In this document: piece by piece, positions 1-64,000 of the stretch
Layout of the letters: each line of letters begins with the position of its first letter
How positions within the stretch are numbered: the stretch's first letter is position 1
NCBI RefSeq assembly: GCF_040438885.1
Contig: NZ_CP159218.1
Coordinates: forward strand, 1,054,001 to 1,118,000
Origin: Nakamurella sp. A5-74
GTDB lineage: Bacteria; Actinomycetota; Actinomycetes; Mycobacteriales; Nakamurellaceae
Length of the DNA stretch: 64,000 bases
Reading direction: 5' to 3'
Notes under the pieces: generated by a model
Seen by the model: the letters and a program-made list of their open reading frames with translations, nothing else
The model's database searches: none
What the model was told of the DNA's origin: nothing
Made by a program: the position numbers and the translations under genes

Positions 1-1366
1 GGATGTTGTCGCTGATGCTCGCCGAGAACAGGAACGCCTCCTCGAACACCACCCCGACGGTTGCTCGCAGCTCAGCGAGGCGCAGGTCGCGGAGGTCGCG
101 CCCGCCGATCCGCACGCTGCCCTCCGATGGTTCGTAGAACCGGGGCAACAACAACGACAGCGTGGACTTGCCGGAACCGGACGGGCCGATCACCGCTACC
201 GTCGAACCAGCCTGGACGTGCAGGGAGAACCGTTGCAGCACGACGGCTTCGGCCGAATAGCCGAACGACAGGTCATCGAACCGGACGTCCAGCGGGCCGG
301 GCGGTACCGGGAGCGGTTCGGCGGGATCGACGATCGAGGCGTCGAGGTCGACGATCTGCAGCACGCGGTCCACCGCAGCGCCGGCCTGCTGGCCGATCGA
401 GAACAGCATCACGATGAAGCGGGTCGGCCCGACGAGCGAGGCGACGTAGAGGGTGAAGGCCACGAACGTGCCCAGGCTGATCCGTCCGTTGATGGTCAGC
501 CAGCCCCCGAGCAGCAGCACCAGCACCTGACCGAACGTGGTGACGCTCACCAACAGGTTGGTGCGTGCGGTGATCCGCGCGGCGCGCAGCCGGAAGCGGT
601 ACAGCGTGCGGGCCGCGGCGCTCAGTTTGGCGACCTCGCGGTCCTCCTGGCCGAAACCCTTGACCACCCGCACCCCGGTGACGTTCTCCTCGACCACGTC
701 GGCGACGTCGGCGGCCGCCTGTTGGGCGATCCAGTTGGCCGGCAGCAGTTGGTCGCGGAAGGTGCGCAACAGCACGATCCCGGCCGGCACGACCAGCACC
801 GCGGTGAGCGTCAGCAGCGGCGATAGCACGATCATGATGACGAACGACACGACGGCCAGGGCGATCTGGCCGAATGCCATCGGTGCGATGGACATCAGTC
901 CCTGGACGAGCTGCAGGTCGGAGTTGGCCCTGGAGACCACCTGGCCGGTGCGGAGGCTGTCCTGGCCAGGGCCGTCCAGCCGCTGGATCGCAGTGAAGAC
1001 GTCCTGCCGGAGGTCGTGCTGCACGTCGAGGCTGAGCTTGCCCGCCGCCCAGCGACGCAGGAACGTGGTGCCGAACAGCGCGACGGCCACCGCGACCAGG
1101 CCGAGGATCGCCCAGTGCGACGCCGAGGGGCGCCCCTGGGTGACGTCGTCGACCACCGCCCTGGTGAGCAGCGGGGTGAGCGCGTTGATCGCGAGCGAAC
1201 CCGAACCGACGACCGTCATCCCGGTGACGAACGGATAGCGACGGCAGTAGCGCAGCAGCCGGCGGATCCAGCCCGGCCCACCCGGCGCCCGCGCCGGGTG
1301 CTCCGGTGACCGTTCGGGGCCCGTCGCCTGCTCTTGGAGATGGTCGTCGGGTCGGGTCACAGTCAC
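1..1366 (-). CDS. ABC exporter half-transporter (membrane + ATPase domains), 3' end cut off
   Basis: Reading from a GTG at 1366 (a second in-frame GTG lies at 1360) gives an N-terminal transmembrane exporter domain followed by the start of an ATPase domain. Walker A reads GPSGSGKST, and the Q-loop region reads GVVFEEAFLFS just before the window edge, so the ABC signature and Walker B lie outside. The fused membrane-ATPase layout is that of multidrug or lipid half-exporters that act as dimers in the cytoplasmic membrane. A partner half-transporter may lie off the window. It is divergent from the methyltransferase at 1533. No strong ribosome site precedes the GTG. Substrate cannot be told from the sequence. 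Confidence 0.85.
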   Translation of the reverse strand, partial: MTVTRPDDHLQEQATGPERSPEHPARAPGGPGWIRRLLRYCRRYPFVTGMTVVGSGSLAINALTPLLTRAVVDDVTQGRPSASHWAILGLVAVAVALFGTTFLRRWAAGKLSLDVQHDLRQDVFTAIQRLDGPGQDSLRTGQVVSRANSDLQLVQGLMSIAPMAFGQIALAVVSFVIMIVLSPLLTLTAVLVVPAGIVLLRTFRDQLLPANWIAQQAAADVADVVEENVTGVRVVKGFGQEDREVAKLSAAARTLYRFRLRAARITARTNLLVSVTTFGQVLVLLLGGWLTINGRISLGTFVAFTLYVASLVGPTRFIVMLFSIGQQAGAAVDRVLQIVDLDASIVDPAEPLPVPPGPLDVRFDDLSFGYSAEAVVLQRFSLHVQAGSTVAVIGPSGSGKSTLSLLLPRFYEPSEGSVRIGGRDLRDLRLAELRATVGVVFEEAFLFSASISDNI

Positions 1367-1532
1367 TCTGGGGAGGGTAGACCCGGCCACCGACGGCGGG
1401 TCGTCTGCGATCTGGGTAGCGTGACCCGGAGCGGAAGCTTGCCGCACCCGGTGGGCACCTGCTCCCGGCGCGCGCGAGAAGCGGCGCCGCGGGGTCGGCA
1501 CACGTGATCAGGAATGAGAAGGAGGTCGGCAG

Positions 1533-2180
1533 GTGCCGGAAGGTGGCGAGTACGCCGAGGACTACTACGCGATGTCCCGGTCCGGGGAGGGCGCCAAGGG
1601 GGTCGTCGACACCGTCCGCGACCGGTTCATCCGTCGGCAGGTGCTGCGCCGCGTTCCGGGCGGGCGGTTGCTCGACGTCGGCTGCGGACTGGGCTTGTTC
1701 CTGGAGGCGATGAGGCCGGAGTTCGCGTCGTTCGGGGTGGACATCTCCGACTATGCGGTCCGGGCCTGCGCGGAACGTCTTCCCGACGCGCAGGTGCGGG
1801 TGGCCAGCCTGATCGAGGGTCTGCCGGATGACGGCGCGTTCGCCGGTGAGTTCGACGTGATCACCGCGATCAACATCGTCGAGCACCTCGAGGACCCGTG
1901 GGCCGGTGTGGCAGCGGTGCGTGCTCGGTTGCGGACGGGAGGGCTGTTCGTCATGCACCTGCCCACCATCGGGAATGCGGTGCAGGCCAGGATGTATGCC
2001 GGTTCCTACGACCAGGACCCGACGCACATCTACCGGCCGAGCGGACGCGCTGCGTCCGCACTGGTCGAGGAGTGCGGGTTCGTCCAGGAGTTCGGTACCT
2101 TCGCGCCGTTCGTCGGGGCGCCGGTGTGGCGGGTGCTGCCGTGGCACCCGGCATACCTCGGGATCTACCGTGCGATCTGA
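1533..2180 (+). CDS. Class I SAM-dependent methyltransferase
   Basis: A 215-residue protein with the SAM-binding motif I LLDVGCGLGLF (residues 46-56), an acidic motif II after FGVDIS, and a post-I segment ITAINIVEHLEDPW typical of Methyltransf_11/23 proteins. The GTG start at 1533 is supported by a GAAGGAGG ribosome site at 1518-1525. It is probably a small-molecule or lipid/sugar methyltransferase in the cytoplasm; the substrate is unknown. The next gene, a HAD hydrolase, starts 25 bases after or overlaps its stop, so the two are likely co-transcribed. Confidence 0.85.
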   Translation: MPEGGEYAEDYYAMSRSGEGAKGVVDTVRDRFIRRQVLRRVPGGRLLDVGCGLGLFLEAMRPEFASFGVDISDYAVRACAERLPDAQVRVASLIEGLPDDGAFAGEFDVITAINIVEHLEDPWAGVAAVRARLRTGGLFVMHLPTIGNAVQARMYAGSYDQDPTHIYRPSGRAASALVEECGFVQEFGTFAPFVGAPVWRVLPWHPAYLGIYRAI

Positions 2181-2205
2181 GCGCCCATCGACCGCGAAGG
2201 GTGCA

Positions 2206-2925
2206 GTGTCGCAACGCATCTCGGCGCTGATCCTCGACCTCGATGACACCCTGATCGACACCCGTGCGGCGATGGTCGAGGCCGGAACGCTGGTGGCGAA
2301 GGACCTCTGGCCGGATGCGGATCCCCGACGGTGGCGGGGATTCGGCGAGCGCTACTGCTTCGACCCGCAGCAGTTCTACGAGCGGTACGCCCGCGGCGAG
2401 ATCGAGTTCATGGAGATGCGCAGGCTCCGGTTCGAGGAGACCAGGGGCCACCACGAGCTGGCAGACGTGGGTGATCGGTTCTCCACCTTCGAGACCGACT
2501 ACTGGTCGGCGTTCGAGAAGTCGCAGGCCCTGTTCGACGACACGCTCGAGCTGCTGGACGCGGCCGACGACGCCGGACTGCCGATGTCGCTGGTGACGAA
2601 CTCCTCCCAGCTGCTCGCGGACATGAAGGTCCGCATCTCCGGTCTCGGTTCCCGCTTCGTCTCCGTCCTGACCACCGGTACCTACGGCATCGGCAAGCCG
2701 GACCGGCGACTGTTCGACCATGCCAGGACCGACCTCGGTGTTCCCGCGGCGGAGATCCTCTCGGTGGGCGACCACCTCGGCCGCGACATCACGCCCGCCG
2801 TGCAGCTCGGCATGCAAGCGGCGTGGCTGGTCCGCTCCGACAGCCACCAGAGCGTGCCGGACAATCTGGACGAGCGGGTGCAGGTGGTGGCCACGCTGGG
2901 CGAAGTGGTGGCTCTGCTCGGCTGA
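2206..2925 (+). CDS. HAD-superfamily hydrolase
   Basis: About 239 residues. All four HAD motifs are visible: DLDDT (nucleophile and acid/base Asp at 11 and 13), the motif II stretch LVTNSS, a Lys in GIGKPDRRLF, and the acidic motif IV VGDHLGRD. The order and the helical cap between motifs I and II fit subfamily I phosphatases such as phosphoglycolate phosphatase or 5'-nucleotidase-like proteins. The GTG at 2206 with GAAGGG upstream is preferred; a GTG at 2170 overlapping the methyltransferase stop is the alternative and would add 12 residues. Cytoplasmic; substrate not predictable. Confidence 0.85.
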   Translation: MSQRISALILDLDDTLIDTRAAMVEAGTLVAKDLWPDADPRRWRGFGERYCFDPQQFYERYARGEIEFMEMRRLRFEETRGHHELADVGDRFSTFETDYWSAFEKSQALFDDTLELLDAADDAGLPMSLVTNSSQLLADMKVRISGLGSRFVSVLTTGTYGIGKPDRRLFDHARTDLGVPAAEILSVGDHLGRDITPAVQLGMQAAWLVRSDSHQSVPDNLDERVQVVATLGEVVALLG

Positions 2926-3052
2926 CCTGCCCTGTTCGCGGCCCCGGTAGGCCGGAGAACGACGACGGGGTGCGGCAGCTCGCCCGGCCCCGGATTCATC
3001 GCATCCCGTCGAACGCTCACGGTGACCGCCGGCCCTGCCCTACCTTGGCGCC

Positions 3053-3289
3053 ATGAACCCATCTGTTCCCGCCTGCCCGAGTTGCGGTTCGACCGACGGG
3101 TTTGATGCCGGATACCTCCCGGACAGCCAGCCGGGCGGCATGATCGTCGGGCGGTGGATGCCGGGCGTCCCCGAGTTCGGTCTGCTCAAGGGGCTCAAGT
3201 GGCGGGGCCGGGTGCATCTGGAGGTCAGGGCCGATCGGTGTCGCCGGTGCGGGCTGCTCGCGCTCTACGCTGTCGGTCCCGCTCGGTAG
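3053..3289 (+). CDS. Small zinc-ribbon protein
   Basis: A 78-residue protein with two CxxC pairs, CPSC at residues 8-11 and CRRC at 63-66, separated by a glycine- and tryptophan-containing beta-rich segment. The arrangement resembles small DUF6487-type zinc ribbons (from memory, weak). Cytoplasmic; probably binds one zinc ion. It sits 10 bases before holB on the same strand, so the two may be co-transcribed. Function unknown. Confidence 0.65.
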   Translation: MNPSVPACPSCGSTDGFDAGYLPDSQPGGMIVGRWMPGVPEFGLLKGLKWRGRVHLEVRADRCRRCGLLALYAVGPAR

Positions 3290-3299
3290 GTTCATTGCC

Positions 3300-4511
3300 A
3301 TGAGCGCACCCACCGTCGACGTGCCGGCCGGGGTCTGGCTCGACGTCGTCGGCCAGCCGGGGGCAGTCGACGATCTGATGGCTGCGGTTGCGGCCACCCA
3401 TGACGACCCTGGCGTGCCGACCTCCGCGATGACGCATGCCTGGTTGATCACCGGCCCGCCCGGCTCTGGCCGGTCGACCGCGGCGCGGGCGTTCGCCGCC
3501 GCACTGCAGTGCACGTTGCGGGGCTGCGGCCAGTGCCTCCACTGCCGCACGGTGCTGGCGGGCACCCATGCCGACGTGCGGACCGTCATCCCCGAGGGGC
3601 TGTCGATCTCGGTCAAGCTGATGCGGAAGGTCGTGCAGGACGCGTCCCGGCAACCGTCGACGGCGCGCCGACAGATCGTCATCATCGAGGACGCCGATCG
3701 GCTCACCGAGGGTGCGGCGAACGCGTTGCTCAAGATGGTCGAGGAACCGCCCTCGCACACAGTGTTCCTGCTGTGCGCCCCGTCCACCCACCCGGACGAC
3801 GTGTCGGTGACGATCCGCTCGCGCTGCCGGGTGCTCGGACTGCGGGCCCCCTCGGTGACGGCGATCGCCGAGGTGCTCGTCCGGCGTGACGGGATCGAGC
3901 CGGAGACCGCGCGCTGGGCGGCCTCGGTCTGCGGCGGGCACATCGGTCGGGCCCGTAGGCTCGCCCGCGACGAGGGGGCCAGGTCCCGTCGCGAATGGGT
4001 GCTCGGGCTCGCGTCGATCCGGCGCCTCGGGCAGGCCTACGGCGCCGCCGAGCAGCTCGACAAGGACGCGAAGTCCGATGCAGGAGAGCAGCTCGCCGGT
4101 CGGAATGCCGGCGAGATCGAGGAGTTGAAGACCGCGCTCGGCGCCGGCGGTACCGGCAAGGGCGCAGCCGCCGCGGCCCGGGGCACGACCGGCATCGTCA
4201 AGGAGCTGGAGAATCGGCAGAAGACCCGGCAGACCCGCACCCAACGGGACATCGTCGACCAGGCCCTGATCGAACTGTCCGGGTACTACCGGGACGTCGT
4301 GGTGACGGCCGAAGGGGCGCGGGTTCCGCTGTCGCACCCCGACCGCTCCGAGCAGAGTGCGGCGGCGGCGGCCGAGATCGGCGCCGACGGCGGCCTTCGC
4401 AGGCTGGAAGCGGTGCTCGCCTGCCGGGAGGCGATCGAGATGAACGTCAAGCCCCAGATCGCCCTCGAAGCGCTGATGACGATCTTGTCCGGTGTGGGTC
4501 AGGGCCGCTGA
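3300..4511 (+). CDS. holB: DNA polymerase III subunit delta prime
   Basis: A 403-residue clamp-loader subunit that helps load the beta sliding clamp at the replication fork. It has a P-loop GPPGSGRST near residues 51-59 with Arg in place of the usual Lys, a zinc module with closely spaced Cys in the CGCGQCLHC-like segment around 70-80, the Walker B-like stretch IVIIEDADRL, the NALLKMVEEPP box and the SRC motif (RSRCRV). These are diagnostic of the DnaX/HolB family; the modified P-loop fits an ATPase-inactive delta prime. The gene is followed 16 bases later by the PSP1-domain gene, the order commonly seen for holB and the RicT/YaaT homologue. Confidence 0.93.
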   Translation: MSAPTVDVPAGVWLDVVGQPGAVDDLMAAVAATHDDPGVPTSAMTHAWLITGPPGSGRSTAARAFAAALQCTLRGCGQCLHCRTVLAGTHADVRTVIPEGLSISVKLMRKVVQDASRQPSTARRQIVIIEDADRLTEGAANALLKMVEEPPSHTVFLLCAPSTHPDDVSVTIRSRCRVLGLRAPSVTAIAEVLVRRDGIEPETARWAASVCGGHIGRARRLARDEGARSRREWVLGLASIRRLGQAYGAAEQLDKDAKSDAGEQLAGRNAGEIEELKTALGAGGTGKGAAAAARGTTGIVKELENRQKTRQTRTQRDIVDQALIELSGYYRDVVVTAEGARVPLSHPDRSEQSAAAAAEIGADGGLRRLEAVLACREAIEMNVKPQIALEALMTILSGVGQGR

Positions 4512-4527
4512 TGGCTAGGCTGCCGGG

Positions 4528-5343
4528 ATGGGAATGCTCTGCGCGGTCGCCTTCTCGCCGAAGGGCCAGTTGCACTACGCGGACCCCGGTGAGCTCCAGC
4601 TCGAGGTCGGCGACCACGTTTTGGTGCCCACCGAGCAGGGGTCGGTCGCGGCGCAGGTGATGTGGGCGGCCGAGTACGTCTCGGACGACACCGAGGGTTT
4701 CCCGCGGCTGGTCGGGATGGCCACCGACGATGACCTGGTGGAGACGGAGCGGATCCGCCGGATCAAGGCCCGCACCATCGTCGCGACCCGCAAACTCGTG
4801 CGGGAGCACGACCTCGACATGAAGGTGTTGGCCGCCGATCCGCGACCCGCGGACAACAAGATCGTCATCTTCTACACCTCGCCGGACACGGTCGACTTCC
4901 GCTCCCTGCTGCGTGATCTGTCGGCCACCCTCGGCAGCCGGGTCGAGTTGCGTCAGCTCCCCGCCCGTGATGCGGTGCGGGTGACCGGCGCCATCGGCTC
5001 CTGCGGCCGGGACACCTGCTGCTCGACGTTCCTCAAGGATTACGAACCGGTGACCCTGGCCATGGTCCGTGACCAGGATCTGCCGACCAATCCGCTGCGC
5101 ATCTCCGGTGCCTGCGGCAGGCTGATGTGCTGCCTGAAGTACGAGCACCCGCTGTACCAGGAGTTCAAGCGCGATGCGCCGCCGGTCGGGTCGAAGGTGA
5201 CCACCCCGGACGGCGACGGGGTCGTGACGGCGCACTCGGTGCCGCGGGACGGTCTGGTCGTCAAGCTGTATGCCGACGGCTCGTCGCAGGTCTGCAGCAA
5301 GGCTTCGGTGTGCGCCTCCCGCAAGGCGTTCGACAGCCGCTGA
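4528..5343 (+). CDS. PSP1-domain (RicT/YaaT-like) protein
   Basis: A 271-residue PSP1 C-terminal-domain protein. Its cysteine motifs CGRDTCC and CGRLMCCLKYE match the conserved signature of this family. In Bacillus the homologue RicT (YaaT) works in a complex that binds iron-sulfur clusters and affects RNA processing, sporulation and competence; the role in actinomycetes is not established. Cytoplasmic. Location directly after holB is the conserved context of the family. The ATG at 4528 is used. Confidence 0.88.
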   Translation: MGMLCAVAFSPKGQLHYADPGELQLEVGDHVLVPTEQGSVAAQVMWAAEYVSDDTEGFPRLVGMATDDDLVETERIRRIKARTIVATRKLVREHDLDMKVLAADPRPADNKIVIFYTSPDTVDFRSLLRDLSATLGSRVELRQLPARDAVRVTGAIGSCGRDTCCSTFLKDYEPVTLAMVRDQDLPTNPLRISGACGRLMCCLKYEHPLYQEFKRDAPPVGSKVTTPDGDGVVTAHSVPRDGLVVKLYADGSSQVCSKASVCASRKAFDSR

Positions 5344-5590
5344 CGCAGGGGCCGCTGCACTGCCCGATCGGACCAACCGCCGGTGACCGTCCGCGATCGA
5401 CCGGTTCTGCTGTCCGGTTCGGGTGGAACGTCGGTCATCTTTTCGAAGCATCGTTGCCGACTCGTGTCCGAAGCTGCGCAACCTTCGTCCGCCTGACGCG
5501 TATCAATGGGGTGAGGATCGGAGCAGTTCGATCCTGCACCGACGGACGCGTACGCCGAAGCGGTTTCGAATCAACCAGTGAGGAATTCCG

Positions 5591-7159
5591 ATGGGCAGCA
5601 CCAGGGGGGCGGCGGTCGCCGCGATGATGATCGGAGCAGCGCTACTGGCCTCGGCCTGCAGCACGTCCCCGATCGCGACCGACTCCGTCGGACGGAGCGC
5701 TGCCGCCGTTCCCTCCACCAGATCGTCTGTCGCCTCCACCACCACCGGTAGCAGCACGACAGCGGCACCGATCACCGTCCTCGATCCGAACGGATCTGCC
5801 AGGTCGTCATCGGCAAGGTCGTCGGCCCCGACGATCTCCGCCTCCACGACACCTGACACCGCTACCTCAGGCCCGAGCTCCGTCACTCCGGGGACGACGA
5901 CTCCGGGGACGACTCCGGTGACGACGACTCCGGTGACCACGACTTCGGGGACGACGACTCCGGTAACCACGACTCCGGTGACTACGACTCCGGTGACCAC
6001 GACTTCGGGGACGACGACTCCGGTAACCACGACTCCGGTGACTACGACTCCGGTGACCACATCCCTGAGGCCGGCCGTCAAGCCTGCGTCGGTGACGGCC
6101 GACCCGGCGTTCGGGTCGGAGACCGTCGGCCCGCTGCAGCCGCTGAGAGTCACGGCCGCCGGGGGCACGATCACCACGCTCGAGGTCCGCGCCGCGGACG
6201 GCAGCGCCATTGCAGGCTCGTTCACCGAGGACCGCACCAGCTGGACCTCGAACCAGCGGCTGCGGTACAGCGGCGTCTACACCGCAACCGGGGTCGCTAC
6301 CGGCGCGGCGGGCACCGAGCCGGCCAGGATCGCCGGCACCTGGACGGTGTTCTCGGTATCGGACACCGTCAGTACCGGCATCACCCCGGACGAGGATGCG
6401 AAGGTCGGTGTCGCCTCGCCGGTGATCGTCCGGTTCGGTTACTACGCGAGTGACGAGCAGCGGGCTGAGATCCAGCGACACGTGAAGATCACCACCACGC
6501 CGAAGGTGGAGGGGGCCTGGGCGTGGTTCACCCACGACGGCGATGACTACGCCTCGCTCGACTTCCGTCCCAAGGACTTCTGGCCGGCCGGTATCGAGGT
6601 GACTGTCACGGTGGACCTGCTGGGAGTGCCGTTCGCGGACGGGATGTACGGCCCGCGCGACGTGGTGACCAGGAACTTCACCATCGGTCGCAACCGGGTC
6701 ACCTACGCCGACCCGGACTCGAAGATCCTCACCGTGAAGGAATCCGGCAAGGTCGTGGCCCGGTACCCGATGTCGATGGGTCGCGGCGACGATGTCGGCG
6801 ATCCCAACCTGGTGACCCGCTCGGGCATCCACATCGTCACCGACAAGAAGGCCGACACGAAGATGAGCAACCCGGCGTACGGCTACAAGGACCTCCCGGA
6901 GAAGTGGGCCGTCCGGATCAGCAACAACGGCGAGTTCATCCACCAGAACCTCGCCTCGGTCGACGTGCAGGGGAAGCAGAACGTCAGTCATGGCTGCATC
7001 AACCTCAATGCGAAGAACGCCAAGGCCTATTTCGGCAAGGCGATCTACGGGGATCCGGTCGTGGTGACCGGGACGAGCGTCAAGCTGAGCGCGTCCGACG
7101 GGGACTACTACGGTTGGGCCCTGAGCTGGTCGGAGTGGAAGTCCCACTCAGCGCTCTGA
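5591..7159 (+). CDS. L,D-transpeptidase lipoprotein (YkuD) with Thr-rich linker
   Basis: A 522-residue exported cell-wall enzyme. The start has a lipoprotein signal ending in the lipobox LASAC, so it should be anchored to the outer face of the membrane. A Thr/Pro/Val linker follows (about residues 95-160), then an Ig-like domain and a C-terminal YkuD domain with the catalytic motif SHGCINL. The order lipobox, Ig domain, YkuD is that of mycobacterial Ldt enzymes, which make 3-3 cross-links in peptidoglycan. Part of the linker is encoded by an exact 60-bp tandem duplication. A GAGGA ribosome site at 5580-5584 supports the ATG. Confidence 0.9.
   Translation: MGSTRGAAVAAMMIGAALLASACSTSPIATDSVGRSAAAVPSTRSSVASTTTGSSTTAAPITVLDPNGSARSSSARSSAPTISASTTPDTATSGPSSVTPGTTTPGTTPVTTTPVTTTSGTTTPVTTTPVTTTPVTTTSGTTTPVTTTPVTTTPVTTSLRPAVKPASVTADPAFGSETVGPLQPLRVTAAGGTITTLEVRAADGSAIAGSFTEDRTSWTSNQRLRYSGVYTATGVATGAAGTEPARIAGTWTVFSVSDTVSTGITPDEDAKVGVASPVIVRFGYYASDEQRAEIQRHVKITTTPKVEGAWAWFTHDGDDYASLDFRPKDFWPAGIEVTVTVDLLGVPFADGMYGPRDVVTRNFTIGRNRVTYADPDSKILTVKESGKVVARYPMSMGRGDDVGDPNLVTRSGIHIVTDKKADTKMSNPAYGYKDLPEKWAVRISNNGEFIHQNLASVDVQGKQNVSHGCINLNAKNAKAYFGKAIYGDPVVVTGTSVKLSASDGDYYGWALSWSEWKSHSAL
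5941..6060 (+). repeat. Exact 60-bp tandem duplication in the Ldt linker
   Basis: Bases 5941-6000 and 6001-6060 are identical. They encode two copies of a 20-residue Thr-rich block. Shorter TTPV-type repeats flank them, so the whole 5880-6062 stretch is repetitive. The length of 60 bp keeps the frame. Confidence 0.9.
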
Positions 7160-7221
7160 GCTCCGCGGACCCACTTGCGTCGTGGAGCGGCACTGTCGGA
7201 GGCGTGTGACAGCGTCACGCC

Positions 7222-7794
7222 ATGCTGAACACCACCACCGAGTTCGATCCGGTCACCGTGCTGTCCGAGCAGCTCAGCTGGCACTTCGAGAACCGGGCCC
7301 GCCCGCGACTCGACGGCCTGACCGACGAGGAGCTGCACCGGGAACCGGTGGTCGACTGCTGGGGTGTCCGGCGGCGGTCCTCCCCGGAGCAGAAGGGCAG
7401 CGGTGACTGGACCATCGACTTCGGTCATCCGGCCCCCGATCCTGCTCCGGTGACGACCATCGGCTGGCGGCTCGCACACGTCATCGTCGGCGTGCTCGGG
7501 GCTCGTGCAGCGTCACACTTCGATGCCACCTTCAGTTGGGGGATCGCAGACTACGACGCGTGGCCCTACGCCGGAACAGCTGACGAGGCACTCGCCCAGC
7601 TGGATGCCACGTACGCGGCCTGGAGCGGCGGGGTACGTGGCCTGACGGTGGATGATCTGCACCGACGGGTGGGGCCCGCCGAGGGTCCGTGGGCCGAGCA
7701 CTCGATGGGAGAGCTGGTGGCGCACATCAACCGCGAGGCCATCCACCACCTCGCCGAGATCGCCCTGCTGCGGGATCTGTATGCCCACCGCTGA
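7222..7794 (+). CDS. DinB-family protein
   Basis: A 190-residue four-helix protein of the DinB/YfiT type. Candidate metal ligands are the His in GWRLAHVI (about residue 77) and the paired His in REAIHHLAEIALLRDLY near the C terminus; this H...HxxxH spacing is the family signature. Many actinobacterial members are metal-dependent thiol S-transferases (mycothiol or bacillithiol) or uncharacterised. Cytoplasmic. It stands alone between the L,D-transpeptidase and tRNA-Thr. Confidence 0.8.
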   Translation: MLNTTTEFDPVTVLSEQLSWHFENRARPRLDGLTDEELHREPVVDCWGVRRRSSPEQKGSGDWTIDFGHPAPDPAPVTTIGWRLAHVIVGVLGARAASHFDATFSWGIADYDAWPYAGTADEALAQLDATYAAWSGGVRGLTVDDLHRRVGPAEGPWAEHSMGELVAHINREAIHHLAEIALLRDLYAHR

Positions 7795-7848
7795 GCCGCT
7801 GAGGGTGTGCAGGGGCGTTGGTTGCAGCCGGTAGACTTCTGCAGCGTT

Positions 7849-7921
7849 GCCGCCTTAGCTCAGTCGGTAGAGCATCTCACTCGTAATGAGAAGGTCTGGG
7901 GTTCGATTCCCCAAGGCGGCT
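7849..7921 (+). tRNA. tRNA-Thr (CGT)
   Basis: Full cloverleaf: 7-bp acceptor stem GCCGCCT/AGGCGGC, D-arm, anticodon loop with CGT, T-arm GGTTCGATTCC. The discriminator base is T and no CCA is encoded. A TAGACT -10-like box lies at 7832-7837. Confidence 0.97.
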
Positions 7922-7929
7922 CGGCACCG

Positions 7930-7969
7930 GAATGGCCCACGACCTTGTCATACAGGACGTGGGCCATTC
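7930..7969 (+). terminator. Hairpin terminator after tRNA-Thr
   Basis: A perfect 12-bp inverted repeat, GAATGGCCCACG at 7930-7941 and CGTGGGCCATTC at 7958-7969, with a 16-base loop. It lies nine bases past the tRNA. There is no long T-run, as is usual in high-GC genomes. Confidence 0.7.
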
Positions 7970-8081
7970 TGCTACCGGGTCGGGGAGTGGATCAGAGCCC
8001 TCGCCGGGACATTCGGGGCAGCCGGGTGACGTGCCGTCGGACAGGAGTTGAACAGCCTCCCGAAGTGGCACAGTGGATGAC

Positions 8082-9110
8082 ATGACATCAAAGGGCGGGG
8101 AAGCAGGCTCGTACGTCACCGGCGGGAAGGAGTTCACCCGCGACACGAACTACATCGAGGACAGGATCACCCGTGACGGGGCGAGCGGCCATCCGGTCGA
8201 GCCCGGCCGGTACCGGCTCATCGCGGCCCGCGCGTGTCCCTGGGCGAACCGGACCATCATCGTCCGGCGCCTGCTCGGGTTGGAAGGGGTCATCTCGATG
8301 GGTCTCTGCGGCCCGACCCACGACAAGAACTCGTGGACCTTCGACCTCGACCCGGGCGGCAAGGACCCGGTGCTGGGCATCGAGCGCCTGCAGCAGGCCT
8401 ACTTCCAGCGGTTCCCGGACTATCCGCGCGGTATCACCGTGCCCGCGATCGTCGACGAGCGCACCGGCGAGGTGGTCACCAACAACTACCCGCAGATCAC
8501 CCTGGACTTCTCCACCGAGTGGACCGAGTTCCACCGCGAGGGTGCCCCGCAGCTGTATCCCGAGCACCTGCGGGAGGAGATCGACACCGTCAACAAGCGG
8601 GTCTTCACCGAGGTCAACAACGGTGTCTACCGCTGCGGTTTCGCCGGTTCCCAGGAGGCGTACGAGTCGGCCTACGATCGGCTGTTCACCGCGCTGGACT
8701 GGCTGACCGAGCGGCTGGAGAACCAGCGGTTCCTGGTGGGGGACACCATCACCGAGGCCGATGTCCGTCTCTTCACCACCCTCGCCCGGTTCGATCCGGT
8801 GTACCACGGCCACTTCAAGTGCAACCGCAGCAAGCTCACCGAGCTGCCGGTGTTGTGGGCCTACGCCCGCGACCTGTTCCAGACCCCGGGCTTCGGTGAC
8901 ACCACGGACTTCGTCCAGATCAAGCAGCACTACTACTTCGTGCACAGCGAGATCAATCCGACGCAGATCGTCCCGAAGGGCCCTGAGTTGCACGATTGGC
9001 TCTCCCCGCACGGCCGGGAAGCTCTGGGCGGCAGGCCTTTCGGTGAGGGAACGCCGCCAGGCCCTGTCCCGGTGAACGAGCAGGTGCCGGCCGGCCACGG
9101 CGCCGAGTGA
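8082..9110 (+). CDS. Glutathionyl-hydroquinone reductase-like (Xi-class GST) protein
   Basis: About 342 residues. It has the active-site motif CPWANR about 50 residues in, the RLLGLEGVISMG thioredoxin-fold stretch, and the helical domain ending in YYFVHSEINPTQIVPKGP, hallmarks of the YqjG/ECM4/PcpF family. These enzymes reduce thiol conjugates of hydroquinones. Actinomycetes use mycothiol rather than glutathione, so the physiological thiol is uncertain. Cytoplasmic. The ATG at 8082 is used; an in-frame GTG at 8073 is the alternative. It is convergent with the MarR gene at 9137. Confidence 0.9.
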   Translation: MTSKGGEAGSYVTGGKEFTRDTNYIEDRITRDGASGHPVEPGRYRLIAARACPWANRTIIVRRLLGLEGVISMGLCGPTHDKNSWTFDLDPGGKDPVLGIERLQQAYFQRFPDYPRGITVPAIVDERTGEVVTNNYPQITLDFSTEWTEFHREGAPQLYPEHLREEIDTVNKRVFTEVNNGVYRCGFAGSQEAYESAYDRLFTALDWLTERLENQRFLVGDTITEADVRLFTTLARFDPVYHGHFKCNRSKLTELPVLWAYARDLFQTPGFGDTTDFVQIKQHYYFVHSEINPTQIVPKGPELHDWLSPHGREALGGRPFGEGTPPGPVPVNEQVPAGHGAE

Positions 9111-9136
9111 GCTGACCCGGCCGTCCGGGCAGCCAC

Positions 9137-9697
9137 TCAGTCGATCAGGTCGGGATGGATGTTGCGCGCATGCCGGTCGCGTTCCTCGGGCGGTCCGGCA
9201 CCGATCAGCGTCCGCACGATGTCCTCGAGTGCGTCGAGTTGCCGCGGTGACAGCGGATCGAAGACGATCGACCGCACGATCTCGGCGTGCGACGGTGCGA
9301 CCCGCTCGAGGGTGGCGAGCCCAGCGGGGGTGAGTGAGGCGTACTGCCCCCGCTTGTCGGCGCTGGACTGTTCGCGCCGCACCCAACCCAGATCCTCCAG
9401 CCGGGTGACCGCGTGCGAGAGCCGCGACTGGGAGAACCCGACCACCTCGGACAACTTGTTCATCCGCAGCCGCCGGTCCGGTGCCTCACTGAGCATCGCG
9501 AGGATCAGGTAGTAGGCGAAGGGCATGTCGCCACTGCGCTGCATGTCCCGTTCGATCTGGTCGTCCACCATCCGCGTCATCATCAGGAACGAGCGCCAGA
9601 CATGCTGCTGACGATCCGTCAGCCAGGGTCCGGGAACGTCGATGACCGCCGGAGCTGGGGGCCGCTCGGGCTGCTGGGCCGTGGTGACGTCGTCCAC
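9137..9697 (-). CDS. MarR-family transcriptional regulator
   Basis: About 186 residues with a winged helix: LRMNKLSEVVGFSQSRLSHAVTRLE as recognition region, followed by the wing VRREQSSADKRGQYASLT. This is the MarR fold, a dimeric repressor that usually responds to phenolics or oxidants. The GTG at 9697 is preferred with GAGG upstream; longer in-frame starts up to 9751 are possible. It is convergent with the hydroquinone reductase gene, which could be a target, and divergent from ribD. No target can be assigned from sequence. Confidence 0.85.
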   Translation of the reverse strand: MDDVTTAQQPERPPAPAVIDVPGPWLTDRQQHVWRSFLMMTRMVDDQIERDMQRSGDMPFAYYLILAMLSEAPDRRLRMNKLSEVVGFSQSRLSHAVTRLEDLGWVRREQSSADKRGQYASLTPAGLATLERVAPSHAEIVRSIVFDPLSPRQLDALEDIVRTLIGAGPPEERDRHARNIHPDLID

Positions 9698-9927
9698 CTG
9701 GTGTGTCCTCGCGATGTGATGGCAGCGACGCTGCTGGGCGGGTCGGACCACCCTCGCCCGGCGGCCTCCAGCGCGGCGGCTACTCCGGATGCTGTGCGCA
9801 CAGGATAGGGCGCCGAACGCGACCGCGGGGCGACACGACGGGCGACCAGCCCTCTGGGTGACCGACGCCCTCCATGGCGCGGAGTGCCGTGGCGGACAGC
9901 ACAGTGGGATCGGGCAGTATCGGCGTC

Positions 9928-11013
9928 ATGACCGTCGTCCCGGGATCCGGCTCACTGCCTGTGCTGGACGCGGAGCGATCGGCGCTGGAGCGGGCGGCGG
10001 AGCTGGCCGCGAACGGGATCGGCCGTACGCTGCCCAATCCGGTGGTGGGATGCGTGGTGCTCGGCACGGACGGCTCCGTGGTGGGGGAGGGCTGGCACGA
10101 GCGGGCGGGGGGCCCGCATGCGGAGGTGAACGCGCTCGCTGACGCCGGCGTGCGGGCGCACGGAGGGACCGCGGTCATCACCCTGGAGCCGTGCAACCAC
10201 ACCGGCCGGACGGGGCCGTGCACCGAGGCGCTGATCGCGGCCGGGATAGAGCGGGTCGTGGTCGGAGCGCGAGATCCCTTCGAACCCGCTGCCGGCGGGG
10301 TGGAACGGCTGATCGCCGCCGGGATCCAGGTGATCGACGTGTCCGAGCTGGCGATCGGCGCGGTCGCCGCCGAGGTGAACCGGGTCTGGCTGACGTCGAT
10401 GGCGAACCGGCGACCGTTCGTCACGCTGAAGACGGGGATGACGGTGGACGGTCGAGTGGCCGCCGTTGATGGCACCAGCAGATGGATCACCTCGGAGGCG
10501 TCCAGAGCGGACGTCCACCGGCTGCGCGCGGAGGTCGACACGATGATGGTCGGGATCGGCACCGTGCTCGCCGACGATCCGCGACTCACCGTCCGAGACC
10601 CGGGCGGGCTGGAGTCGGCGCGGCAGCCGCTCCGGGTGGTGGTCGACAGTACGGGCCGAACCCCTTCCGGTGCACAACTTTTGGCCGGGCCCGGGGACGC
10701 GCTCGTTGCCACCGCGACGAACTATCCCGGCCCAGGCGGCCGGGTCGACCTGGCCGCGCTGATGGCGGATCTGTTCACCCGCGGACGTCGCCACGTACTG
10801 CTCGAAGGTGGACCGAGGTTGGCCGCGGCTGCGTTGGATGCCCGGCTGGTGGACGACGTGGTCAGCTATCTGGCCCCGATCGTGCTGGGCGCCGGACCAG
10901 CCGCGGTGGAGGGGGGATCGGTGGCGACCCTGGCCGAGGCTCATCGTCTCGAGCTGCGGGACGTCACCCGATTCGGTCCCGACGTCCGGCTGAGCTTCAC
11001 CGTCGCGCACTGA
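9928..11013 (+). CDS. ribD: Bifunctional riboflavin biosynthesis deaminase/reductase
   Basis: About 361 residues with two domains. The N-terminal cytidine-deaminase-like domain carries the zinc ligands HAE (residues 64-66) and PCNHTGRTGPC (Cys 89 and 98). The C-terminal reductase domain begins at RPFVTLKTGMTVDGR and contains GIGTVLADDPRLTVRD and an EGGPRLA nucleotide-binding region. The protein deaminates the pyrimidine ring and reduces the ribose side chain in the second and third steps of riboflavin synthesis. The ATG at 9928 fits the family length; upstream in-frame starts add only low-complexity residues. No other rib gene is adjacent. Confidence 0.95.
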   Translation: MTVVPGSGSLPVLDAERSALERAAELAANGIGRTLPNPVVGCVVLGTDGSVVGEGWHERAGGPHAEVNALADAGVRAHGGTAVITLEPCNHTGRTGPCTEALIAAGIERVVVGARDPFEPAAGGVERLIAAGIQVIDVSELAIGAVAAEVNRVWLTSMANRRPFVTLKTGMTVDGRVAAVDGTSRWITSEASRADVHRLRAEVDTMMVGIGTVLADDPRLTVRDPGGLESARQPLRVVVDSTGRTPSGAQLLAGPGDALVATATNYPGPGGRVDLAALMADLFTRGRRHVLLEGGPRLAAAALDARLVDDVVSYLAPIVLGAGPAAVEGGSVATLAEAHRLELRDVTRFGPDVRLSFTVAH

Positions 11014-11049
11014 CCTGCCGGAGCGGTCGGTGCTCCGATGCTGAGGAGG

Positions 11050-11122
11050 TGGGCCCCCCGGGGCTCGAACCCGGAACCAGCGGATTAAAAGTCCGATGCT
11101 CTACCGATTGAGCTAGAGGCCC
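11050..11122 (-). tRNA. tRNA-Lys (TTT)
   Basis: On the minus strand the acceptor stem is GGGCCTC/GGGGCCC, the anticodon loop CTTTTAA carries TTT, and the T-arm CCGGG/CCCGG pairs perfectly. The discriminator is A. No CCA is encoded. A TAGGCT -10-like box lies just upstream on the minus strand. Confidence 0.97.
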
Positions 11123-11271
11123 TGACGCCGCAGAAGCCTACTTCATCTGTGGTGGCGCACCCGCCGCCCAGGAACGTGCCGGGATGGTCGGCACGACCAC
11201 CCTTCTGATGACCAACATCACTCTGTTGAGCGATGCAACTACTGGACGGACGAGCGATACTTGCACGGCAC

Positions 11272-11279
11272 AACTAGTT
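11272..11279 (+). promoter_or_regulatory. Possible MarR operator core
   Basis: An 8-bp palindrome AACTAGTT, 15 bases before the MarR start at 11295, inside an AT-richer patch. Its position fits autoregulation of the MarR-MFS operon. The short length makes this tentative. Confidence 0.3.
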
Positions 11280-11294
11280 AGTGAGGGCAACAAG

Positions 11295-11813
11295 ATGACC
11301 GGTCCGAGGATCGCGGACGCCGCGACGAGCAGCACCAGCGGGGTACCCGAACCCGAGGACATCCCTGGCGTGATGATGACGCTGATGCGTCAGCTCGTTC
11401 GCACCAAGCAGCAGCTGTTCCAGGGTGGGCACGAGGAGTCGCTGCCGATCCAGTTGATGTTCGCCATGCGGAAGCACGGGCCGCAGCGCAGCGGTGAACT
11501 GGCAGCGATCCTGCATGCCGACCCCTCGACGGTCTCCCGCCAGGTGGCGCTGCTGGTGCGCACCGGGTTGGCAAGGCGAGAGGCAGATCCGCAGGACGGC
11601 CGGGCGATCCACGTCGTCCTCACGGCTGCCGGGGTCCAACGGCTCGGCAAGCTCCGGGCAGCCGTCGACGGCTTGTTCGAGACGGTCGTGAAGGACTGGA
11701 CGTCGCAGGAGCGGGCCGTGTTCGTCGAGCTGTTGCGGCGCTACATCGACAACTTCGCGGCCCGGGGCGACGACCTCATCGCCACCCTTGCCGAGGTCGC
11801 CACCGCTCCATGA
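11295..11813 (+). CDS. MarR-family regulator of the downstream exporter
   Basis: About 172 residues with a MarR winged helix: QRSGELAAILHADPSTVSRQVALLVRTG is the helix-turn-helix and RREADPQDGRAIHVVLT the wing. The ATG at 11295 is preferred over in-frame starts upstream because the extra residues are not MarR-like and the AACTAGTT palindrome would fall inside the gene. It precedes the DHA2-type exporter and their ends overlap or nearly touch (an ATGA occurs at 11810), so it most likely represses its own operon until a drug-like ligand binds. Confidence 0.87.
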   Translation: MTGPRIADAATSSTSGVPEPEDIPGVMMTLMRQLVRTKQQLFQGGHEESLPIQLMFAMRKHGPQRSGELAAILHADPSTVSRQVALLVRTGLARREADPQDGRAIHVVLTAAGVQRLGKLRAAVDGLFETVVKDWTSQERAVFVELLRRYIDNFAARGDDLIATLAEVATAP

Positions 11814-11890
11814 AAACTTCGGACGCCATCTCCGACCGCGTCCCACGCCCATCCCGACACAGACCTCCTACCGAAGAACCCGGGGACACC

Positions 11891-13852
11891 ATGACCACCA
11901 CCACAGCCGCGAGCGGCGGCCGGCCGGCACCGGCCACCCAGACGGACTCAGCCGGGGGGCTGACCCACAAACAGATCTTGACCATCCTGGGCGGATTGAT
12001 GGCGGGCATGTTCCTCGCCGCGCTCGACCAGACGGTCGTCTCGACCGCCATCCGCACCATCGCCGACGATCTCAACGGCATCAGCCTGCAGGCCTGGGTC
12101 ACCACCGCCTACCTGATCACCAGCACCATTGCGACGCCGCTCTACGGCAAGTTGTCCGACATCTACGGCCGTCGCCCGTTCTTCCTGTTGGCCATCACCC
12201 TGTTCGTGATCGGCTCGGTCGCCTGCACGTTCGCCTGGTCGATGGAGTCGCTAGCGGCGTTCCGGGCCTTCCAGGGGCTCGGCGCCGGCGGTCTGTTCTC
12301 GTTGGCACTGGCCATCATCGGCGACATCCTCGCGCCTCGTGAGCGGGCCAAGTACCAGGGCTACTTCCTAGCCGTGTTCGGTACCTCCTCCGTGATCGGG
12401 CCGCTGGTCGGTGGCCTGTTCGCGGGCGCCCCCTCCATCCTGGGCATCACCGGCTGGCGCTGGGTCTTCCTGATCAACGTGCCGATCGGGGTAGTGGCGT
12501 TGGCCATCGTGTTCAAGGTCTTGCACATCCCGCACACCCCGCGTGAGCACCGCATCGACTGGTGGGGTGCTGTCGCGCTGATCGTCGGTCTGGTGCCGAT
12601 GCTGCTGGTCGCCGAGCAGGGCCGTGAGTGGGGCTGGTCGTCGACCGCGTCGATCGTCTGCTACGTGCTGACCGTCGTCGGGCTGGCAGCCTTCATCCGG
12701 ATCGAGTTCGCGATGGGCAACGACGCGCTGATCCCGATGCGGCTGTTCAAGGACAAGACGTTCTCACTGGTCCAGGGCTCCGGGATCCTCGTCGGCATGG
12801 CCATGTTCGGCGCGATCCTGACGATCCCGCTGTTCCTGCAGATCGTCCGGGGCGCCACACCGACCCAGTCCGGACTGCAGATGCTGGCCATGACGATCGG
12901 CATCATGAGCGCGTCGATCATCTCGGGTCAACTGACCGCGAAAACCGGCAAGTACAAGATCTTCCCGGTGCTCGGCCTGCCGTTGCTGATCATCGCGGCC
13001 GCGCTCTTCGCGCTCGTGTTGCAGACCGATTCCCCGAGCATCGTGCTGTGGGTTCTGATGTTCCTGATCGGATTCGGGATCGGCACCAGCATGCAGACCC
13101 TGACATTGGCGGCACAGAACGCGGTGCCGCCCACCGACATCGGTGTCGCCACCTCGACGGCGACCTTCTTCCGCCAGACCGGCGGCACAATCGGCGTCGC
13201 GGTGTTCCTCTCGCTGCTGTTCAGCAAGCTGGGCGACAACATCAGTACGCGGGTGACGACGGCATTCCAGAGCCAGGACTTCCTCGCTGCCGCCGCGCAG
13301 CAGGCCGGCTCGCAGGATCCGGCCGCCATCCGTGCGGTGGTCACCGGCTTCGGGCAGCAGATGTCCGCCGACACCTCGTTCCTGCAGCGGGTCGACCCCG
13401 TGCTGGCTCAGCCGTACCAGCTCGGTTTCGTCGACTCGATGCGTCCGGTCTTCCTGGCAGCGGCCGTGGTGGCCCTGCTGGCCTGGATCCTGATCCTGTT
13501 CATGAAGGAAGTTCCGCTGCGCACCATGTCCGCGCTCCAGGAGCGTCAGCAGGCAGAGGCCGAGGCTGCCGCCGTAGCGGCGGGTTCTGCGGGCGGGAAC
13601 GCAGACGACGCCCTCGTGATGTCGAAGGACGACGAGCTGGTCGGTGTGGCATCCGCGTCGGGCGCGCCCACCGCTGCAGCCGCCGGCGAAACGTCCACCG
13701 CAGCGGCTGCCGGCACAGCACCCACCGGTGCGGTCGGCGACGGGACCGACGGTCCCCGCCACGGATCGGTGGACGCGGCTCATCCACTGCCGGAGGATCT
13801 CGGCGCCGTCGTGCATCCCGAGGAGCCGCCGAAGCACCGCGCCGACAGCTGA
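11891..13852 (+). CDS. DHA2 (EmrB/QacA) family multidrug MFS transporter
   Basis: A 653-residue inner-membrane drug:proton antiporter. The DHA2 motifs are clear: LDQTVVSTAIRTIADDL in the first membrane helix and GKLSDIYGRRP in the loop after helix 2. Hydrophobic segments are consistent with 14 helices. The last 100 or so residues form an unusual Ala-rich, low-complexity cytoplasmic tail. The ATG at 11891 gives a normal N terminus; an in-frame ATG at 11810 overlapping the MarR stop is the alternative and would add 27 polar residues. It is in an operon with the MarR gene. Confidence 0.93.
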   Translation: MTTTTAASGGRPAPATQTDSAGGLTHKQILTILGGLMAGMFLAALDQTVVSTAIRTIADDLNGISLQAWVTTAYLITSTIATPLYGKLSDIYGRRPFFLLAITLFVIGSVACTFAWSMESLAAFRAFQGLGAGGLFSLALAIIGDILAPRERAKYQGYFLAVFGTSSVIGPLVGGLFAGAPSILGITGWRWVFLINVPIGVVALAIVFKVLHIPHTPREHRIDWWGAVALIVGLVPMLLVAEQGREWGWSSTASIVCYVLTVVGLAAFIRIEFAMGNDALIPMRLFKDKTFSLVQGSGILVGMAMFGAILTIPLFLQIVRGATPTQSGLQMLAMTIGIMSASIISGQLTAKTGKYKIFPVLGLPLLIIAAALFALVLQTDSPSIVLWVLMFLIGFGIGTSMQTLTLAAQNAVPPTDIGVATSTATFFRQTGGTIGVAVFLSLLFSKLGDNISTRVTTAFQSQDFLAAAAQQAGSQDPAAIRAVVTGFGQQMSADTSFLQRVDPVLAQPYQLGFVDSMRPVFLAAAVVALLAWILILFMKEVPLRTMSALQERQQAEAEAAAVAAGSAGGNADDALVMSKDDELVGVASASGAPTAAAAGETSTAAAAGTAPTGAVGDGTDGPRHGSVDAAHPLPEDLGAVVHPEEPPKHRADS

Positions 13853-13883
13853 ACCAGACGTCGCCAGCACTGCTGGGCCGGAG

Positions 13884-13912
13884 CCGGTCCTGCCCCCTCG
13901 GGGCGGGGCCGG
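13884..13912 (+). terminator. Hairpin terminator after the MFS gene
   Basis: A 13-bp GC-rich stem (with two G:T pairs) and 3-base loop, 32 bases past the MFS stop, followed by TTCGCC. It separates the drug-export operon from the tRNA cluster. Confidence 0.6.
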
Positions 13913-13986
13913 TTCGCCCGTCCGTCGACGCGGATGGGCGGCCAGGTGGCTCCTCCAGGAGCGCAGGGAGCCCCAGAGCTCGCGTT

Positions 13987-14016
13987 TTGGAACCCGCTCC
14001 GACGGTGCCCTATGAT
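13987..14016 (+). promoter_or_regulatory. Promoter of the tRNA-Glu-Asp-Phe cluster
   Basis: A TTGGAA -35 box at 13987-13992 and a TATGAT -10 box at 14011-14016 with an 18-base spacer, 46 bases before tRNA-Glu. It is the best sigma-70-type promoter seen in the window. Confidence 0.6.
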
Positions 14017-14062
14017 GATCAGGCTCCCAACGGCATGCCGTTGGAGGCGGACTGCTGGTCCG

Positions 14063-14135
14063 GCCCCCATCGTCTAGCGGCCCAGGACCCCGCCCTTTCA
14101 CGGCGGTAGCACGGGTTCGAATCCCGTTGGGGGTA
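14063..14135 (+). tRNA. tRNA-Glu (TTC)
   Basis: Acceptor stem GCCCCCA/TGGGGGT, anticodon TTC in loop CTTTCAC, T-arm ACGGG/CCCGT. Discriminator A, no encoded CCA. First of a Glu-Asp-Phe cluster common in actinobacteria. Confidence 0.97.
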
Positions 14136-14180
14136 CTGGTCGGTCGGCCCGGTTTCATCCGGTACGGTTGGTCAGCGCAA

Positions 14181-14254
14181 GGCCCTGTGGCGCAGTTGGT
14201 TAGCGCGCCGCCCTGTCACGGCGGAGGTCGCGGGTTCAAGTCCCGTCAGGGTCG
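14181..14254 (+). tRNA. tRNA-Asp (GTC)
   Basis: Acceptor stem GGCCCTG/CAGGGTC with one G:T pair, anticodon GTC in loop CTGTCAC, T-arm CGGGTTCAAGTCCCG. Discriminator G, as expected for tRNA-Asp. No encoded CCA. Confidence 0.97.
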
Positions 14255-14302
14255 CAGGTACCGGGGCCGGTTCGATTCTCACGAGCCGGTCCCGGCTGCT
14301 CT

Positions 14303-14379
14303 GGCCAGGTAGCTCAGTCGGTACGAGCGTTCGCCTGAAAAGTGAAAGGTCGCCGGTTCGATCCCGGCCCTGGCCACCA
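14303..14379 (+). tRNA. tRNA-Phe (GAA) with encoded CCA
   Basis: Acceptor stem GGCCAGG/CCTGGCC, anticodon GAA in loop CTGAAAA, T-arm GCCGGTTCGATCCCGGC. Discriminator A at 14376 followed by a genomically encoded CCA (14377-14379), unlike the other four tRNAs in the window. Confidence 0.97.
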
Positions 14380-14385
14380 GCTGTT

Positions 14386-14428
14386 GTCAAGAGCCACTCG
14401 CCGGAATTGAAGGTGGGTGGCTCTTGAC
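14386..14428 (+). terminator. Hairpin terminator after the tRNA cluster
   Basis: A perfect 12-bp inverted repeat, GTCAAGAGCCAC at 14386-14397 and GTGGCTCTTGAC at 14417-14428, with a 19-base loop. It lies seven bases past the tRNA-Phe CCA. Confidence 0.7.
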
Positions 14429-14714
14429 GTTGTCGGCGTGGTTCTTACCAGTGAACCTTCGGTCGAAGGCACGACCACACCGCCGCAGGCTCCCCATTTC
14501 GAAGTTCCCTCCTCCGGGTGCGCCGGATCGGGGAATCCGCGCGAGGACGGTAGAGCCGGGACTGGGGGCAACCCATGTGCCGCCCTGTCACGCCCCTGGC
14601 AGCAGAACACCACGGATCGAAGATCTCGTCCCGCTTGGCGGCTCACGGGTAGTGACCAAAAGAGTGACGCAGCCGTCCCGATTGCCTGCCCAGCGCTGGT
14701 CAATACGGGATCGC
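14429..14714. other. Intergenic stretch without a recognisable gene
   Basis: About 290 bases between the tRNA terminator and the motif preceding the first beta-helix gene. Open frames here have no protein-like composition. GC-rich self-complementary patches suggest a structured leader for the downstream secreted protein, but I could not fit a known riboswitch. Confidence 0.4.
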
Positions 14715-14746
14715 GTCTGGTTACCTACCGGTCACTAGTAGTAATC
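14715..14746 (+). promoter_or_regulatory. Shared motif upstream of the first beta-helix gene
   Basis: GTCTGGTTACCT, 14 bases, then GTAATC. The same pair with the same 14-base gap occurs before the paralogous gene (16509-16540). It could be a promoter or a regulator site. Here it ends 17 bases before the ATG at 14764. Confidence 0.5.
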
Positions 14747-14763
14747 CCGCGGTGGAGGCAATG

Positions 14764-16155
14764 ATGAATCAGGCAGTCGTTCGCGCTGGCAGGTCTCGTA
14801 CGCGGTGGTCGGCAACGATGGTCGCCGGGGTGTTGGGTGCGGCATCACTGCTGGCCGCCGTCCCGGCGGCGGGTGCGGCTGCGGCGGTGTCGGCCGGCTG
14901 CACGGTGCTGACCTCCAACATCTACCAGGCGAACACGCCGACCGGTTCCAGTCTCATCACTGCCAGCTCGAGTGAGTACCTCTCCTCCGCGCAGAAGGGT
15001 TTCACCTCCGCGCGGGGAGTCACCATGAAGGCATCCACCCAGCAGAAGTCGGGAACGGTCCCGATCATCCGGATGTACAACGGACGCACGCAGAGCTTCC
15101 GGTGGGCCGCCTACGGCAGCTCGAACGCACGAGCAGCCACCCTGGCAGGATTCCGCTTCCAGCGTCGCGAGTTCTACGCGCTGCCGGCCGGTGGCACGGG
15201 GTGTATCCGGGTCTATCGCTACTCCAGGGGCAAGGTCTCCCAGCTGGTGCAGCAAGGCTCCCGGGAAGCGCCGCTGCAGGCTGCCGGCTGGGTGCGCAGG
15301 GAGGCACTGTTCTCGGTAGCGCGACCGGGCACTGCGACGGCGCCGACGCCGGTGCCGGTCGTGACTCTGACCGTGGTCAGGGGTGACCTGGTCGTGAGCA
15401 CACCCGGTCAGGTGGTCAGCCGGATGGATGTCCGTGGGTCCATCGTCGTCAGGGCTGCGAACGTGACCATCAAGAACTCGGTCGTCCGTGGTGGGACGAA
15501 CGCGGCGGCCCGGTTGTACCGGCCGTTGGTGGACGCAAGGGCCGGGGCGGCGAACCTGCTGATCGAGGACACCGTGATCGCCGAAGCCACCCCGTCGGAG
15601 TGGAATGCGTCCGGTATCGGCGGCTCGAACTTCACCGCACGCCGGGTGAACATCTCCGGCCAGGTCGACTCGATCAACATCACCGGCTCCAACGTGAATA
15701 TCGAGAGCTCGGTGCTGGGCAAGAACGTCTACTACGCCAACCACTGGCAGTCCCAGCAGTCCGGTGGTACCCACAACGACAGCGTCCAGGTGTTGCGGGG
15801 CGACAACATCACCATCCGCAGCAACGTGATGACCGGATCCAACAGTCTCGGTGTGATGGCTGCCCCCGAGTGGGGGAGTGTCAGGAATCTGTTGGTGGAG
15901 AACAACTTCATCGACAACGGTGAGTGCTCCAGCAAGTTCACCAGCAAGGGCGGCAACGCCAACTCGATGACCGTCCGCAACAACGTCTTCGGGGGCCACC
16001 AGCGGTCCTGGAAGTGCTACATCGTCACCGCCGGTGGGGTGAACGCTGCGGTCAGCGGCAATGTGCTCTCCAATGGTTCGACGCCTGCTGCGCCCAGCGG
16101 CATCGCCGGCTCCCGCAGCAGTACTCCGGTCGGGGTGACGCTCGGCCAGCTGTGA
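14764..16155 (+). CDS. Secreted right-handed beta-helix protein, paralogue 1
   Basis: About 463 residues. A Sec signal peptide (hydrophobic core about residues 19-38, cleavage in an Ala-rich stretch before 46) precedes two short repeats of the type IRMYNGRTQSFRW...FYA and IRVYRYSRG...ALFSVA, resembling DUF5648-like modules. The second half is a parallel beta-helix rich in NVTIKNSVV, NLLIEDT and NNVFGG-type rungs, with a conserved THNDSVQVLRG turn as in secreted polysaccharide-active beta-helix proteins. No catalytic residues can be assigned. The ATG at 14764 has GGTGGAGG just upstream. The neighbouring gene is a close paralogue. Confidence 0.82.
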   Translation: MNQAVVRAGRSRTRWSATMVAGVLGAASLLAAVPAAGAAAAVSAGCTVLTSNIYQANTPTGSSLITASSSEYLSSAQKGFTSARGVTMKASTQQKSGTVPIIRMYNGRTQSFRWAAYGSSNARAATLAGFRFQRREFYALPAGGTGCIRVYRYSRGKVSQLVQQGSREAPLQAAGWVRREALFSVARPGTATAPTPVPVVTLTVVRGDLVVSTPGQVVSRMDVRGSIVVRAANVTIKNSVVRGGTNAAARLYRPLVDARAGAANLLIEDTVIAEATPSEWNASGIGGSNFTARRVNISGQVDSINITGSNVNIESSVLGKNVYYANHWQSQQSGGTHNDSVQVLRGDNITIRSNVMTGSNSLGVMAAPEWGSVRNLLVENNFIDNGECSSKFTSKGGNANSMTVRNNVFGGHQRSWKCYIVTAGGVNAAVSGNVLSNGSTPAAPSGIAGSRSSTPVGVTLGQL

Positions 16156-16210
16156 CGGGTCACAGGACCGGCTGAGCTGCCCGAGCGCGTCCCGCACAGC
16201 CCGACCGCGA

Positions 16211-16242
16211 CCCGGTGTCTGCAGAACTCTGCAGACGCCGGG
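16211..16242 (+). terminator. Hairpin terminator after beta-helix paralogue 1
   Basis: A 13-bp stem (one G:T pair), CCCGGTGTCTGCA paired with TGCAGACGCCGGG, 6-base loop, then TTGTT. It ends the transcript 55 bases past the stop, so the two paralogues are separately transcribed. The rest of the 16156-16642 gap holds no gene I can support. Confidence 0.75.
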
Positions 16243-16508
16243 TTGTTCGGTGCCCTGGTGCTGTGCAAGTCGCGAGCAGGGGTCGGGTGGTGCCGAGGTT
16301 TCAGTCCTCCGTGTCGCTCGCAGGCCTGGTCGGGCGGTATCGGCAGGAGCGGACACGCCGGGGAGGTAGTCGATGCTCCTTGTCATGCCTTCGGGCGAAT
16401 GAGTGGTCGTAGCGAAGACGACACTCCGGTACTCCCCGCACCAGGAGTGACAAACGAATTGGCGGACGAATGACGTGCACCATTTGCGACTTGTTGAGTC
16501 CGCGCTAC

Positions 16509-16540
16509 GTCTGATTACCTGGCAAACACCTTCGGTAATC
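16509..16540 (+). promoter_or_regulatory. Shared motif upstream of the second beta-helix gene
   Basis: GTCTGATTACCT, 14 bases, then GTAATC. Here the pair also forms a perfect 7-bp inverted repeat, GATTACC (16513-16519) and GGTAATC (16534-16540). The spacing is identical to that before paralogue 1. It ends 102 bases before the GTG at 16643. Confidence 0.5.
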
Positions 16541-16642
16541 GATGGAGCTCTGCAGGTCCGGTTCACCGAGGTGCCCGGGCTCTGGATGTCTCTGGTTCCG
16601 ACGTTCTCTGCGCTCCCCGTCAATCGTTCCTCGGAGGTACTT

Positions 16643-18433
16643 GTGGTCTCGACCGCCTCTCGGCGCTCCCGCGGCGTCCGTCTGCTGACAGCTGTGGCCG
16701 TCGGCGCTCTGGGAGCCTCGGCGCTGCTGATCGGTAGCGGCGCCCTCGCGATCGCGGCACCGGCTCCGGGCTGTCTGTACCTGAGCACGAACGTCTACCA
16801 GAGCTCGAAGCCGACCGGCACCAGTCTGTTGACCACCAGCGCTGCCGAAAACGCCAGGTCGGCTGCGAAATACGGCTATACGGCACAGGACGGCGCGGTG
16901 GCCCGGGTGGCAGCCATCCAGCAGCGCGGGACCACAGCGATCTACCGGCTGTACAACCCGAGGACGTACGACTTCCGCTGGGCCCCGGCCGGGACCGTCT
17001 TGAATGCGGCCGTCGCGGCCGGGTACGTCAAGCAGCGGCTTGACTTCTATGCATCCGTCGTCGGCGGACCGTCGTGCGTCCCGGTCTACCGGTTCACGAA
17101 GGGGGCGCTCAGCAGGATCGCGGCGACGGCCGCCAAGCGAGCCGCGTTGGAGGCGGCCGGTTGGCGGCGACAGGCAGTCGTCTTCTACGCGGCGGCGATC
17201 GCGAAACCGGTTGCGGCCACGACGCCCGCGCCGGCGCCGACGACGGCACCGACGAAGTCCGCGCCGACGACGCCGGTTCCGACGAAGTCCGCGCCGACGA
17301 CGCCGGTTCCGACGACGCCGGTTCCGCCGTCGAATCCCGCGCTACCGAGTACGCCGACGGTGCCGAGCACGCAGACGGTGCCGACCACGCAGACGGTGCC
17401 GAGCACGCAGACGGTGCCGAGCACGCCGACGGTGCCGAGCACGCAGACGGTGCCGAGCACGCAGACGGTGCCGACCACGCAGACGGTGCCGGCCACAGAG
17501 GGTGCGCCCACGACCCCGGTTCCGATCACGACGGAGCTCCAGCCCACCACTTCGGTCCCGTCCCCGCCGGTCCTCCCGTCGTCCCCGCCGGTCGATTCCC
17601 CGCCGGTGGATTCCCCACCACCGGCTCCTCCTGCCACCCCCGAGCCGACGGTGATCGAGGGAGACCTGATCGCAGACAAGGCCGGTCAGGTGATCGACGC
17701 CGTCGAGGTGCACGGTTCGATCATCGTGCGGGCGCCGAACGTCACCATCCGGAACTCGGTCGTCACCGGCGGTACCAATGCGGCAGCCCGCCGTTACTGG
17801 CCGCTGGTCGACGCCAGGGCCGGCTATGCCAACCTGGTGATCGAGGACACGATCATCGCCGAGTCCACAGCGTCGGAGTGGAACGCGTCCGGCATCGGTG
17901 GGTCGAACTTCACCGCACGTGGGGTGAAGATCTCCGGGCAGGTCGACTCCATCAACATCACCGGTTCCAATGTCACGATCGAGAACTCGGTGCTGGGCAA
18001 GAACGTCTACTACCCGGATCACTGGCAGTCGCAGAAGTCCGGCGGCACCCACAACGACAGCGTGCAGGTGTTGCGGGGCGACGACATCACCATCCGCGGA
18101 AACGTCATGACCGACTCCAACAGCCTCGGAGTGATGGCCGCGCCCGAATGGGGATCGGTGCTGAACCTGTTGGTGGAGAACAATTTCATCGACAACGGGG
18201 AGTGTTCCAGCAAGTTCACCGACAAGGGTGGCAACGCCAACTCGATGATCATCCGCAACAACGTCTTCGGCGGACACCAGCGATCGTGGAAGTGCTACCT
18301 GGTGACAGCCGGCGCGGTCAACGCGACCATCAGCGGCAATGTGCTCTCCAACGGCAGCACCCCGGGAAGCCCTGCCGAGATCGGTACCGCCAGGAGCAGC
18401 ACCCCGATCAGCGTGACACCCGGCCAGATCTGA
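16643..18433 (+). CDS. Secreted right-handed beta-helix protein, paralogue 2, with Pro/Thr linker
   Basis: About 596 residues. It has the same plan as its neighbour: Sec signal peptide, two DUF5648-like repeats (IYRLYNPRTYDFRW...; VYRFTKGALSR...VVFYAA), then a parallel beta-helix. The last 260 or so residues are nearly identical to paralogue 1, including THNDSVQVLRG. The difference is a Pro/Thr/Val linker of about 130 residues inserted between the two parts and encoded by 30-bp and 18-bp tandem repeats. The GTG at 16643 is chosen because GGAGG lies six bases upstream; earlier in-frame starts lack a site. Probably extracellular; ligand or activity unknown. Confidence 0.82.
   Translation: MVSTASRRSRGVRLLTAVAVGALGASALLIGSGALAIAAPAPGCLYLSTNVYQSSKPTGTSLLTTSAAENARSAAKYGYTAQDGAVARVAAIQQRGTTAIYRLYNPRTYDFRWAPAGTVLNAAVAAGYVKQRLDFYASVVGGPSCVPVYRFTKGALSRIAATAAKRAALEAAGWRRQAVVFYAAAIAKPVAATTPAPAPTTAPTKSAPTTPVPTKSAPTTPVPTTPVPPSNPALPSTPTVPSTQTVPTTQTVPSTQTVPSTPTVPSTQTVPSTQTVPTTQTVPATEGAPTTPVPITTELQPTTSVPSPPVLPSSPPVDSPPVDSPPPAPPATPEPTVIEGDLIADKAGQVIDAVEVHGSIIVRAPNVTIRNSVVTGGTNAAARRYWPLVDARAGYANLVIEDTIIAESTASEWNASGIGGSNFTARGVKISGQVDSINITGSNVTIENSVLGKNVYYPDHWQSQKSGGTHNDSVQVLRGDDITIRGNVMTDSNSLGVMAAPEWGSVLNLLVENNFIDNGECSSKFTDKGGNANSMIIRNNVFGGHQRSWKCYLVTAGAVNATISGNVLSNGSTPGSPAEIGTARSSTPISVTPGQI
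17251..17494 (+). repeat. 30-bp and 18-bp tandem repeats coding the linker
   Basis: Bases 17251-17280 and 17281-17310 are identical. From 17351 to 17494 come eight copies of an 18-bp unit (acgcagacggtgccgagc and close variants) coding the hexapeptide TQTVPS or TPTVPS. Both unit lengths keep the frame. Confidence 0.9.
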
Positions 18434-18682
18434 GCCGACCCGCAGCCCCGAACACCACGGTCACCCGTGGGACCCGGCGAACCGCCGTCTCGCCGTCGGA
18501 CCCTACGGCTGACCGCAGGTGTGACCTGCGTCGTGTGGGCCGTCTGACACCGAGAAACCTCGCGAGAGGCCGTACCAGTCGGTAGCCTTGAGCTGTCTGG
18601 ATCGATCAAGAACTCTCAGATCCCGTCAGTCACCGTGAGGCCAGCGCTGCCCGATCGCCCGTCGAAGCCATCGAGGTATGCC

Positions 18683-18889
18683 ATGAACCGTCCGTCCACG
18701 CTCTCCCTGTCCACCGAGCGCTCCCGCGCACTGCGCGCCGCGCGCCGTCGACGTCGCGCCATCGCCCACGACGTCGCCACCTACAACACCCCTGCTGAGC
18801 GTTCCGAGCTGCTCGACATGGCCAAGCGCGCCGAAGCCGGGGGACATCGCGCCGATGCCGCGGTGCTGCAGGATCTGCTGCTGCCCTGA
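18683..18889 (+). CDS. Small basic protein of unknown function
   Basis: A 68-residue protein with an Arg-rich stretch (RALRAARRRRRAI, about residues 14-26) followed by an acidic-amphipathic helix ending in AAVLQDLLLP. The ATG at 18683 has GAGG six bases upstream. No recognised domain. A short hairpin (CGCAGGT/ACCTGCG, 18514-18530) lies upstream. The codon use is like the neighbours, supporting a real gene. Confidence 0.6.
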   Translation: MNRPSTLSLSTERSRALRAARRRRRAIAHDVATYNTPAERSELLDMAKRAEAGGHRADAAVLQDLLLP

Positions 18890-18974
18890 AATTCTCTCTT
18901 CATCGGACGCCGGGAGGTAGCTCTCCTCCCGACAGGGGGCCGATGCGCACCCGGGGTCCCCGCCCGTTCCGGCA

Positions 18975-20381
18975 TCAGGGATGGGCAGCGACCCAGTGTG
19001 CGACGTCGGTCACCACCGTCTCCAGCCGATCGAGCAGGATCCCCAGCTCGCTCACATCGGTGACGAGCGGCGGGGAGACGACGATGCTGGCCGGCCCGCG
19101 ATCGTCCGGGCGGAGCAGCAGGCCGGCGGATCGCAGCGACCGCATGATCACCCCGCCGAGCAGACCGGCCCGTTGGTCGGCCGACAGGTCGGTGTCGGTG
19201 CCGGAGTCCGCGACCAGCTCGAGGGCGTGGAAGAAGCCGGTGCCCCGGACCTCCCTGATGACCGGTGACGCGGCCGCAATCGCCTGCAACCCGGTGAGCA
19301 GGGTCGGAGCCGAGCTGCGCACGTTGTCGAGCACGTGCTCCTTCTCCATGGCGTCGATGGTCGCGAGCGACACCGCGCTGGCCACCGGATGCGCCCCGAA
19401 GGTGGAGCCGTGCGCGAACCAGCCGAGCGAGGAATCGGCGATGGTCTGCGTCACCCTCGAGCTGGCCAGTACACCGCCCATCGGCACGTAGGCGGACGTC
19501 ACTCCCTTGGCGAAGGTGAGCAGATCCGGCACCACGCCGAACTTCTCGGAGCCGAACCAGTGACCCAGCCGGCCGAAGGCGGTGATCACCTCGTCGGCGC
19601 AGAGCAGGATTCCGTAGCGATCACAGATCTCCCGCAGCCGGGGCCAGTAGCCCTCGGGCGGAACGATCGCCCCGCCGCCGTTCTGTACTGGCTCCGCGAT
19701 CACCAGCGCGACCGTTTCCGGCCCCTCCGCAAGAATCAGGTCCTCCAGCAGGTCGAGGCTGGACAGGTCGCCGGGCCCGCCGCCCGGTGCCGCGCTGGCC
19801 CGCAGCGTGTTCGGGATGTTGCGCACCGCATCGTTCAACATCGGCAGGAACGGTTCCCGGAAGCGCGGCACCGCGGTCACCGACAAGGCCCCGAGAGTGG
19901 TGCCGTGGTAGGAGAAGTCACGCGAGATGATCTTGTGGCGGGCGGTCTCACCGGTGGCCAGGTGATAGGTCCTGGCCAACTTGATCGCGGACTCCACCGC
20001 CTCCGACCCGGAGTTGACGAAGAAGGCGCTGTCGAGATCGCCGGGGGCGCGGGAGGTGATCTCCGCGGCGAGCTGCAGGCCGGGTTCATGGGCAGCTCCC
20101 CAGGTCGGGAAGAACGCGAGCCGCTGCATCTGTTCGGAGGCTGCCGCGACCAGGTCGGCGCGGCCGTGCCCGAGGTTCGAGCAGAACAGACCGGAAAGCC
20201 CGTCCAGATACTTCTTCCCGTCGACGTCCTCCACCCAGACGCCCTTGCCGGACTTCAGGATCGGCAACGTCTCGTCCCGCCAGCCGGTGGTGGTGGTGAA
20301 GTGCGGGATCATCCGGGTCAGACCGTCCCGGCCGGGATGTGCAGCGCCGGCGGCCGTCGGATCCGTGTGCACGTCGCTCAT
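18975..20381 (-). CDS. Class III PLP-dependent aminotransferase
   Basis: A 468-residue omega-aminotransferase-type enzyme. Signatures seen: NSGSEAVESAIKLAR (cofactor phosphate), LLCADEVITAFGR (Asp that contacts the pyridine nitrogen) and TFAKGVTSAYVPMGG (Schiff-base Lys). It resembles beta-alanine:pyruvate, putrescine or taurine aminotransferases; the substrate cannot be chosen from sequence alone. Cytoplasmic. The ATG at 20381 is preceded by GGAGCGG. It stands alone on its strand, with about 130 bases before the GH3 gene's stop codon. Confidence 0.92.
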   Translation of the reverse strand: MSDVHTDPTAAGAAHPGRDGLTRMIPHFTTTTGWRDETLPILKSGKGVWVEDVDGKKYLDGLSGLFCSNLGHGRADLVAAASEQMQRLAFFPTWGAAHEPGLQLAAEITSRAPGDLDSAFFVNSGSEAVESAIKLARTYHLATGETARHKIISRDFSYHGTTLGALSVTAVPRFREPFLPMLNDAVRNIPNTLRASAAPGGGPGDLSSLDLLEDLILAEGPETVALVIAEPVQNGGGAIVPPEGYWPRLREICDRYGILLCADEVITAFGRLGHWFGSEKFGVVPDLLTFAKGVTSAYVPMGGVLASSRVTQTIADSSLGWFAHGSTFGAHPVASAVSLATIDAMEKEHVLDNVRSSAPTLLTGLQAIAAASPVIREVRGTGFFHALELVADSGTDTDLSADQRAGLLGGVIMRSLRSAGLLLRPDDRGPASIVVSPPLVTDVSELGILLDRLETVVTDVAHWVAAHP

Positions 20382-20508
20382 GTCCGCTCCCAGGCTTGCC
20401 TCTGCGGGTCCCGGACGGCACCCGTGTCGAGAACCAGACTAGGAACCGCCGCGCCGCCGCGCAGTGCCGGGTGTCATTGAGTCGCAGCGCAGTTCCGGGG
20501 AGAACAGG

Positions 20509-22782
20509 TCAGAGCACGGTGAACTCGGCCGCCAGCAGGTCGCGGTCGCGGGCGGATGAGCCCACCAGCAGTTCGAACGTGCCCGGCTCGACCACCCGAT
20601 GCCCTCGGGCATCGACGATCGAGCACTGTGCGACGGACACCTGCACGGAGACCGTTCGGCTCTCGCCGGGTTCCAGGGTGACCTGACGGAACGCCTTGAG
20701 CTCCTTGTCCGCCCAGGTCACCGAGGTCACCAGATCGCGGACGTACACCTGGACGGTCTCGGTCGCCGGGCGGTCGCCGGTGTTCTCCAGGACGAGCTCG
20801 GCAGTGATCTCTCCGTCGGCGGCGACCTGGGACGTGCCGAGCGTCAGCGCGCGGTACTCGACGGTTGAGTACGACAGCCCGTCGCCGAAGACGAACTGTG
20901 GTTCCTGGGTCAGGTCGGCGTAGCGATCGCCGTGCTGACCGCGCACGGTGTTGTAGAAGGTCGGCTGCTGCCCGATGTGTCGGGGGATCGAGATCGGCAG
21001 TCGTCCGGTCGGTTCGATCCGGCCGAGTACCAGCTCGGCGATCGCGCGGCCGCCGCGCATGCCGGGGCTGAACGCCTGGATCAAGGCGTCGGCGGCGAGC
21101 GCCGACGGCGGGAGCACCTGAGGTTTGCCGCTGAGCACCACCACGGTGGTCGGGGTGCCCGTAGCGACGACTGCGTCCAGCAGTGCGATCTGCCCGCCGA
21201 TGAGCTCGCAGGTGGCCGTCGAACGGCCCTCCCCGGTGAGCTGCAGGCAGTCGCCGACGACGACCAGCGCATGATCCGCCGCGGTGGCCGCGGCGACTGC
21301 GGCGGCGAGCTGGTCCGGGTCCGTGCTCGCAGGGACGGCCACCGGCGGAGCGGGCTGACCGTCGGGGAGCACACCCGCATCGGGTGCGGACTCCTCGACG
21401 ATGTCGGCGCCCCGCTCGTGGAGCACCGTCCAGGACGGCGGTACCAGCGCACGCAGTCCGTCGAGCACCGTCTCGATCTGGTGGCGATGGTGCCCGGCCG
21501 GCATCCAGTCGATCTGGCCGGAGCTGCCTGCCCAGTCGCCGAGCTGTCCCTGTGCCTCGTCGGCATTGGGCCCGATGACGGCGATGGTGTAGCCCGGCGC
21601 CGCAATGTCGAGGGGTAGGGAACCGTTGTTCTGCAACAGGATCAGGCAGCGGCGCGCCACCTCCAGGTTGAACTCGGCATGCGCGGGGGAGCCGATCACG
21701 GCGCGCTGACGTTCCGGTGAGGGAAGGCGTGGTCGTTCGAACAGGCCGAGTTCGAACTTGACCCGCAACAAATTGCGCACCGCGGTGTCGATGTGGTGCT
21801 CGTGGATCAGTCCGCGCTCGATGGCCTCCGCTGCACCGTCGGCGAACGTCGGGGTGGCCATGGTGAGGTCGTTCCCGGCCAACACGGCGCTCGCCGCGGC
21901 CTCGGCGATGTCCGGGCGCACCCGCTGCTCCCACACCATCCGGCCGACGTTGTCCCAGTCGGTGACCAGGGTTCCGGTGAAGCCCCACTCGCCGCGCAGC
22001 ACCCCGTCCAGCAGCCAGTGGTTGGCGGTGATCGGGACGCCGTCGATCGCCTGGTAGCCGAGCATGAACGTCCGGCAGCCCTCCTGCACGGCGCGCTCGA
22101 ACGGCGGCAGGAACCACGAGCGAAGCTTGCGCCGACTGATGTCCGCCTCGCTGGCATCCCGGCCACCCTGGGTCTCCGAGTAACCGGCGAAGTGCTTGGC
22201 GCAGGCCAGGATCGCGGTCGGGTCCGCGAGCCCATCGCCCTGGTAGCCACGGATCATCGCCGCGCCCAACTCTGCGATCAGCACCGGGTCCTCGCCGAAC
22301 GTCTCGTTCACCCGACCCCACCGGACGTCACGGGCGACGCACAGCACGGGTGAGAACGTCCAGTGGATCCCGGTCGCCGATACCTCTACGGCGGTCACCC
22401 TGGCGACGCGCTGCACCAGCACCGGATCGAAGCTGGCCGCCATCGCCAGCTGGACTCCGAAGATCGTCGCCCCCGGTCGGAAGGAGTGGCCGTGGATGCA
22501 GTCCTCTGCCACCAGCAGCGGGATCCGCAGCCGGGTGCGATCGTTGAGCTCCAGTGCGCGCAGGATCCGCTCCGGCGAGGCGTGCAGGATCGAACCCGCC
22601 AGCTTGACGGTGATGATGTCGTCCAGATCCTGCCGGGCATCCAGCTGCAGCATCTGGCCGAGCTTCTCCTCGAGGGTCATCCGTGCCAGCAGATCCTCGA
22701 TCCGCGCCTCCACGTCCAGCGCCGGGTCCCGGAACGGTGCATCGATGATGTCAGTGGCGCCCCTCGCGTCGTTGCCGGTCAC
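20509..22782 (-). CDS. Cytoplasmic GH3 beta-glycosidase
   Basis: About 757 residues with the three-part GH3 plan: N-terminal barrel, alpha/beta sandwich, and C-terminal fibronectin-III-like domain (VQVYVRDLVTSV...KAFRQVTLEPGES). Key residues are the KHFAGYSETQGGRD substrate-binding motif (about 196-209) and the nucleophile Asp at about 275 in LVTDWDNVG. There is no signal peptide, so it should hydrolyse imported oligosaccharides, most likely beta-glucosides or xylosides. The GTG at 22782 overlaps the permease stop (GTGA), showing translational coupling. It is the last gene of the sugar operon. Confidence 0.93.
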   Translation of the reverse strand: MTGNDARGATDIIDAPFRDPALDVEARIEDLLARMTLEEKLGQMLQLDARQDLDDIITVKLAGSILHASPERILRALELNDRTRLRIPLLVAEDCIHGHSFRPGATIFGVQLAMAASFDPVLVQRVARVTAVEVSATGIHWTFSPVLCVARDVRWGRVNETFGEDPVLIAELGAAMIRGYQGDGLADPTAILACAKHFAGYSETQGGRDASEADISRRKLRSWFLPPFERAVQEGCRTFMLGYQAIDGVPITANHWLLDGVLRGEWGFTGTLVTDWDNVGRMVWEQRVRPDIAEAAASAVLAGNDLTMATPTFADGAAEAIERGLIHEHHIDTAVRNLLRVKFELGLFERPRLPSPERQRAVIGSPAHAEFNLEVARRCLILLQNNGSLPLDIAAPGYTIAVIGPNADEAQGQLGDWAGSSGQIDWMPAGHHRHQIETVLDGLRALVPPSWTVLHERGADIVEESAPDAGVLPDGQPAPPVAVPASTDPDQLAAAVAAATAADHALVVVGDCLQLTGEGRSTATCELIGGQIALLDAVVATGTPTTVVVLSGKPQVLPPSALAADALIQAFSPGMRGGRAIAELVLGRIEPTGRLPISIPRHIGQQPTFYNTVRGQHGDRYADLTQEPQFVFGDGLSYSTVEYRALTLGTSQVAADGEITAELVLENTGDRPATETVQVYVRDLVTSVTWADKELKAFRQVTLEPGESRTVSVQVSVAQCSIVDARGHRVVEPGTFELLVGSSARDRDLLAAEFTVL

Positions 22783-23681
22783 TTGATCCCGGAGGACACG
22801 ACGCTCTGGACGAAGAAGCGTTGCAGCGCCAGGAACAACACGACGATAGGAGCGATCACCAACACGGACCCGGCCAGCAGCAGACCGTAGTTCGTGGCGT
22901 CCTGCCCCTTCGAGTACAGCGTGAGGGCGATCGGCAGGGTGTACTTGTCCTCGCTCTGCGCGGCGACCAGGGGCCACAGGAAGTTGTTCCAAGAACCGAG
23001 GAACGTCAGGATCGAGAGGGTGGCGATCGGCGGGCCACACAGGGGAAGGACGACGCGGAAGAAGATCCGCCACTCGCCGGCCCCGTCGATCCTGGCGGCC
23101 TCCAGCAGGGCCTCGGGGATACCCATCATGAACTGCCGCATCAGGAACACGCCGGTGGGCGTCACCAGGAACGGCAGGATCAGGGCCGGGTAGGTGTTGA
23201 CCAGCCCGAGCTTCGAGACCAGGACGAACAGCGGCACGAAGGTGACGGTTCCTGGCGTCATCAGGGTCACCATCACGAGGGCGAACAGGACCTTCTTCCC
23301 CCGGAACTCCATCTTGGCCAGCGCATATCCGACCATCGAGCAGAAGACGATGTTGCCGGCGACGGTCGCGACAGCGACGACGATGCTGTTGGTGAAGAAC
23401 TGGCCGATGCCGATGTCGGAGAACCATCTGGAGTAGTTCTCACCGGTGAACTCCTGCGGGATCAGGCTCCTGGGGTCGCGGAGGATCTCGCCCTGGGTCT
23501 TCAGCGAGGAGAACAGCATGATCACGAACGGCAGCAGCGCGACCACCACACCGATGACCAGCAGCAGGTAGATCACCAGCTGCCACCCCATCGGCGTACG
23601 CAGCGCCCGACCGATGGTGATGGCGGGTTCGTCGGTGGCGTCCTCGTCGCGGTTCCGGGTCCTGTCGAGCGTAACGGTCAT
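22779..23681 (-). CDS. Sugar ABC transporter permease (MalG type)
   Basis: A 300-residue CUT1-family permease with about six membrane helices and the EAA loop EAARIDGAGEWRIFFRVVLPL that docks the ATPase. It forms the channel with the product of the next upstream gene (23688). Its stop overlaps the start of the GH3 gene, which suggests uptake and hydrolysis of the same sugar. No ATPase gene is in the operon; a shared MsiK-type ATPase encoded elsewhere is expected for actinomycetes (inference). Confidence 0.93.
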   Translation of the reverse strand: MTVTLDRTRNRDEDATDEPAITIGRALRTPMGWQLVIYLLLVIGVVVALLPFVIMLFSSLKTQGEILRDPRSLIPQEFTGENYSRWFSDIGIGQFFTNSIVVAVATVAGNIVFCSMVGYALAKMEFRGKKVLFALVMVTLMTPGTVTFVPLFVLVSKLGLVNTYPALILPFLVTPTGVFLMRQFMMGIPEALLEAARIDGAGEWRIFFRVVLPLCGPPIATLSILTFLGSWNNFLWPLVAAQSEDKYTLPIALTLYSKGQDATNYGLLLAGSVLVIAPIVVLFLALQRFFVQSVVSSGIK

Positions 23682-23687
23682 GGCGGA

Positions 23688-24638
23688 TCAGTCCTTGCTG
23701 CGCAGTGCGCGGAACTGGACGAGGGACAGCAACGCGATGATGACGAACAGCACGTAGCTGGCGGCGGACGCGGTGCCGTACTTGCCGAACCCGAACTGGT
23801 TGTAGACGAAGTAGCTCACCGACAACGTCGAGTCCAGTGGGCCACCGTTGGTCATCACGAAGGGTTCCTCGAAGAACTGCAGGTACCCGACCGAGAGCAG
23901 AACTGCGCCGAGCAGCAGGGTGGGCCGCATCAACGGCAGGGTGATCCTGGTGAACCGCTTCCAGGCGCCGGCCCCGTCGATCGCCGCCGCTTCCTTGACC
24001 TCCGTCGGGATCGCCTGCAGCCCGGCCAGGAAGATGATCATCAGCGTCCCGGTGTTGCGCCACACCGCCATCAGGATCATCGCGGGCATCGCCCAGGTGG
24101 TCGAGTTCAGCCAGTTCGGGCCGTCGATGCCGAACCATCCCAGAACGGCATTGAGAATCCCGTTGTCCTGCAGAATGAATCGCCAGACGACTGCGATCGC
24201 GACGATGCCGGTGACCACCGGCAGGTAGAAGCCGACCCGGAAGAAGGACCGGAATCGATCGATCCCGCTGTCGAGGGCGACCGCCAACGTCATCGCCACG
24301 ACCATCGTCAGCGGAATGCCGACGACGACGAAGTAGCCGGTGACCGACAGCGACTTGAGGAACTGGTCATTACTGAACAGGTCGGCGTACTGGTCGAACC
24401 CGACGAATCCGACGGCGAACGGTGACTGGATGTCGCGCGAGGTGAAATCGGTGAACGACATGCCCAACGAGGAGATGATGGGCACCAGCATGAAGACGCC
24501 GAAGATCACCACGAAGGGCAGCGCGAACAGCCAGGCCGTCAGCCCCTGACGGCGGGCCCGCGTCGCCTGGGGTGATCCGCGGCCCGGCCGACCGGTGGAA
24601 GCCGGCCGAGCCGCGGAGAGATTCACCTCGGTGGCCAT
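23688..24638 (-). CDS. Sugar ABC transporter permease (MalF type)
   Basis: A 316-residue CUT1-family permease with a hydrophobic N-terminal helix (LTAWLFALPFVVIFGVFML) and the EAA loop EAAAIDGAGAWKRFTRITLP. It sits two bases after the binding-protein gene and six bases before the MalG-type gene. A basic N-terminal tail precedes the first helix. Confidence 0.93.
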   Translation of the reverse strand: MATEVNLSAARPASTGRPGRGSPQATRARRQGLTAWLFALPFVVIFGVFMLVPIISSLGMSFTDFTSRDIQSPFAVGFVGFDQYADLFSNDQFLKSLSVTGYFVVVGIPLTMVVAMTLAVALDSGIDRFRSFFRVGFYLPVVTGIVAIAVVWRFILQDNGILNAVLGWFGIDGPNWLNSTTWAMPAMILMAVWRNTGTLMIIFLAGLQAIPTEVKEAAAIDGAGAWKRFTRITLPLMRPTLLLGAVLLSVGYLQFFEEPFVMTNGGPLDSTLSVSYFVYNQFGFGKYGTASAASYVLFVIIALLSLVQFRALRSKD

Positions 24639-24640
24639 GA

Positions 24641-25936
24641 TCAGGAACCGGTGCCGATCGAATCCGCCTGGGACTGCAGCGATTTCAGCGACGTTGCAGG
24701 ATCGGCGTCGGAGCGGACGATCCGCTCCAGCACCTTGTCGGCAGCCGCGCTGACCTGGGTCCAGGTGGTGACGGTCGGCGGAGCGGCAGTGTCCTCCAGC
24801 TGGGCGCCGAAGACCTTCAGGAACTCATCGTCGGCGAAAGCCTTGTCCTGCCAGGCGCTCTTCACCGCGGGCAGGTCACCGACCGCCTTCTGCCACCGGA
24901 CCTGGACCTCCGGGGTGGACATCCACTGGATGAACTTCCACGCGGCGTCGGCGTTCTTGCTGTTCTTGAACACCACCAGGTTCGAACCACCGACGAAGCT
25001 GGTGGACGAGGAGTTCGACGGCACCCGACCGACGGCGAACTTGCTCTGGTAGTCGGCGCCCCCACCTGCCTTGCTGATCGAGCCGATGCCGCTGGGTCCA
25101 GCGACCAGCACCGGCGTGCTGCCGTCGACGAACGCCGCCTCGGCGGCGCCGGCGCCGGTGTCCGGGTTCGGGTTCGAGATCCCGTCCTTGAAGAAGGACT
25201 GGTAGTAGGTGAGCGCATCGATCCACTGCTGTGAGTCGAGGGTCCACTTCGAGTTGTCGTCGTTCGTGAGCTTCGCTCCGGCCGACCACGGGAACATCAG
25301 CATGCTCTGGAAGGAATCGGTCCCGGTGGCGGGAAGACCGATCCCCCACTTCGCTCCGGCCTTGGTCTGCAGGTCCTTGCCGAACTTCTTGAACTCGTCC
25401 CAGGTCTTCGGGAACTCCTTCCAGCCGGCCTTCTCCGCCAGATCCTTGCGGTAGTAGAAGACCCGGGTGTCGACGTACCAGGGGACGCCGAGCATGGTGC
25501 CACCGACCTCATTGGTCTTCGCCGATCCCTCGAAGAACGCAGAGGTGTCGATCGAGGTCGGGACCGGGGCGAACGCGTCCTGGAAATCGCTCATCCAGGT
25601 GGTCCCCATCTGGGCGATGTCCGGCGTCGAACCGCCGGCGATGGCAGTCTGGTACTTGCTGTGCGCCGCGTCCCAGGGGAGTGGGTTGACGGTGATGGTC
25701 AGACCCGGGTTCGCCTTCATGAACTCCTCGGCGAACGCAGGCAGGCCGGCGGCCTCGTCGGCCTGGGCCCAGATGGTGAGCGTGCCGGTGGCCGGTGCGC
25801 TGCCGATCGTCGACGGCGCGGCGGCACTCCCGCCCACGGAGGACTCGGTGCGGCCGCACCCGGCCAGCAGCACCGCAGTGGCGGTGAGGGCCGCGGTGAC
25901 GCGGCCGACCTTCCGCATTCGGATGACTCGGTACAT
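24641..25936 (-). CDS. Sugar-binding lipoprotein of the ABC transporter
   Basis: A 431-residue extracellular solute-binding protein of family 1. The signal ends in lipobox VLLAGC with the lipidated Cys at residue 27. The mature part starts with GTLTIWAQADEAAGLPAFAEEF, typical of the maltose-binding fold. The ATG at 25936 is fixed by the ribosome site GGAGG five bases upstream. It is the first gene of the operon and is divergent from the ROK regulator. Likely ligand: a beta-linked oligosaccharide, judged from the GH3 enzyme. Confidence 0.93.
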   Translation of the reverse strand: MYRVIRMRKVGRVTAALTATAVLLAGCGRTESSVGGSAAAPSTIGSAPATGTLTIWAQADEAAGLPAFAEEFMKANPGLTITVNPLPWDAAHSKYQTAIAGGSTPDIAQMGTTWMSDFQDAFAPVPTSIDTSAFFEGSAKTNEVGGTMLGVPWYVDTRVFYYRKDLAEKAGWKEFPKTWDEFKKFGKDLQTKAGAKWGIGLPATGTDSFQSMLMFPWSAGAKLTNDDNSKWTLDSQQWIDALTYYQSFFKDGISNPNPDTGAGAAEAAFVDGSTPVLVAGPSGIGSISKAGGGADYQSKFAVGRVPSNSSSTSFVGGSNLVVFKNSKNADAAWKFIQWMSTPEVQVRWQKAVGDLPAVKSAWQDKAFADDEFLKVFGAQLEDTAAPPTVTTWTQVSAAADKVLERIVRSDADPATSLKSLQSQADSIGTGS

Positions 25937-26142
25937 TGTTCCTCCATGGCTCGACGTTGAGTGCCCGGGTGTTCCCTGCCGATGCCGACCGTGCCGTAGC
26001 GTGCGATCAGCAATAAATAAGAGGCGTGGATCAATCCGTGCGGCATCAGCATCCCGCGTGGCACGCCGAACGTCAACCCTCGGCCGTGGCGGAGACCTCC
26101 GTCGTGACGTCGTGGCCCGAGGAGTGGGGGAAACTGTCAACC

Positions 26143-27387
26143 ATGTCCAGCGTTGGATCGCCGCCGCCGCGCCCTGTCACCTCGCACCAGCTGCGCCGGG
26201 TGAGCGCCGACGCGTTGCTCGCGGTGCTCCGGGTGGGCGAGGTGATGACCGCCTCGCAACTGATGGAGGCCACCGGGTTCAGCCGCACCTCGGTGCACGA
26301 GGTGTGCGCGGACCTGTTGCGGCTCGGACGGATCATCGAGGTGGATGGCGGCACACCCGTTGCAGCACGCGGTATGTCGGGCGGGCGTGGGCGGCCACCG
26401 CGACGCTATGCCTTCGCTGCGGACAGCGGTGCGGTGGTCGCAGTCGACCTGGGGGTGCACACGATCACCGTCTGGGTCACGGACCTCCGCGGGGTTCTGC
26501 GGGGGGTGTCTGAGCGGACCCTGCCTGACCCGGTGACGGCGGACCGCACGGCGCTGCTGGACGAACTGGTCGGCCGCGCGCTGACCGGCGCCGGGATGCG
26601 GACCGCGGAGGTGCTGGTGGCTGTGGTCGGGGTGCCGTCATCGTTGTCCGCGGTCCAACAGATCGAGTACCCCGCCGAACAACGAGGGGTTGCGCTGGCC
26701 ACCGCCTGGGCGACGGGTCGTGGCTGGCCGGTGCTGATCGAGAACGACGCCAACCTGGCCGCCCTCGGTGAGCGATGGTCGGGTGTGGCCAGGTCTCTCG
26801 ACAACGTCGTGGTGGTGCTCGCCGGCGAACGGCTCGGCGCCGGGATCCTGATGGGCGGCCGGTTGGTCCGGGGCGAGCACGGCAGCGCCGGGGAGCTCAG
26901 GTTCGTGTCGTTGATGCCGGCGATAGGGCCGGAGGTGCTCGGGATCGCCCGCCATGCGAGGGAACTCGCTGCGGCCGCGATCGCAGACGGCACAGCGACC
27001 TTCGGTGCGGCGGCCCAACGAGCCGCTGTCGACGGCACGGCAGCAGTCGACACTCCCGACATGAGCGCGCGCGCGGTGTTCCGAGCTGCGGCCGACGGGG
27101 ACGAGAGCGCACTGCGCATCGTGCGCACCGTGTGCGAGCGGCTTGCGCATCTGGTCGGGGTGCTCGCCACGCTGCTGGATCCGGCGATGGTCGTCATCTC
27201 CGGCGGGGTTGCCGATGCCGGCCGGCTTCTGGTGGACACGATCCAGCAACTGCTGCCGGCCGCGATGATCGACAACCCGCCGCTGGTGGTCGCCTCCTCG
27301 TTGGGGGCCGATGCCGTGGTGACCGGCGGGGTGCGGCTGGGACTGGATCACCTGGAGAACCATCTGCTGGACGGTCTGGTCGGCTGA
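26143..27387 (+). CDS. ROK-family transcriptional regulator
   Basis: About 414 residues. The N terminus is a winged helix (MTASQLMEATGFSRTSVHEVCADLLRLG) and the rest a ROK sugar-kinase-like domain with DLGVHTITVWVTD, ENDANLAALGE and GAGILMGGRLVRGEHGSAGEL. The CxCGxxGC zinc motif of ROK kinases is absent, and so the protein is a regulator, not a kinase. It is divergent from the sugar operon; the 206-base gap between them (with an AT-rich patch near 26010) is the likely operator region, though I cannot define an operator. Confidence 0.88.
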   Translation: MSSVGSPPPRPVTSHQLRRVSADALLAVLRVGEVMTASQLMEATGFSRTSVHEVCADLLRLGRIIEVDGGTPVAARGMSGGRGRPPRRYAFAADSGAVVAVDLGVHTITVWVTDLRGVLRGVSERTLPDPVTADRTALLDELVGRALTGAGMRTAEVLVAVVGVPSSLSAVQQIEYPAEQRGVALATAWATGRGWPVLIENDANLAALGERWSGVARSLDNVVVVLAGERLGAGILMGGRLVRGEHGSAGELRFVSLMPAIGPEVLGIARHARELAAAAIADGTATFGAAAQRAAVDGTAAVDTPDMSARAVFRAAADGDESALRIVRTVCERLAHLVGVLATLLDPAMVVISGGVADAGRLLVDTIQQLLPAAMIDNPPLVVASSLGADAVVTGGVRLGLDHLENHLLDGLVG

Positions 27388-27478
27388 GCCGTATTCCAGG
27401 TCACGCCCAAAGCTGAAACTCCCGGTCGCTTCGCCGCCGCCCCTTGTCCTCGGCGCGGTGCTGCCTACTGTGGAGAAG

Positions 27479-28972
27479 GTGACTGGATCCGCGCGCGAAA
27501 CTTCCGCTACCTCCGCCGATGCCACTGCGGCGCCCACCGTGTCGACACTCGGTGAGCTCCGAGAGATGGGTGCGGAGTACCGCACCGTCAAACAGGAGCT
27601 CAGGGCGAATCTGGTGGAGCGCTTGCGATCGGGCCGGCCGAGCCTGCCAGGGATCGTCGGCCTCGACGACACCGTCGTCCCCGAGGTCGAGCGTGCGGTG
27701 TTGGCCGGTCACGACTTCGTCCTGCTCGGTGAACGAGGCCAGGGCAAGACCCGGCTGATGCGGACCCTCGTCGGGCTGCTGGACGAGTGGACACCGGTGA
27801 TCACCGGGTCGGAGTTGAACGAACACCCCATGCACCCGATCACCAGGGCGTCGCAGCGGCTGACGGCCGAACTCGGAGATGCGCTGCCCATCGAATGGCT
27901 GCACCGCTCGGCGCGCTACGCGGAGAAATTGGCCACCCCCGACACCAGCATCGGCGACCTCATCGGCGACGTCGACCCCACGAAGCTTGCGGCCGGACGG
28001 ACCCTGGGGGATCCCGACACGGTGCACTACGGGCTGCTGCCCAGGGCGAACCGCGGTCTGTTCGGCATCAACGAGCTGCCCGATCTGGCGGAGCGCATCC
28101 AGGTGGGGTTGTTCAACGTGTTGGAGGAGCGGGACATCCAGATCCGCGGCTACCACCTGCGGCTGCCGCTCGACCTGCTGGTGATCGCCTCGGCGAACCC
28201 GGAGGACTACACGAACCGCGGCCGGATCATCACCCCGCTCAAGGATCGATTCGGCGCCGAGATCCGTACCCACTACCCGTTGACGGCCGACGCCGACGTC
28301 GCTCTGGTCGCGCAGGAAGCCGAGCTGGTCGCCGAGGTGCCCATGCACGTGCTCCGGGTGATCGCCGCACTCACCCACGAGCTGCGCGATTCCACCAGCA
28401 TCGACCAGCGGTCCGGCGTCTCGGCGCGATTCTCCGTCTCGGCCGCGGAAGCCGTGAGCGCCGCGGCCCTGCGCCGCGGGGCGCTGACCGGGGAGAACGC
28501 GCCGGTCGCCAGGATCGGTGATCTCGAACCGGTGCTCTCCTCCCTGCTGGGCAAGCTGGAGTTCGAAATGGGCGAAGAGGGGCGGGAGGCCGAGATCGTC
28601 CAACACCTGTTGCGGCGGGCCACTGTCGCGGTGTTCCGGCAGCTCGTCCGCGGACTCGACCTGTCCGGATTCACCGATCGATTCGCTGTGGTGGTGGCGG
28701 ATCCGGGCCGGGACGAGCGCCCCGACGCGCCCACCGTCGATGCGGTGGTCGAGACCGGTGCGCTGGTCCCCGCGCAGCGCCTGCTCGACCAGGTCGGCAC
28801 GATCCGCGGTCTCGCGGCCGTGCTCACCGCGGTGGGCATCGACGAGGACTCGGTCACCGCCGGACAGGTGGCGGCGGCGATCGAGTTCGTTCTCGAGGGC
28901 CTGTACCTCGGGAAGCGGCTCTCCAAGGACACCACCGGCGGTCCAGCCGGCATGACGATCTACGGCTCGTAG
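27479..28972 (+). CDS. MoxR/Mg-chelatase-like AAA+ ATPase
   Basis: About 497 residues. The P-loop reads GERGQGKTRL, and the sensor and arginine-finger regions follow in LLVIASANPEDYTNRG...KDRFGAEI. The Walker B region reads GLFGINELPDL, with Asn where Asp is normal before the Glu. The protein resembles the magnesium-chelatase-like Rv0958 of M. tuberculosis (from memory). The next gene encodes a VWA protein directly after its stop, the same order as Rv0958/Rv0959, so the two likely form an AAA+/VWA chaperone-type complex. The start is uncertain; GTG at 27479 is used. Confidence 0.88.
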   Translation: MTGSARETSATSADATAAPTVSTLGELREMGAEYRTVKQELRANLVERLRSGRPSLPGIVGLDDTVVPEVERAVLAGHDFVLLGERGQGKTRLMRTLVGLLDEWTPVITGSELNEHPMHPITRASQRLTAELGDALPIEWLHRSARYAEKLATPDTSIGDLIGDVDPTKLAAGRTLGDPDTVHYGLLPRANRGLFGINELPDLAERIQVGLFNVLEERDIQIRGYHLRLPLDLLVIASANPEDYTNRGRIITPLKDRFGAEIRTHYPLTADADVALVAQEAELVAEVPMHVLRVIAALTHELRDSTSIDQRSGVSARFSVSAAEAVSAAALRRGALTGENAPVARIGDLEPVLSSLLGKLEFEMGEEGREAEIVQHLLRRATVAVFRQLVRGLDLSGFTDRFAVVVADPGRDERPDAPTVDAVVETGALVPAQRLLDQVGTIRGLAAVLTAVGIDEDSVTAGQVAAAIEFVLEGLYLGKRLSKDTTGGPAGMTIYGS

Positions 28973-30943
28973 ATGGCCAGGGACAACTACTACTACGGCG
29001 CCTGGCATGAGGGCCCCGACCCGCTGGCGCCGCCGTTCGACGTACGCCAGGCGATGGACGAGCTCGGCGACCAGGTGATGGCCGGCAAGAGCCTGCGGGA
29101 TGCATTGGAGGAGTTGCGGCGCAAGGGCTCCGGTGAGACACCCGGTATCGACGAGCTGCACCGGCAGATCCGCGAACGCCGCCGTGAGTTGAGCCGACGC
29201 GGTGATCCATCGGGCGAGCTGACCAAGGCGAGGGCCGCCCTCGACCAGGCGCTCGCCCAGGAGAAGGACACGTTGGCTGCGGCGGACGACGACGGCGCCC
29301 GGCTCGCCGAGATGACCTTGGATGCCTTGCCGGACACCACCGCAGCGGCGTTGCGCGAACTGCAGGACTACCAGTGGCGCGACCCGCAGGCGCGTGCGCT
29401 GTACGAGCAGATCAGTGCGAACCTGCGCGATCAGGTGCTGGAGCAACAGTTCCAGGGTCTCAAGCAGGCGCTCGGCGGAAACGACCCGGCGGCGATGCGC
29501 ACGGTCCGCGACATGATGGCCGACCTCAATGCGCTGCTCGCCGACCATGCGCGGGGGACCGACACAGCTGAGCAGTTCGAGCGGTTCATGGGCAAGCACG
29601 GCGACTTCTTCCCGGAGAACCCGGCCGACGTCGACGAGCTGATCGACCAGCTGGCCAGGCGTCAGGCCGAGATGGACCGGTTGATGCGGTCGCTGTCCGC
29701 CCAGCAGCGCCGGGAACTGGAGGAGCTGATCGACGCGGCCATGGGCCAGGACGTCGACCTCGCGTCCGAGATGGCGCAGCTCTCGGACAACCTGCGCGCG
29801 CTGCGACCCGGGATGATGAACGGACCCGGGGTGCGGATGCGCGGGGAGGAGCCGCTCGGGATGGGCGAGGCCGCCGGGATCGTCGGTGAGCTGGCCGACC
29901 TCGAGGAGCTGGAAGCGCAGCTCGCCGGACAGCATCCGGGGGCGACGCTGGATGACGTCGACATCGAGCTGCTGGAGCGGCACCTGGGCGCCGAGGCAGC
30001 GCAGGACGTGCGGGCGCTGCGCGATCTGGAGCGTGAGCTGGAGCAGCAGGGCTACCTGCAACGCGGTCCGGAAGGGCCGCAGATGTCGCCGAAAGCGTTG
30101 CGCCGCTTGGGTCAGAGTGCGTTGAAGCGGATCTTCGCCGACCTCCGGGCCGGTGGACTCGGCGGCCACGACGACCGCCGCAGCGGGGCCGCCGACGAAC
30201 GGACAGGGGCCTTCCTGCCGTGGTCCTTCGGTGACGAGCAACCGTTCGATGCGGTGCGGACCGTCACCAACCGGACGCTGCGGTTGGCGACTTCCGGTGC
30301 CTCCGAGCTGACCGGTGGGCTCGAGCCGGAGGACTTCGTCATCGCCGAGACGGAGCGCCGTACCCGCGCTGCGGTGGCGCTGTGCGTCGACCTGTCGTTC
30401 TCGATGGTGATGGAGGACCGCTGGCTGCCGATGAAACAGACGGCCATGGCGCTCACCCACCTGATCCAAACCCGGTTCCGCCAGGACGCGCTCGAGATCA
30501 TCGGCTTCGACCGGATGGCGCGCACGATGACCCCGATGGAGCTGGCGACCGTCGAGCCGGAATGGGTGAAGGGCACCAACCTGCAGCACGCGTTGATGTT
30601 GGCCGGACGTCACCTGCGCCGGCATCCCGAAGCGGAACCGGTCGTGCTCGTCATCACTGACGGCGAACCGACCTCGCATCTGGAGGACGGGTTCCCGGTG
30701 TTCTCCTGGCCGCCCAGCGCGGCGACCATCAGGGCGAGCGTCGCCCAGGTCGATGCGATCTCCCGGCAGGGCGCCTCGCTCAACATCTTCCGGCTCGGCG
30801 ACGATCCCGGTCTGGAACGGTTCGTCGATGCGATGGCCAGGCGTAGCGGGGGTCGGGTGTTCGCCCCGGACGCCGAGCGGCTCGGAGAGTACGTGATCAG
30901 CGACTACCTGCGGGCCCGGCGGGGGCGTCGAGCGACGGGCTGA
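28973..30943 (+). CDS. VWA-domain partner of the AAA+ ATPase
   Basis: A 656-residue protein that begins immediately after the AAA+ stop codon. The first 450 residues are charged and helical, with coiled-coil-like stretches. The C-terminal VWA domain has a complete metal-binding MIDAS: DLSFS, the Thr in KGTNLQHAL and the Asp in VITDGEP. VWA proteins paired with MoxR/chelatase-type ATPases act as cofactor-insertion or complex-assembly chaperones; the client here is unknown. Cytoplasmic. Confidence 0.9.
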   Translation: MARDNYYYGAWHEGPDPLAPPFDVRQAMDELGDQVMAGKSLRDALEELRRKGSGETPGIDELHRQIRERRRELSRRGDPSGELTKARAALDQALAQEKDTLAAADDDGARLAEMTLDALPDTTAAALRELQDYQWRDPQARALYEQISANLRDQVLEQQFQGLKQALGGNDPAAMRTVRDMMADLNALLADHARGTDTAEQFERFMGKHGDFFPENPADVDELIDQLARRQAEMDRLMRSLSAQQRRELEELIDAAMGQDVDLASEMAQLSDNLRALRPGMMNGPGVRMRGEEPLGMGEAAGIVGELADLEELEAQLAGQHPGATLDDVDIELLERHLGAEAAQDVRALRDLERELEQQGYLQRGPEGPQMSPKALRRLGQSALKRIFADLRAGGLGGHDDRRSGAADERTGAFLPWSFGDEQPFDAVRTVTNRTLRLATSGASELTGGLEPEDFVIAETERRTRAAVALCVDLSFSMVMEDRWLPMKQTAMALTHLIQTRFRQDALEIIGFDRMARTMTPMELATVEPEWVKGTNLQHALMLAGRHLRRHPEAEPVVLVITDGEPTSHLEDGFPVFSWPPSAATIRASVAQVDAISRQGASLNIFRLGDDPGLERFVDAMARRSGGRVFAPDAERLGEYVISDYLRARRGRRATG

Positions 30944-30973
30944 GCTCCTCGGCACGGACATCCGGGGGAACGC

Positions 30974-31013
30974 CGAAGCCCCGTCGGCACCGAAATGCGC
31001 CGGCGGGGCTTCG
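30974..31013. terminator. Bidirectional hairpin terminator
   Basis: A 15-bp stem with one G:T pair, CGAAGCCCCGTCGGC (30974-30988) and GCCGGCGGGGCTTCG (30999-31013), with a 10-base loop. It lies between the convergent VWA and SRPBCC genes and can serve both. Confidence 0.8.
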
Positions 31014-31026
31014 ACTGCGGATCAGG

Positions 31027-31485
31027 TCAGCTGGTCGCGACCGACGACAGGTTGGCCAGCGAGTCCTCGAGAGCGCTCTCGGGCACCAACGGGAACTTCA
31101 GCTTCGCGAGCAGGTCCTTGTCGGTCACCTTGGCCCAGTCGTACGTCAGGCTCACGTCGGTGGAGTCGGGGCCGTTCGGGGTGAGCTCGTACAGCCACTC
31201 CCAGCCGGGGGGCTCGACGCCGGCCGGCGCTGTCTTCCACGCGATGAGCTGATTGTGCGAGAACCCGGAGACGTGGTTCTCCGTCTGGTAGTCGCCACCC
31301 ATGTGGTCGCCGGACATGTTCATCGTGAACACGTCACCCACCTGCTGGATGCGCTGGGGCTTTTCGGCCGAACGGATGAAACCGGATCCGTCCAATTGCG
31401 GATGCTTGTCAGGGTTGGAGAGCACGTCGAAGATCGTGCTTGCCGAAGCCGGCACTGTGCGGGTCACCGTGATCGAATCTGTCAT
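31027..31485 (-). CDS. SRPBCC-family protein
   Basis: A 152-residue START/SRPBCC-fold protein: an N-terminal beta strand and helices (ITVTRTVPASASTIFDVLSNPDKHPQLDGSG), then beta strands ending in a C-terminal helix. The fold is a hydrophobic-ligand pocket used by polyketide cyclases and dehydrases, but no function follows. The ATG at 31485 has GGAG close upstream. It is convergent with the VWA gene and divergent from the enoyl-CoA hydratase-like gene. Confidence 0.8.
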   Translation of the reverse strand: MTDSITVTRTVPASASTIFDVLSNPDKHPQLDGSGFIRSAEKPQRIQQVGDVFTMNMSGDHMGGDYQTENHVSGFSHNQLIAWKTAPAGVEPPGWEWLYELTPNGPDSTDVSLTYDWAKVTDKDLLAKLKFPLVPESALEDSLANLSSVATS

Positions 31486-31604
31486 AGCTCCTGCAGTACC
31501 CGATCCCGACCACGATGACACACCAGCACCCTGCGGATCGGCCGCCCGTTGCGTGCCACGGACCCGCGCGGACCGCAGCCGGACGGTCACCTACGGTGAG
31601 AACC

Positions 31605-32621
31605 ATGACGTCACCGCAGACCGGAGCGCCGGACGAGATCCTGCTCGTCTCCGTCGAGGGCGGACTCGGCCACGCCACCCTGAATCGCCCCCGTCAGCTG
31701 AACGCGCTGTCCGTCGAACTGATCGACCAGCTCGCCGCTCGGCTCCGCGCCTGGGCCGCGGACGACACGATCACGGCCGTGCTGGTCACCGGCGCGGGAG
31801 ATCGGGGCCTGTGCGCAGGCGGCGACATCAAGCAGCTCTATGCAGGGGTGAAGAGCGGCGACGGGCCGGGTGACTTCTTCGAGCACGAGTACGCGATGAA
31901 CCTGCTGATCGCGCAGTACCCGAAGCCCTACGTCGTCGTGATGGACGGCATCACCATGGGCGGCGGGGTCGGCATCTCCGTGCACGGTTCCGTCCGGGTG
32001 GTCACCGAGCGCACGCTGGTCGCCATGCCCGAGGCCGGCATCGGGCTATTCCCGGACGTGGGGGCGCTGTACTGGCTGGCCCGCTGCCCGGGGGAGTTCG
32101 GCACCCACCTGGCGCTCTCCGGTGCGCGGATTGACGGCCCGACGGCGATCGCAGCAGGCTTCGCTGATCATTTCCTGCCCAGCGATCGAGCGCCTGAATT
32201 GGTGGCAGCGCTGACCGCCGGCGGAGCGGCTGCCCTGCAGTCGTTCGGATGGCCGGAAACGCCTGTGGCACAACCGACGCCGGCCTGGATCGACGAGTGC
32301 TACTCCGGGAATGACGTCACGGAGATCGTCGCCCGGCTGGCGTCGCACCCGCACCCGGATGCCGTCGCCGCCGCGAGGCTGATCGGGACCCTGTCGCCGA
32401 CCAGCCTCACTGTGACCCTCGCTGCGCTGCGCCGCGCTGCGACGATGGACATCGCCGCGGTGCTCGCCCAGGACCTCGTGCTCACCGGACATTTCGTCAA
32501 TGTCCCCGACCTCGTCGAGGGCATCCGCGCGCAGCTCATCGACAAGGACCGCACCCCGCGCTGGGATCCGCCGACCCTGGCCGACGTCGACCCCGACACA
32601 GTGGCCGCGTTCTTCGCCTGA
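31605..32621 (+). CDS. 3-Hydroxyisobutyryl-CoA hydrolase-like (crotonase family)
   Basis: A 338-residue crotonase-fold enzyme. It has the oxyanion-hole region GDRGLCAGGDIKQLY, the GITMGGGVGIS segment and the MPEAGIGLFPDVGALYWLAR stretch that separates 3-hydroxyisobutyryl-CoA hydrolases from enoyl-CoA hydratases. It would act in valine degradation, freeing 3-hydroxyisobutyrate. Length fits the family. The ATG at 31605 is used; upstream in-frame starts add unrelated residues. Confidence 0.88.
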   Translation: MTSPQTGAPDEILLVSVEGGLGHATLNRPRQLNALSVELIDQLAARLRAWAADDTITAVLVTGAGDRGLCAGGDIKQLYAGVKSGDGPGDFFEHEYAMNLLIAQYPKPYVVVMDGITMGGGVGISVHGSVRVVTERTLVAMPEAGIGLFPDVGALYWLARCPGEFGTHLALSGARIDGPTAIAAGFADHFLPSDRAPELVAALTAGGAAALQSFGWPETPVAQPTPAWIDECYSGNDVTEIVARLASHPHPDAVAAARLIGTLSPTSLTVTLAALRRAATMDIAAVLAQDLVLTGHFVNVPDLVEGIRAQLIDKDRTPRWDPPTLADVDPDTVAAFFA

Positions 32622-32629
32622 CCCCGGGG

Positions 32630-32808
32630 ATCGCGGTAGTGACGGTCGTTTCGTGGCCGGGTTCGCGGTAGTGACGGTCGTTTCGTGGCCGGGTTCGCGG
32701 TAGTGACGGTCGTTTCGTGGCCGGGTTCGCGGTGCTGACGGTCGTTTCGGCACCGGGTTCGCGGATCTGACGGTCGTTTCGTGGCCGGGTTCGCGGTGCT
32801 GGTGGTCG
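32630..32808 (+). repeat. 32-bp tandem repeat array 1
   Basis: Six copies of the core TTCGCGGNNNTGACGGTCG begin at 32630, 32662, 32694, 32726, 32758 and 32790, an exact 32-base period. The first and last copies are imperfect. The last 13 bases of most units read TTTCGTGGCCGGG. The array fills the gap between the crotonase gene and the DUF421 gene. Two other arrays of this family lie at 37992 and 39214. Confidence 0.93.
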
Positions 32809-32858
32809 CGCGCGCCTACCGTCGCTGCTGACACCTCTTCAGCACCCAGGAGCACCCC

Positions 32859-33416
32859 ATGTGGCAGAGCCTGTTCGACTTCCAGATCCCCGCGGCGGAG
32901 AAGATCATTCGCACGGTCGCCGTGTACCTGCTGATCCTGATCATCTTCCGGGTCGGCGGACGACGGTCCATGGCACAGATGAACATGTTGGACTTCACGG
33001 TCATGCTCCTGCTGTCGAATGTCGTGCAGAACGCCGTCATCGGCGACGACAACTCGTTCATCGGCGGCGCGCTCGGGGCGGTGACGCTGATGGTGGCCAA
33101 CGAGGGCGTCGACTACCTCGCATACCGGTTCCCGATGCTGTCCCGCTGGGTCGAGGGCAAGAACCTGACCCTGGTCCGGGACGGCAAACCCGTCGCCCGC
33201 GGACTGCGCAGGCTGCGGCTGCACCCAGCAGACCTCGACCACGCGATCCGGCTGCAGAACGGCAACGACATCAGCGACGTCAGCCACGGCGAGATGGACA
33301 ACGACGGACGCCTCATCATCTCGTTGCGAAAGCGCAGCCAGTCGGCGACGCACGCAGATGTTGCAGCTCTGAACGACAAACTCGACCGGATCGAGAAGCT
33401 GCTCAGCCCTCGCTGA
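32859..33416 (+). CDS. DUF421 (YetF-like) membrane protein
   Basis: A 185-residue DUF421 protein. Three N-terminal hydrophobic segments (VYLLILIIF, FTVMLLLSNVV, GGALGAVTLMVAN) and the motif RVGGRRSMAQMNMLDF lead into a cytoplasmic part. The ATG has AGGAG about eight bases upstream. Family function is poorly known (spore-related in Bacillus). Its last 14 bases overlap the end of the convergent ABC gene. Confidence 0.88.
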   Translation: MWQSLFDFQIPAAEKIIRTVAVYLLILIIFRVGGRRSMAQMNMLDFTVMLLLSNVVQNAVIGDDNSFIGGALGAVTLMVANEGVDYLAYRFPMLSRWVEGKNLTLVRDGKPVARGLRRLRLHPADLDHAIRLQNGNDISDVSHGEMDNDGRLIISLRKRSQSATHADVAALNDKLDRIEKLLSPR

Positions 33417-35475
33417 CCCCAGCGGGGACCGGGGCCGATTCCGGGTCCGTTGCCGCGGCGAACTGTGAGCGGTACAGCCGGTAGTACGCCCCCTCGCCCG
33501 CGATCAGTTCGTCGTGCGTGCCCTGTTCGACGATGGCGCCGTCCTCCATCACGAGAATCAGGTCGGCGTCCCGGATGGTGGAGAGCCGATGGGCGATCAC
33601 GAAGCTCGTGCGATCGGTGCGGAGCGCCGCCATGGCCCGCTGGACGAGCGCTTCGGTGCGGGTGTCCACCGAGCTGGTTGCCTCGTCCAGGATCAGCAGC
33701 GACGGATCCGCCAGGAAGGCTCTGGCGATGGTGATCAGCTGCTTCTCGCCCGCCGAGACGTTGCTGCCCTCGGAGTCGATGACGGTGTCGTAACCGTCCG
33801 GGAGTGAGTGCACGAACCGGTCGACGTAGGTTGCGGTCGCGGCGGCGACGATCTCCCCTTCGGAGGCCCCTGGCCGCCCATAGGCGATGTTGTCCCTGAT
33901 GGTCCCGCCGAACAGCCAGGTGTCCTGCAGCACCATGCCGATCCGGGACCGCAGATCGTCCCGCCGCAGTGATGCGATGTCGATCCCGTCCAGCGTGATG
34001 CGGCCACCGGCCAGCTCGTAGAAGCGCAGGATCAGGTTCACCAACGTCGTCTTGCCGGCACCGGTCGGGCCGACGATCGCGACCGTGCTCCCCGGGTCGG
34101 CGACCAGCGACAGGTCGTGGATCAGGGGGGTGTCCGGCGAGTAGGAGAAGGCGACGTCCTCGAACGCCACGCGTCCGCGTGAACGCGCCGGGATGGTGTG
34201 CGGCGCAACAGGATCTGCAGTCTGCTCCGGCTCGTCGAGCAGCTCGAACACTCGCTCGGCCGATGCCACCCCCGACTGCAACACGTTGGCCATCGAGGCG
34301 ACCTGCGACAACGGCTGGGTGAACTGGCGGGAGTACTGGATGAAGGCCTGGACGTCGCCGAGCGAAACGGCTCCGGAGGCCACCCGCAGGCCACCGACGA
34401 CCGCGACCAGGACGTAGCTGATGTTCCCGATGAACATCATCATCGGCATGATGATGCCCGAGATGAACTGGGCCCGGAACCCTGCCTCGTACAGCTCGGA
34501 GTTCTTGGCCGAGAACGACTGTGCCGCCTCCTTCTGCCGTCCGAACACCTTGACCAGCGCGTGCCCGGTGTAGAACTCCTCCACCTGGCCGTTGAGCTCG
34601 CCGGTGGCCCGCCACTGGGTGATGAACTGCTTCTGCGACCGCTTGGCGATCTTGGCAGTGAGGACGAAGCTCAGCGGAATCGCGAACATGGCGATGAGGG
34701 TCAGCAACGGGGAGATCGTCAGCATCATCACCAGCACGCCGATCAGCGTCAGCACACTGGTCAGCAGCTGGGAGAGCGTCTGCTGCAACGACTGTGAGAT
34801 GTTGTCGACGTCGTTGGTGACGCGGCTGAGCACCTCGCCGCGCGGCTGTCGGTCGAAGTAGGCCAATGGCAGCTTGCCCAGCTTGGCCTCGGCCTCCGCG
34901 CGCAGCTCCCGCATCGCACGGTTGACGGCGGTCGCGACCATGAAGCCCTGGGCGTACATCACCACGGAGGCGCCGATGTACAGCGCCAGGACGATCAGCA
35001 GGATGTGTCCGAGCGCCGAGAAGTCGACACCGACTCCGGGAACGACGTTCATGGAGGCCAGCATGTCGGCCCGCTGATCGTCACCCGATGCCCGCAGGTC
35101 GTCGACGACCTGCTGCAGCGAGGTGCCTGCGGGCACGCCGGCACCGATGGTCCGACCGGTGAAGCCGTCGAAGATGAGGTCGGTGGCATGGCCGAGGATC
35201 TTCGGCCCGATCACCGACAGCACCACGCTGGTGACGGTGGCGGCGAGAATCACGATCAACCGGAGTCGTTGCGGCGCAAGATGTCCGACGAGACGCTTGG
35301 CAGATGGTCCGAAGTCCAGTGACTTCTCGGTCGGCATCGCGTTGCCCCACGGACCGCCGGAACGGTTGCCGCCCTTGCGGGCGACGTCCCGGACCGTCTT
35401 GGCGTCCTCGTGCGATGTGCCATCTTTGGTGGTTTCTGCGGCGGAGAGCTTCTGCAGATCGAGCCGCTTGCTCAT
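33403..35475 (-). CDS. ABC exporter half, intact Walker B, altered signature
   Basis: A 690-residue fused membrane-ATPase half-exporter. Walker A is GPTGAGKTT, the signature is VSAGEKQ (not LSGGQ) and Walker B LLILDEATSSVD keeps the catalytic Glu. Its ATG at 35475 overlaps the stop of the partner gene (ATGA). The pair fits heterodimeric multidrug exporters such as BmrCD or LmrCD, in which one ATP site is degenerate. The long polar N-terminal tail (about 75 residues) is unusual. Confidence 0.92.
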   Translation of the reverse strand: MSKRLDLQKLSAAETTKDGTSHEDAKTVRDVARKGGNRSGGPWGNAMPTEKSLDFGPSAKRLVGHLAPQRLRLIVILAATVTSVVLSVIGPKILGHATDLIFDGFTGRTIGAGVPAGTSLQQVVDDLRASGDDQRADMLASMNVVPGVGVDFSALGHILLIVLALYIGASVVMYAQGFMVATAVNRAMRELRAEAEAKLGKLPLAYFDRQPRGEVLSRVTNDVDNISQSLQQTLSQLLTSVLTLIGVLVMMLTISPLLTLIAMFAIPLSFVLTAKIAKRSQKQFITQWRATGELNGQVEEFYTGHALVKVFGRQKEAAQSFSAKNSELYEAGFRAQFISGIIMPMMMFIGNISYVLVAVVGGLRVASGAVSLGDVQAFIQYSRQFTQPLSQVASMANVLQSGVASAERVFELLDEPEQTADPVAPHTIPARSRGRVAFEDVAFSYSPDTPLIHDLSLVADPGSTVAIVGPTGAGKTTLVNLILRFYELAGGRITLDGIDIASLRRDDLRSRIGMVLQDTWLFGGTIRDNIAYGRPGASEGEIVAAATATYVDRFVHSLPDGYDTVIDSEGSNVSAGEKQLITIARAFLADPSLLILDEATSSVDTRTEALVQRAMAALRTDRTSFVIAHRLSTIRDADLILVMEDGAIVEQGTHDELIAGEGAYYRLYRSQFAAATDPESAPVPAGVSEG

Positions 35476-37205
35476 GCCGCTTCCTCCAGGGTCATCTGGG
35501 ACTCGACGATCTCCACGTAGGTCGGACATGTCTCCAGAAGTTCCGCGTGCCGGCCTCGGCCGACCACCGCTCCGTCGTCCAGCACGATGATCTGATCGGC
35601 GTCCCGGATCGTCGAGACCCGTTGCGCCACCACGATCACCGCAGCCGCGGCGACGCTCGGGACGAGCGCCGCGCGCAGTCGGGCATCGGTCGCCACGTCC
35701 AGTGCCGAGAACGAGTCGTCGAAGACGTACACGACCGGCTTGCGGACCAGCGCCCTGGCGATGGCCAGCCGCTGGCGCTGCCCGCCGGAGACGTTCGTGC
35801 CGCCCTGGGCGATCGGCGCGTCCAGACCCTCGGGCAGCGCCCGGACGAAATCATCGGCCTGGGCGATGCGAAGGGCGTCCCAGAGCTCGTCGTCCGTCGC
35901 CCGGGGATTCCCGTACCGCAGGTTGCTCCCGACCGTCCCGGTGAACAGATAAGCCTTCTGCGGAACCATGCCGATCCTTCCCCACAGCTCGTCCGGCTCG
36001 TAGTTGCGTACGTCCACACCGTCGATGGTCACCGACCCCGCGCTGACGTCGAACAGTCGGGGGATCAAGGAGATCAGGGTGCTCTTGCCGGAGCCCGTCG
36101 ATCCGATGATCGCCGTGGTGCGTCCCGGCTCGGCGCGCAACGTGACATCGCTGAGCACCGGGGTGTCGGCGCCGGGGTAGTGGAAGCTGACGCCGGTGAA
36201 CTCCACGACCCCGCGCCGTGGCGGAGCGGGTGTCGGCCTGGCCGGAGGGCGCACGCTCGACTCCGTCTCGAGCACTTCGACGATGCGCTCGCCGCTGACG
36301 GCGGCTCGCGGGATCATCACCGACATGAAGGTCGCCATCATCACCGACATGAGGATCTGGATCAGGTAGTTGAGGAACGCCATCAGCGATCCCACCTGCA
36401 TCGAGCCGTCGTCGACCCGGTAGCCGCCGAACCACAGCACCGCGACGCTGGAGGCGTTCAGGATCAGCATGACGGTCGGGAAGGTGAGTGCCATCAACCG
36501 TCCGACCCGCAGCGAGGTGGCCGTCAGATCGTCGTTGGCGACGGCGAATCGCCGGGTCTCCTGCGGTTCACGGACGAACGCCCTGATCACCCGGATACCG
36601 CTGATCTGCTCGCGCAGCACACGATTGACGGTGTCGATCTTGGTCTGCATGGCGCGGAATCCCGGCACCATCCTGATCACGATGCTGCCGATCGAGACCA
36701 GCAGCAGCGGAACGGCGACCAGCAGCAGCCAGGACAGGCCGATGTCTTCCCGCAGCGCCATGATGATGCCGCCGATGCACATGATCGGGGCCATCACGAG
36801 CAGCGTGAACGTCATCACCACCAGGGTCTGCACCTGCGTCACATCGTTGGTGTTGCGAGTGATCAGCGATGCCGGGGTGAAGTGCTGGACCTCGCGGTCG
36901 GAGAAGGTGTTGACCCGATCGAACATCGCCTGACGGACGTCCCGACCGAACGCCATCGCCACCCGCGCGCCGAAGTACACGGCCGCGATGCTGCATGCGA
37001 CCTGCACGAGGCTGACGCCCAGCATGATCACACCAAGGCCCCAGATCGTGCCGACGTCGCCCTGCGCGACACCCTTGTCGATGATGTCGGCGTTGAGGCT
37101 CGGCAGGTAGAGCGAGGCGATGGTGCCGATCAGCTGGAGCAGCATGATCACCGCGATCTGGCCGGAGTACGGCCGCAGTTTCTCGCGATACAGACGCAGC
37201 AGCAT
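35472..37205 (-). CDS. ABC exporter half, degenerate Walker B
   Basis: A 577-residue fused membrane-ATPase half-exporter. Walker A GSTGSGKST and signature VSGGQRQ are normal, but Walker B VYVFDDSFSALD has Asp in place of the catalytic Glu. Together with its partner's altered signature this gives one degenerate and one consensus ATP site. The ATG at 37205 is set by GGAGGAG four bases upstream. The TetR gene precedes it on the same strand by 161 bases, so a TetR-controlled export operon is likely. Confidence 0.93.
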   Translation of the reverse strand: MLLRLYREKLRPYSGQIAVIMLLQLIGTIASLYLPSLNADIIDKGVAQGDVGTIWGLGVIMLGVSLVQVACSIAAVYFGARVAMAFGRDVRQAMFDRVNTFSDREVQHFTPASLITRNTNDVTQVQTLVVMTFTLLVMAPIMCIGGIIMALREDIGLSWLLLVAVPLLLVSIGSIVIRMVPGFRAMQTKIDTVNRVLREQISGIRVIRAFVREPQETRRFAVANDDLTATSLRVGRLMALTFPTVMLILNASSVAVLWFGGYRVDDGSMQVGSLMAFLNYLIQILMSVMMATFMSVMIPRAAVSGERIVEVLETESSVRPPARPTPAPPRRGVVEFTGVSFHYPGADTPVLSDVTLRAEPGRTTAIIGSTGSGKSTLISLIPRLFDVSAGSVTIDGVDVRNYEPDELWGRIGMVPQKAYLFTGTVGSNLRYGNPRATDDELWDALRIAQADDFVRALPEGLDAPIAQGGTNVSGGQRQRLAIARALVRKPVVYVFDDSFSALDVATDARLRAALVPSVAAAAVIVVAQRVSTIRDADQIIVLDDGAVVGRGRHAELLETCPTYVEIVESQMTLEEAA

Positions 37206-37366
37206 GACATCTCCTCCAGTGGGCACGGGTTCGGATTGACACGGGTCGGTGCGGGGCGGACGGTTCGGTACGGGTCGGTGATCAGGATGCGACCTGACGT
37301 CGCGGTGAGGTCAAGATCATTTCGCCCAGAGCGAGCGCGGTGAGCGGGTGGACGGGTGGATCTCGC

Positions 37367-37954
37367 TCAGGGCGGAGCGGCTGACGGGCCGTCCCGCCGA
37401 CTGATGCCGTGCAGCAGTACGTCAGTGATGTCCTGCGCCAGCAGCGGGCGACCCTCGTTGATCATCGGATGAGTGCCGGCGAAGATGAGGATGCGCAACA
37501 CGTCAGCGGCCTTGGCCGGCTCCACGGACAGGGTGTCGCGGAAGCGCTCCAGGATCTCGATGACGCGCTGCGTGATCGGATCCGGCTGCGGGTCCGGCCT
37601 GCGCGCGGCCTCCGGCATCCAGTGCACCGCCATGATGATGTCGAAGACGCTCCGAACGCGTTCCTGCATGGTGACTGCGATGTCGCGCACCACAGCAGCG
37701 AGCGGTCGATCCAGGTCGATGGTCGCGATCTGCCGCAGGGCAGGCTCCGGCCGCAACACGTCCTCGACGACGGCATGCAGCAACGTCTCCTTGTCCGCGA
37801 ATGCCCGGAACACGGTGCCCTCGGCGATGCCGGCGGCTGCGGCGATCTGCTTCGTCGTCACCGACGTCCCGTGCTCGCGGACCAGCGGGGTCGCCGCCGC
37901 CACGATCTGAGCGCGACGCGCATCGGGTGCCAGGGCTGCGGCTCGTGGACTCAC
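37367..37954 (-). CDS. TetR-family regulator of the ABC exporter pair
   Basis: About 195 residues. The N-terminal helix-turn-helix reads TTKQIAAAAGIAEGTVFRAFADKETLLHAVV. The C-terminal ligand domain is variable, as usual. The GTG at 37954 is preferred because the perfect palindrome at 37970-37987 then lies just upstream; an ATG at 37984 would place the operator inside the gene. It precedes the two exporter genes on the same strand and probably represses both itself and them. Confidence 0.87.
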   Translation of the reverse strand: MSPRAAALAPDARRAQIVAAATPLVREHGTSVTTKQIAAAAGIAEGTVFRAFADKETLLHAVVEDVLRPEPALRQIATIDLDRPLAAVVRDIAVTMQERVRSVFDIIMAVHWMPEAARRPDPQPDPITQRVIEILERFRDTLSVEPAKAADVLRILIFAGTHPMINEGRPLLAQDITDVLLHGISRRDGPSAAPP

Positions 37955-37969
37955 GGGTCCGACTGTAAA

Positions 37970-37987
37970 TGAGTGAGCACTCACTCA
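37970..37987 (-). promoter_or_regulatory. TetR operator, perfect 18-bp palindrome
   Basis: TGAGTGAG, CA, CTCACTCA: an 8-2-8 perfect inverted repeat, 15 bases before the TetR GTG. Its form matches known TetR-family sites of the TGAGTG..CACTCA type. Confidence 0.8.
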
Positions 37988-37991
37988 CAAC

Positions 37992-38050
37992 GTCGCGGTC
38001 GTGACGGTCGGTTGTCCGGGTGGTTCGCGGTGCTGACGGTCGGTGTTCTG
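37992..38050 (+). repeat. 32-bp tandem repeat array 2
   Basis: Two copies of the 32-bp family core: GTCGCGG-TCG-TGACGGTCG at 37992 and TTCGCGG-TGC-TGACGGTCG at 38024, exactly 32 bases apart. It lies between the TetR operator and the 3' end of the AbiEi-like gene, in the same orientation as array 1. Confidence 0.88.
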
Positions 38051-38066
38051 GAAAGGTGATCGACGG

Positions 38067-39116
38067 TCACCCGAGAATGGTGCGATCGGAGGAGGTCGCC
38101 ACGACCCGGCCGGGGCAGTCGTCAACCGTGACATCTCCCCGACGGATTGCCCAGCCCTCCTGGCAGGGCCACCATCGCAACGATCTCGACAGTGGTGGTC
38201 GTGGCGCTTCCAGCGCAGCGCTGAAGCGGGAAGCGAGAACCTCCGATTGACGGAATGCTCCGAACCAGTCGTAGCGGACGAAGCGAACTCCAAGGCCTTC
38301 GAGCGAGCTCTGCCGTGCGTGTTGCAACGCCACGGCTCGTGCGGGATCGACGAGGAACTTGACTGCTCCGTCCGCCTCGCCGGCCAGTGCGTACTGCTCC
38401 CACCACAGATCCACCCGGCGCTCGGGGTAGCCGGGGCCCAGCCAAGCGTTCGAGATCGGAGCCGGAAGTCCGGCCTGCAGTGCGCGGAATCGGCCCGCGG
38501 ACTCCAGCGGCGACTCCGAGAGAGGATCGGTGTGCCGGACCAGCCACTCACTCCGGGGGAACCGTGGCCACCTGCGCAAGGTCACCAGCGAGCGCGCCAT
38601 CCCTTCGGCGGCAAGGGAATCCGCCGCCACTGCGTCGGCCAGGATCAGCGAGGTGAGGCGGCCTGTCGATCGGACCAGATCCGCCATCGCGAAGCCCTTC
38701 TCCAGCACGAGCAGACCGTCCACCTCAGTGATCGCCTCGTCCGGAGGCACACAATTGCGGATGTAGCCGTAGGTGGTGCGGTCAGACCCGCTCGTACCCC
38801 ACTTCCGCCTGATCAGCGACGGAGTAGGTGCCGGCGCAACGATGTCCGGGACCCCGTGCAGGGCGAGCGCAGACCATCCGGAGACGATGTAGGCCGACGA
38901 GGATGATGCCGCGAACGCGCGCGTGCGGGCGAGGAGTCGGCCCCACGCGTCGAGCGAGTCCCATTCGTCGCCCGATACGTAGCGCCCTTCAGAAAGTCTG
39001 AGGATCTCGGCGCGATCCACTGCGGTGCGGAGTCTCCGCTCGGTCACGCCGAGCTCGATGAGTCGGCTGCGGCTCAAGACTCCGCGGAGTTCTGGCAGCT
39101 CTGTCGTTGTTCGCAT
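38067..39116 (-). CDS. AbiEi-like protein with DUF559/Vsr-type putative nuclease domain
   Basis: About 349 residues. The N terminus has an AbiEi-antitoxin-type winged helix (LRGVLSRSRLIELGVTERRLRTAV), then RYVSGDEWDSLDAWGRLLART. The C terminus looks like a PD-(D/E)XK fold: Glu205 in SPLESAGR, Asp236 in RRVDLWWE, Glu247 and Lys253 in GEADGAVKF, as in DUF559 proteins. Actinobacterial proteins of this plan are abundant, solitary and uncharacterised. It is bounded on both sides by inverted arrays of a 32-bp repeat. No toxin partner is adjacent. The ATG at 39116 is used; longer starts would run into the array. Confidence 0.78.
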   Translation of the reverse strand: MRTTTELPELRGVLSRSRLIELGVTERRLRTAVDRAEILRLSEGRYVSGDEWDSLDAWGRLLARTRAFAASSSSAYIVSGWSALALHGVPDIVAPAPTPSLIRRKWGTSGSDRTTYGYIRNCVPPDEAITEVDGLLVLEKGFAMADLVRSTGRLTSLILADAVAADSLAAEGMARSLVTLRRWPRFPRSEWLVRHTDPLSESPLESAGRFRALQAGLPAPISNAWLGPGYPERRVDLWWEQYALAGEADGAVKFLVDPARAVALQHARQSSLEGLGVRFVRYDWFGAFRQSEVLASRFSAALEAPRPPLSRSLRWWPCQEGWAIRRGDVTVDDCPGRVVATSSDRTILG

Positions 39117-39213
39117 CCAGGGAATGGTGCAGCTGATTCGGGGTCGGATCGCCGGAATGGTCAGCAGTGTGGATACAACGACGCGTGTGGACAACTGGGT
39201 CTGTTCAGCGCTG

Positions 39214-39372
39214 ACGACCGTGTGATCCGCGAACGTGGCGGCCAAACGACCGTGTGGTCCGCGAACGTGGCGGGTAAACGACCGTGAGGTCCGCGAACGT
39301 GGCGGGTAAACGACCGTGAGGTCCGCGAACGTGGCGGGTAAACGACCGTGAGGACAGCGAACGGGGCGGGGG
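39214..39372 (-). repeat. 32-bp tandem repeat array 3
   Basis: Five copies of the reverse-complement core begin at 39214, 39246, 39278, 39310 and 39342, an exact 32-base period. In minus-strand reading most units are TTCGCGG-ACC-TCACGGTCG followed by TTTACCCGCCACG. The orientation is opposite to arrays 1 and 2. It separates rfbB from the AbiEi-like gene. Confidence 0.93.
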
Positions 39373-39394
39373 TGCGCCTGGTGGTCCGCCTGGG

Positions 39395-40435
<1,041 letters not shown>

Positions 40436-41197
40436 TCAGTTGGCGGTGTCGTGCAGGCCGGGTGGCTGGTCCTGGATCCCGGACCAGCCGTGGAACTCGA
40501 CCTCGAGGGAGAACCGGTGCGCCAGGTAGCGATGGTCGGACAGCGCGACCACCGCGCCCGCCGCGTCGACGGCCAGTCGCCGCACCAGCAGCAGCGGCGC
40601 CCCGGCCGGTACGCCGAGGAGTTCGACGTCGGTCGGCCCGGCGATCCCGGCGGTGATGCTCTGACGCACGCTGTCGATCGTGACTCCGGCCCGCCGCAGG
40701 CTCTGCCAGATCCCAGGATCCGTTGCGGCAGAGCGGGAGAGGCCGGCGGCGGCGTCGCCGGCCAGCCACTCGGTCGAACGGTCCAGTGGTGAACCCGCTG
40801 CGGAACGGACGCTGCGGCAGAGCAACACCTGCGTCGCGCTGGGAACCGCGAGCAGTCCGGCGATGTGCTCCGGTGCCGGCACGAAGCCGAACGAGACGAC
40901 CTCGCGGACGAGCTGCTGACCGGTGGCGGCGACTGCCGAGGCCGCATGGTGGAAGGTGCCGAGGGCGAGGCGCTGGTGGAATGCCCGGCCGGCCGCGAAC
41001 CAGCCCGCACCGCGTCGCGCCGCCACCAGTCCTTCGTCCCGCAGGAGCTCCAGGGACTTGCGGATCGTCATCCGACTGGCGCCGAAGCGCTCCCCGAGGG
41101 CGGCTTCGCTCTCCAGCGCGCCGTCCGGGCCGACGTCACCGAGCGCGATGCGTTCCCGCAGCTCGGCGGCGATCTGCCGGAACAATGGACCTGTCAT
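40436..41197 (-). CDS. GntR-family (HutC-type) regulator
   Basis: About 253 residues. N-terminal winged helix (PLFRQIAAELRERIALGD...GASRMTIRKSLELLRDEGLV) and a C-terminal HutC/UTRA sensor domain. The ATG at 41197 leaves the CTGTAC/GTACAG palindrome just upstream. It is divergent from a DUF3995 gene and on the same strand as rfbB 45 bases downstream; the target is unknown. Confidence 0.85.
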   Translation of the reverse strand: MTGPLFRQIAAELRERIALGDVGPDGALESEAALGERFGASRMTIRKSLELLRDEGLVAARRGAGWFAAGRAFHQRLALGTFHHAASAVAATGQQLVREVVSFGFVPAPEHIAGLLAVPSATQVLLCRSVRSAAGSPLDRSTEWLAGDAAAGLSRSAATDPGIWQSLRRAGVTIDSVRQSITAGIAGPTDVELLGVPAGAPLLLVRRLAVDAAGAVVALSDHRYLAHRFSLEVEFHGWSGIQDQPPGLHDTAN

Positions 41198-41201
41198 AGA
41201 T

Positions 41202-41214
41202 CTGTACAGTACAG
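41202..41214 (-). promoter_or_regulatory. GntR operator candidate
   Basis: CTGTAC, A, GTACAG: a perfect 6-1-6 inverted repeat, four bases upstream of the GntR ATG and 42 bases before the divergent DUF3995 gene. It probably serves autoregulation and perhaps the divergent gene. Confidence 0.65.
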
Positions 41215-41255
41215 GTCGGCGGGCGGTGCCGCGTACGTCGTGATCTGATGGCGGC

Positions 41256-41771
41256 ATGGCGGCGAACCGGAACTCGGGGCGCCGTCGGGTCGAGTTGGTG
41301 GCCATGGTCGCGGCACTGGTCATCAGCCTCGGGCAGACCCTGATCAGTGCCTACTGGGCCGTCGGAGGTCTGTGGGCGATCGACACCGTCGGCGGTGCGA
41401 TCGAGGATCTGGCCCGCTCGGGTGATGCCAGAGCGTCCTGGCTCGCCTGGAGTGCGACCGTGCTGAAGGCCTGTGGAGTCGTGTTGCTGCTGGTACTCAC
41501 GGCGCGCCGGCCCACCCGCATCCCGCGGCTGCTGCTGCTCGTGGCGGGATGGGGAGCCGCGGCGGTGCTCACCGTCTACGGCGGACTGCTGACGGTGGTC
41601 GGGGCGCTGGCCCTCACCGGCGTCATCGAGATTCCGGCGGACGCCGATCGCCATGCGCTCGGTTGGCATCTCGCGTTCTGGGATCCGCTGTTCCTGCTCT
41701 GGGGCATCGCGCTCGGAGTCGTCGTGCGGGCGCTCCAGCAGCGCACCGTGTCCCGACCCGAGCCCGCCTGA
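41256..41771 (+). CDS. DUF3995 family membrane protein
   Basis: A 171-residue protein with four hydrophobic segments (AMVAALVISLGQTLISAYWA; ATVLKACGVVLLLVL; LLLLVAGWGAAAVLTVYGG; FLLWGIALGVVV), matching the small DUF3995 family. Inner membrane; function unknown. It is divergent from the GntR gene. Confidence 0.75.
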   Translation: MAANRNSGRRRVELVAMVAALVISLGQTLISAYWAVGGLWAIDTVGGAIEDLARSGDARASWLAWSATVLKACGVVLLLVLTARRPTRIPRLLLLVAGWGAAAVLTVYGGLLTVVGALALTGVIEIPADADRHALGWHLAFWDPLFLLWGIALGVVVRALQQRTVSRPEPA

Positions 41772-41850
41772 GCTCGAGGTCGACACGGCCGGTCCCGAGT
41801 GCGGCGCCATCGAGCGATGAGTTCGCCAACAATCAATGCGGCGGGGGCGT

Positions 41851-42627
41851 TCACCCGGCGCCGGAGCGCTCCCCGTGCTTGCGGGAGACCACGTAGTAGG
41901 TGACGGGCGGCGGATGGCCGGATCCGGAGAGCCGAAACCCCGCGTTGGCGGCCAGCTCGCGATCGGTGATGCGACCGCGGCGACGGGCCAGCAGCGAAGT
42001 GATCAGGGTGCCGGCCGAGGCCGGCTCGTACCCGACGATGCGTTCGACGTCCAACCCGGCGGCGCGGCACAGTCCGGAGAGTTGATCGGGTGTGCGAAAT
42101 CGGTCGGCGCGGTAGCGGTGCGCGGGCATGATCTTCGTGCCTGGTACTTGTTGGAACAGGCGCAGATACACCAGCCGGGACAGGAACGTGTTGTTCAGGG
42201 TGTCCAACACGATGCGGCCCCCGGTCGACGTCACCCTGGCCAGCTCGGAGATGAGGGCTTCCGGGTGGTCGGCGTGCTCGACGGTGTCGATGCACCACAC
42301 CAGGTCGAAGCTGTTGTCGGAGTAGGGCAGGTGCTCCGGACGGTCGATCAGCTGCTGTTCGATCGACGGGTAGCGCGTCTGAGCCTCCTCGATCGCCGCG
42401 GCGCAGAGATCGGCGCCCTCGACGGCAAAACCGTGATCGGTCAGCACGGTTGGCAGCGGGCTGTAGCCGGCGTTGACGGTGAGCGTCCTGCGGGTGGTCG
42501 GCCGGGGATCGAACAGTCCCTGGAGCTGGGCGGCGAGCTGTCGTTGGGCGGGCTCGAAGGCGCTCGCACGGATGTTGCGGCCGTCGAGCACTGCCGGGTC
42601 CGGGTCGTTCGGCCTGATCGTCACCAT
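41851..42627 (-). CDS. SAM methyltransferase-fold protein with altered motif I
   Basis: A 258-residue class I methyltransferase-like protein similar in plan to UbiG/Methyltransf_11. The usual glycine-rich SAM loop is replaced by LTVNAGYSPLP (residues 49-59). Motif II (VEGADLC) and the post-I region (PYSDNSFDLVWCIDTVEHADHP) are normal. Whether it still binds SAM is uncertain. It is divergent from the HxlR gene, 65 bases apart with the operator between them, so HxlR likely regulates it. Confidence 0.78.
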   Translation of the reverse strand: MVTIRPNDPDPAVLDGRNIRASAFEPAQRQLAAQLQGLFDPRPTTRRTLTVNAGYSPLPTVLTDHGFAVEGADLCAAAIEEAQTRYPSIEQQLIDRPEHLPYSDNSFDLVWCIDTVEHADHPEALISELARVTSTGGRIVLDTLNNTFLSRLVYLRLFQQVPGTKIMPAHRYRADRFRTPDQLSGLCRAAGLDVERIVGYEPASAGTLITSLLARRRGRITDRELAANAGFRLSGSGHPPPVTYYVVSRKHGERSGAG

Positions 42628-42660
42628 GGGATCTGTTGGCCCCCGCTTCGATGGGTGATA

Positions 42661-42677
42661 AGTCTTGTTACAAGACT
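42661..42677 (+). promoter_or_regulatory. HxlR operator candidate
   Basis: AGTCTTG, TTA, CAAGACT: a perfect 7-3-7 inverted repeat between the divergent methyltransferase and HxlR genes, 15 bases before the HxlR ATG. HxlR regulators often bind such sites. Confidence 0.7.
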
Positions 42678-42692
42678 GTCTATCATGACGAG

Positions 42693-43202
42693 ATGACCAG
42701 AGTCGATCTCGCTGCCGTTGCCTGCTCGATCGCCCGGACCGTCGACGTGCTGGGTGATGCGTGGTCGTGGCTCATCGTCAGGGATCTCACCATCGGCCTC
42801 GGCCGGTTCGAGGACCTGCGGAAGGATCTGGGGATCTCCAAGCAGATCCTCACCGACAGGCTTGCGAATCTGCAGCAGCACGGCATCATCGAGCGGACCG
42901 AGTACCAGTCCAGGCCGCCGAGGCACGAGTACTCGCTCACCGACAGGGGCCGCGCACTGATGCCGATCCTGGTGTCGCTGACCCAGTGGGGCGATACCTG
43001 GATGTCCCCGGACGGACCCCCGATGATCTTCACCCACCACGCCTGCGGCCGGCCGGGACTCGCGCTCGCATGCTTTGGGTGCGGCGAGCCGGTCACCGCA
43101 GGCGACATCGATCTGCACCCCGGGCCAGGAGGTCGGACGGGACCAGGGACAGCCCTCATCGCTCAGGCCTTCGGTGGGAACGGACCCGCTCCCGGCGGCT
43201 GA
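42693..43202 (+). CDS. HxlR-family regulator with C-terminal Cys/His extension
   Basis: A 169-residue HxlR winged-helix protein: DLAAVACSIARTVDVLGDAWSWLIVRDL is the family N terminus with its conserved Cys, and PPRHEYSLTDRG the wing. A C-terminal extension has Cys/His residues (HHACG...CFGCGEP) that could bind zinc or sense redox state. The operator lies just upstream; the divergent methyltransferase is the likely target. The ATG at 42693 is used. Confidence 0.85.
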   Translation: MTRVDLAAVACSIARTVDVLGDAWSWLIVRDLTIGLGRFEDLRKDLGISKQILTDRLANLQQHGIIERTEYQSRPPRHEYSLTDRGRALMPILVSLTQWGDTWMSPDGPPMIFTHHACGRPGLALACFGCGEPVTAGDIDLHPGPGGRTGPGTALIAQAFGGNGPAPGG

Positions 43203-43309
43203 ATCCGTAGGGCCGCAGGCGCTCGTGGATCGTCGGCGTCGATCTCCAGGGTCCTCGATCACCGCTGTCGGGGAGCCGCTCAGTGGTCAGTGACGCGCGC
43301 CGGACACCG

Positions 43310-44338
43310 TCAACCTCCCGGCGGGACGACCAGCGGGAGCCCCGCCGCATCGAAGCTGACCTTGCTGAGCCACATCGAGCGTCCGAATGCGTCGTCGCCG
43401 GGTGCGTCCCCCGGCCAGGCGTGGTAAGCCATCCAGACCTGGCCGTGCTCATCGGTGAACAGCGAGCAGTGGCCAGGACCGGCCGCGGCGTCGTCGGAAA
43501 CCAGGATCGGCTCCGGGTTCTTCGTGTACGTGCCCAGTGGCTGATCAGCCACGGCGTACCCCACGGCGTAATCGGCCGAGGCATAGCTGTTCGCCGAGTA
43601 GAACATGAAGAACTTTCCGTCGTGCTCCCACAGGAACGGGGCCTCGACGAGCTCGCCCTCCCACGGAAGATCCTGCCGGAACAGCTGTTTCGGTGAGCCC
43701 TGCAGGGTGACACCGTCGGCAGCCAGACGTTGGCCGGAGATCCAGGTGTCGACACCGACTGCATTCCCGTCGTTCTTCCAGAACAGGTACAACGCACCGT
43801 TCGCCGCCCGGAACGGGTGCGCATCGATCGACCCGCCTGTCTTCGTCTCGCAGACCAGCGGACCGGAGCGGGTGTCGCGGTACGGGCCGGCGGGCTCGTC
43901 GGCGAGAGCGACGCCGATGCACTGGATCGCCGGGTCGGGCGCCATCGTCGTGTAGTACATCGCCCACCGGCCGTCGGCGAGTGCGATGACTTCGGGTGCC
44001 CACACCTTTCCCTCGGTGGTCCAACCCGGCAGCACCGGCAGCGCGTCGTCGAGCTGCTCCCAGGTCTGCAGATCGGCGCTCCCGGCGACCTGCACGTTGC
44101 GGCCGTTGCCGTTGGTGGCGAACGCCAGAAAGTCTCTGCCACCCTCCAGCGCCACCACATCCGGGTCTGGGAAGTCGGTGTCGTAGACGGGGGCGTTCAT
44201 GGCTTCTCCGGTGGTCGTCACTGATGCCGCGGGCGGGCTGGAGGATGCGGGTCCGTTGTCCGGCGCCGACGCACAGCCGGCCAGAACCATGGCCGCGGCA
44301 GCGATTCCGAGCAGGCGGGGGACGTGCTGCCTGCTCAT
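43310..44338 (-). CDS. Lipoprotein GH43 glycosidase (arabinanase/xylosidase type)
   Basis: A 342-residue GH43 enzyme. Lipobox VLAGC with Cys at 22 anchors it outside the membrane. The beta-propeller catalytic residues are visible: Asp in FPDPDVVA (general base), Asp/Glu region in KVWAPEV, and Glu in GELVEAPFLWEHDGKFFMFYS (general acid). It would cut arabinose-containing polysaccharide at the cell surface. The ATG at 44338 overlaps the stop of the larger GH43 gene (ATGA), so the two are translationally coupled. Exact specificity cannot be told. Confidence 0.9.
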   Translation of the reverse strand: MSRQHVPRLLGIAAAAMVLAGCASAPDNGPASSSPPAASVTTTGEAMNAPVYDTDFPDPDVVALEGGRDFLAFATNGNGRNVQVAGSADLQTWEQLDDALPVLPGWTTEGKVWAPEVIALADGRWAMYYTTMAPDPAIQCIGVALADEPAGPYRDTRSGPLVCETKTGGSIDAHPFRAANGALYLFWKNDGNAVGVDTWISGQRLAADGVTLQGSPKQLFRQDLPWEGELVEAPFLWEHDGKFFMFYSANSYASADYAVGYAVADQPLGTYTKNPEPILVSDDAAAGPGHCSLFTDEHGQVWMAYHAWPGDAPGDDAFGRSMWLSKVSFDAAGLPLVVPPGG

Positions 44339-46662
44339 CCGCCCGCGCCCGGATCCGCCGGCCAGGCGGCGGTGCTGAACGTCAGGTAGTCGAAGGACGC
44401 CACAGCCGCTGGAGTGTCGCCGCCGTGGGTGTAGAGCCCGACCTGCTGCCGCGATCCGGCCGGGAAGGTCCACACCGCGCCCCACGTCCAGTGCACGCCG
44501 TCCCGCGAGGTTGCCGAGCGATACAGATGTTCGCCGCCGGCGTTGCGGTGATGGGCAATCCGCATCCACAGGGTGTCGGCGGCAGTCCCGACGATCGCGC
44601 CGCCGAACGCGAGTCGACCGCTGGCGGCGTCGGGAAGCTCCCTGGCCCACTCGGTCTGCCGGGTCTTCGCGATCGCGACCATGCCCAGGCGGGCGAAGTC
44701 GTCGTCGCTCGAGCGCACGATCATGCCGGCCTGCTGGTAGTTGCGGACCTGCTCGTACCCGCCGGGACCACCGCCGAGCGGCAGCGTCAGCTTCGTCTCG
44801 GCGATCCAATCGCCGGCCGGGGCACCGCGGACCAGCAGCCCGGCAGTGTTGGAGGTGCCGACCAGGTCACTCGCCTCGACCGGCCAGCGCAACGCGCCGC
44901 CGGCGACGGTGGCCGCGTCGTTCCGACGGATCCATTCGAGTCCGCGAGTGTCGACGCCGAAATCGTTGCGCCACAGCAGCTGTCGTGGTTGTGGGACGGC
45001 CACCCGCTGGCGGGCCGAGGTGGCCCTCAGCTGCACGCTGACGTTGTCGACCAGTGCGCCGCGGCCCAGCAACAGCAGCGGCCCGCGGCGAATCGCGGGA
45101 TTGCGGGTCTTTACCGAACTCTCGGCATACGGATCTGCGAGCCCACTCTCCGAGACGGTGGCGAGCACCTTCCGGCCGCCTTCGGTCGTGCTGATGCTCA
45201 GCCGAACCCACCCTGTCCGGGCCGCGACCGGGGCGCGGGTGAGGCTGGTACCCAGCCGGGTCGTCAAGGTGCGGTGAGCGGGGTCCAGGACCACCGTCAC
45301 ACCCGGTCGGGTCAGGACGAGCGGAGAACGGGCGAGGGAGTCGACGCGGACGTCAACACCGATCGTGAGGTCGCCGTTCGGAAGCATGGAGGTGACGGCG
45401 ACCCCGTCGAGGCGGCCGGTACGACCGGCCTGCGGGTCGTTCGGGCCGTCACGCAGGCCCCGGATGGCCGACCCGGCAGCCGGATCGGCCGGCGTGATGC
45501 CGAGCAGCGATCCGGCGATCGGCGCCGGCTGCGGGGTGTCGCTGGGTCCGGCCCCTGCCCGCACCGCGGGCCAGCCGTCGATCCAGTCCACCCGGTCGAT
45601 CAACATGGGGCGCCGGTTGATCCCGAAGGGGACATCCAGCCACGGGCGGTTCCGGTCGATGCCGTGATAGACGATGAACGTCCGCCCGGTGGTGTCGGTG
45701 GTGAGGGCGTGGTGGCCCACTCCGATGAAGCGGTTGCCGTTCTGGTGCATCACCGGTGTGCCGCCGACCTGGGGGTCGAGCAGGGAGGTCCCGTCCTTGT
45801 CGACGAACGGGCCGAGCGGTGATCGAGAGCGTCCCGCGTAGACCGAATAGCCGGTCGCCGGGCCGGCGCAGCAGTTCGCCGTGGACGCCATCAGGTAGTA
45901 CCAGCCGTCGTGGCGAACCACGTAGGGCCCCTCGTAGCGGCTGTCGGTGGTGGTCGGTACCGGGGTGCCGACCGCGCGCAGACCGTCGTCGGAGAGTCGG
46001 GTGACGAACCCGCCGCCGCCGAAGCTGCCCCAGTACAGATACCGGCGGCCGTCGACGTCGGTGAGACCGGCCGGATCGATGGTGAAGAACCAGTTGTCGC
46101 CGTTCGCGCGGGGCGCGACCACCGGTGCGGTCGCGGGGGTCCAGGGACCGACGGGTGACGGTGCCGTCGCAGCCCCGATGGCGGAGTCCTCGCCGGCGTT
46201 CAGCGAGGTGTCCGTGACCGTGTAGTAGAGGACGTACTGTCCGTTCAGGTAGCGGATGTCCGGCGCCCAGAGACCGGCGGTCGGTGCTGCCCAGGCCGGC
46301 CTGTTCGTCTCGTCGAACACGGTGCCCAGGTACTCCCAGGATGCGAAGTCGTGGGTACGGGCGATGTGCATGATTCCGCTGGGATCACCGGCTCGCAGTG
46401 GATCAGCGGTCGAGTACGTGTACCACCAACCGTCCTTGGCGAGGATCACCGACGGGTCGGCGAATGTGTCGGAGAAGCTGTCCGACACGGCGTTGTCCGT
46501 GCTCGCCGGCACTGCCCGGACAGCGGCACCCGGTTGTGCCGCAACTGGAAGTGCTGAAACAGGATGTGCTGAGACGGGAACTGCCGGAGCGAGTCCGACC
46601 GTCACCAGCGCGGCGAGAGCCAGCCCGAGAGCATGGCGGGGGAGAGTGCGACGAGAGGACAC
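44335..46662 (-). CDS. Secreted GH43 protein with C-terminal lectin-like domain
   Basis: A 775-residue exported enzyme. The signal peptide ends in VSA|HP near residue 32. The five-bladed GH43 domain has FADPSVIL (base), LWAPDIRYL and SRYEGPYVV (acid Glu). The C-terminal 350 or so residues are beta-sandwich-like, and the last part (QQAGMIVRSSDDDFARLGMV...QQVGLYTHGG) looks like the beta-xylosidase/arabinofuranosidase concanavalin-type domain. It fits an endo- or exo-arabinanase for the polymer. The GTG at 46662 with AGGAAAGG upstream is used. In operon with the transporter. Confidence 0.9.
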   Translation of the reverse strand: MSSRRTLPRHALGLALAALVTVGLAPAVPVSAHPVSALPVAAQPGAAVRAVPASTDNAVSDSFSDTFADPSVILAKDGWWYTYSTADPLRAGDPSGIMHIARTHDFASWEYLGTVFDETNRPAWAAPTAGLWAPDIRYLNGQYVLYYTVTDTSLNAGEDSAIGAATAPSPVGPWTPATAPVVAPRANGDNWFFTIDPAGLTDVDGRRYLYWGSFGGGGFVTRLSDDGLRAVGTPVPTTTDSRYEGPYVVRHDGWYYLMASTANCCAGPATGYSVYAGRSRSPLGPFVDKDGTSLLDPQVGGTPVMHQNGNRFIGVGHHALTTDTTGRTFIVYHGIDRNRPWLDVPFGINRRPMLIDRVDWIDGWPAVRAGAGPSDTPQPAPIAGSLLGITPADPAAGSAIRGLRDGPNDPQAGRTGRLDGVAVTSMLPNGDLTIGVDVRVDSLARSPLVLTRPGVTVVLDPAHRTLTTRLGTSLTRAPVAARTGWVRLSISTTEGGRKVLATVSESGLADPYAESSVKTRNPAIRRGPLLLLGRGALVDNVSVQLRATSARQRVAVPQPRQLLWRNDFGVDTRGLEWIRRNDAATVAGGALRWPVEASDLVGTSNTAGLLVRGAPAGDWIAETKLTLPLGGGPGGYEQVRNYQQAGMIVRSSDDDFARLGMVAIAKTRQTEWARELPDAASGRLAFGGAIVGTAADTLWMRIAHHRNAGGEHLYRSATSRDGVHWTWGAVWTFPAGSRQQVGLYTHGGDTPAAVASFDYLTFSTAAWPADPGAGG

Positions 46663-46693
46663 TGGTACGCCTTTCCTGGAGGGAGAGCCCGGA

Positions 46694-47620
46694 TCAGCCC
46701 TTGATGCCGCTGCTGGCCACACCCTCGATGATGTAGCGCTGGGACAGTGAGTAGACGATGAGCACCGGGAACGCAGCCAGGCAGGCGCCGGCCATGATCA
46801 CCGGATAGTTGATCGTGTAGGCCCCCTGGAGCTTGGACAGGCCGACCGGCAGCGTGAGCCGTTCCGGCGAGAACAGCACGTAGATGGGCCAGATGAAGTC
46901 GTTCCAGTTGGCCAGGAAACTGAGCACCGCCAGGGTGGCTACCGCGGGCCGCGCGTTGGGCAGGATGATGGAGAAGAAGGTCCGGAACGGACCGGCGCCG
47001 TCGATGCGGGCGCTCTCCTCGAACTCCACCGGGATGCCCAGGAAGAACTGGCGCATGAAGAACACTCCGAACGCACCGGCCGCGCCGGGGACGACGAGCG
47101 CCCAGACTGTGTCCAGCCAGCCGATCTCGTTGAGCGTCAAGAAGTTCGGCATCAGGAAGATGAAGCCCGGCAGGAACAGCGTGCCGATGATCAGCCCGAA
47201 CATGATCCGCTTGCCCGGGAAGTCGAGGCGTGCCAGTGCATAGCCCGCCAACGAGCAGACGACGATGACGAGCAGTGCATGCAGGCTCGCTGCGAGCAGC
47301 GAATTGCCCAGCCACAGCAGGATCGGGCTGTCGTCGGAGTCGAACAGGGTCGAGAAGGACGTGGTGTTCAGCGACGACGGGAGCCAGGTGAGCGGGACCG
47401 AGCGCGCCTCGTTCTCCGACTTGAATGCCGTCCCCAGCATCCAGAGCAGCGGCCCGATGAAGATGACGGTCAGCAGCGCAATGGTGAGCCAGAACAGCGG
47501 GCCGTTCTTGCGGACGACACCGGACCGGGAGGTCTGCTCCTCCTCGGCGGCACTGCGCACCGCGCCCGACGCGACTTCCGGCGGCACCACGGGTGGACCG
47601 GCAGGGCTCTGCACGCTCAT
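46694..47620 (-). CDS. Arabino-oligosaccharide ABC permease (MalG type)
   Basis: A 308-residue CUT1 permease with about six helices and the EAA loop EESARIDGAGPFRTFFSIILP. The ATG at 47620 overlaps the stop of the MalF-type gene (ATGA). The substrate is inferred from the GH43/GH51 neighbours. No ATPase gene is in the locus. Confidence 0.93.
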   Translation of the reverse strand: MSVQSPAGPPVVPPEVASGAVRSAAEEEQTSRSGVVRKNGPLFWLTIALLTVIFIGPLLWMLGTAFKSENEARSVPLTWLPSSLNTTSFSTLFDSDDSPILLWLGNSLLAASLHALLVIVVCSLAGYALARLDFPGKRIMFGLIIGTLFLPGFIFLMPNFLTLNEIGWLDTVWALVVPGAAGAFGVFFMRQFFLGIPVEFEESARIDGAGPFRTFFSIILPNARPAVATLAVLSFLANWNDFIWPIYVLFSPERLTLPVGLSKLQGAYTINYPVIMAGACLAAFPVLIVYSLSQRYIIEGVASSGIKG

Positions 47621-48600
47621 GACTTGCGCTCCCTGAGGATGGCGAAGTTGCCGAGGGCGACGAGGCACAGGAACACCGCGAGCACGTAGCTCATCGCGGA
47701 GGCCTGACCCATCTTGAACTGGGACAGTCCCAGGTCCGTGATCTCCATGATCGCCGTCCTGGTCGACTCGTCCGGACCGCCCTGGGTGATCAGGTACGAC
47801 TGCCCGAACATGTTGGCAGAGGCCAGGATCGTGGTCACCGAGACGAAGATCAGCACCGGCCGGAGACCGGGCACGGTGATGAACCGGAACTGCTGGGCGG
47901 ACGAAGCACCGTCCAACTCGGCGGCCTCGTACTGCTCCTTGCCGATGTTCGCGAGCCCAGCCAGGTAGATGACCGCGTTGAACCCGACCGTCCACCACAC
48001 CGTGACCACGACCAGCGAGATCCAGGCGTAGGGCTGGCCGGTGGTCCACGGCAGGTTCCCGGGGAGCCCGACGCTGCCCGCCAGCTGGTTGACGAACCCG
48101 AACTCGGGGTCCAGCAGGTAGCGCCACATCAACCCGACGACTGCGACACCCAGCACGTACGGGGCGAAGAAGACTGCGCGGAAGAAGGTGCGGCCCGGGA
48201 ACTTCCGGTTCAACAACACCGCGAGCCAGAGGGGGATGACGACCAGGAACGGCACGCTGATGACGGTGAAGATCGCCGTGTGGCCCATGGACTCCCAGAA
48301 GCCGGCGGAGTACACGGATTCGGGATCGAACAGCGCTGCGTAGTTGTCCAACCCGACGAACGGCTTACCGGGCAGCAGGAAGTCCCAGTCGTGCAGGGAG
48401 ATCCAGATCCCGTAGACGGCCGGATAGGCCACAAAGACGCCGAACAGCACCAGGAACGGTGCCAGGAACAGATATCCGGTCCAGCGGGAACCGCGGATGC
48501 CGCCGCTGCGCTTGATCTCGTTGGTCCCGGACCGGGCCGCGCCCGACCCGGCCGACGCCTCGGCGCCGGTCGGCCGGGAAGGAACCGTCAGCTGGCTCAT
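47617..48600 (-). CDS. Arabino-oligosaccharide ABC permease (MalF type)
   Basis: A 327-residue CUT1 permease with an N-terminal hydrophobic helix (YLFLAPFLVLFGVFVAYPAV) and an EAA loop (EAAELDGASSAQQFRFITVPG). It starts four bases after the binding-protein stop and is coupled to the MalG gene by ATGA. About 30 charged residues precede the first helix. Confidence 0.93.
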   Translation of the reverse strand: MSQLTVPSRPTGAEASAGSGAARSGTNEIKRSGGIRGSRWTGYLFLAPFLVLFGVFVAYPAVYGIWISLHDWDFLLPGKPFVGLDNYAALFDPESVYSAGFWESMGHTAIFTVISVPFLVVIPLWLAVLLNRKFPGRTFFRAVFFAPYVLGVAVVGLMWRYLLDPEFGFVNQLAGSVGLPGNLPWTTGQPYAWISLVVVTVWWTVGFNAVIYLAGLANIGKEQYEAAELDGASSAQQFRFITVPGLRPVLIFVSVTTILASANMFGQSYLITQGGPDESTRTAIMEITDLGLSQFKMGQASAMSYVLAVFLCLVALGNFAILRERKS

Positions 48601-48604
48601 CGGA

Positions 48605-50005
48605 TCAGCCGTACTTCTTCTTGTTGGCCTCGAGGACCTTCGTCGCGCGTCCCGCGGCGTCCGAGAGCGCGGTCTTCACGTCCTTGCCACCGGATACCAC
48701 CTCGGAGATCGCCTTCTCCCACTCGACGTAGGCGTCGCCGATGCCGGCGACGGCCGGCGGGAAGTGCAGGTTGTCGATCTGGGCCGCCAGGGCCGACTGC
48801 TCCTTCATGGCCTTGAACTCGGCCGATTCGCGGACCGAGTTGCGGGCCGGGACCTGGCCGCCGGCAGCCCAGGCGACCGACTGCTGGCTGATCCAGTTGA
48901 TGAACACTCTGGAGGCCAACGCCTTGTTCTCGTCCGGGGTCTTCTGGGTCGGCAGTACGAACTGGTGGGATCCGGCCCAGGCGGCGGGCTTCTCACCGAT
49001 GGTCGGCAACGCAGCGACACCCCACTTGACCTTCTTCTCGGTCTCGAGGGTCTTCATCGTGTTGACCTGCCAGATGCCGTTCCAGTTGAAAGCGCTGCGG
49101 CCGTTCTCGAGAGCGACGAAGTCGGCGTCCTGGGCCTGCTTGGCGGGGGAGTACCCGTCCGTCACGAGCGATGCGTACCAGGTGAGCGCCTTCACGCCGG
49201 CGTCCTCGGCCCACATGACCTGGGATGCGTCCGGCGAGATCATGTCGCCGCCGTACTGCCAGAGGACCGATTGCACGGTCTGGGTGGCGGTGAACGGGAA
49301 CGGGGTGATCCAGTGACCCTGGATGCCCTTAGCCTTGAGCGTCTCCAGAGCCGCGCTGTACTCGTCACCGGTGGTCGGCGGCTTCTCCGGATCCAGACCG
49401 CCCTTCTCCATCACGTCCTTGTTGTAGAAGAAGCCCAGCGGGTGCACGTCCAGCGGGATCGAGTACCGGCGGTCGCGGAAGATACCGGCCTTCCACGGCA
49501 CCGGAGCGAAATCGTCCTCGGTCAGCCCGAGCGCCGCTGCGACGTCGTCGAGCGGCTGGATGACGCTGCGCGCGGCGTTCGTGGCCACCGAATCGACGTG
49601 CATGATGCCGATGTCCGGACCCTTGCCCGCGCTGACCGCGGCGGGCAGCTTCTTGTAGTAATCGGCCCATTGCTGGGTGTTCATCGAGACGGCGATGTTC
49701 GGGTGCTCGGTGTTGAACTGCTCCATGAGTTTCTTCATCACCGGGCCGTCACCGCCGGTGAAGCCGTTCCAGAACTGCAGGGCCACCTTCGGCCCGGTGT
49801 ACCCGGCGCCGCCGCCCGCGCTCACCGCGGCGCTGCCGCTGAGAGTGGGTGCCGTGTTCTGGCCGGGAACCGCGCTGGACCCCTTGCCGCAGGCTGCGAG
49901 GCCGAAGCTCGCAGCGGCTCCGAGGCTGCCGGTCAGGAAACCACGGCGGGACAACGACTTCCGCGCCTCGGCCTGGGCGAGCGAACTGTGCTCTTGATGG
50001 TTCAT
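48605..50005 (-). CDS. Arabino-oligosaccharide binding lipoprotein (Tat-type signal)
   Basis: A 466-residue solute-binding protein. The signal carries SRRGFLTG, a twin-arginine motif, and ends in lipobox LAAC. The mature protein has VALQFWNGFTGGDGPVMKKLMEQF at its start, typical of family 1 sugar-binding proteins. The ATG at 50005 is chosen because AAGGAG is correctly spaced; an ATG at 50011 is too close. It is downstream of the GH51 gene and first of the transporter block. Confidence 0.93.
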   Translation of the reverse strand: MNHQEHSSLAQAEARKSLSRRGFLTGSLGAAASFGLAACGKGSSAVPGQNTAPTLSGSAAVSAGGGAGYTGPKVALQFWNGFTGGDGPVMKKLMEQFNTEHPNIAVSMNTQQWADYYKKLPAAVSAGKGPDIGIMHVDSVATNAARSVIQPLDDVAAALGLTEDDFAPVPWKAGIFRDRRYSIPLDVHPLGFFYNKDVMEKGGLDPEKPPTTGDEYSAALETLKAKGIQGHWITPFPFTATQTVQSVLWQYGGDMISPDASQVMWAEDAGVKALTWYASLVTDGYSPAKQAQDADFVALENGRSAFNWNGIWQVNTMKTLETEKKVKWGVAALPTIGEKPAAWAGSHQFVLPTQKTPDENKALASRVFINWISQQSVAWAAGGQVPARNSVRESAEFKAMKEQSALAAQIDNLHFPPAVAGIGDAYVEWEKAISEVVSGGKDVKTALSDAAGRATKVLEANKKKYG

Positions 50006-50059
50006 GGGCATCTCCTTTGATGCGAAGCGGGAAGTGCGGGGTGTGGGGCTGGATGCGGA

Positions 50060-51568
50060 TCAGGTAGCCGGGATGGTGAATCTGATGCAGTGCCAGGAGA
50101 CTGCCGGCGCGGTGAACTCGAGCAGGCCGCCGGAGATCCGGGCCGATCCCGGCTGCGGAACGACGCGTTCGGGATCGGCAGCCGTGTTGCTCGCGTGCGG
50201 ATCGTCGTCAGCGAGGTACACGTGCTCGAGGAGTTCGATGACTCCCAGCGCGCTGAGATCGACCACCACCTCCAGTTCGTCGGTGAGGTGGCGGTTGGCC
50301 AGCAGGACGGTGCCGCGGCCGGTTGCCAGATCGACGGTCACGGCCGTGGTCAGGGCCGGCACCCGCCCGAGCGCCGCGGTGTCCACCGACGGTGTGGAGA
50401 CAGCCGGTCGCAGTACCGTGCCGGAGGCGTGACGGGCCGCGAGCGCAAACGGATGGAAGATCGTCTGGCGCCAGGCGGGGCCGTCCGGTTCGGTCATGAT
50501 CGGCGCGATGATGTTGGCGAGTTGGGCCTGGCAGGCGACCGCGACCCGGTCGGTGTTGTTGATCAGGGTGATCAGCAGATCACCCACCACCACCGCATCG
50601 AGCACGGTGTAGACGTCCTCGATGAGCCGTGGGGCGTGCTGGACCTCGATCGAGTTCTCGCCGTTGAATCGCTGCTGGTACCAGACGTTCCACTCGTCGA
50701 AGGAGACGGTGATCCGCTTCTCCGAACGCTGTAGCGCCGCGACGTGGTCGGCCGTGGCCACCACGGAGGAGATGAAGCGCTGCATGTCCTCGCCGCTGGC
50801 CAGGAACGACTGCAGGTCGCCGTCATGGGGTTCGTAGTAGGCATGCGCCGAGATGTGGTCGACGTGCTCGAAGCACCGCTCCAGCACGACCCGTTCCCAC
50901 TCACCGAAGGTGGGCATGGCCCTGTTGCTCGAGCCGCAGGCGACCAGCTCCAGACCGGGATCGATGCGGTGCATGGCCTTTGCCGTCTCCTCGGCCAGGC
51001 GCGCGTATTCCGTCGCCGTCTGGTGACCGATCTGCCACGGGCCGTCCATCTCGTTGCCGAGACACCACAGCCGCACGTCGTGCGGCTTCTCGAAGCCGTT
51101 GGCGGCGCGACGATCCGCCACCGCTGTGCCGGTCGGGGAGTTGACGTACTGCACCAGCTCGATCGCCGCGGCCAGACCACGGGTGCCGAGGTTGACGGCC
51201 ATCATCGGCTCGATCTCCATCCGGGCGCACCAGGCGAGGAAATCGTCGGTACCGACCTGGTTCGTCTCGATCGATCTCCAGGCCAGGTCGAGCACTGTCG
51301 GACGGTCGGCCTTGGCACCGACCCCGTCTTCCCAGCGGTAGTTCGACACGAAGTTGCCGCCCGGATAGCGAACGAGGGTGGGGCCCAGTTCGCGTACCAG
51401 ATCCGCAACGTCTCCGCGGAAGCCGAACTCGTCCGCCGTGGCGTGCTCGGGCTCGTAGATGCCGGTGTAGACGCACCGCCCCATGTGCTCGACGAAGGTC
51501 CCGAAGATCCGGCGGTTGAGCGCACCGATGATGAAGGCGGGGTCGATCCTGATCGTCGCGTTGCTCAC
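50060..51568 (-). CDS. abfA: Alpha-L-arabinofuranosidase, GH51
   Basis: A 502-residue GH51 enzyme. The acid/base Glu173 lies in LGNEMDGPWQIG and the nucleophile Glu292 in SFDEWNVWY. N-terminal RRIFGTFVEHMGRCVYTGIYEP and RYPGGNFVSNYRWEDGVG are family signatures. No signal peptide, so it frees arabinose from imported arabino-oligosaccharides in the cytoplasm. It is the first gene of the operon; repeated LacI operators lie upstream. Confidence 0.95.
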   Translation of the reverse strand: MSNATIRIDPAFIIGALNRRIFGTFVEHMGRCVYTGIYEPEHATADEFGFRGDVADLVRELGPTLVRYPGGNFVSNYRWEDGVGAKADRPTVLDLAWRSIETNQVGTDDFLAWCARMEIEPMMAVNLGTRGLAAAIELVQYVNSPTGTAVADRRAANGFEKPHDVRLWCLGNEMDGPWQIGHQTATEYARLAEETAKAMHRIDPGLELVACGSSNRAMPTFGEWERVVLERCFEHVDHISAHAYYEPHDGDLQSFLASGEDMQRFISSVVATADHVAALQRSEKRITVSFDEWNVWYQQRFNGENSIEVQHAPRLIEDVYTVLDAVVVGDLLITLINNTDRVAVACQAQLANIIAPIMTEPDGPAWRQTIFHPFALAARHASGTVLRPAVSTPSVDTAALGRVPALTTAVTVDLATGRGTVLLANRHLTDELEVVVDLSALGVIELLEHVYLADDDPHASNTAADPERVVPQPGSARISGGLLEFTAPAVSWHCIRFTIPAT

Positions 51569-51620
51569 GCGTGCTCCTCGTCAGTGGGGGGCAGTGGGCG
51601 GATCCCGGGGGACGGATACC

Positions 51621-51686
51621 GGTTTACAACGGTTAACCTGAAGCTGTAGGACAGTTTTACAACGGTTCACCTGGCTTGTAAACAGG
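51621..51686. promoter_or_regulatory. LacI operator cluster between abfA and lacI-type gene
   Basis: TTTACAACGGTTAACCTG at 51623-51640 and TTTACAACGGTTCACCTG at 51656-51673 differ by one base and are 33 bases apart, about three helical turns. A third half-site in inverted form, TTGTAAA, lies at 51677-51683. They sit between divergent abfA and LacI starts and probably let the regulator repress both. Confidence 0.75.
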
Positions 51687-51761
51687 GGTCGGGAAACTTT
51701 TCGTCCGTCCTGCGGGGAGACTGCTCCCTGGCGGGGGCGTCGGTGAGCAAGGGAGCAGCAG

Positions 51762-52790
51762 ATGGCGGTCCGGTTGAAGGACGTCGCCGCCCGCGCTGGG
51801 GTGTCCGTCAAGACCGCGTCCAACGTGATCAACGACTACCCGCACATCACACCGCAGACCCGGGCCAAGGTACAGGCGGCGATCGACGAACTCCGGTACC
51901 GCCCCAACCTGTCCGCCCGGCGTCTGAAGCACGGAAAGGCGGGCTTCCTGGCCTTTGCGCTGCCCCGGATCACCGAGCCCTACTTCGCCGAGGTGGCCGC
52001 GGTGCTGGCGGCGGAGGCGACCCGCCGCGGGTACATCCTGCTCTTGGACCCGACGGACGGCACCGAACAGAACGAGCAGCTGGTGCTGGACGGGATGCGT
52101 TCCCACATGATCGACGGCGTCATCTTCTCGCCGCTGGCGATCGCCGGCGAGCGCATCGCGGCCAGGACCGACGACGTGCCGATGGTCCTGCTCGGTGAGC
52201 GCGAGGTGCCGGTCGGGTACGACCACGTGGCCATCGACTCGGTGGCGGCGGCCCGTGCGATGACCGAGCATCTCATCGCCCTGGGTCGGCGGAGGATCGC
52301 CTCGATCGGCGCCGGAGCCCACTCGGGAACCTCCACTGCCCGGACCATCGGTTTCGCACAAGCATTGGCGCACCACGGTTTCGAGCGTTCGGCCGAGCAC
52401 GAGGTCGAGCCGGACCGGTGGGACAGGGAGAGCGGATACGCTGCGATGCACCAACTCCTGGCGCTGCCGGAACGCCCGGACGCAGTGTTCTGCTTCAACG
52501 ATCTGATGGCGATCGGTGCGCTGCGGGCGTGCCGCGAGGCCGGGGTCGACGTCCCGGGGGAGATCGCGCTCGCCGGATTCGACGACATCGACGAAACCCG
52601 ATACAGCACACCGACCATCACCACCATCCGACCTGATCTGCAACTGCTGGCGCAGCGGGTGTTGGAGGTGTTGGAGGCTCGGATCGACGGTGACTCCTCC
52701 GACGCCCGCCGGATCGAGGTGCCGTGGGAGCTGCTGCCCCGGGAGTCGACCGCCCGGGCGACCGAACCGGGTCCCGTCTCTGACCGTTGA
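51762..52790 (+). CDS. LacI-family regulator of the arabinan locus
   Basis: A 342-residue LacI/GalR regulator. The N-terminal helix-turn-helix with hinge reads RLKDVAARAGVSVKTASNVIN...RPNLSARRL. The periplasmic-binding-like domain ends in IALAGFDDIDETRYSTPTITTI. It is divergent from abfA with repeated operator sites between. Inducer is likely arabinose or an arabino-oligosaccharide (inference). Confidence 0.92.
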   Translation: MAVRLKDVAARAGVSVKTASNVINDYPHITPQTRAKVQAAIDELRYRPNLSARRLKHGKAGFLAFALPRITEPYFAEVAAVLAAEATRRGYILLLDPTDGTEQNEQLVLDGMRSHMIDGVIFSPLAIAGERIAARTDDVPMVLLGEREVPVGYDHVAIDSVAAARAMTEHLIALGRRRIASIGAGAHSGTSTARTIGFAQALAHHGFERSAEHEVEPDRWDRESGYAAMHQLLALPERPDAVFCFNDLMAIGALRACREAGVDVPGEIALAGFDDIDETRYSTPTITTIRPDLQLLAQRVLEVLEARIDGDSSDARRIEVPWELLPRESTARATEPGPVSDR

Positions 52791-52819
52791 GCGTTCACCC
52801 GTGATGCAGGAGGACTTGT

Positions 52820-53707
52820 TCAGTCCAGCAGGAAGTTTGCAGCCATCTCGTCCAGGGGATCCAGGAACGAGGGCTCCCAGTCGGGGTCCGGTTCCGACAT
52901 CGAGCTGATGATCGCTGCGTACCCGATCGCGCCCAGGCTCCAGTCGGTGTCCGCGTCCTCGGTGTCCGCTGCTGCGGAGTCCGGTCCGTGGATGTCGAAC
53001 GGGGCCGTGGCGAAGCGGGCGGAGGTCACCCCAGGGTTGAGCGCGTGCCGCAGCCCCAGACCTTCCAACACGGCCGCGCTGAGCGCAGCCATCGAGCGGT
53101 AGTCGTCCCCGAACTCGGGTCGCAGGCGCATCCCGATCACCTTGCCCATCGCGCGGTAGAACGAGGCCATCAGGTCGATGAACTTGGTCTCCGCCCTGCT
53201 GAGCGCAGCGGCGAGGTCGGTCTTCACCTGACCGTCCGGCATCGAGAGCAGCGCTGCGTTGAGCGCGATGTAGGTCCGCCAGCCGGGAGTGGTGACGAGG
53301 GAGCGGAAATTGCGTTCCCCTGCCAGTCGGCAGGCGTCCATCATCACCGCGGCCCGGCCGTCGGGAGTCCCGAGTTCGGCCCGGCGCCGCACCACCGTTC
53401 GGACTGCGACGCTGATCGTCTGTGCATCGAAGGCCGCCACCCCTGCCCAACTCGAGTCGGCGAGGGTGCAGAGCAACCGGGCGTGGAAGGCGTCCTTGTT
53501 CGGGAAGCAGCGGTAGGCGGCGCTGCGGGACACTCCGGCATGGACGATCACCTCCTCGTAGCGGAGGTGATCCAGTCCGACGGTGAGGCCTGCGCCGGCG
53601 ACCATCCGACTGCCCGTGTCGAGCAGCCGTTCCTGCACGTGCGCCTGGGTGAGCCGGGGCTGCCGACCCCGGAACGGGACTGCCGCAGGGTGCTCAGTTT
53701 GGGACAT
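52820..53707 (-). CDS. TetR-family regulator (large)
   Basis: A 295-residue protein, longer than most TetR regulators. The helix-turn-helix YEEVIVHAGVSRSAAYRCFPNKDAFHARLL lies about 50-80 residues in. An inverted repeat CATGA-TGTT-TCATG (53705-53718) overlaps its start codon and may be its operator. It is convergent with the LacI gene and divergent from lhr; the target is unknown. Confidence 0.82.
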   Translation of the reverse strand: MSQTEHPAAVPFRGRQPRLTQAHVQERLLDTGSRMVAGAGLTVGLDHLRYEEVIVHAGVSRSAAYRCFPNKDAFHARLLCTLADSSWAGVAAFDAQTISVAVRTVVRRRAELGTPDGRAAVMMDACRLAGERNFRSLVTTPGWRTYIALNAALLSMPDGQVKTDLAAALSRAETKFIDLMASFYRAMGKVIGMRLRPEFGDDYRSMAALSAAVLEGLGLRHALNPGVTSARFATAPFDIHGPDSAAADTEDADTDWSLGAIGYAAIISSMSEPDPDWEPSFLDPLDEMAANFLLD

Positions 53708-53851
53708 GATGTTTCATGTTCCCATATCGACGAAACTTATCTACAGTCGGTGCAGCAGCGTGGCTCGATCTGCACCGGGGGTGTGCAGATCGAGCACCTG
53801 TGGCTGCGCTCACCGGCATGAGTGTCGGACCCGGTGGGAACAATGGAGTGC

Positions 53852-56800
53852 GTGACACCCCGGGCGGAACGACCGCGATCCTCGGAGCAGGCTGGGCCGA
53901 CGGCGCGTTTCTCCCCGCTGGTCCGCGCTTGGTTCGACTCTTCCTTCGCCGCTCCCACCCCCGCCCAGATCGGTGCGTGGGAGGCCATCGGCCGCGGCGA
54001 CAACACGCTGGTGGTCGCTCCCACCGGATCAGGCAAGACCCTGTCGGCCTTCCTGTCGTCGATCGACGCACTAGTACGCGCCGGCGGAACACCGGCACCC
54101 GTCATGGTCGGTGGCGGCTCGGCCACGGCGGAGTCCACCGCACCCACGGCCACGAGGCTCGGAGCTTCCACCGCGACGAGATTGACCAGGCCGAGGGCGT
54201 CTGCCGCGACGAAGGCTGCGACGGCCGCGCAGGCGGCCGGTCGGTGCAAGGTGCTGTACCTGTCGCCCATCAAGGCGTTGGCGGTCGACGTGGAGCGCAA
54301 CCTCCGCTCGCCGCTGGCCGGGATCGCCGGCCTCGCCCGAGCGCAGGGACTGCCCGTACCCGACATCTCGGTGGCGGTGCGGTCCGGAGACACCTCAGCT
54401 GCCGACCGACGTTCATTCGCCCGGGACGGGGCCGACATCCTCATCACGACCCCCGAGTCGTTGTTCCTGATCCTGACCAGTCGGGCCCGGGAGATGCTGG
54501 CGGGTGTCGAGACCGTCATCCTGGACGAGGTCCACTCGATCGCCGGCTCCAAACGTGGTGCGCACCTCGCGGTTTCGCTCGATCGACTCGACGCGTTGCT
54601 CGAGCGACCGGCGCAGCGGGTCGGACTGTCGGCAACGGTGCGCCCGGTCGAGGAGGCGTCGCGGTTCCTCGCCGGTGGACGAGCTGTCACGGTGGTCGCG
54701 CCGCCCTCCACCAAGGTGATCGACGTCGACCTGATCGTCCCGGTCGAGGACATGACTCAGCTGGGCGTCCCCACCGAGGACCTGTCCGGCGCCAGCGCCG
54801 GTGAGCCGCGCCGGACGTCCATCTGGCCGCACGTCGAGGAGCGGGTCGTCGACCTGATCGAGCAGCACCACTCGACGATCGTGTTCGCCAACTCCCGCCG
54901 GTTGGCGGAACGGCTGACGGCTCGGATCAACGAGATCCACGCCGAACGCACCGGAGCGGGGCTGGATCCCGGGACGTCGTCGCCCGCCGAGGTGATGGCC
55001 CAGTCCGGCACGTCCGAAGGGGCACCGCCGGTGCTCGCCAGGGCGCACCACGGGAGCGTCTCGGCCGAACAGCGCTCGATCATCGAGAACGAGCTGAAGT
55101 CCGGCCGGCTGCCGGCCGTTGTGGCGACCTCCAGTCTCGAGCTGGGGATCGACATGGGCGCCGTCGACCTGGTCATCCAGGTGGAGTCGCCACCCAGCGT
55201 TGCCGGTGGGCTGCAACGGATCGGCCGGGCCGGGCACCAGGTGGGAGCGCCGAGCCACGGCGTCATCTTCCCGAAGTTCCGCGGTGACCTGCTGTCCTCC
55301 ACAGTGGTGGCCGCCGGGATGCAGACCGGTGCCATCGAATCGCTGTCGGTGACGTCGCTGCCGCTGGACGTCGCCGCCCAGCAGATCGTCGCGATCGTCG
55401 CGATGGACCCGATCACCGTCGACGATCTGCAGGCGCTGCTGCGCAGATCGGCCCCGTTCGCGGGACTGGGTCGCGGAGCCCTCGACGCGGTGCTGGACAT
55501 GCTGTCGGGTCGCTATCCCAGCGAAGAGTTCGCCGAGCTCCGGCCGCGGATCGTGTGGGACAGGGTGTCCGGTCTGCTCACCCCGCGGCCGGGTGCCCAG
55601 ATGCTGGCGATCACCTCGGGCGGGACCATCCCGGACCGGGGACTGTTCGGCGTGTTCCTCGCCTCGGGGGAGGGTCCTGGCCGCCGCGTCGGCGAGCTCG
55701 ACGAGGAGATGGTCTACGAGTCGCGGGTCGGTGACGTGTTCGCGCTGGGTTCCAGCAGCTGGCGGATCGTCGACATCACCCACGACCGGGTGCTGGTGGT
55801 GCCGGCCTCCGGTCAGCCCGGCAAGCTGCCGTTCTGGCGAGGGGACAGCCTGGGCCGACCGGCCGAGTTGGGGATGGCGCACGGTGCGTTCGTCCGGGAG
55901 ATCGTCGGCGCGCCGGAGGCCGCCCACGCGCGACTGACCGCGATCGGTCTCGATGCCAACGCCACCAACAACCTGCTCACCTACCTGAACGACCAGCAGG
56001 CAGCGACCAGGATCGTGCCGGATGAGAAAACGCTGGTCCTGGAGCGGTTCCGCGACGAGCTCGGCGACTGGCGGCTGGTGATCCACTCGCCCTACGGCGC
56101 CGCGGTGCACGCGCCCTGGGCACTGGTGGTCGCGGCCCGGATGCGGGAGCGCTTCGGCGTCGACGTCGCCGCCATGCACGCCGACGACGGCATCGTGCTG
56201 CGGCTGCCGGACATCGAGTTCGAGGGCGGCTTCCCCGATCTGCTCGACCTGATCTCCCTCGACCCCGATCTGTTGCAGGCCGAGGTGACCGACCAGATCG
56301 GTGGCTCGGCCGTCTTCGCCTCCCGCTTCCGGGAGTGCGCCGCCCGCGCGCTGTTGCTGCCGCGCCGGCAGATCGGCGCCCGGCAACCGTTGTGGCAGCA
56401 GCGGTTGCGTGCCGGACAGCTGCTCGAGGTGGCGAGCCGCTACCCGTCGTTCCCGATCATCGCCGAGGCCGTCCGCGAGTGTCTGCAGGACGTGTTCGAC
56501 GTCCCTGCCCTCGCCGAGCTCCACCGCAGCATCGCCAACCGGCAGGTTCGCATCATCGAGGTGGAGACGGCGCAACCCAGCCCATTCGCCTCCTCGTTGT
56601 TGTTCGGGTACGTCGCCCAGTTCATCTACGACGGTGACTCGCCGCTGGCCGAGCGCCGCGCTGCTGCGCTCACCCTGGACCCCAACCTCTTGGCAGAGCT
56701 GCTCTGCGGGGCTGATGCACCCGGTCTGCGCGATCTGCTCGACCCCGCGGCCGTGGTCGCCGCCGAGGCAGACCTGCAGCGACTCAGCGAGAACCGGCGG

Positions 56801-58750
56801 GCCAGGACGACCGACGAGGTCGCCGATCTGCTGCGTGTGCTCGGCCCACTGACCCTCGAGGAGATCGCCGCCCGCACCGTCCCCGACCTCGACCACGACG
56901 AGTCGGTCGCTGCCCTCCGGGCCGCCAGACGTGCCATCGACGTCCGCATCGGCGGCCGCGAGATGCTGGCGGATCCGGTGGACGCCGCGATGCTGCGTGA
57001 CGGGCTCGGCACCCCGCTCCCGACGGGTGTCGCCGAGACGTTCCTGGAAACGGTCGAGGACCCGATCGGCAGGTTGATCGGGCGCTACGCGCGCACGCGT
57101 GGTCCGTTCGTCCCCGCCGCCCCGGCCGCCCGGTACGGCATCGGCGTCGCCGTCGTCCTCGATGCCCTACGTCGGCTGTCCGGCTCGGGACGGATCGCCG
57201 AGGGTGAGCTCCGGCCGGTCGGGGCGCTGCCTGTCGATCCGTTCGATGCCGCCCACACGCCGCCGACCCAGGCCAGCGAGTTCATCGACGCCGAGGTGCT
57301 CCGACTGCTGCGGCGCCGCTCACTCACCGCGCTCCGGGCCGATGTCGAACCCGTTGCCCCTGAAGCACTCTCGACGTTCCTGCCGCAGTGGAACGGGATC
57401 GGCGTGACCAAGGGATCCGGGCGGCTGCGCGGTGTCGACGGGGTACTGCGGGCGGTGGAGCAACTCGCCGGCGCGGTGTTGCCGGCATCCTCGGTCGAAT
57501 CGCTCGTGCTGCCCGCCAGGGTTTCCGACTACAGCCCGGCCATGCTGGACGAGCTGACCGCCGCCGGAGAGGTGATCTGGACCGGGCACGGTTCGCTGGC
57601 CGGTGACGACGGCTGGGTGAGCTTGCACCTGACCGACTCGGCCGCCCTCACGATCCCGATCCCGGAGGGCGAGGTTGCCGGCAACGGTCGCGGCGAGGTG
57701 CACCAGGCACTGCTCGAAGTACTCGGTCAGGGCGGCGCCTTCTTCTTCCGGGCGTTGGCCGATGCTGCCGGAGAGCGGGTGTCAGCGGGATCCGGCGGCG
57801 ATTCCGTACTGACGGAAGCGTTGTGGGATCTGGTGTTCGCCGGTCTGGTCACCGGCGACACGTTCGCTCCGGTCCGCGCCAAGCTCTCCGGCGGGCGGAC
57901 GACGACCCGGCAGCCGACCAGAGCACCGCGCCTGCGGATGGGACGGGCGGCGCTGGCCGGCGGCGTCACGACCCACCGCGTGCATCGCACCCCGCCGGTG
58001 GTCAGCGGCCGCTGGGCGCTGGTGCCTACCCCGGAGATCGATCCGACCGTCCGGGCCCATGCGGCTGCGGAGATCCTGCTCGACCGGCACGGCATCGTGA
58101 CCCGCGGTGCCGTGCAGGCAGAGCAGACGCCGGGCGGGTTCGCTGCTGTCTACCGGGTGCTGGCCGCTTTCGAGGAAGCGGGCAGGGTTCGGCGCGGCTA
58201 CTTCGTCGACGGACTCGGTGCCTCACAGTTCGCGACCGCGGGCGCGGTCGACCGGCTGCGCGAACCGGGGGAGCAGCAGACCTCCATCGTGCTGGCCGCT
58301 GCCGACCCCGCCAATCCCTACGGCGCCGCACTGGCCTGGCCGGGTAGGCCCCGCAGCGGGGGTGAATCCGAACCAATCGCAGGCCCTGTCGAGGGCCCGC
58401 TTCCGGTGGACGGCACCACCACCAGCGTCGCGAACGTCACCGACAAGCACCGCCCCACCCGGCGGGCCGGTGCGGTGGTGGCGCTGATCGACGGCACGCT
58501 CGCGTTGTTCGCCGAACGCGGTGGTCGGTCGGTGCTGTCCTTCACCAACGATCCCGAGCTGCTGCGACGGGCCGCCGACGCGCTCACCGCGGTGATCCGC
58601 AGCGGCCGGCTCGCCGGCATGACCGTCACGAAGATCGACGGGGTCGACGCGATCGGTCCGCAGGCATCCGGGCCGGTGGTCGCGGCGCTGACCGGCGCCG
58701 GCTTCTCGATGACGCCACGCGGTCTGCGGCTGCGGGCGGGCGCGCGATGA
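53852..58750 (+). CDS. lhr: Lhr-type DNA helicase
   Basis: About 1630 residues, an SF2 helicase of the Lhr family. Motif I APTGSGKT is near residue 56-63, the DEVH box in VETVILDEVHSI near 230, then TSSLELGIDMGAVDLVIQVESPPSVAGGLQRIGRAGH. The long C-terminal half is the Lhr-specific domain. Between motifs I and Ia lies an Ala/Thr-rich insertion (about residues 78-128). Lhr acts as an ATP-driven 3'-to-5' helicase in DNA repair. The GTG at 53852 is tentative; GTG 53822 and ATG 53843 are in frame. nei2 follows, as in M. tuberculosis Rv3296/Rv3297. Confidence 0.93.
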   Translation: MTPRAERPRSSEQAGPTARFSPLVRAWFDSSFAAPTPAQIGAWEAIGRGDNTLVVAPTGSGKTLSAFLSSIDALVRAGGTPAPVMVGGGSATAESTAPTATRLGASTATRLTRPRASAATKAATAAQAAGRCKVLYLSPIKALAVDVERNLRSPLAGIAGLARAQGLPVPDISVAVRSGDTSAADRRSFARDGADILITTPESLFLILTSRAREMLAGVETVILDEVHSIAGSKRGAHLAVSLDRLDALLERPAQRVGLSATVRPVEEASRFLAGGRAVTVVAPPSTKVIDVDLIVPVEDMTQLGVPTEDLSGASAGEPRRTSIWPHVEERVVDLIEQHHSTIVFANSRRLAERLTARINEIHAERTGAGLDPGTSSPAEVMAQSGTSEGAPPVLARAHHGSVSAEQRSIIENELKSGRLPAVVATSSLELGIDMGAVDLVIQVESPPSVAGGLQRIGRAGHQVGAPSHGVIFPKFRGDLLSSTVVAAGMQTGAIESLSVTSLPLDVAAQQIVAIVAMDPITVDDLQALLRRSAPFAGLGRGALDAVLDMLSGRYPSEEFAELRPRIVWDRVSGLLTPRPGAQMLAITSGGTIPDRGLFGVFLASGEGPGRRVGELDEEMVYESRVGDVFALGSSSWRIVDITHDRVLVVPASGQPGKLPFWRGDSLGRPAELGMAHGAFVREIVGAPEAAHARLTAIGLDANATNNLLTYLNDQQAATRIVPDEKTLVLERFRDELGDWRLVIHSPYGAAVHAPWALVVAARMRERFGVDVAAMHADDGIVLRLPDIEFEGGFPDLLDLISLDPDLLQAEVTDQIGGSAVFASRFRECAARALLLPRRQIGARQPLWQQRLRAGQLLEVASRYPSFPIIAEAVRECLQDVFDVPALAELHRSIANRQVRIIEVETAQPSPFASSLLFGYVAQFIYDGDSPLAERRAAALTLDPNLLAELLCGADAPGLRDLLDPAAVVAAEADLQRLSENRRARTTDEVADLLRVLGPLTLEEIAARTVPDLDHDESVAALRAARRAIDVRIGGREMLADPVDAAMLRDGLGTPLPTGVAETFLETVEDPIGRLIGRYARTRGPFVPAAPAARYGIGVAVVLDALRRLSGSGRIAEGELRPVGALPVDPFDAAHTPPTQASEFIDAEVLRLLRRRSLTALRADVEPVAPEALSTFLPQWNGIGVTKGSGRLRGVDGVLRAVEQLAGAVLPASSVESLVLPARVSDYSPAMLDELTAAGEVIWTGHGSLAGDDGWVSLHLTDSAALTIPIPEGEVAGNGRGEVHQALLEVLGQGGAFFFRALADAAGERVSAGSGGDSVLTEALWDLVFAGLVTGDTFAPVRAKLSGGRTTTRQPTRAPRLRMGRAALAGGVTTHRVHRTPPVVSGRWALVPTPEIDPTVRAHAAAEILLDRHGIVTRGAVQAEQTPGGFAAVYRVLAAFEEAGRVRRGYFVDGLGASQFATAGAVDRLREPGEQQTSIVLAAADPANPYGAALAWPGRPRSGGESEPIAGPVEGPLPVDGTTTSVANVTDKHRPTRRAGAVVALIDGTLALFAERGGRSVLSFTNDPELLRRAADALTAVIRSGRLAGMTVTKIDGVDAIGPQASGPVVAALTGAGFSMTPRGLRLRAGAR

Positions 58751-58832
58751 GGGACTGGCGCTCGATGTGGGACTGGCGCGCGATGTGGGACCGGCGCGCG
58801 ATGCGGGACCGGCGCGCGATGCGGGACCGTGG
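58746..58832 (+). repeat. 18-bp tandem repeats between lhr and nei2
   Basis: Four full copies and a partial fifth of an 18-bp unit, gatgNgggacYggcgcgc, beginning at the lhr stop. In the ATGA-overlapping frame (58747-58863) it reads M-R/W-D-W/R-R-S/A repeats and stays open for 38 codons, so it could encode a small peptide, but nothing else supports one. Confidence 0.85.
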
Positions 58833-58849
58833 CCGCAGAGGAGGCGGCC

Positions 58850-59821
58850 GTGCCCGAGGGTGACACGGTGCTGCGGACCGCACGCGGGCTCGACCGTGCG
58901 CTCACCGGTGACGTGTTGACGGTGGCGGAACTGCGCTGGGGGCGGCTCGGGGAGATCCATCTCACCGGACGTGAGGTGCTGGGCAGTCGGTCGTACGGCA
59001 AACACGTCCTGACCAGGCTCGGACCCGCTCCCGACCGTCCAGAGGTGCGGTTTCCGACCGGACCGCAGGGCCCCGCCACCGTGCACTCCCATCTGCGGAT
59101 GGACGGCAGTTGGCGGATCCGACCGGCCACCGAGCGGGTCCCCGGCCACGGTGCGCATCGGATTCGTGCGGTGCTCGGCACCGAGAACTGGACAGCGCTG
59201 GGCAATCTGCTCGGCATGCTCGACGTGCTGCCCACCGACCGGGAGCACGACTGGCTGGGGCGTCTCGGTCCGGACGTGATGGCCGACGACTGGACCGAGG
59301 GGACCTGGCGCCGGTCCGGCCGGACGGGCCGCGAAGAGGCAGCGGCCCGGCTGGCCGCGGCGCCGGACATCCCGATCGGTGAGGCGCTGCTCGACCAGCG
59401 CATCACCGCCGGCATCGGGACGTTCTACATGGCCGAAGCCCTGTTCGTGCAACACCTCTCGCCCTGGGTGCCGGCCGGCGAGGTCGACGCGGGACTCGTG
59501 ATGGACACCGCGCGGCGGCAGCTCCTGCGGGGCGCTGAACAGATGATCCCCAACACGACGGGAGACACCCGTCCGCGGGAGACCTCGTTCGTGCATGCGC
59601 GATCGGGTCGGCCGTGCCGTCGCTGCGGCACCATCGTGCGGGTCGCGCCGGTGGGTACGCCGCCCACCCAACGGCCGGCGTTCTACTGTCCGCAGTGCCA
59701 GCCGGGACCGACTCCCACGGACACCGGCGGGCAGATGAGACCCCTGGGGTCGGCCCCGCACCGGCTGGGCTCCACCCGCAACCAGGGACTGCGGCCGCCG
59801 ACCAGCGGTTGGCTGGGCTGA
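58850..59821 (+). CDS. nei2: Endonuclease VIII-like DNA glycosylase/AP lyase
   Basis: A 323-residue Fpg/Nei-family enzyme that removes oxidised bases. After Met removal the protein starts PEGDT, with the catalytic Pro2 and Glu3, which fixes the GTG at 58850. GGAGG lies about six bases upstream. The H2TH region is DQRITAGIGTFYMAEALF and the C-terminal zinc finger is RPCRRCGTIVR...RPAFYCPQCQP (four Cys). The lhr-nei2 pairing supports a joint repair role. Confidence 0.93.
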   Translation: MPEGDTVLRTARGLDRALTGDVLTVAELRWGRLGEIHLTGREVLGSRSYGKHVLTRLGPAPDRPEVRFPTGPQGPATVHSHLRMDGSWRIRPATERVPGHGAHRIRAVLGTENWTALGNLLGMLDVLPTDREHDWLGRLGPDVMADDWTEGTWRRSGRTGREEAAARLAAAPDIPIGEALLDQRITAGIGTFYMAEALFVQHLSPWVPAGEVDAGLVMDTARRQLLRGAEQMIPNTTGDTRPRETSFVHARSGRPCRRCGTIVRVAPVGTPPTQRPAFYCPQCQPGPTPTDTGGQMRPLGSAPHRLGSTRNQGLRPPTSGWLG

Positions 59822-59831
59822 ACGGGCAAAG

Positions 59832-60195
59832 GTGACCTGGTTCGGCGCCGACGATCCGGCGGTCGGCAACGCGATGGTCAACGGGGGTCTGGTGATGCTG
59901 GACGTTGCACCGGCATGGTCGTCCGGTTCGGCGTGGGCGAAGCTGCATCCGGACAGCGGTGGTATCCGGGTGCGCGCCGCCCCAGTGGCGGTTCACGCCG
60001 CGCGCCGGTCGCGCCGACGGCCTGACCGGGACCGCCGCGGACGGCAGGCCGATCGGGCGCGACCTCGAGGTGCTGCCGAAGGAGACGAGCGTGGGTGGGC
60101 TGATCGGCTTCGACTCCGCGCCCACGGCCGGCGCCCTGACCCCGGTCGACGACAGCGGGCAGACCGTGATGAGTTGGCGCATCCCAGGTCCGTGA
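59832..60195 (+). pseudogene. Frameshifted gene remnant
   Basis: The first 55 or so codons in the frame of the GTG at 59832 (TWFGADDPAVGNAMVNGG...) and the last 65 in the +1 frame (GLTGTAADGRPIG...TVMSWRIPGP, stop at 60195) both look protein-like, with the switch near 59985-60010. A single indel would join them into one protein of about 120 residues. No family recognised. A sequencing error is also possible. Confidence 0.4.
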
Positions 60196-60204
60196 GCCGA
60201 GCAG

Positions 60205-61125
60205 TCAGGAACCGAGTCCGGACTCCTGCGCTGCTGCACGCCGGAACACCAGGACGAAGTGCCCCAGGATCGCCAGCGCCGACAGCCCGGCCGCGATGAT
60301 GGCGGCGGTGATCATCCCCGGATACTCGTGCGTCGAGCTGAACGCGGTGCAGCCCAACAGGATCAACGCCGCAACGTGGGTCAGTGTCCCGAACGCGAAC
60401 ATCGGTCGACGGAGGCCGGAACCGAGCTCCCGCAGCACACCGCGGGGCGCGCCGCGCAGCTGGACGACCCAGACGACGACCGTGACGAGTACCCCGATCA
60501 GACCAGTGGCGCGGCCCCAGGTCGGCACATCGCCCGACAGCAACAGACGTACCCGCGCGGTCACGAACAGCACGGCCCACAATGCGATGCTCACCCGCGC
60601 CAGGCGCGTCCAATTGCGGTCGCCGACCTCGTGGTCGGGCCTGCGGTGCGCGCGGGCGGCATCGGCGGTGACGGAGCGCAGCAGGATGTCCAGCTCGGGA
60701 TCGTGCGGCCGGAGTTCGTGCAGGGTCCCCGCCGCGGCGACGGCCTCGTCGTGTCGTCCGGAGAGCGAGGACGCGACGGCGAGCAGGTGCAGGCGCTGCG
60801 GGTGCCCAGGTGCCAGCGGGCGCACGGTCTCCAGCTCCGCGAGCGCCGACTCGTAGTCCTTGCCGCCGATCAGCGACCAGGCGAGCACCAGCCGGGCCTC
60901 GACGTCGGTCGGCTCCGAGCGCAGATACGGCCGCAGCATGGCCGCCGCATCGTCGAACTTGTCGGCGACCGCCAGTGCCCTGGCCTGCTCGGTCACCGAG
61001 TGGTCCTGCGACCAGGGGCGCTGGACGGTGCGATGTTTGTCGGATCCGCCCTGCCGGCCGCCTTTCACCCGATGGCCCTCCGGCCGGTCGGTGGGGTTCC
61101 ACGGGCCCTGCGGCGGGTGGGACAT
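60205..61125 (-). CDS. TPR-containing membrane protein
   Basis: About 306 residues. Tetratricopeptide-like helices (AVADKFDDAAAMLRPYL, ESALAELETVRPLAPGHP, DEAVAAAGTLHELRP) occupy residues 45-150, followed by about four membrane segments near the C terminus. ATG at 61125 overlaps the stop of the metallopeptidase gene by one base (TGATG), so the two are coupled. Function unknown. Confidence 0.75.
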   Translation of the reverse strand: MSHPPQGPWNPTDRPEGHRVKGGRQGGSDKHRTVQRPWSQDHSVTEQARALAVADKFDDAAAMLRPYLRSEPTDVEARLVLAWSLIGGKDYESALAELETVRPLAPGHPQRLHLLAVASSLSGRHDEAVAAAGTLHELRPHDPELDILLRSVTADAARAHRRPDHEVGDRNWTRLARVSIALWAVLFVTARVRLLLSGDVPTWGRATGLIGVLVTVVVWVVQLRGAPRGVLRELGSGLRRPMFAFGTLTHVAALILLGCTAFSSTHEYPGMITAAIIAAGLSALAILGHFVLVFRRAAAQESGLGS

Positions 61126-62573
61126 CACCCGTCCTGGTTGCTGTAGAAGTCGAAGCAGGCGCGGATGTCGTAGACGACCCCGATGTTGAACGACTGGATC
61201 TGGGCCAGCACGCTGCCCGACGACGTGCCGCTGACGTCACTGGCGGCCAACGGCGAAGTGATCACCTGCAGCACCGCCTTGTCGAGGTCGTTCGGGGTCA
61301 GCGCCAGGTTCTTGGGTCCCTGCGGCTCGCGGAGCCAGTTGGCCCAGGTGCCTGCGTAGCAGAGTGCCTCCAGCCCGCCGGCGGGTGCGTCGACACGGAC
61401 ACCGCTGCCGGAGAGCGCTGCGATCGCGTACCGGGACGCGAGCAGGATCATGGCGCTGAAGTCGCCCTTGGCCACGGACCAGCTTCCCGACGGCTTCCCG
61501 ATCTCCTGCAACTGCGTGAGGTTGTAGGAGATGGTCCTGGTGGCCGGGCAGAAGACCACCGGTCCGGCCTGCGCGACGCCGGAGCATGCCGGTGCGCTCT
61601 CGCCGTCGAACTTCGTCAGCGCCGGCGCCTGGTACCCGGGCACGGTCTGGCCGAAGTAGATGTCGAGGGTCTTCCCCACATCGGCGATCAGCTCGTCGGA
61701 GACGTCCAGGTTCCCGTTCTTCTTCGGGATCTGGGAGAAGCCGCTCTGCTTGATGCGCTGGTCGATCTCCTCCTGGGTGATGGTGTTGCACCGCTTGGCT
61801 CCGTCGGTGAAACCCAGGGTGGCGGCGAAGACCCGGTCGAAGGCCGAACCGTGCGCACCTGCGGTCTCCTTGGTCACCCCCGCCGGGTCGGCGACGTACT
61901 GCAGCGCAGCCAACATGCCGCGCATTCCCGACGTCGGGGAGAAGGTGAAGTACTTCGAGTTGCCCTCCGACACCCACCGCCAGTAGGCACCGGCGTAGCA
62001 GTCGGCCTGCTGCTCGAGCAGGATCACCGAGGTGCGGGGAACCCCCAGTCGGTTCTGGACCAGGTGGCCCATCTCGTGTGCCAGCACGGTGGGCACGCTG
62101 AGGATGCCGACATCCTTCTCCAGCGTCGGCATCAGCTCGCCGCGGTCCCAGGCGATGCCGTCGCACTGCGAGGAGTAGAACGCGTTGACCTGACCCTTGA
62201 CGCTGCGCCCACAGAACTTGGCGGACGACGCCGTCGAGTCGTAGGACTGCAGCACCTTCGCCGGGGTGAACTTCTTGTCGAATGCCTTCGGCATCTCGGT
62301 TGAGTAGAAGGTGTACAGATCCTCGATCGTCGAGAGCGCCAGCACGTCGTACTTGTTCGAGGGCGAGGAGTCGTTCGCCTCGATGGTCGGCTTCGGTGCG
62401 CCTTCCTTGAGGCCGGACGGGGCTTCGGTGCCGCCCTCGACGGGGGCCACCGAGCTGTCCTGGACGGCCACCCCGGACACCACCGATCCGCACCCCGCGA
62501 CCAGCAGCAGCAGCGCAGCGATCGACGCGGTGCGCACATGTCGACGACCGCGCGCGGCGTGCAGAGAAGTCAT
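61125..62573 (-). CDS. Neutral zinc metallopeptidase lipoprotein
   Basis: About 482 residues. Lipobox LLVAGC places it on the outer membrane face. The zinc motif VLAHEMGHLVQ (HExxH) and a downstream acidic stretch (EQQADCYAGAYW) match the YpfJ/neutral zinc metallopeptidase family. Many Cys in the C-terminal half suggest disulfides. The ATG at 62573 fits the signal. Likely protein turnover at the cell surface; substrate unknown. Confidence 0.87.
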   Translation of the reverse strand: MTSLHAARGRRHVRTASIAALLLLVAGCGSVVSGVAVQDSSVAPVEGGTEAPSGLKEGAPKPTIEANDSSPSNKYDVLALSTIEDLYTFYSTEMPKAFDKKFTPAKVLQSYDSTASSAKFCGRSVKGQVNAFYSSQCDGIAWDRGELMPTLEKDVGILSVPTVLAHEMGHLVQNRLGVPRTSVILLEQQADCYAGAYWRWVSEGNSKYFTFSPTSGMRGMLAALQYVADPAGVTKETAGAHGSAFDRVFAATLGFTDGAKRCNTITQEEIDQRIKQSGFSQIPKKNGNLDVSDELIADVGKTLDIYFGQTVPGYQAPALTKFDGESAPACSGVAQAGPVVFCPATRTISYNLTQLQEIGKPSGSWSVAKGDFSAMILLASRYAIAALSGSGVRVDAPAGGLEALCYAGTWANWLREPQGPKNLALTPNDLDKAVLQVITSPLAASDVSGTSSGSVLAQIQSFNIGVVYDIRACFDFYSNQDG

Positions 62574-62622
62574 GATCCGAAAGCTACCGGTCGCCGGGCT
62601 GCCCGCGTCAGGGAACCGGTGC

Positions 62623-63807
62623 TCAGCGGCTGCCGAAACCGGGCTCGGCGGCGTCCTCGGCGTCCTGCAGGACCCGCAGGATGTTGCCACTGGTGAGCCC
62701 GGCCAGCTCGGTGTCCGACCAGCCGCGGTCGGCCAGCTCGGTCAGCAGCGCCGGATAGCACGAGACGTCCTGCAGGCCCTCCGGAAGGACGTCGACACCG
62801 TCGTAGTCACCGCCGAGACCCAGGTGGGCAGCGCCGGCGACCTCCCTGGCGTGCTCGACGTGATCTGCGACCTGGACGAGGGTGGCTCTCGGCTCTGGGT
62901 GCGCCGCCTGCCAGGTGTCGAACTCGGCCTGGGCGACGGGATCGGACTCGACCTCGTCCCACGGCGCGGGCAGTCCCAGCCGGGCCCGTTGCTCCTTGGC
63001 CAGCGCACCGTGGTCCGCGCATTCCTGACTGACGAAACCGGGCACGAAGGTCAGCATGATGACGCCGTTGTTCGCCGCCAACGTCTCCAGCACGTCGTCA
63101 GGTGCGTCGCGGACGTGATCGCAGAGGGCGCGGCAGGAGGAGTGGGAGAAGATCACCGGCGTCCGGGAGGCGGCCAGCGCGGCTCGCATCGTCACCGGGG
63201 CCACGTGGGAGATGTCCACGAGCATCCCGACGCGGTTCATCTCGGCGACGACCTCGCGGCCGAAATCGTTGAGCCCGCCCACCGTCTCGACATCGGTGGC
63301 GCTGTCGGCCCACGGCACGTTCTGGTTGTGGGTGAGAGTCATGTACGCGACGCCGAGCCTGCGGAGCACCCGCAGCACGGCGAGCGACTCGTCGATCGAG
63401 TGACCGCCCTCGGCGCCCATCAACGAGGCGATCCGGCCGCTCGCCCAGGCGGCGCGCACATCGGTCGCGGTCCTGGCGAACGCGAACGTCTCCGGGTACC
63501 GCGCGATGAAACGCTGGACGCAGTCGATCTGCTCGAGGGTGGCGCTCACCGACTCCGGACCGGACAGGGTGCCGGGGACGAAGACCGACCAGAACTGTGC
63601 ACCGACGCCGCCGGCCCGCAACCGTGGGATGTCGGTGTGCAGCTGCGGCTGGGAGATCGAGATGTCGGTGGCCTCGAGGTCGTAGCCGGTCTTCCGCAGC
63701 GCCCAGGGCAGATCGTTGTGACCATCGAAGACGGGGGAGTCGGCCAGCAGGGCGGAGATCCGGGCTGAGACGTCGGGGTGTGCGGTGTCCGGGGTGGCAG
63801 CAGTCAT
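62623..63807 (-). CDS. Membrane dipeptidase-like peptidase M19
   Basis: A 394-residue M19 dipeptidase. The zinc site His-x-Asp is in [13 protein letters not shown], the bridging Glu in MGAEGGHS, and His in VDISHVAP and [10 protein letters not shown]. These enzymes cleave dipeptides, some with D-residues. No signal peptide, so cytoplasmic. The ATG at 63807 overlaps the stop of the aminotransferase gene (ATGA). Confidence 0.93.
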
Positions 63808-64000
63808 GCCTGCGATCCTTCCACCGGCCGTGAGAGGTTCGCGACCGCGGCGTCGATCACGGCCACCTGCTTGCAGAAGGCGAACCTGATCAGATGGGCG
63901 CCGGCGCTCTGGTCGGCGTAGAAGACCTGCTGGGGGACCGCGACGACGCCGCATCGATCGGGCAACGACCAGCAGAAGGCAGTGCCGTCCAGCTGTTCGC
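63804..64000 (-). CDS. Class I/II aminotransferase, C-terminal end only
   Basis: The last 65 residues are in frame to the stop at 63804 and read [33 protein letters not shown]: the end of a PLP-dependent class I/II aminotransferase (YbdL/DapC-like). Most of the gene is outside. It overlaps the dipeptidase start by ATGA. Confidence 0.7.

Follow-up and report, generated by a model that had tools for sequence, protein, structure and literature searches.

Results

Two tandem genes lie on the forward strand of the window, by which we mean the whole stretch of 64,000 nucleotides of Nakamurella sp. A5-74 DNA that was analysed. Gene 1 (14764-16155, 463 amino acids) encodes a secreted protein with a DUF5648 domain and a probable right-handed beta-helix. 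Gene 2 (16643-18433, 596 amino acids) is its paralogue and carries a long Pro/Thr repeat linker. The starts, ATG at 14764 and GTG at 16643, were inferred from a signal peptide in each case and from the ribosome-binding sites GGAGG at 14754-14758 and 16633-16637, both on the forward strand. Over 457 aligned codons the two products share 64% amino-acid identity, and in both of them a region alignable with beta-helix homologues comes after the DUF5648 domain. The AlphaFold model of the gene 1 product is weak (mean pLDDT 54) and its Foldseek matches all have E > 0.001, the top ones being mostly parallel beta-helix proteins; modelling gives mild support to a beta-helix fold. The linker of gene 2 is built from 15- and 18-base tandem repeats rich in Pro and Thr codons (17193-17525), which gene 1 does not have. 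Directly upstream of the pair are three tRNA genes (Glu, Asp and Phe, 14063-14379), and the neighbourhoods of tRNA genes are a frequent place of inserted DNA.

A third beta-helix paralogue was picked elsewhere in the genome by protein similarity, independently of any motif (stretch L047, genome positions 4521042-4524800; the gene begins at position 493 of this stretch, the start being inferred). Only its beta-helix part was matched, and its Thr/Pro linker is very long. The box GGTATC-N5-GATACC-N5-GTTACG, at approximately 413-440 of L047, precedes the start of the gene by about 50 nt.

Each gene of the pair is preceded on the forward strand by a copy of one element, CGTCTGRTTACCT-N14-GTAATC, which was read directly at 14714-14746 (site 1, CGTCTGGTTACCTACCGGTCACTAGTAGTAATC) and at 16508-16540 (site 2, CGTCTGATTACCTGGCAAACACCTTCGGTAATC). 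The preliminary description had reported two copies with equal spacing, and both are present at these places, the shared block being one base (C) longer than first noted. The conserved element has the form CGTCTGGTTACCT-N14-GTAATC at site 1 and CGTCTGATTACCT-N14-GTAATC at site 2, and a central CAC is also common to the two. Site 1 ends 7 nt before the ribosome-binding site of gene 1 and 17 nt before its start codon.

Written as a direct repeat, site 1 is GTTACC-N5-GTCACT-N4-GTAATC and site 2 is ATTACC-N5-AACACC-N4-GTAATC. The units of site 1 lie at 14720-14725 (GTTACC), 14731-14736 (GTCACT, 5 nt past the first) and 14741-14746 (GTAATC, 4 nt past the second), and GTAATC recurs as second unit in the rpfA-like boxes of two genomes of the source genus. 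The units of site 2 lie at 16514-16519 (ATTACC), 16525-16530 (AACACC) and 16535-16540 (GTAATC); the middle one is a weak match, scoring -6.6 with the unit matrix described below, and its reverse-strand reading GTGTTT scores 1.4. Both sites are better understood as runs of three GTNACY-like units, arranged head to tail and each roughly a helical turn (10-11 bp) from the next. The perfect 7-bp inverted repeat that had been described for the second copy is indeed there (GATTACC-N13-GGTAATC, pairing at 7/7 positions with centres 20 bp apart); site 1 pairs at 5/7. Since GTNAC almost equals its reverse complement, units that face the same way mimic an inverted repeat, and the dyad is probably a by-product of this quasi-palindromic unit. 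For the same reason the orientation of the units is ambiguous, GTNAC reading alike on both strands.

Searching the window for TTACCT-N14-GTAATC with up to two mismatches gave three matches, namely the two sites and the reverse reading of site 2 (mean of shuffles, 0.21), in agreement with the earlier remark that the motif had not been noticed elsewhere in the window. A genome-wide search for the pattern had also been proposed; in the 4,748,569-base genome the exact pattern occurs at site 1 and site 2 only. Allowing one mismatch adds only the reverse reading of site 2, and allowing two yields 33 matches, of which only the best were inspected, against 16 for a reversed control pattern. Among 397 genomes of the order, RTTACCT-N14-GTAATC has one further match, in genome G069, against three for the reversed control. 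Within the G069 family (24 genomes), CGTCTGRTTACYT-N14-GTAAT with up to two mismatches was found in G069 and in one other genome, G134, where it sits in apparent coding sequence (control 1). A broad contig collection, from which the source genome is possibly absent, held four matches of CGTCTGRTTACYT-N14-GTAATS, none actinobacterial by title, and these were taken as chance. The left half alone, GTCTGRTTACCT with at most one mismatch, is no more frequent in 17 genomes of the genus than its control (116 against 124 matches), and none of the 12 of these 116 places that were chosen by eye and inspected had GTAATC at the right distance.

The plain identity of the two 33-mers, 22/33, is not unusual: among pairs of real 300-bp windows 279 of 999 reached it, as did 18 of 1000 Markov shuffles. 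A two-block score that gives more weight to A and T, the rarer bases of this genome, and whose block lengths were picked after the motif had been seen, was reached by none of 300 real pairs and none of 300 shuffles. The flanks in the same register are unalignable (17/60 and 10/30 identical positions), and the coding sequences have diverged to a dS of 0.68 over 270 C-terminal codons and of 1.23 over 187 N-terminal codons. As 22 of the 33 motif positions were nevertheless retained, the motif has likely been kept by selection as a regulator site, and the comparison thus supports the selection that the preliminary description had proposed.

The match in G069 reads ATTACC-N5-GTCACT-N4-GTAATC, with GTCACT at the same place as in site 1, and lies between a gene for a GH99-CBM96 secreted protein and a divergent DUF1810 gene; CGTCTG stands beside this unit as well, on the other strand. 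Our interest in the site arose after the motif had been seen, and the match alone is no evidence, since it is one against three control matches; it is its content that counts. G075 and G170 belong to the same genus as G069, and GTYACT-N4-GTAAYC is conserved in their orthologous upstream regions, so that the middle and right units are kept and the left arm is lost. All three GH99 orthologues belong to a single genus, in another family, and are therefore not independent of each other.

A related pattern, GTTAYC-N5-GTNAYC, has 12 strict matches upstream of rpf genes in the source genus (in 9 of 32 loci), and the reversed pattern has none. With a first matrix, a score of at least 17 (a strong N5 box) was reached at 10 of 29 rpf loci, from 10 of 17 genomes, a count that is largely circular because most of those boxes had built that matrix. 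A unit matrix was then trained on ten such boxes, all of them in other genomes of the genus, and with it we scanned 464 kb of the source genome (the window and 20 further stretches). The best two-unit match, at 19.8, is the perfect box GTTACC-CGTTC-GTTACC of the genome's own rpfA-like gene (L107, 1089-1105), 286 bp upstream of the start; it stands ahead of a c-di-AMP riboswitch leader (L107, 1222-1367) and is therefore probably at the promoter. Site 1 is the best three-unit match in the 464 kb, at 21.9, and only the twelfth on two units. Site 2 has a three-unit score of 15.7, and five other places score at least as high. One good two-unit match in the window, GTCACC-N5-GTAATC at 5038-5054 on the minus strand, lies inside a likely coding frame (4528-5343) and is probably due to chance.

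As a background, 103 upstream regions were taken from the 20 stretches with a crude ORF caller. On three units, none of them scored as high as sites 1 and 2, the third paralogue at 16.9, the own rpfA-like gene at 14.1 or the GH99 orthologues at 17.0, 17.3 and 20.1. On two units, the score was equalled or beaten by 0/103 regions for site 1, G075 and G170, by 1/103 for G069, by 3/103 for the third paralogue and by 8/103 for site 2, whose two-unit score is thus ordinary. Other groups of genes were compared with random, mostly coding windows, a background that makes the following p-values too generous: no convincing three-unit box was found at mtrA, at three other rpf loci or at the two NlpC/P60 promoters examined out of six (p 0.03 to 1.0; two-unit p 0.01 at one of the rpf loci), only 3 of 15 beta-helix/DUF5648 homologues elsewhere, a count that leaves out the short fragment L042, reached a three-unit p < 0.05, and none of 12 more distant GH99 homologues had a strong box (best p about 0.02).

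The genome encodes MtrA, MtrB and an LpqB-like protein together. MtrA scores 382.8 bits with NF040689 (cut-off 300) and MtrB 604.3 with NF040691 (cut-off 450); the LpqB-like protein scores 303.7 with NF010141, below the cut-off of 602, and has a Gmad1 domain above the Pfam cut-off.

A search for sigma-70 promoters and terminators between 14380 and 16700 found none (shuffles gave 0.4 and 1.2), and an Rfam scan of 14300-16800 returned a tRNA and three matches far under their gathering scores, with nothing at the motif. An RNA hairpin was rejected as the main reading, site 1 folding no better than its shuffles (149 of 200 were at least as good). Site 2 folds mildly better than its own (6 of 200 at least as good).

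Discussion

Direct repeats of this kind are typical of OmpR-family response regulators, those of actinobacteria included. Both motifs are predicted to be operator sites of such a regulator, with MtrA, from the MtrAB-LpqB system, as the likeliest candidate, a reading that we hold at slightly better than even odds (about 0.55). The preliminary description had proposed a site for a dimeric regulator, which stands in the broad sense, whereas the inverted repeat on which it was based gives way to direct repeats of the OmpR/MtrA type. Direct repeats are favoured because the middle unit is common to the G069 site, because the scores come from independent rpfA-like boxes and because it is the middle and right units, and not the dyad, that the GH99 orthologues conserve.

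For Streptomyces, the part of PMC13189361 available to us gives GtnAcC-n5-GTnAcn as the MtrA site. The first unit of site 1 matches its half-site GtnAcC and the first pair, GTTACC-TACCG-GTCACT, fits this form as a whole; ATTACC-TGGCA-AACACC of site 2 is only a partial fit. Like the MtrA boxes of Streptomyces, Mycobacterium and Corynebacterium, the sites described here have GTnACC-type half-sites in direct repeat with a 5-nt spacer, potential targets at the cell envelope and the cognate regulatory genes in the same genome. Overlapping pairs have a precedent as well: at bldD of S. coelicolor, two MtrA pairs share one half-site and one spacer is a base shorter (available part of PMC5650626). Unlike these boxes, ours have three units spaced N5/N4 and a fixed CGTCTG flank, which has no counterpart in the published MtrA sites compared, as far as the accessible parts of those papers go, and which is left unexplained, both at sites 1 and 2 and next to the G069 unit, where it stands on the opposite strand. 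The targets of MtrA in M. tuberculosis include rpfA, rpfB and rpfC (PMC6265350, partial text). Among accepted targets in the genomes compared here, the GTNACY-like unit is found at the rpfA-like gene, and the evidence at the NlpC/P60, other rpf and mtrA promoters tested is not convincing. That MtrA itself is the binder is only probable, since site 2 is weaker and neither the two NlpC/P60 promoters tested nor the mtrA promoter has a clear box. The motif in Dietzia was reported as a TCG-rich 21-mer and not as GTNAC (PMC9599347, in part), and the available portions of PMC5487470, PMC8334368 and PMC11000389 gave no consensus. A brief literature search found no DUF5648 beta-helix protein as MtrA target.

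If MtrA binds as predicted, one protomer would occupy each GTNACY-like unit, with the units succeeding one another every 10-11 bp along the same face of the helix, and unit-N5-unit-N4-unit would form two overlapping pairs with the middle unit in common; the middle unit of site 2, despite its weak match, would presumably be used by the regulator too. Binding would couple the expression of the beta-helix/DUF5648 proteins to envelope signals read by MtrB, and this control may extend to the rpfA-like gene and to the third paralogue. At site 1, 17 nt separate the box from the start codon, which makes classical activation less likely than repression or a transcription start within the box. Altogether the motif pair is a plausible and fairly ordinary regulatory site. 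Should the prediction be correct, secreted beta-helix proteins that are so far unstudied would be tied to the conserved envelope sensing by MtrAB, the genus would gain a testable box model, and the locus would be a case of an apparent inverted repeat that arises from a quasi-palindromic direct-repeat unit. Only tentatively, and with the odds clearly against it, we also consider a lineage-specific regulon in which the three-unit N5/N4 OmpR-type box with its fixed CGTCTG flank would control secreted surface proteins of the DUF5648/beta-helix and GH99-CBM96 kinds. Such a regulon might be a new branch of that of MtrA, or it might obey a separate response regulator that has a flank recognition of its own; its proteins would probably bind or cleave polysaccharides.

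The same type of box might be used by another OmpR-family regulator with GTnAC units, such as GlnR, an AfsQ1-like protein or an uncharacterised response regulator, which seems to us unlikely. GlnR boxes are described as gTnAc-n6-GaAAc, or as GTnAC-n6-GTnAC in S. venezuelae, and MtrA in some instances competes with GlnR (both from the available part of the review PMC10704036). Units 1 and 2 of site 1, GTTAC-N6-GTCAC, fit the second form as given there, the 11-bp spacing of gTnAC units and the predicted OmpR-type binder are shared, and the strong rpfA-like boxes lack the CGTCTG flank and the N4 second spacer; with regard to the first form, the a-site is present and the GaAAC b-site is absent. 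On the other hand, the genes here are not nitrogen genes, the targets are secreted proteins, and the unit also marks rpfA-like genes, which according to the partial source cited above are targets of MtrA in M. tuberculosis. An operator formed by the inverted repeat GATTACC-N13-GGTAATC, for a dedicated dimeric regulator of both paralogues, is likewise improbable. The perfect 7-bp dyad of site 2 with its 20-bp distance between centres, the CGTCTG common to both sites and the restriction to two exact genome copies, as a dedicated regulator would have, speak for it; yet site 1 pairs at 5/7 only, the GH99 orthologues of G075 and G170 keep the middle and right units and not the left arm, and the central CAC, the rpfA-like boxes and the box of the third paralogue are left unexplained. 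Moreover, no dedicated regulator gene was seen beside the pair, the nearest regulator-like frames being MarR-like by eye.

That the motif is an unselected remnant of the tandem duplication, kept by chance or by gene conversion, would suit tandem paralogues with 64% amino-acid identity and the ordinary identity of the plain 33-mers. We consider it very unlikely in view of the coding dS (0.68 and 1.23), the unalignable flanks, the information-weighted match that none of 600 controls reached, and the comparable boxes that precede the third paralogue and rpfA-like genes and also occur in another family. Least credible is the -35/-10 promoter of an alternative sigma factor, which the preliminary description had offered as one explanation: the spacing is near that of promoter hexamers, and a transcript starting about 7 nt downstream of site 1 would have a short leader that includes the ribosome-binding site, but there are just two exact copies in 4.75 Mb, and a single mismatch adds nothing beyond the second site read in reverse. 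One match against three controls in the 397 genomes, the four non-actinobacterial titles in the contig collection and the end of site 1 only 17 nt before the start codon also tell against it.

The PhoP box consists of direct repeats at 11 bp with the unit GTTCACC. The repeat distance is alike, but the units here have six bases (GTTACC), without the extra C of GTTCACC, and PhoP was set aside on the form of its box. In genome G016, two copies of GACTGRTTACCT lie 24 bp apart (L066, 1462-1497) beside a frame that is FKBP-like by eye, and this pair is probably unrelated to the motif. Finally, the own rpfA-like gene combines its box with the c-di-AMP riboswitch, so two signals may meet there.
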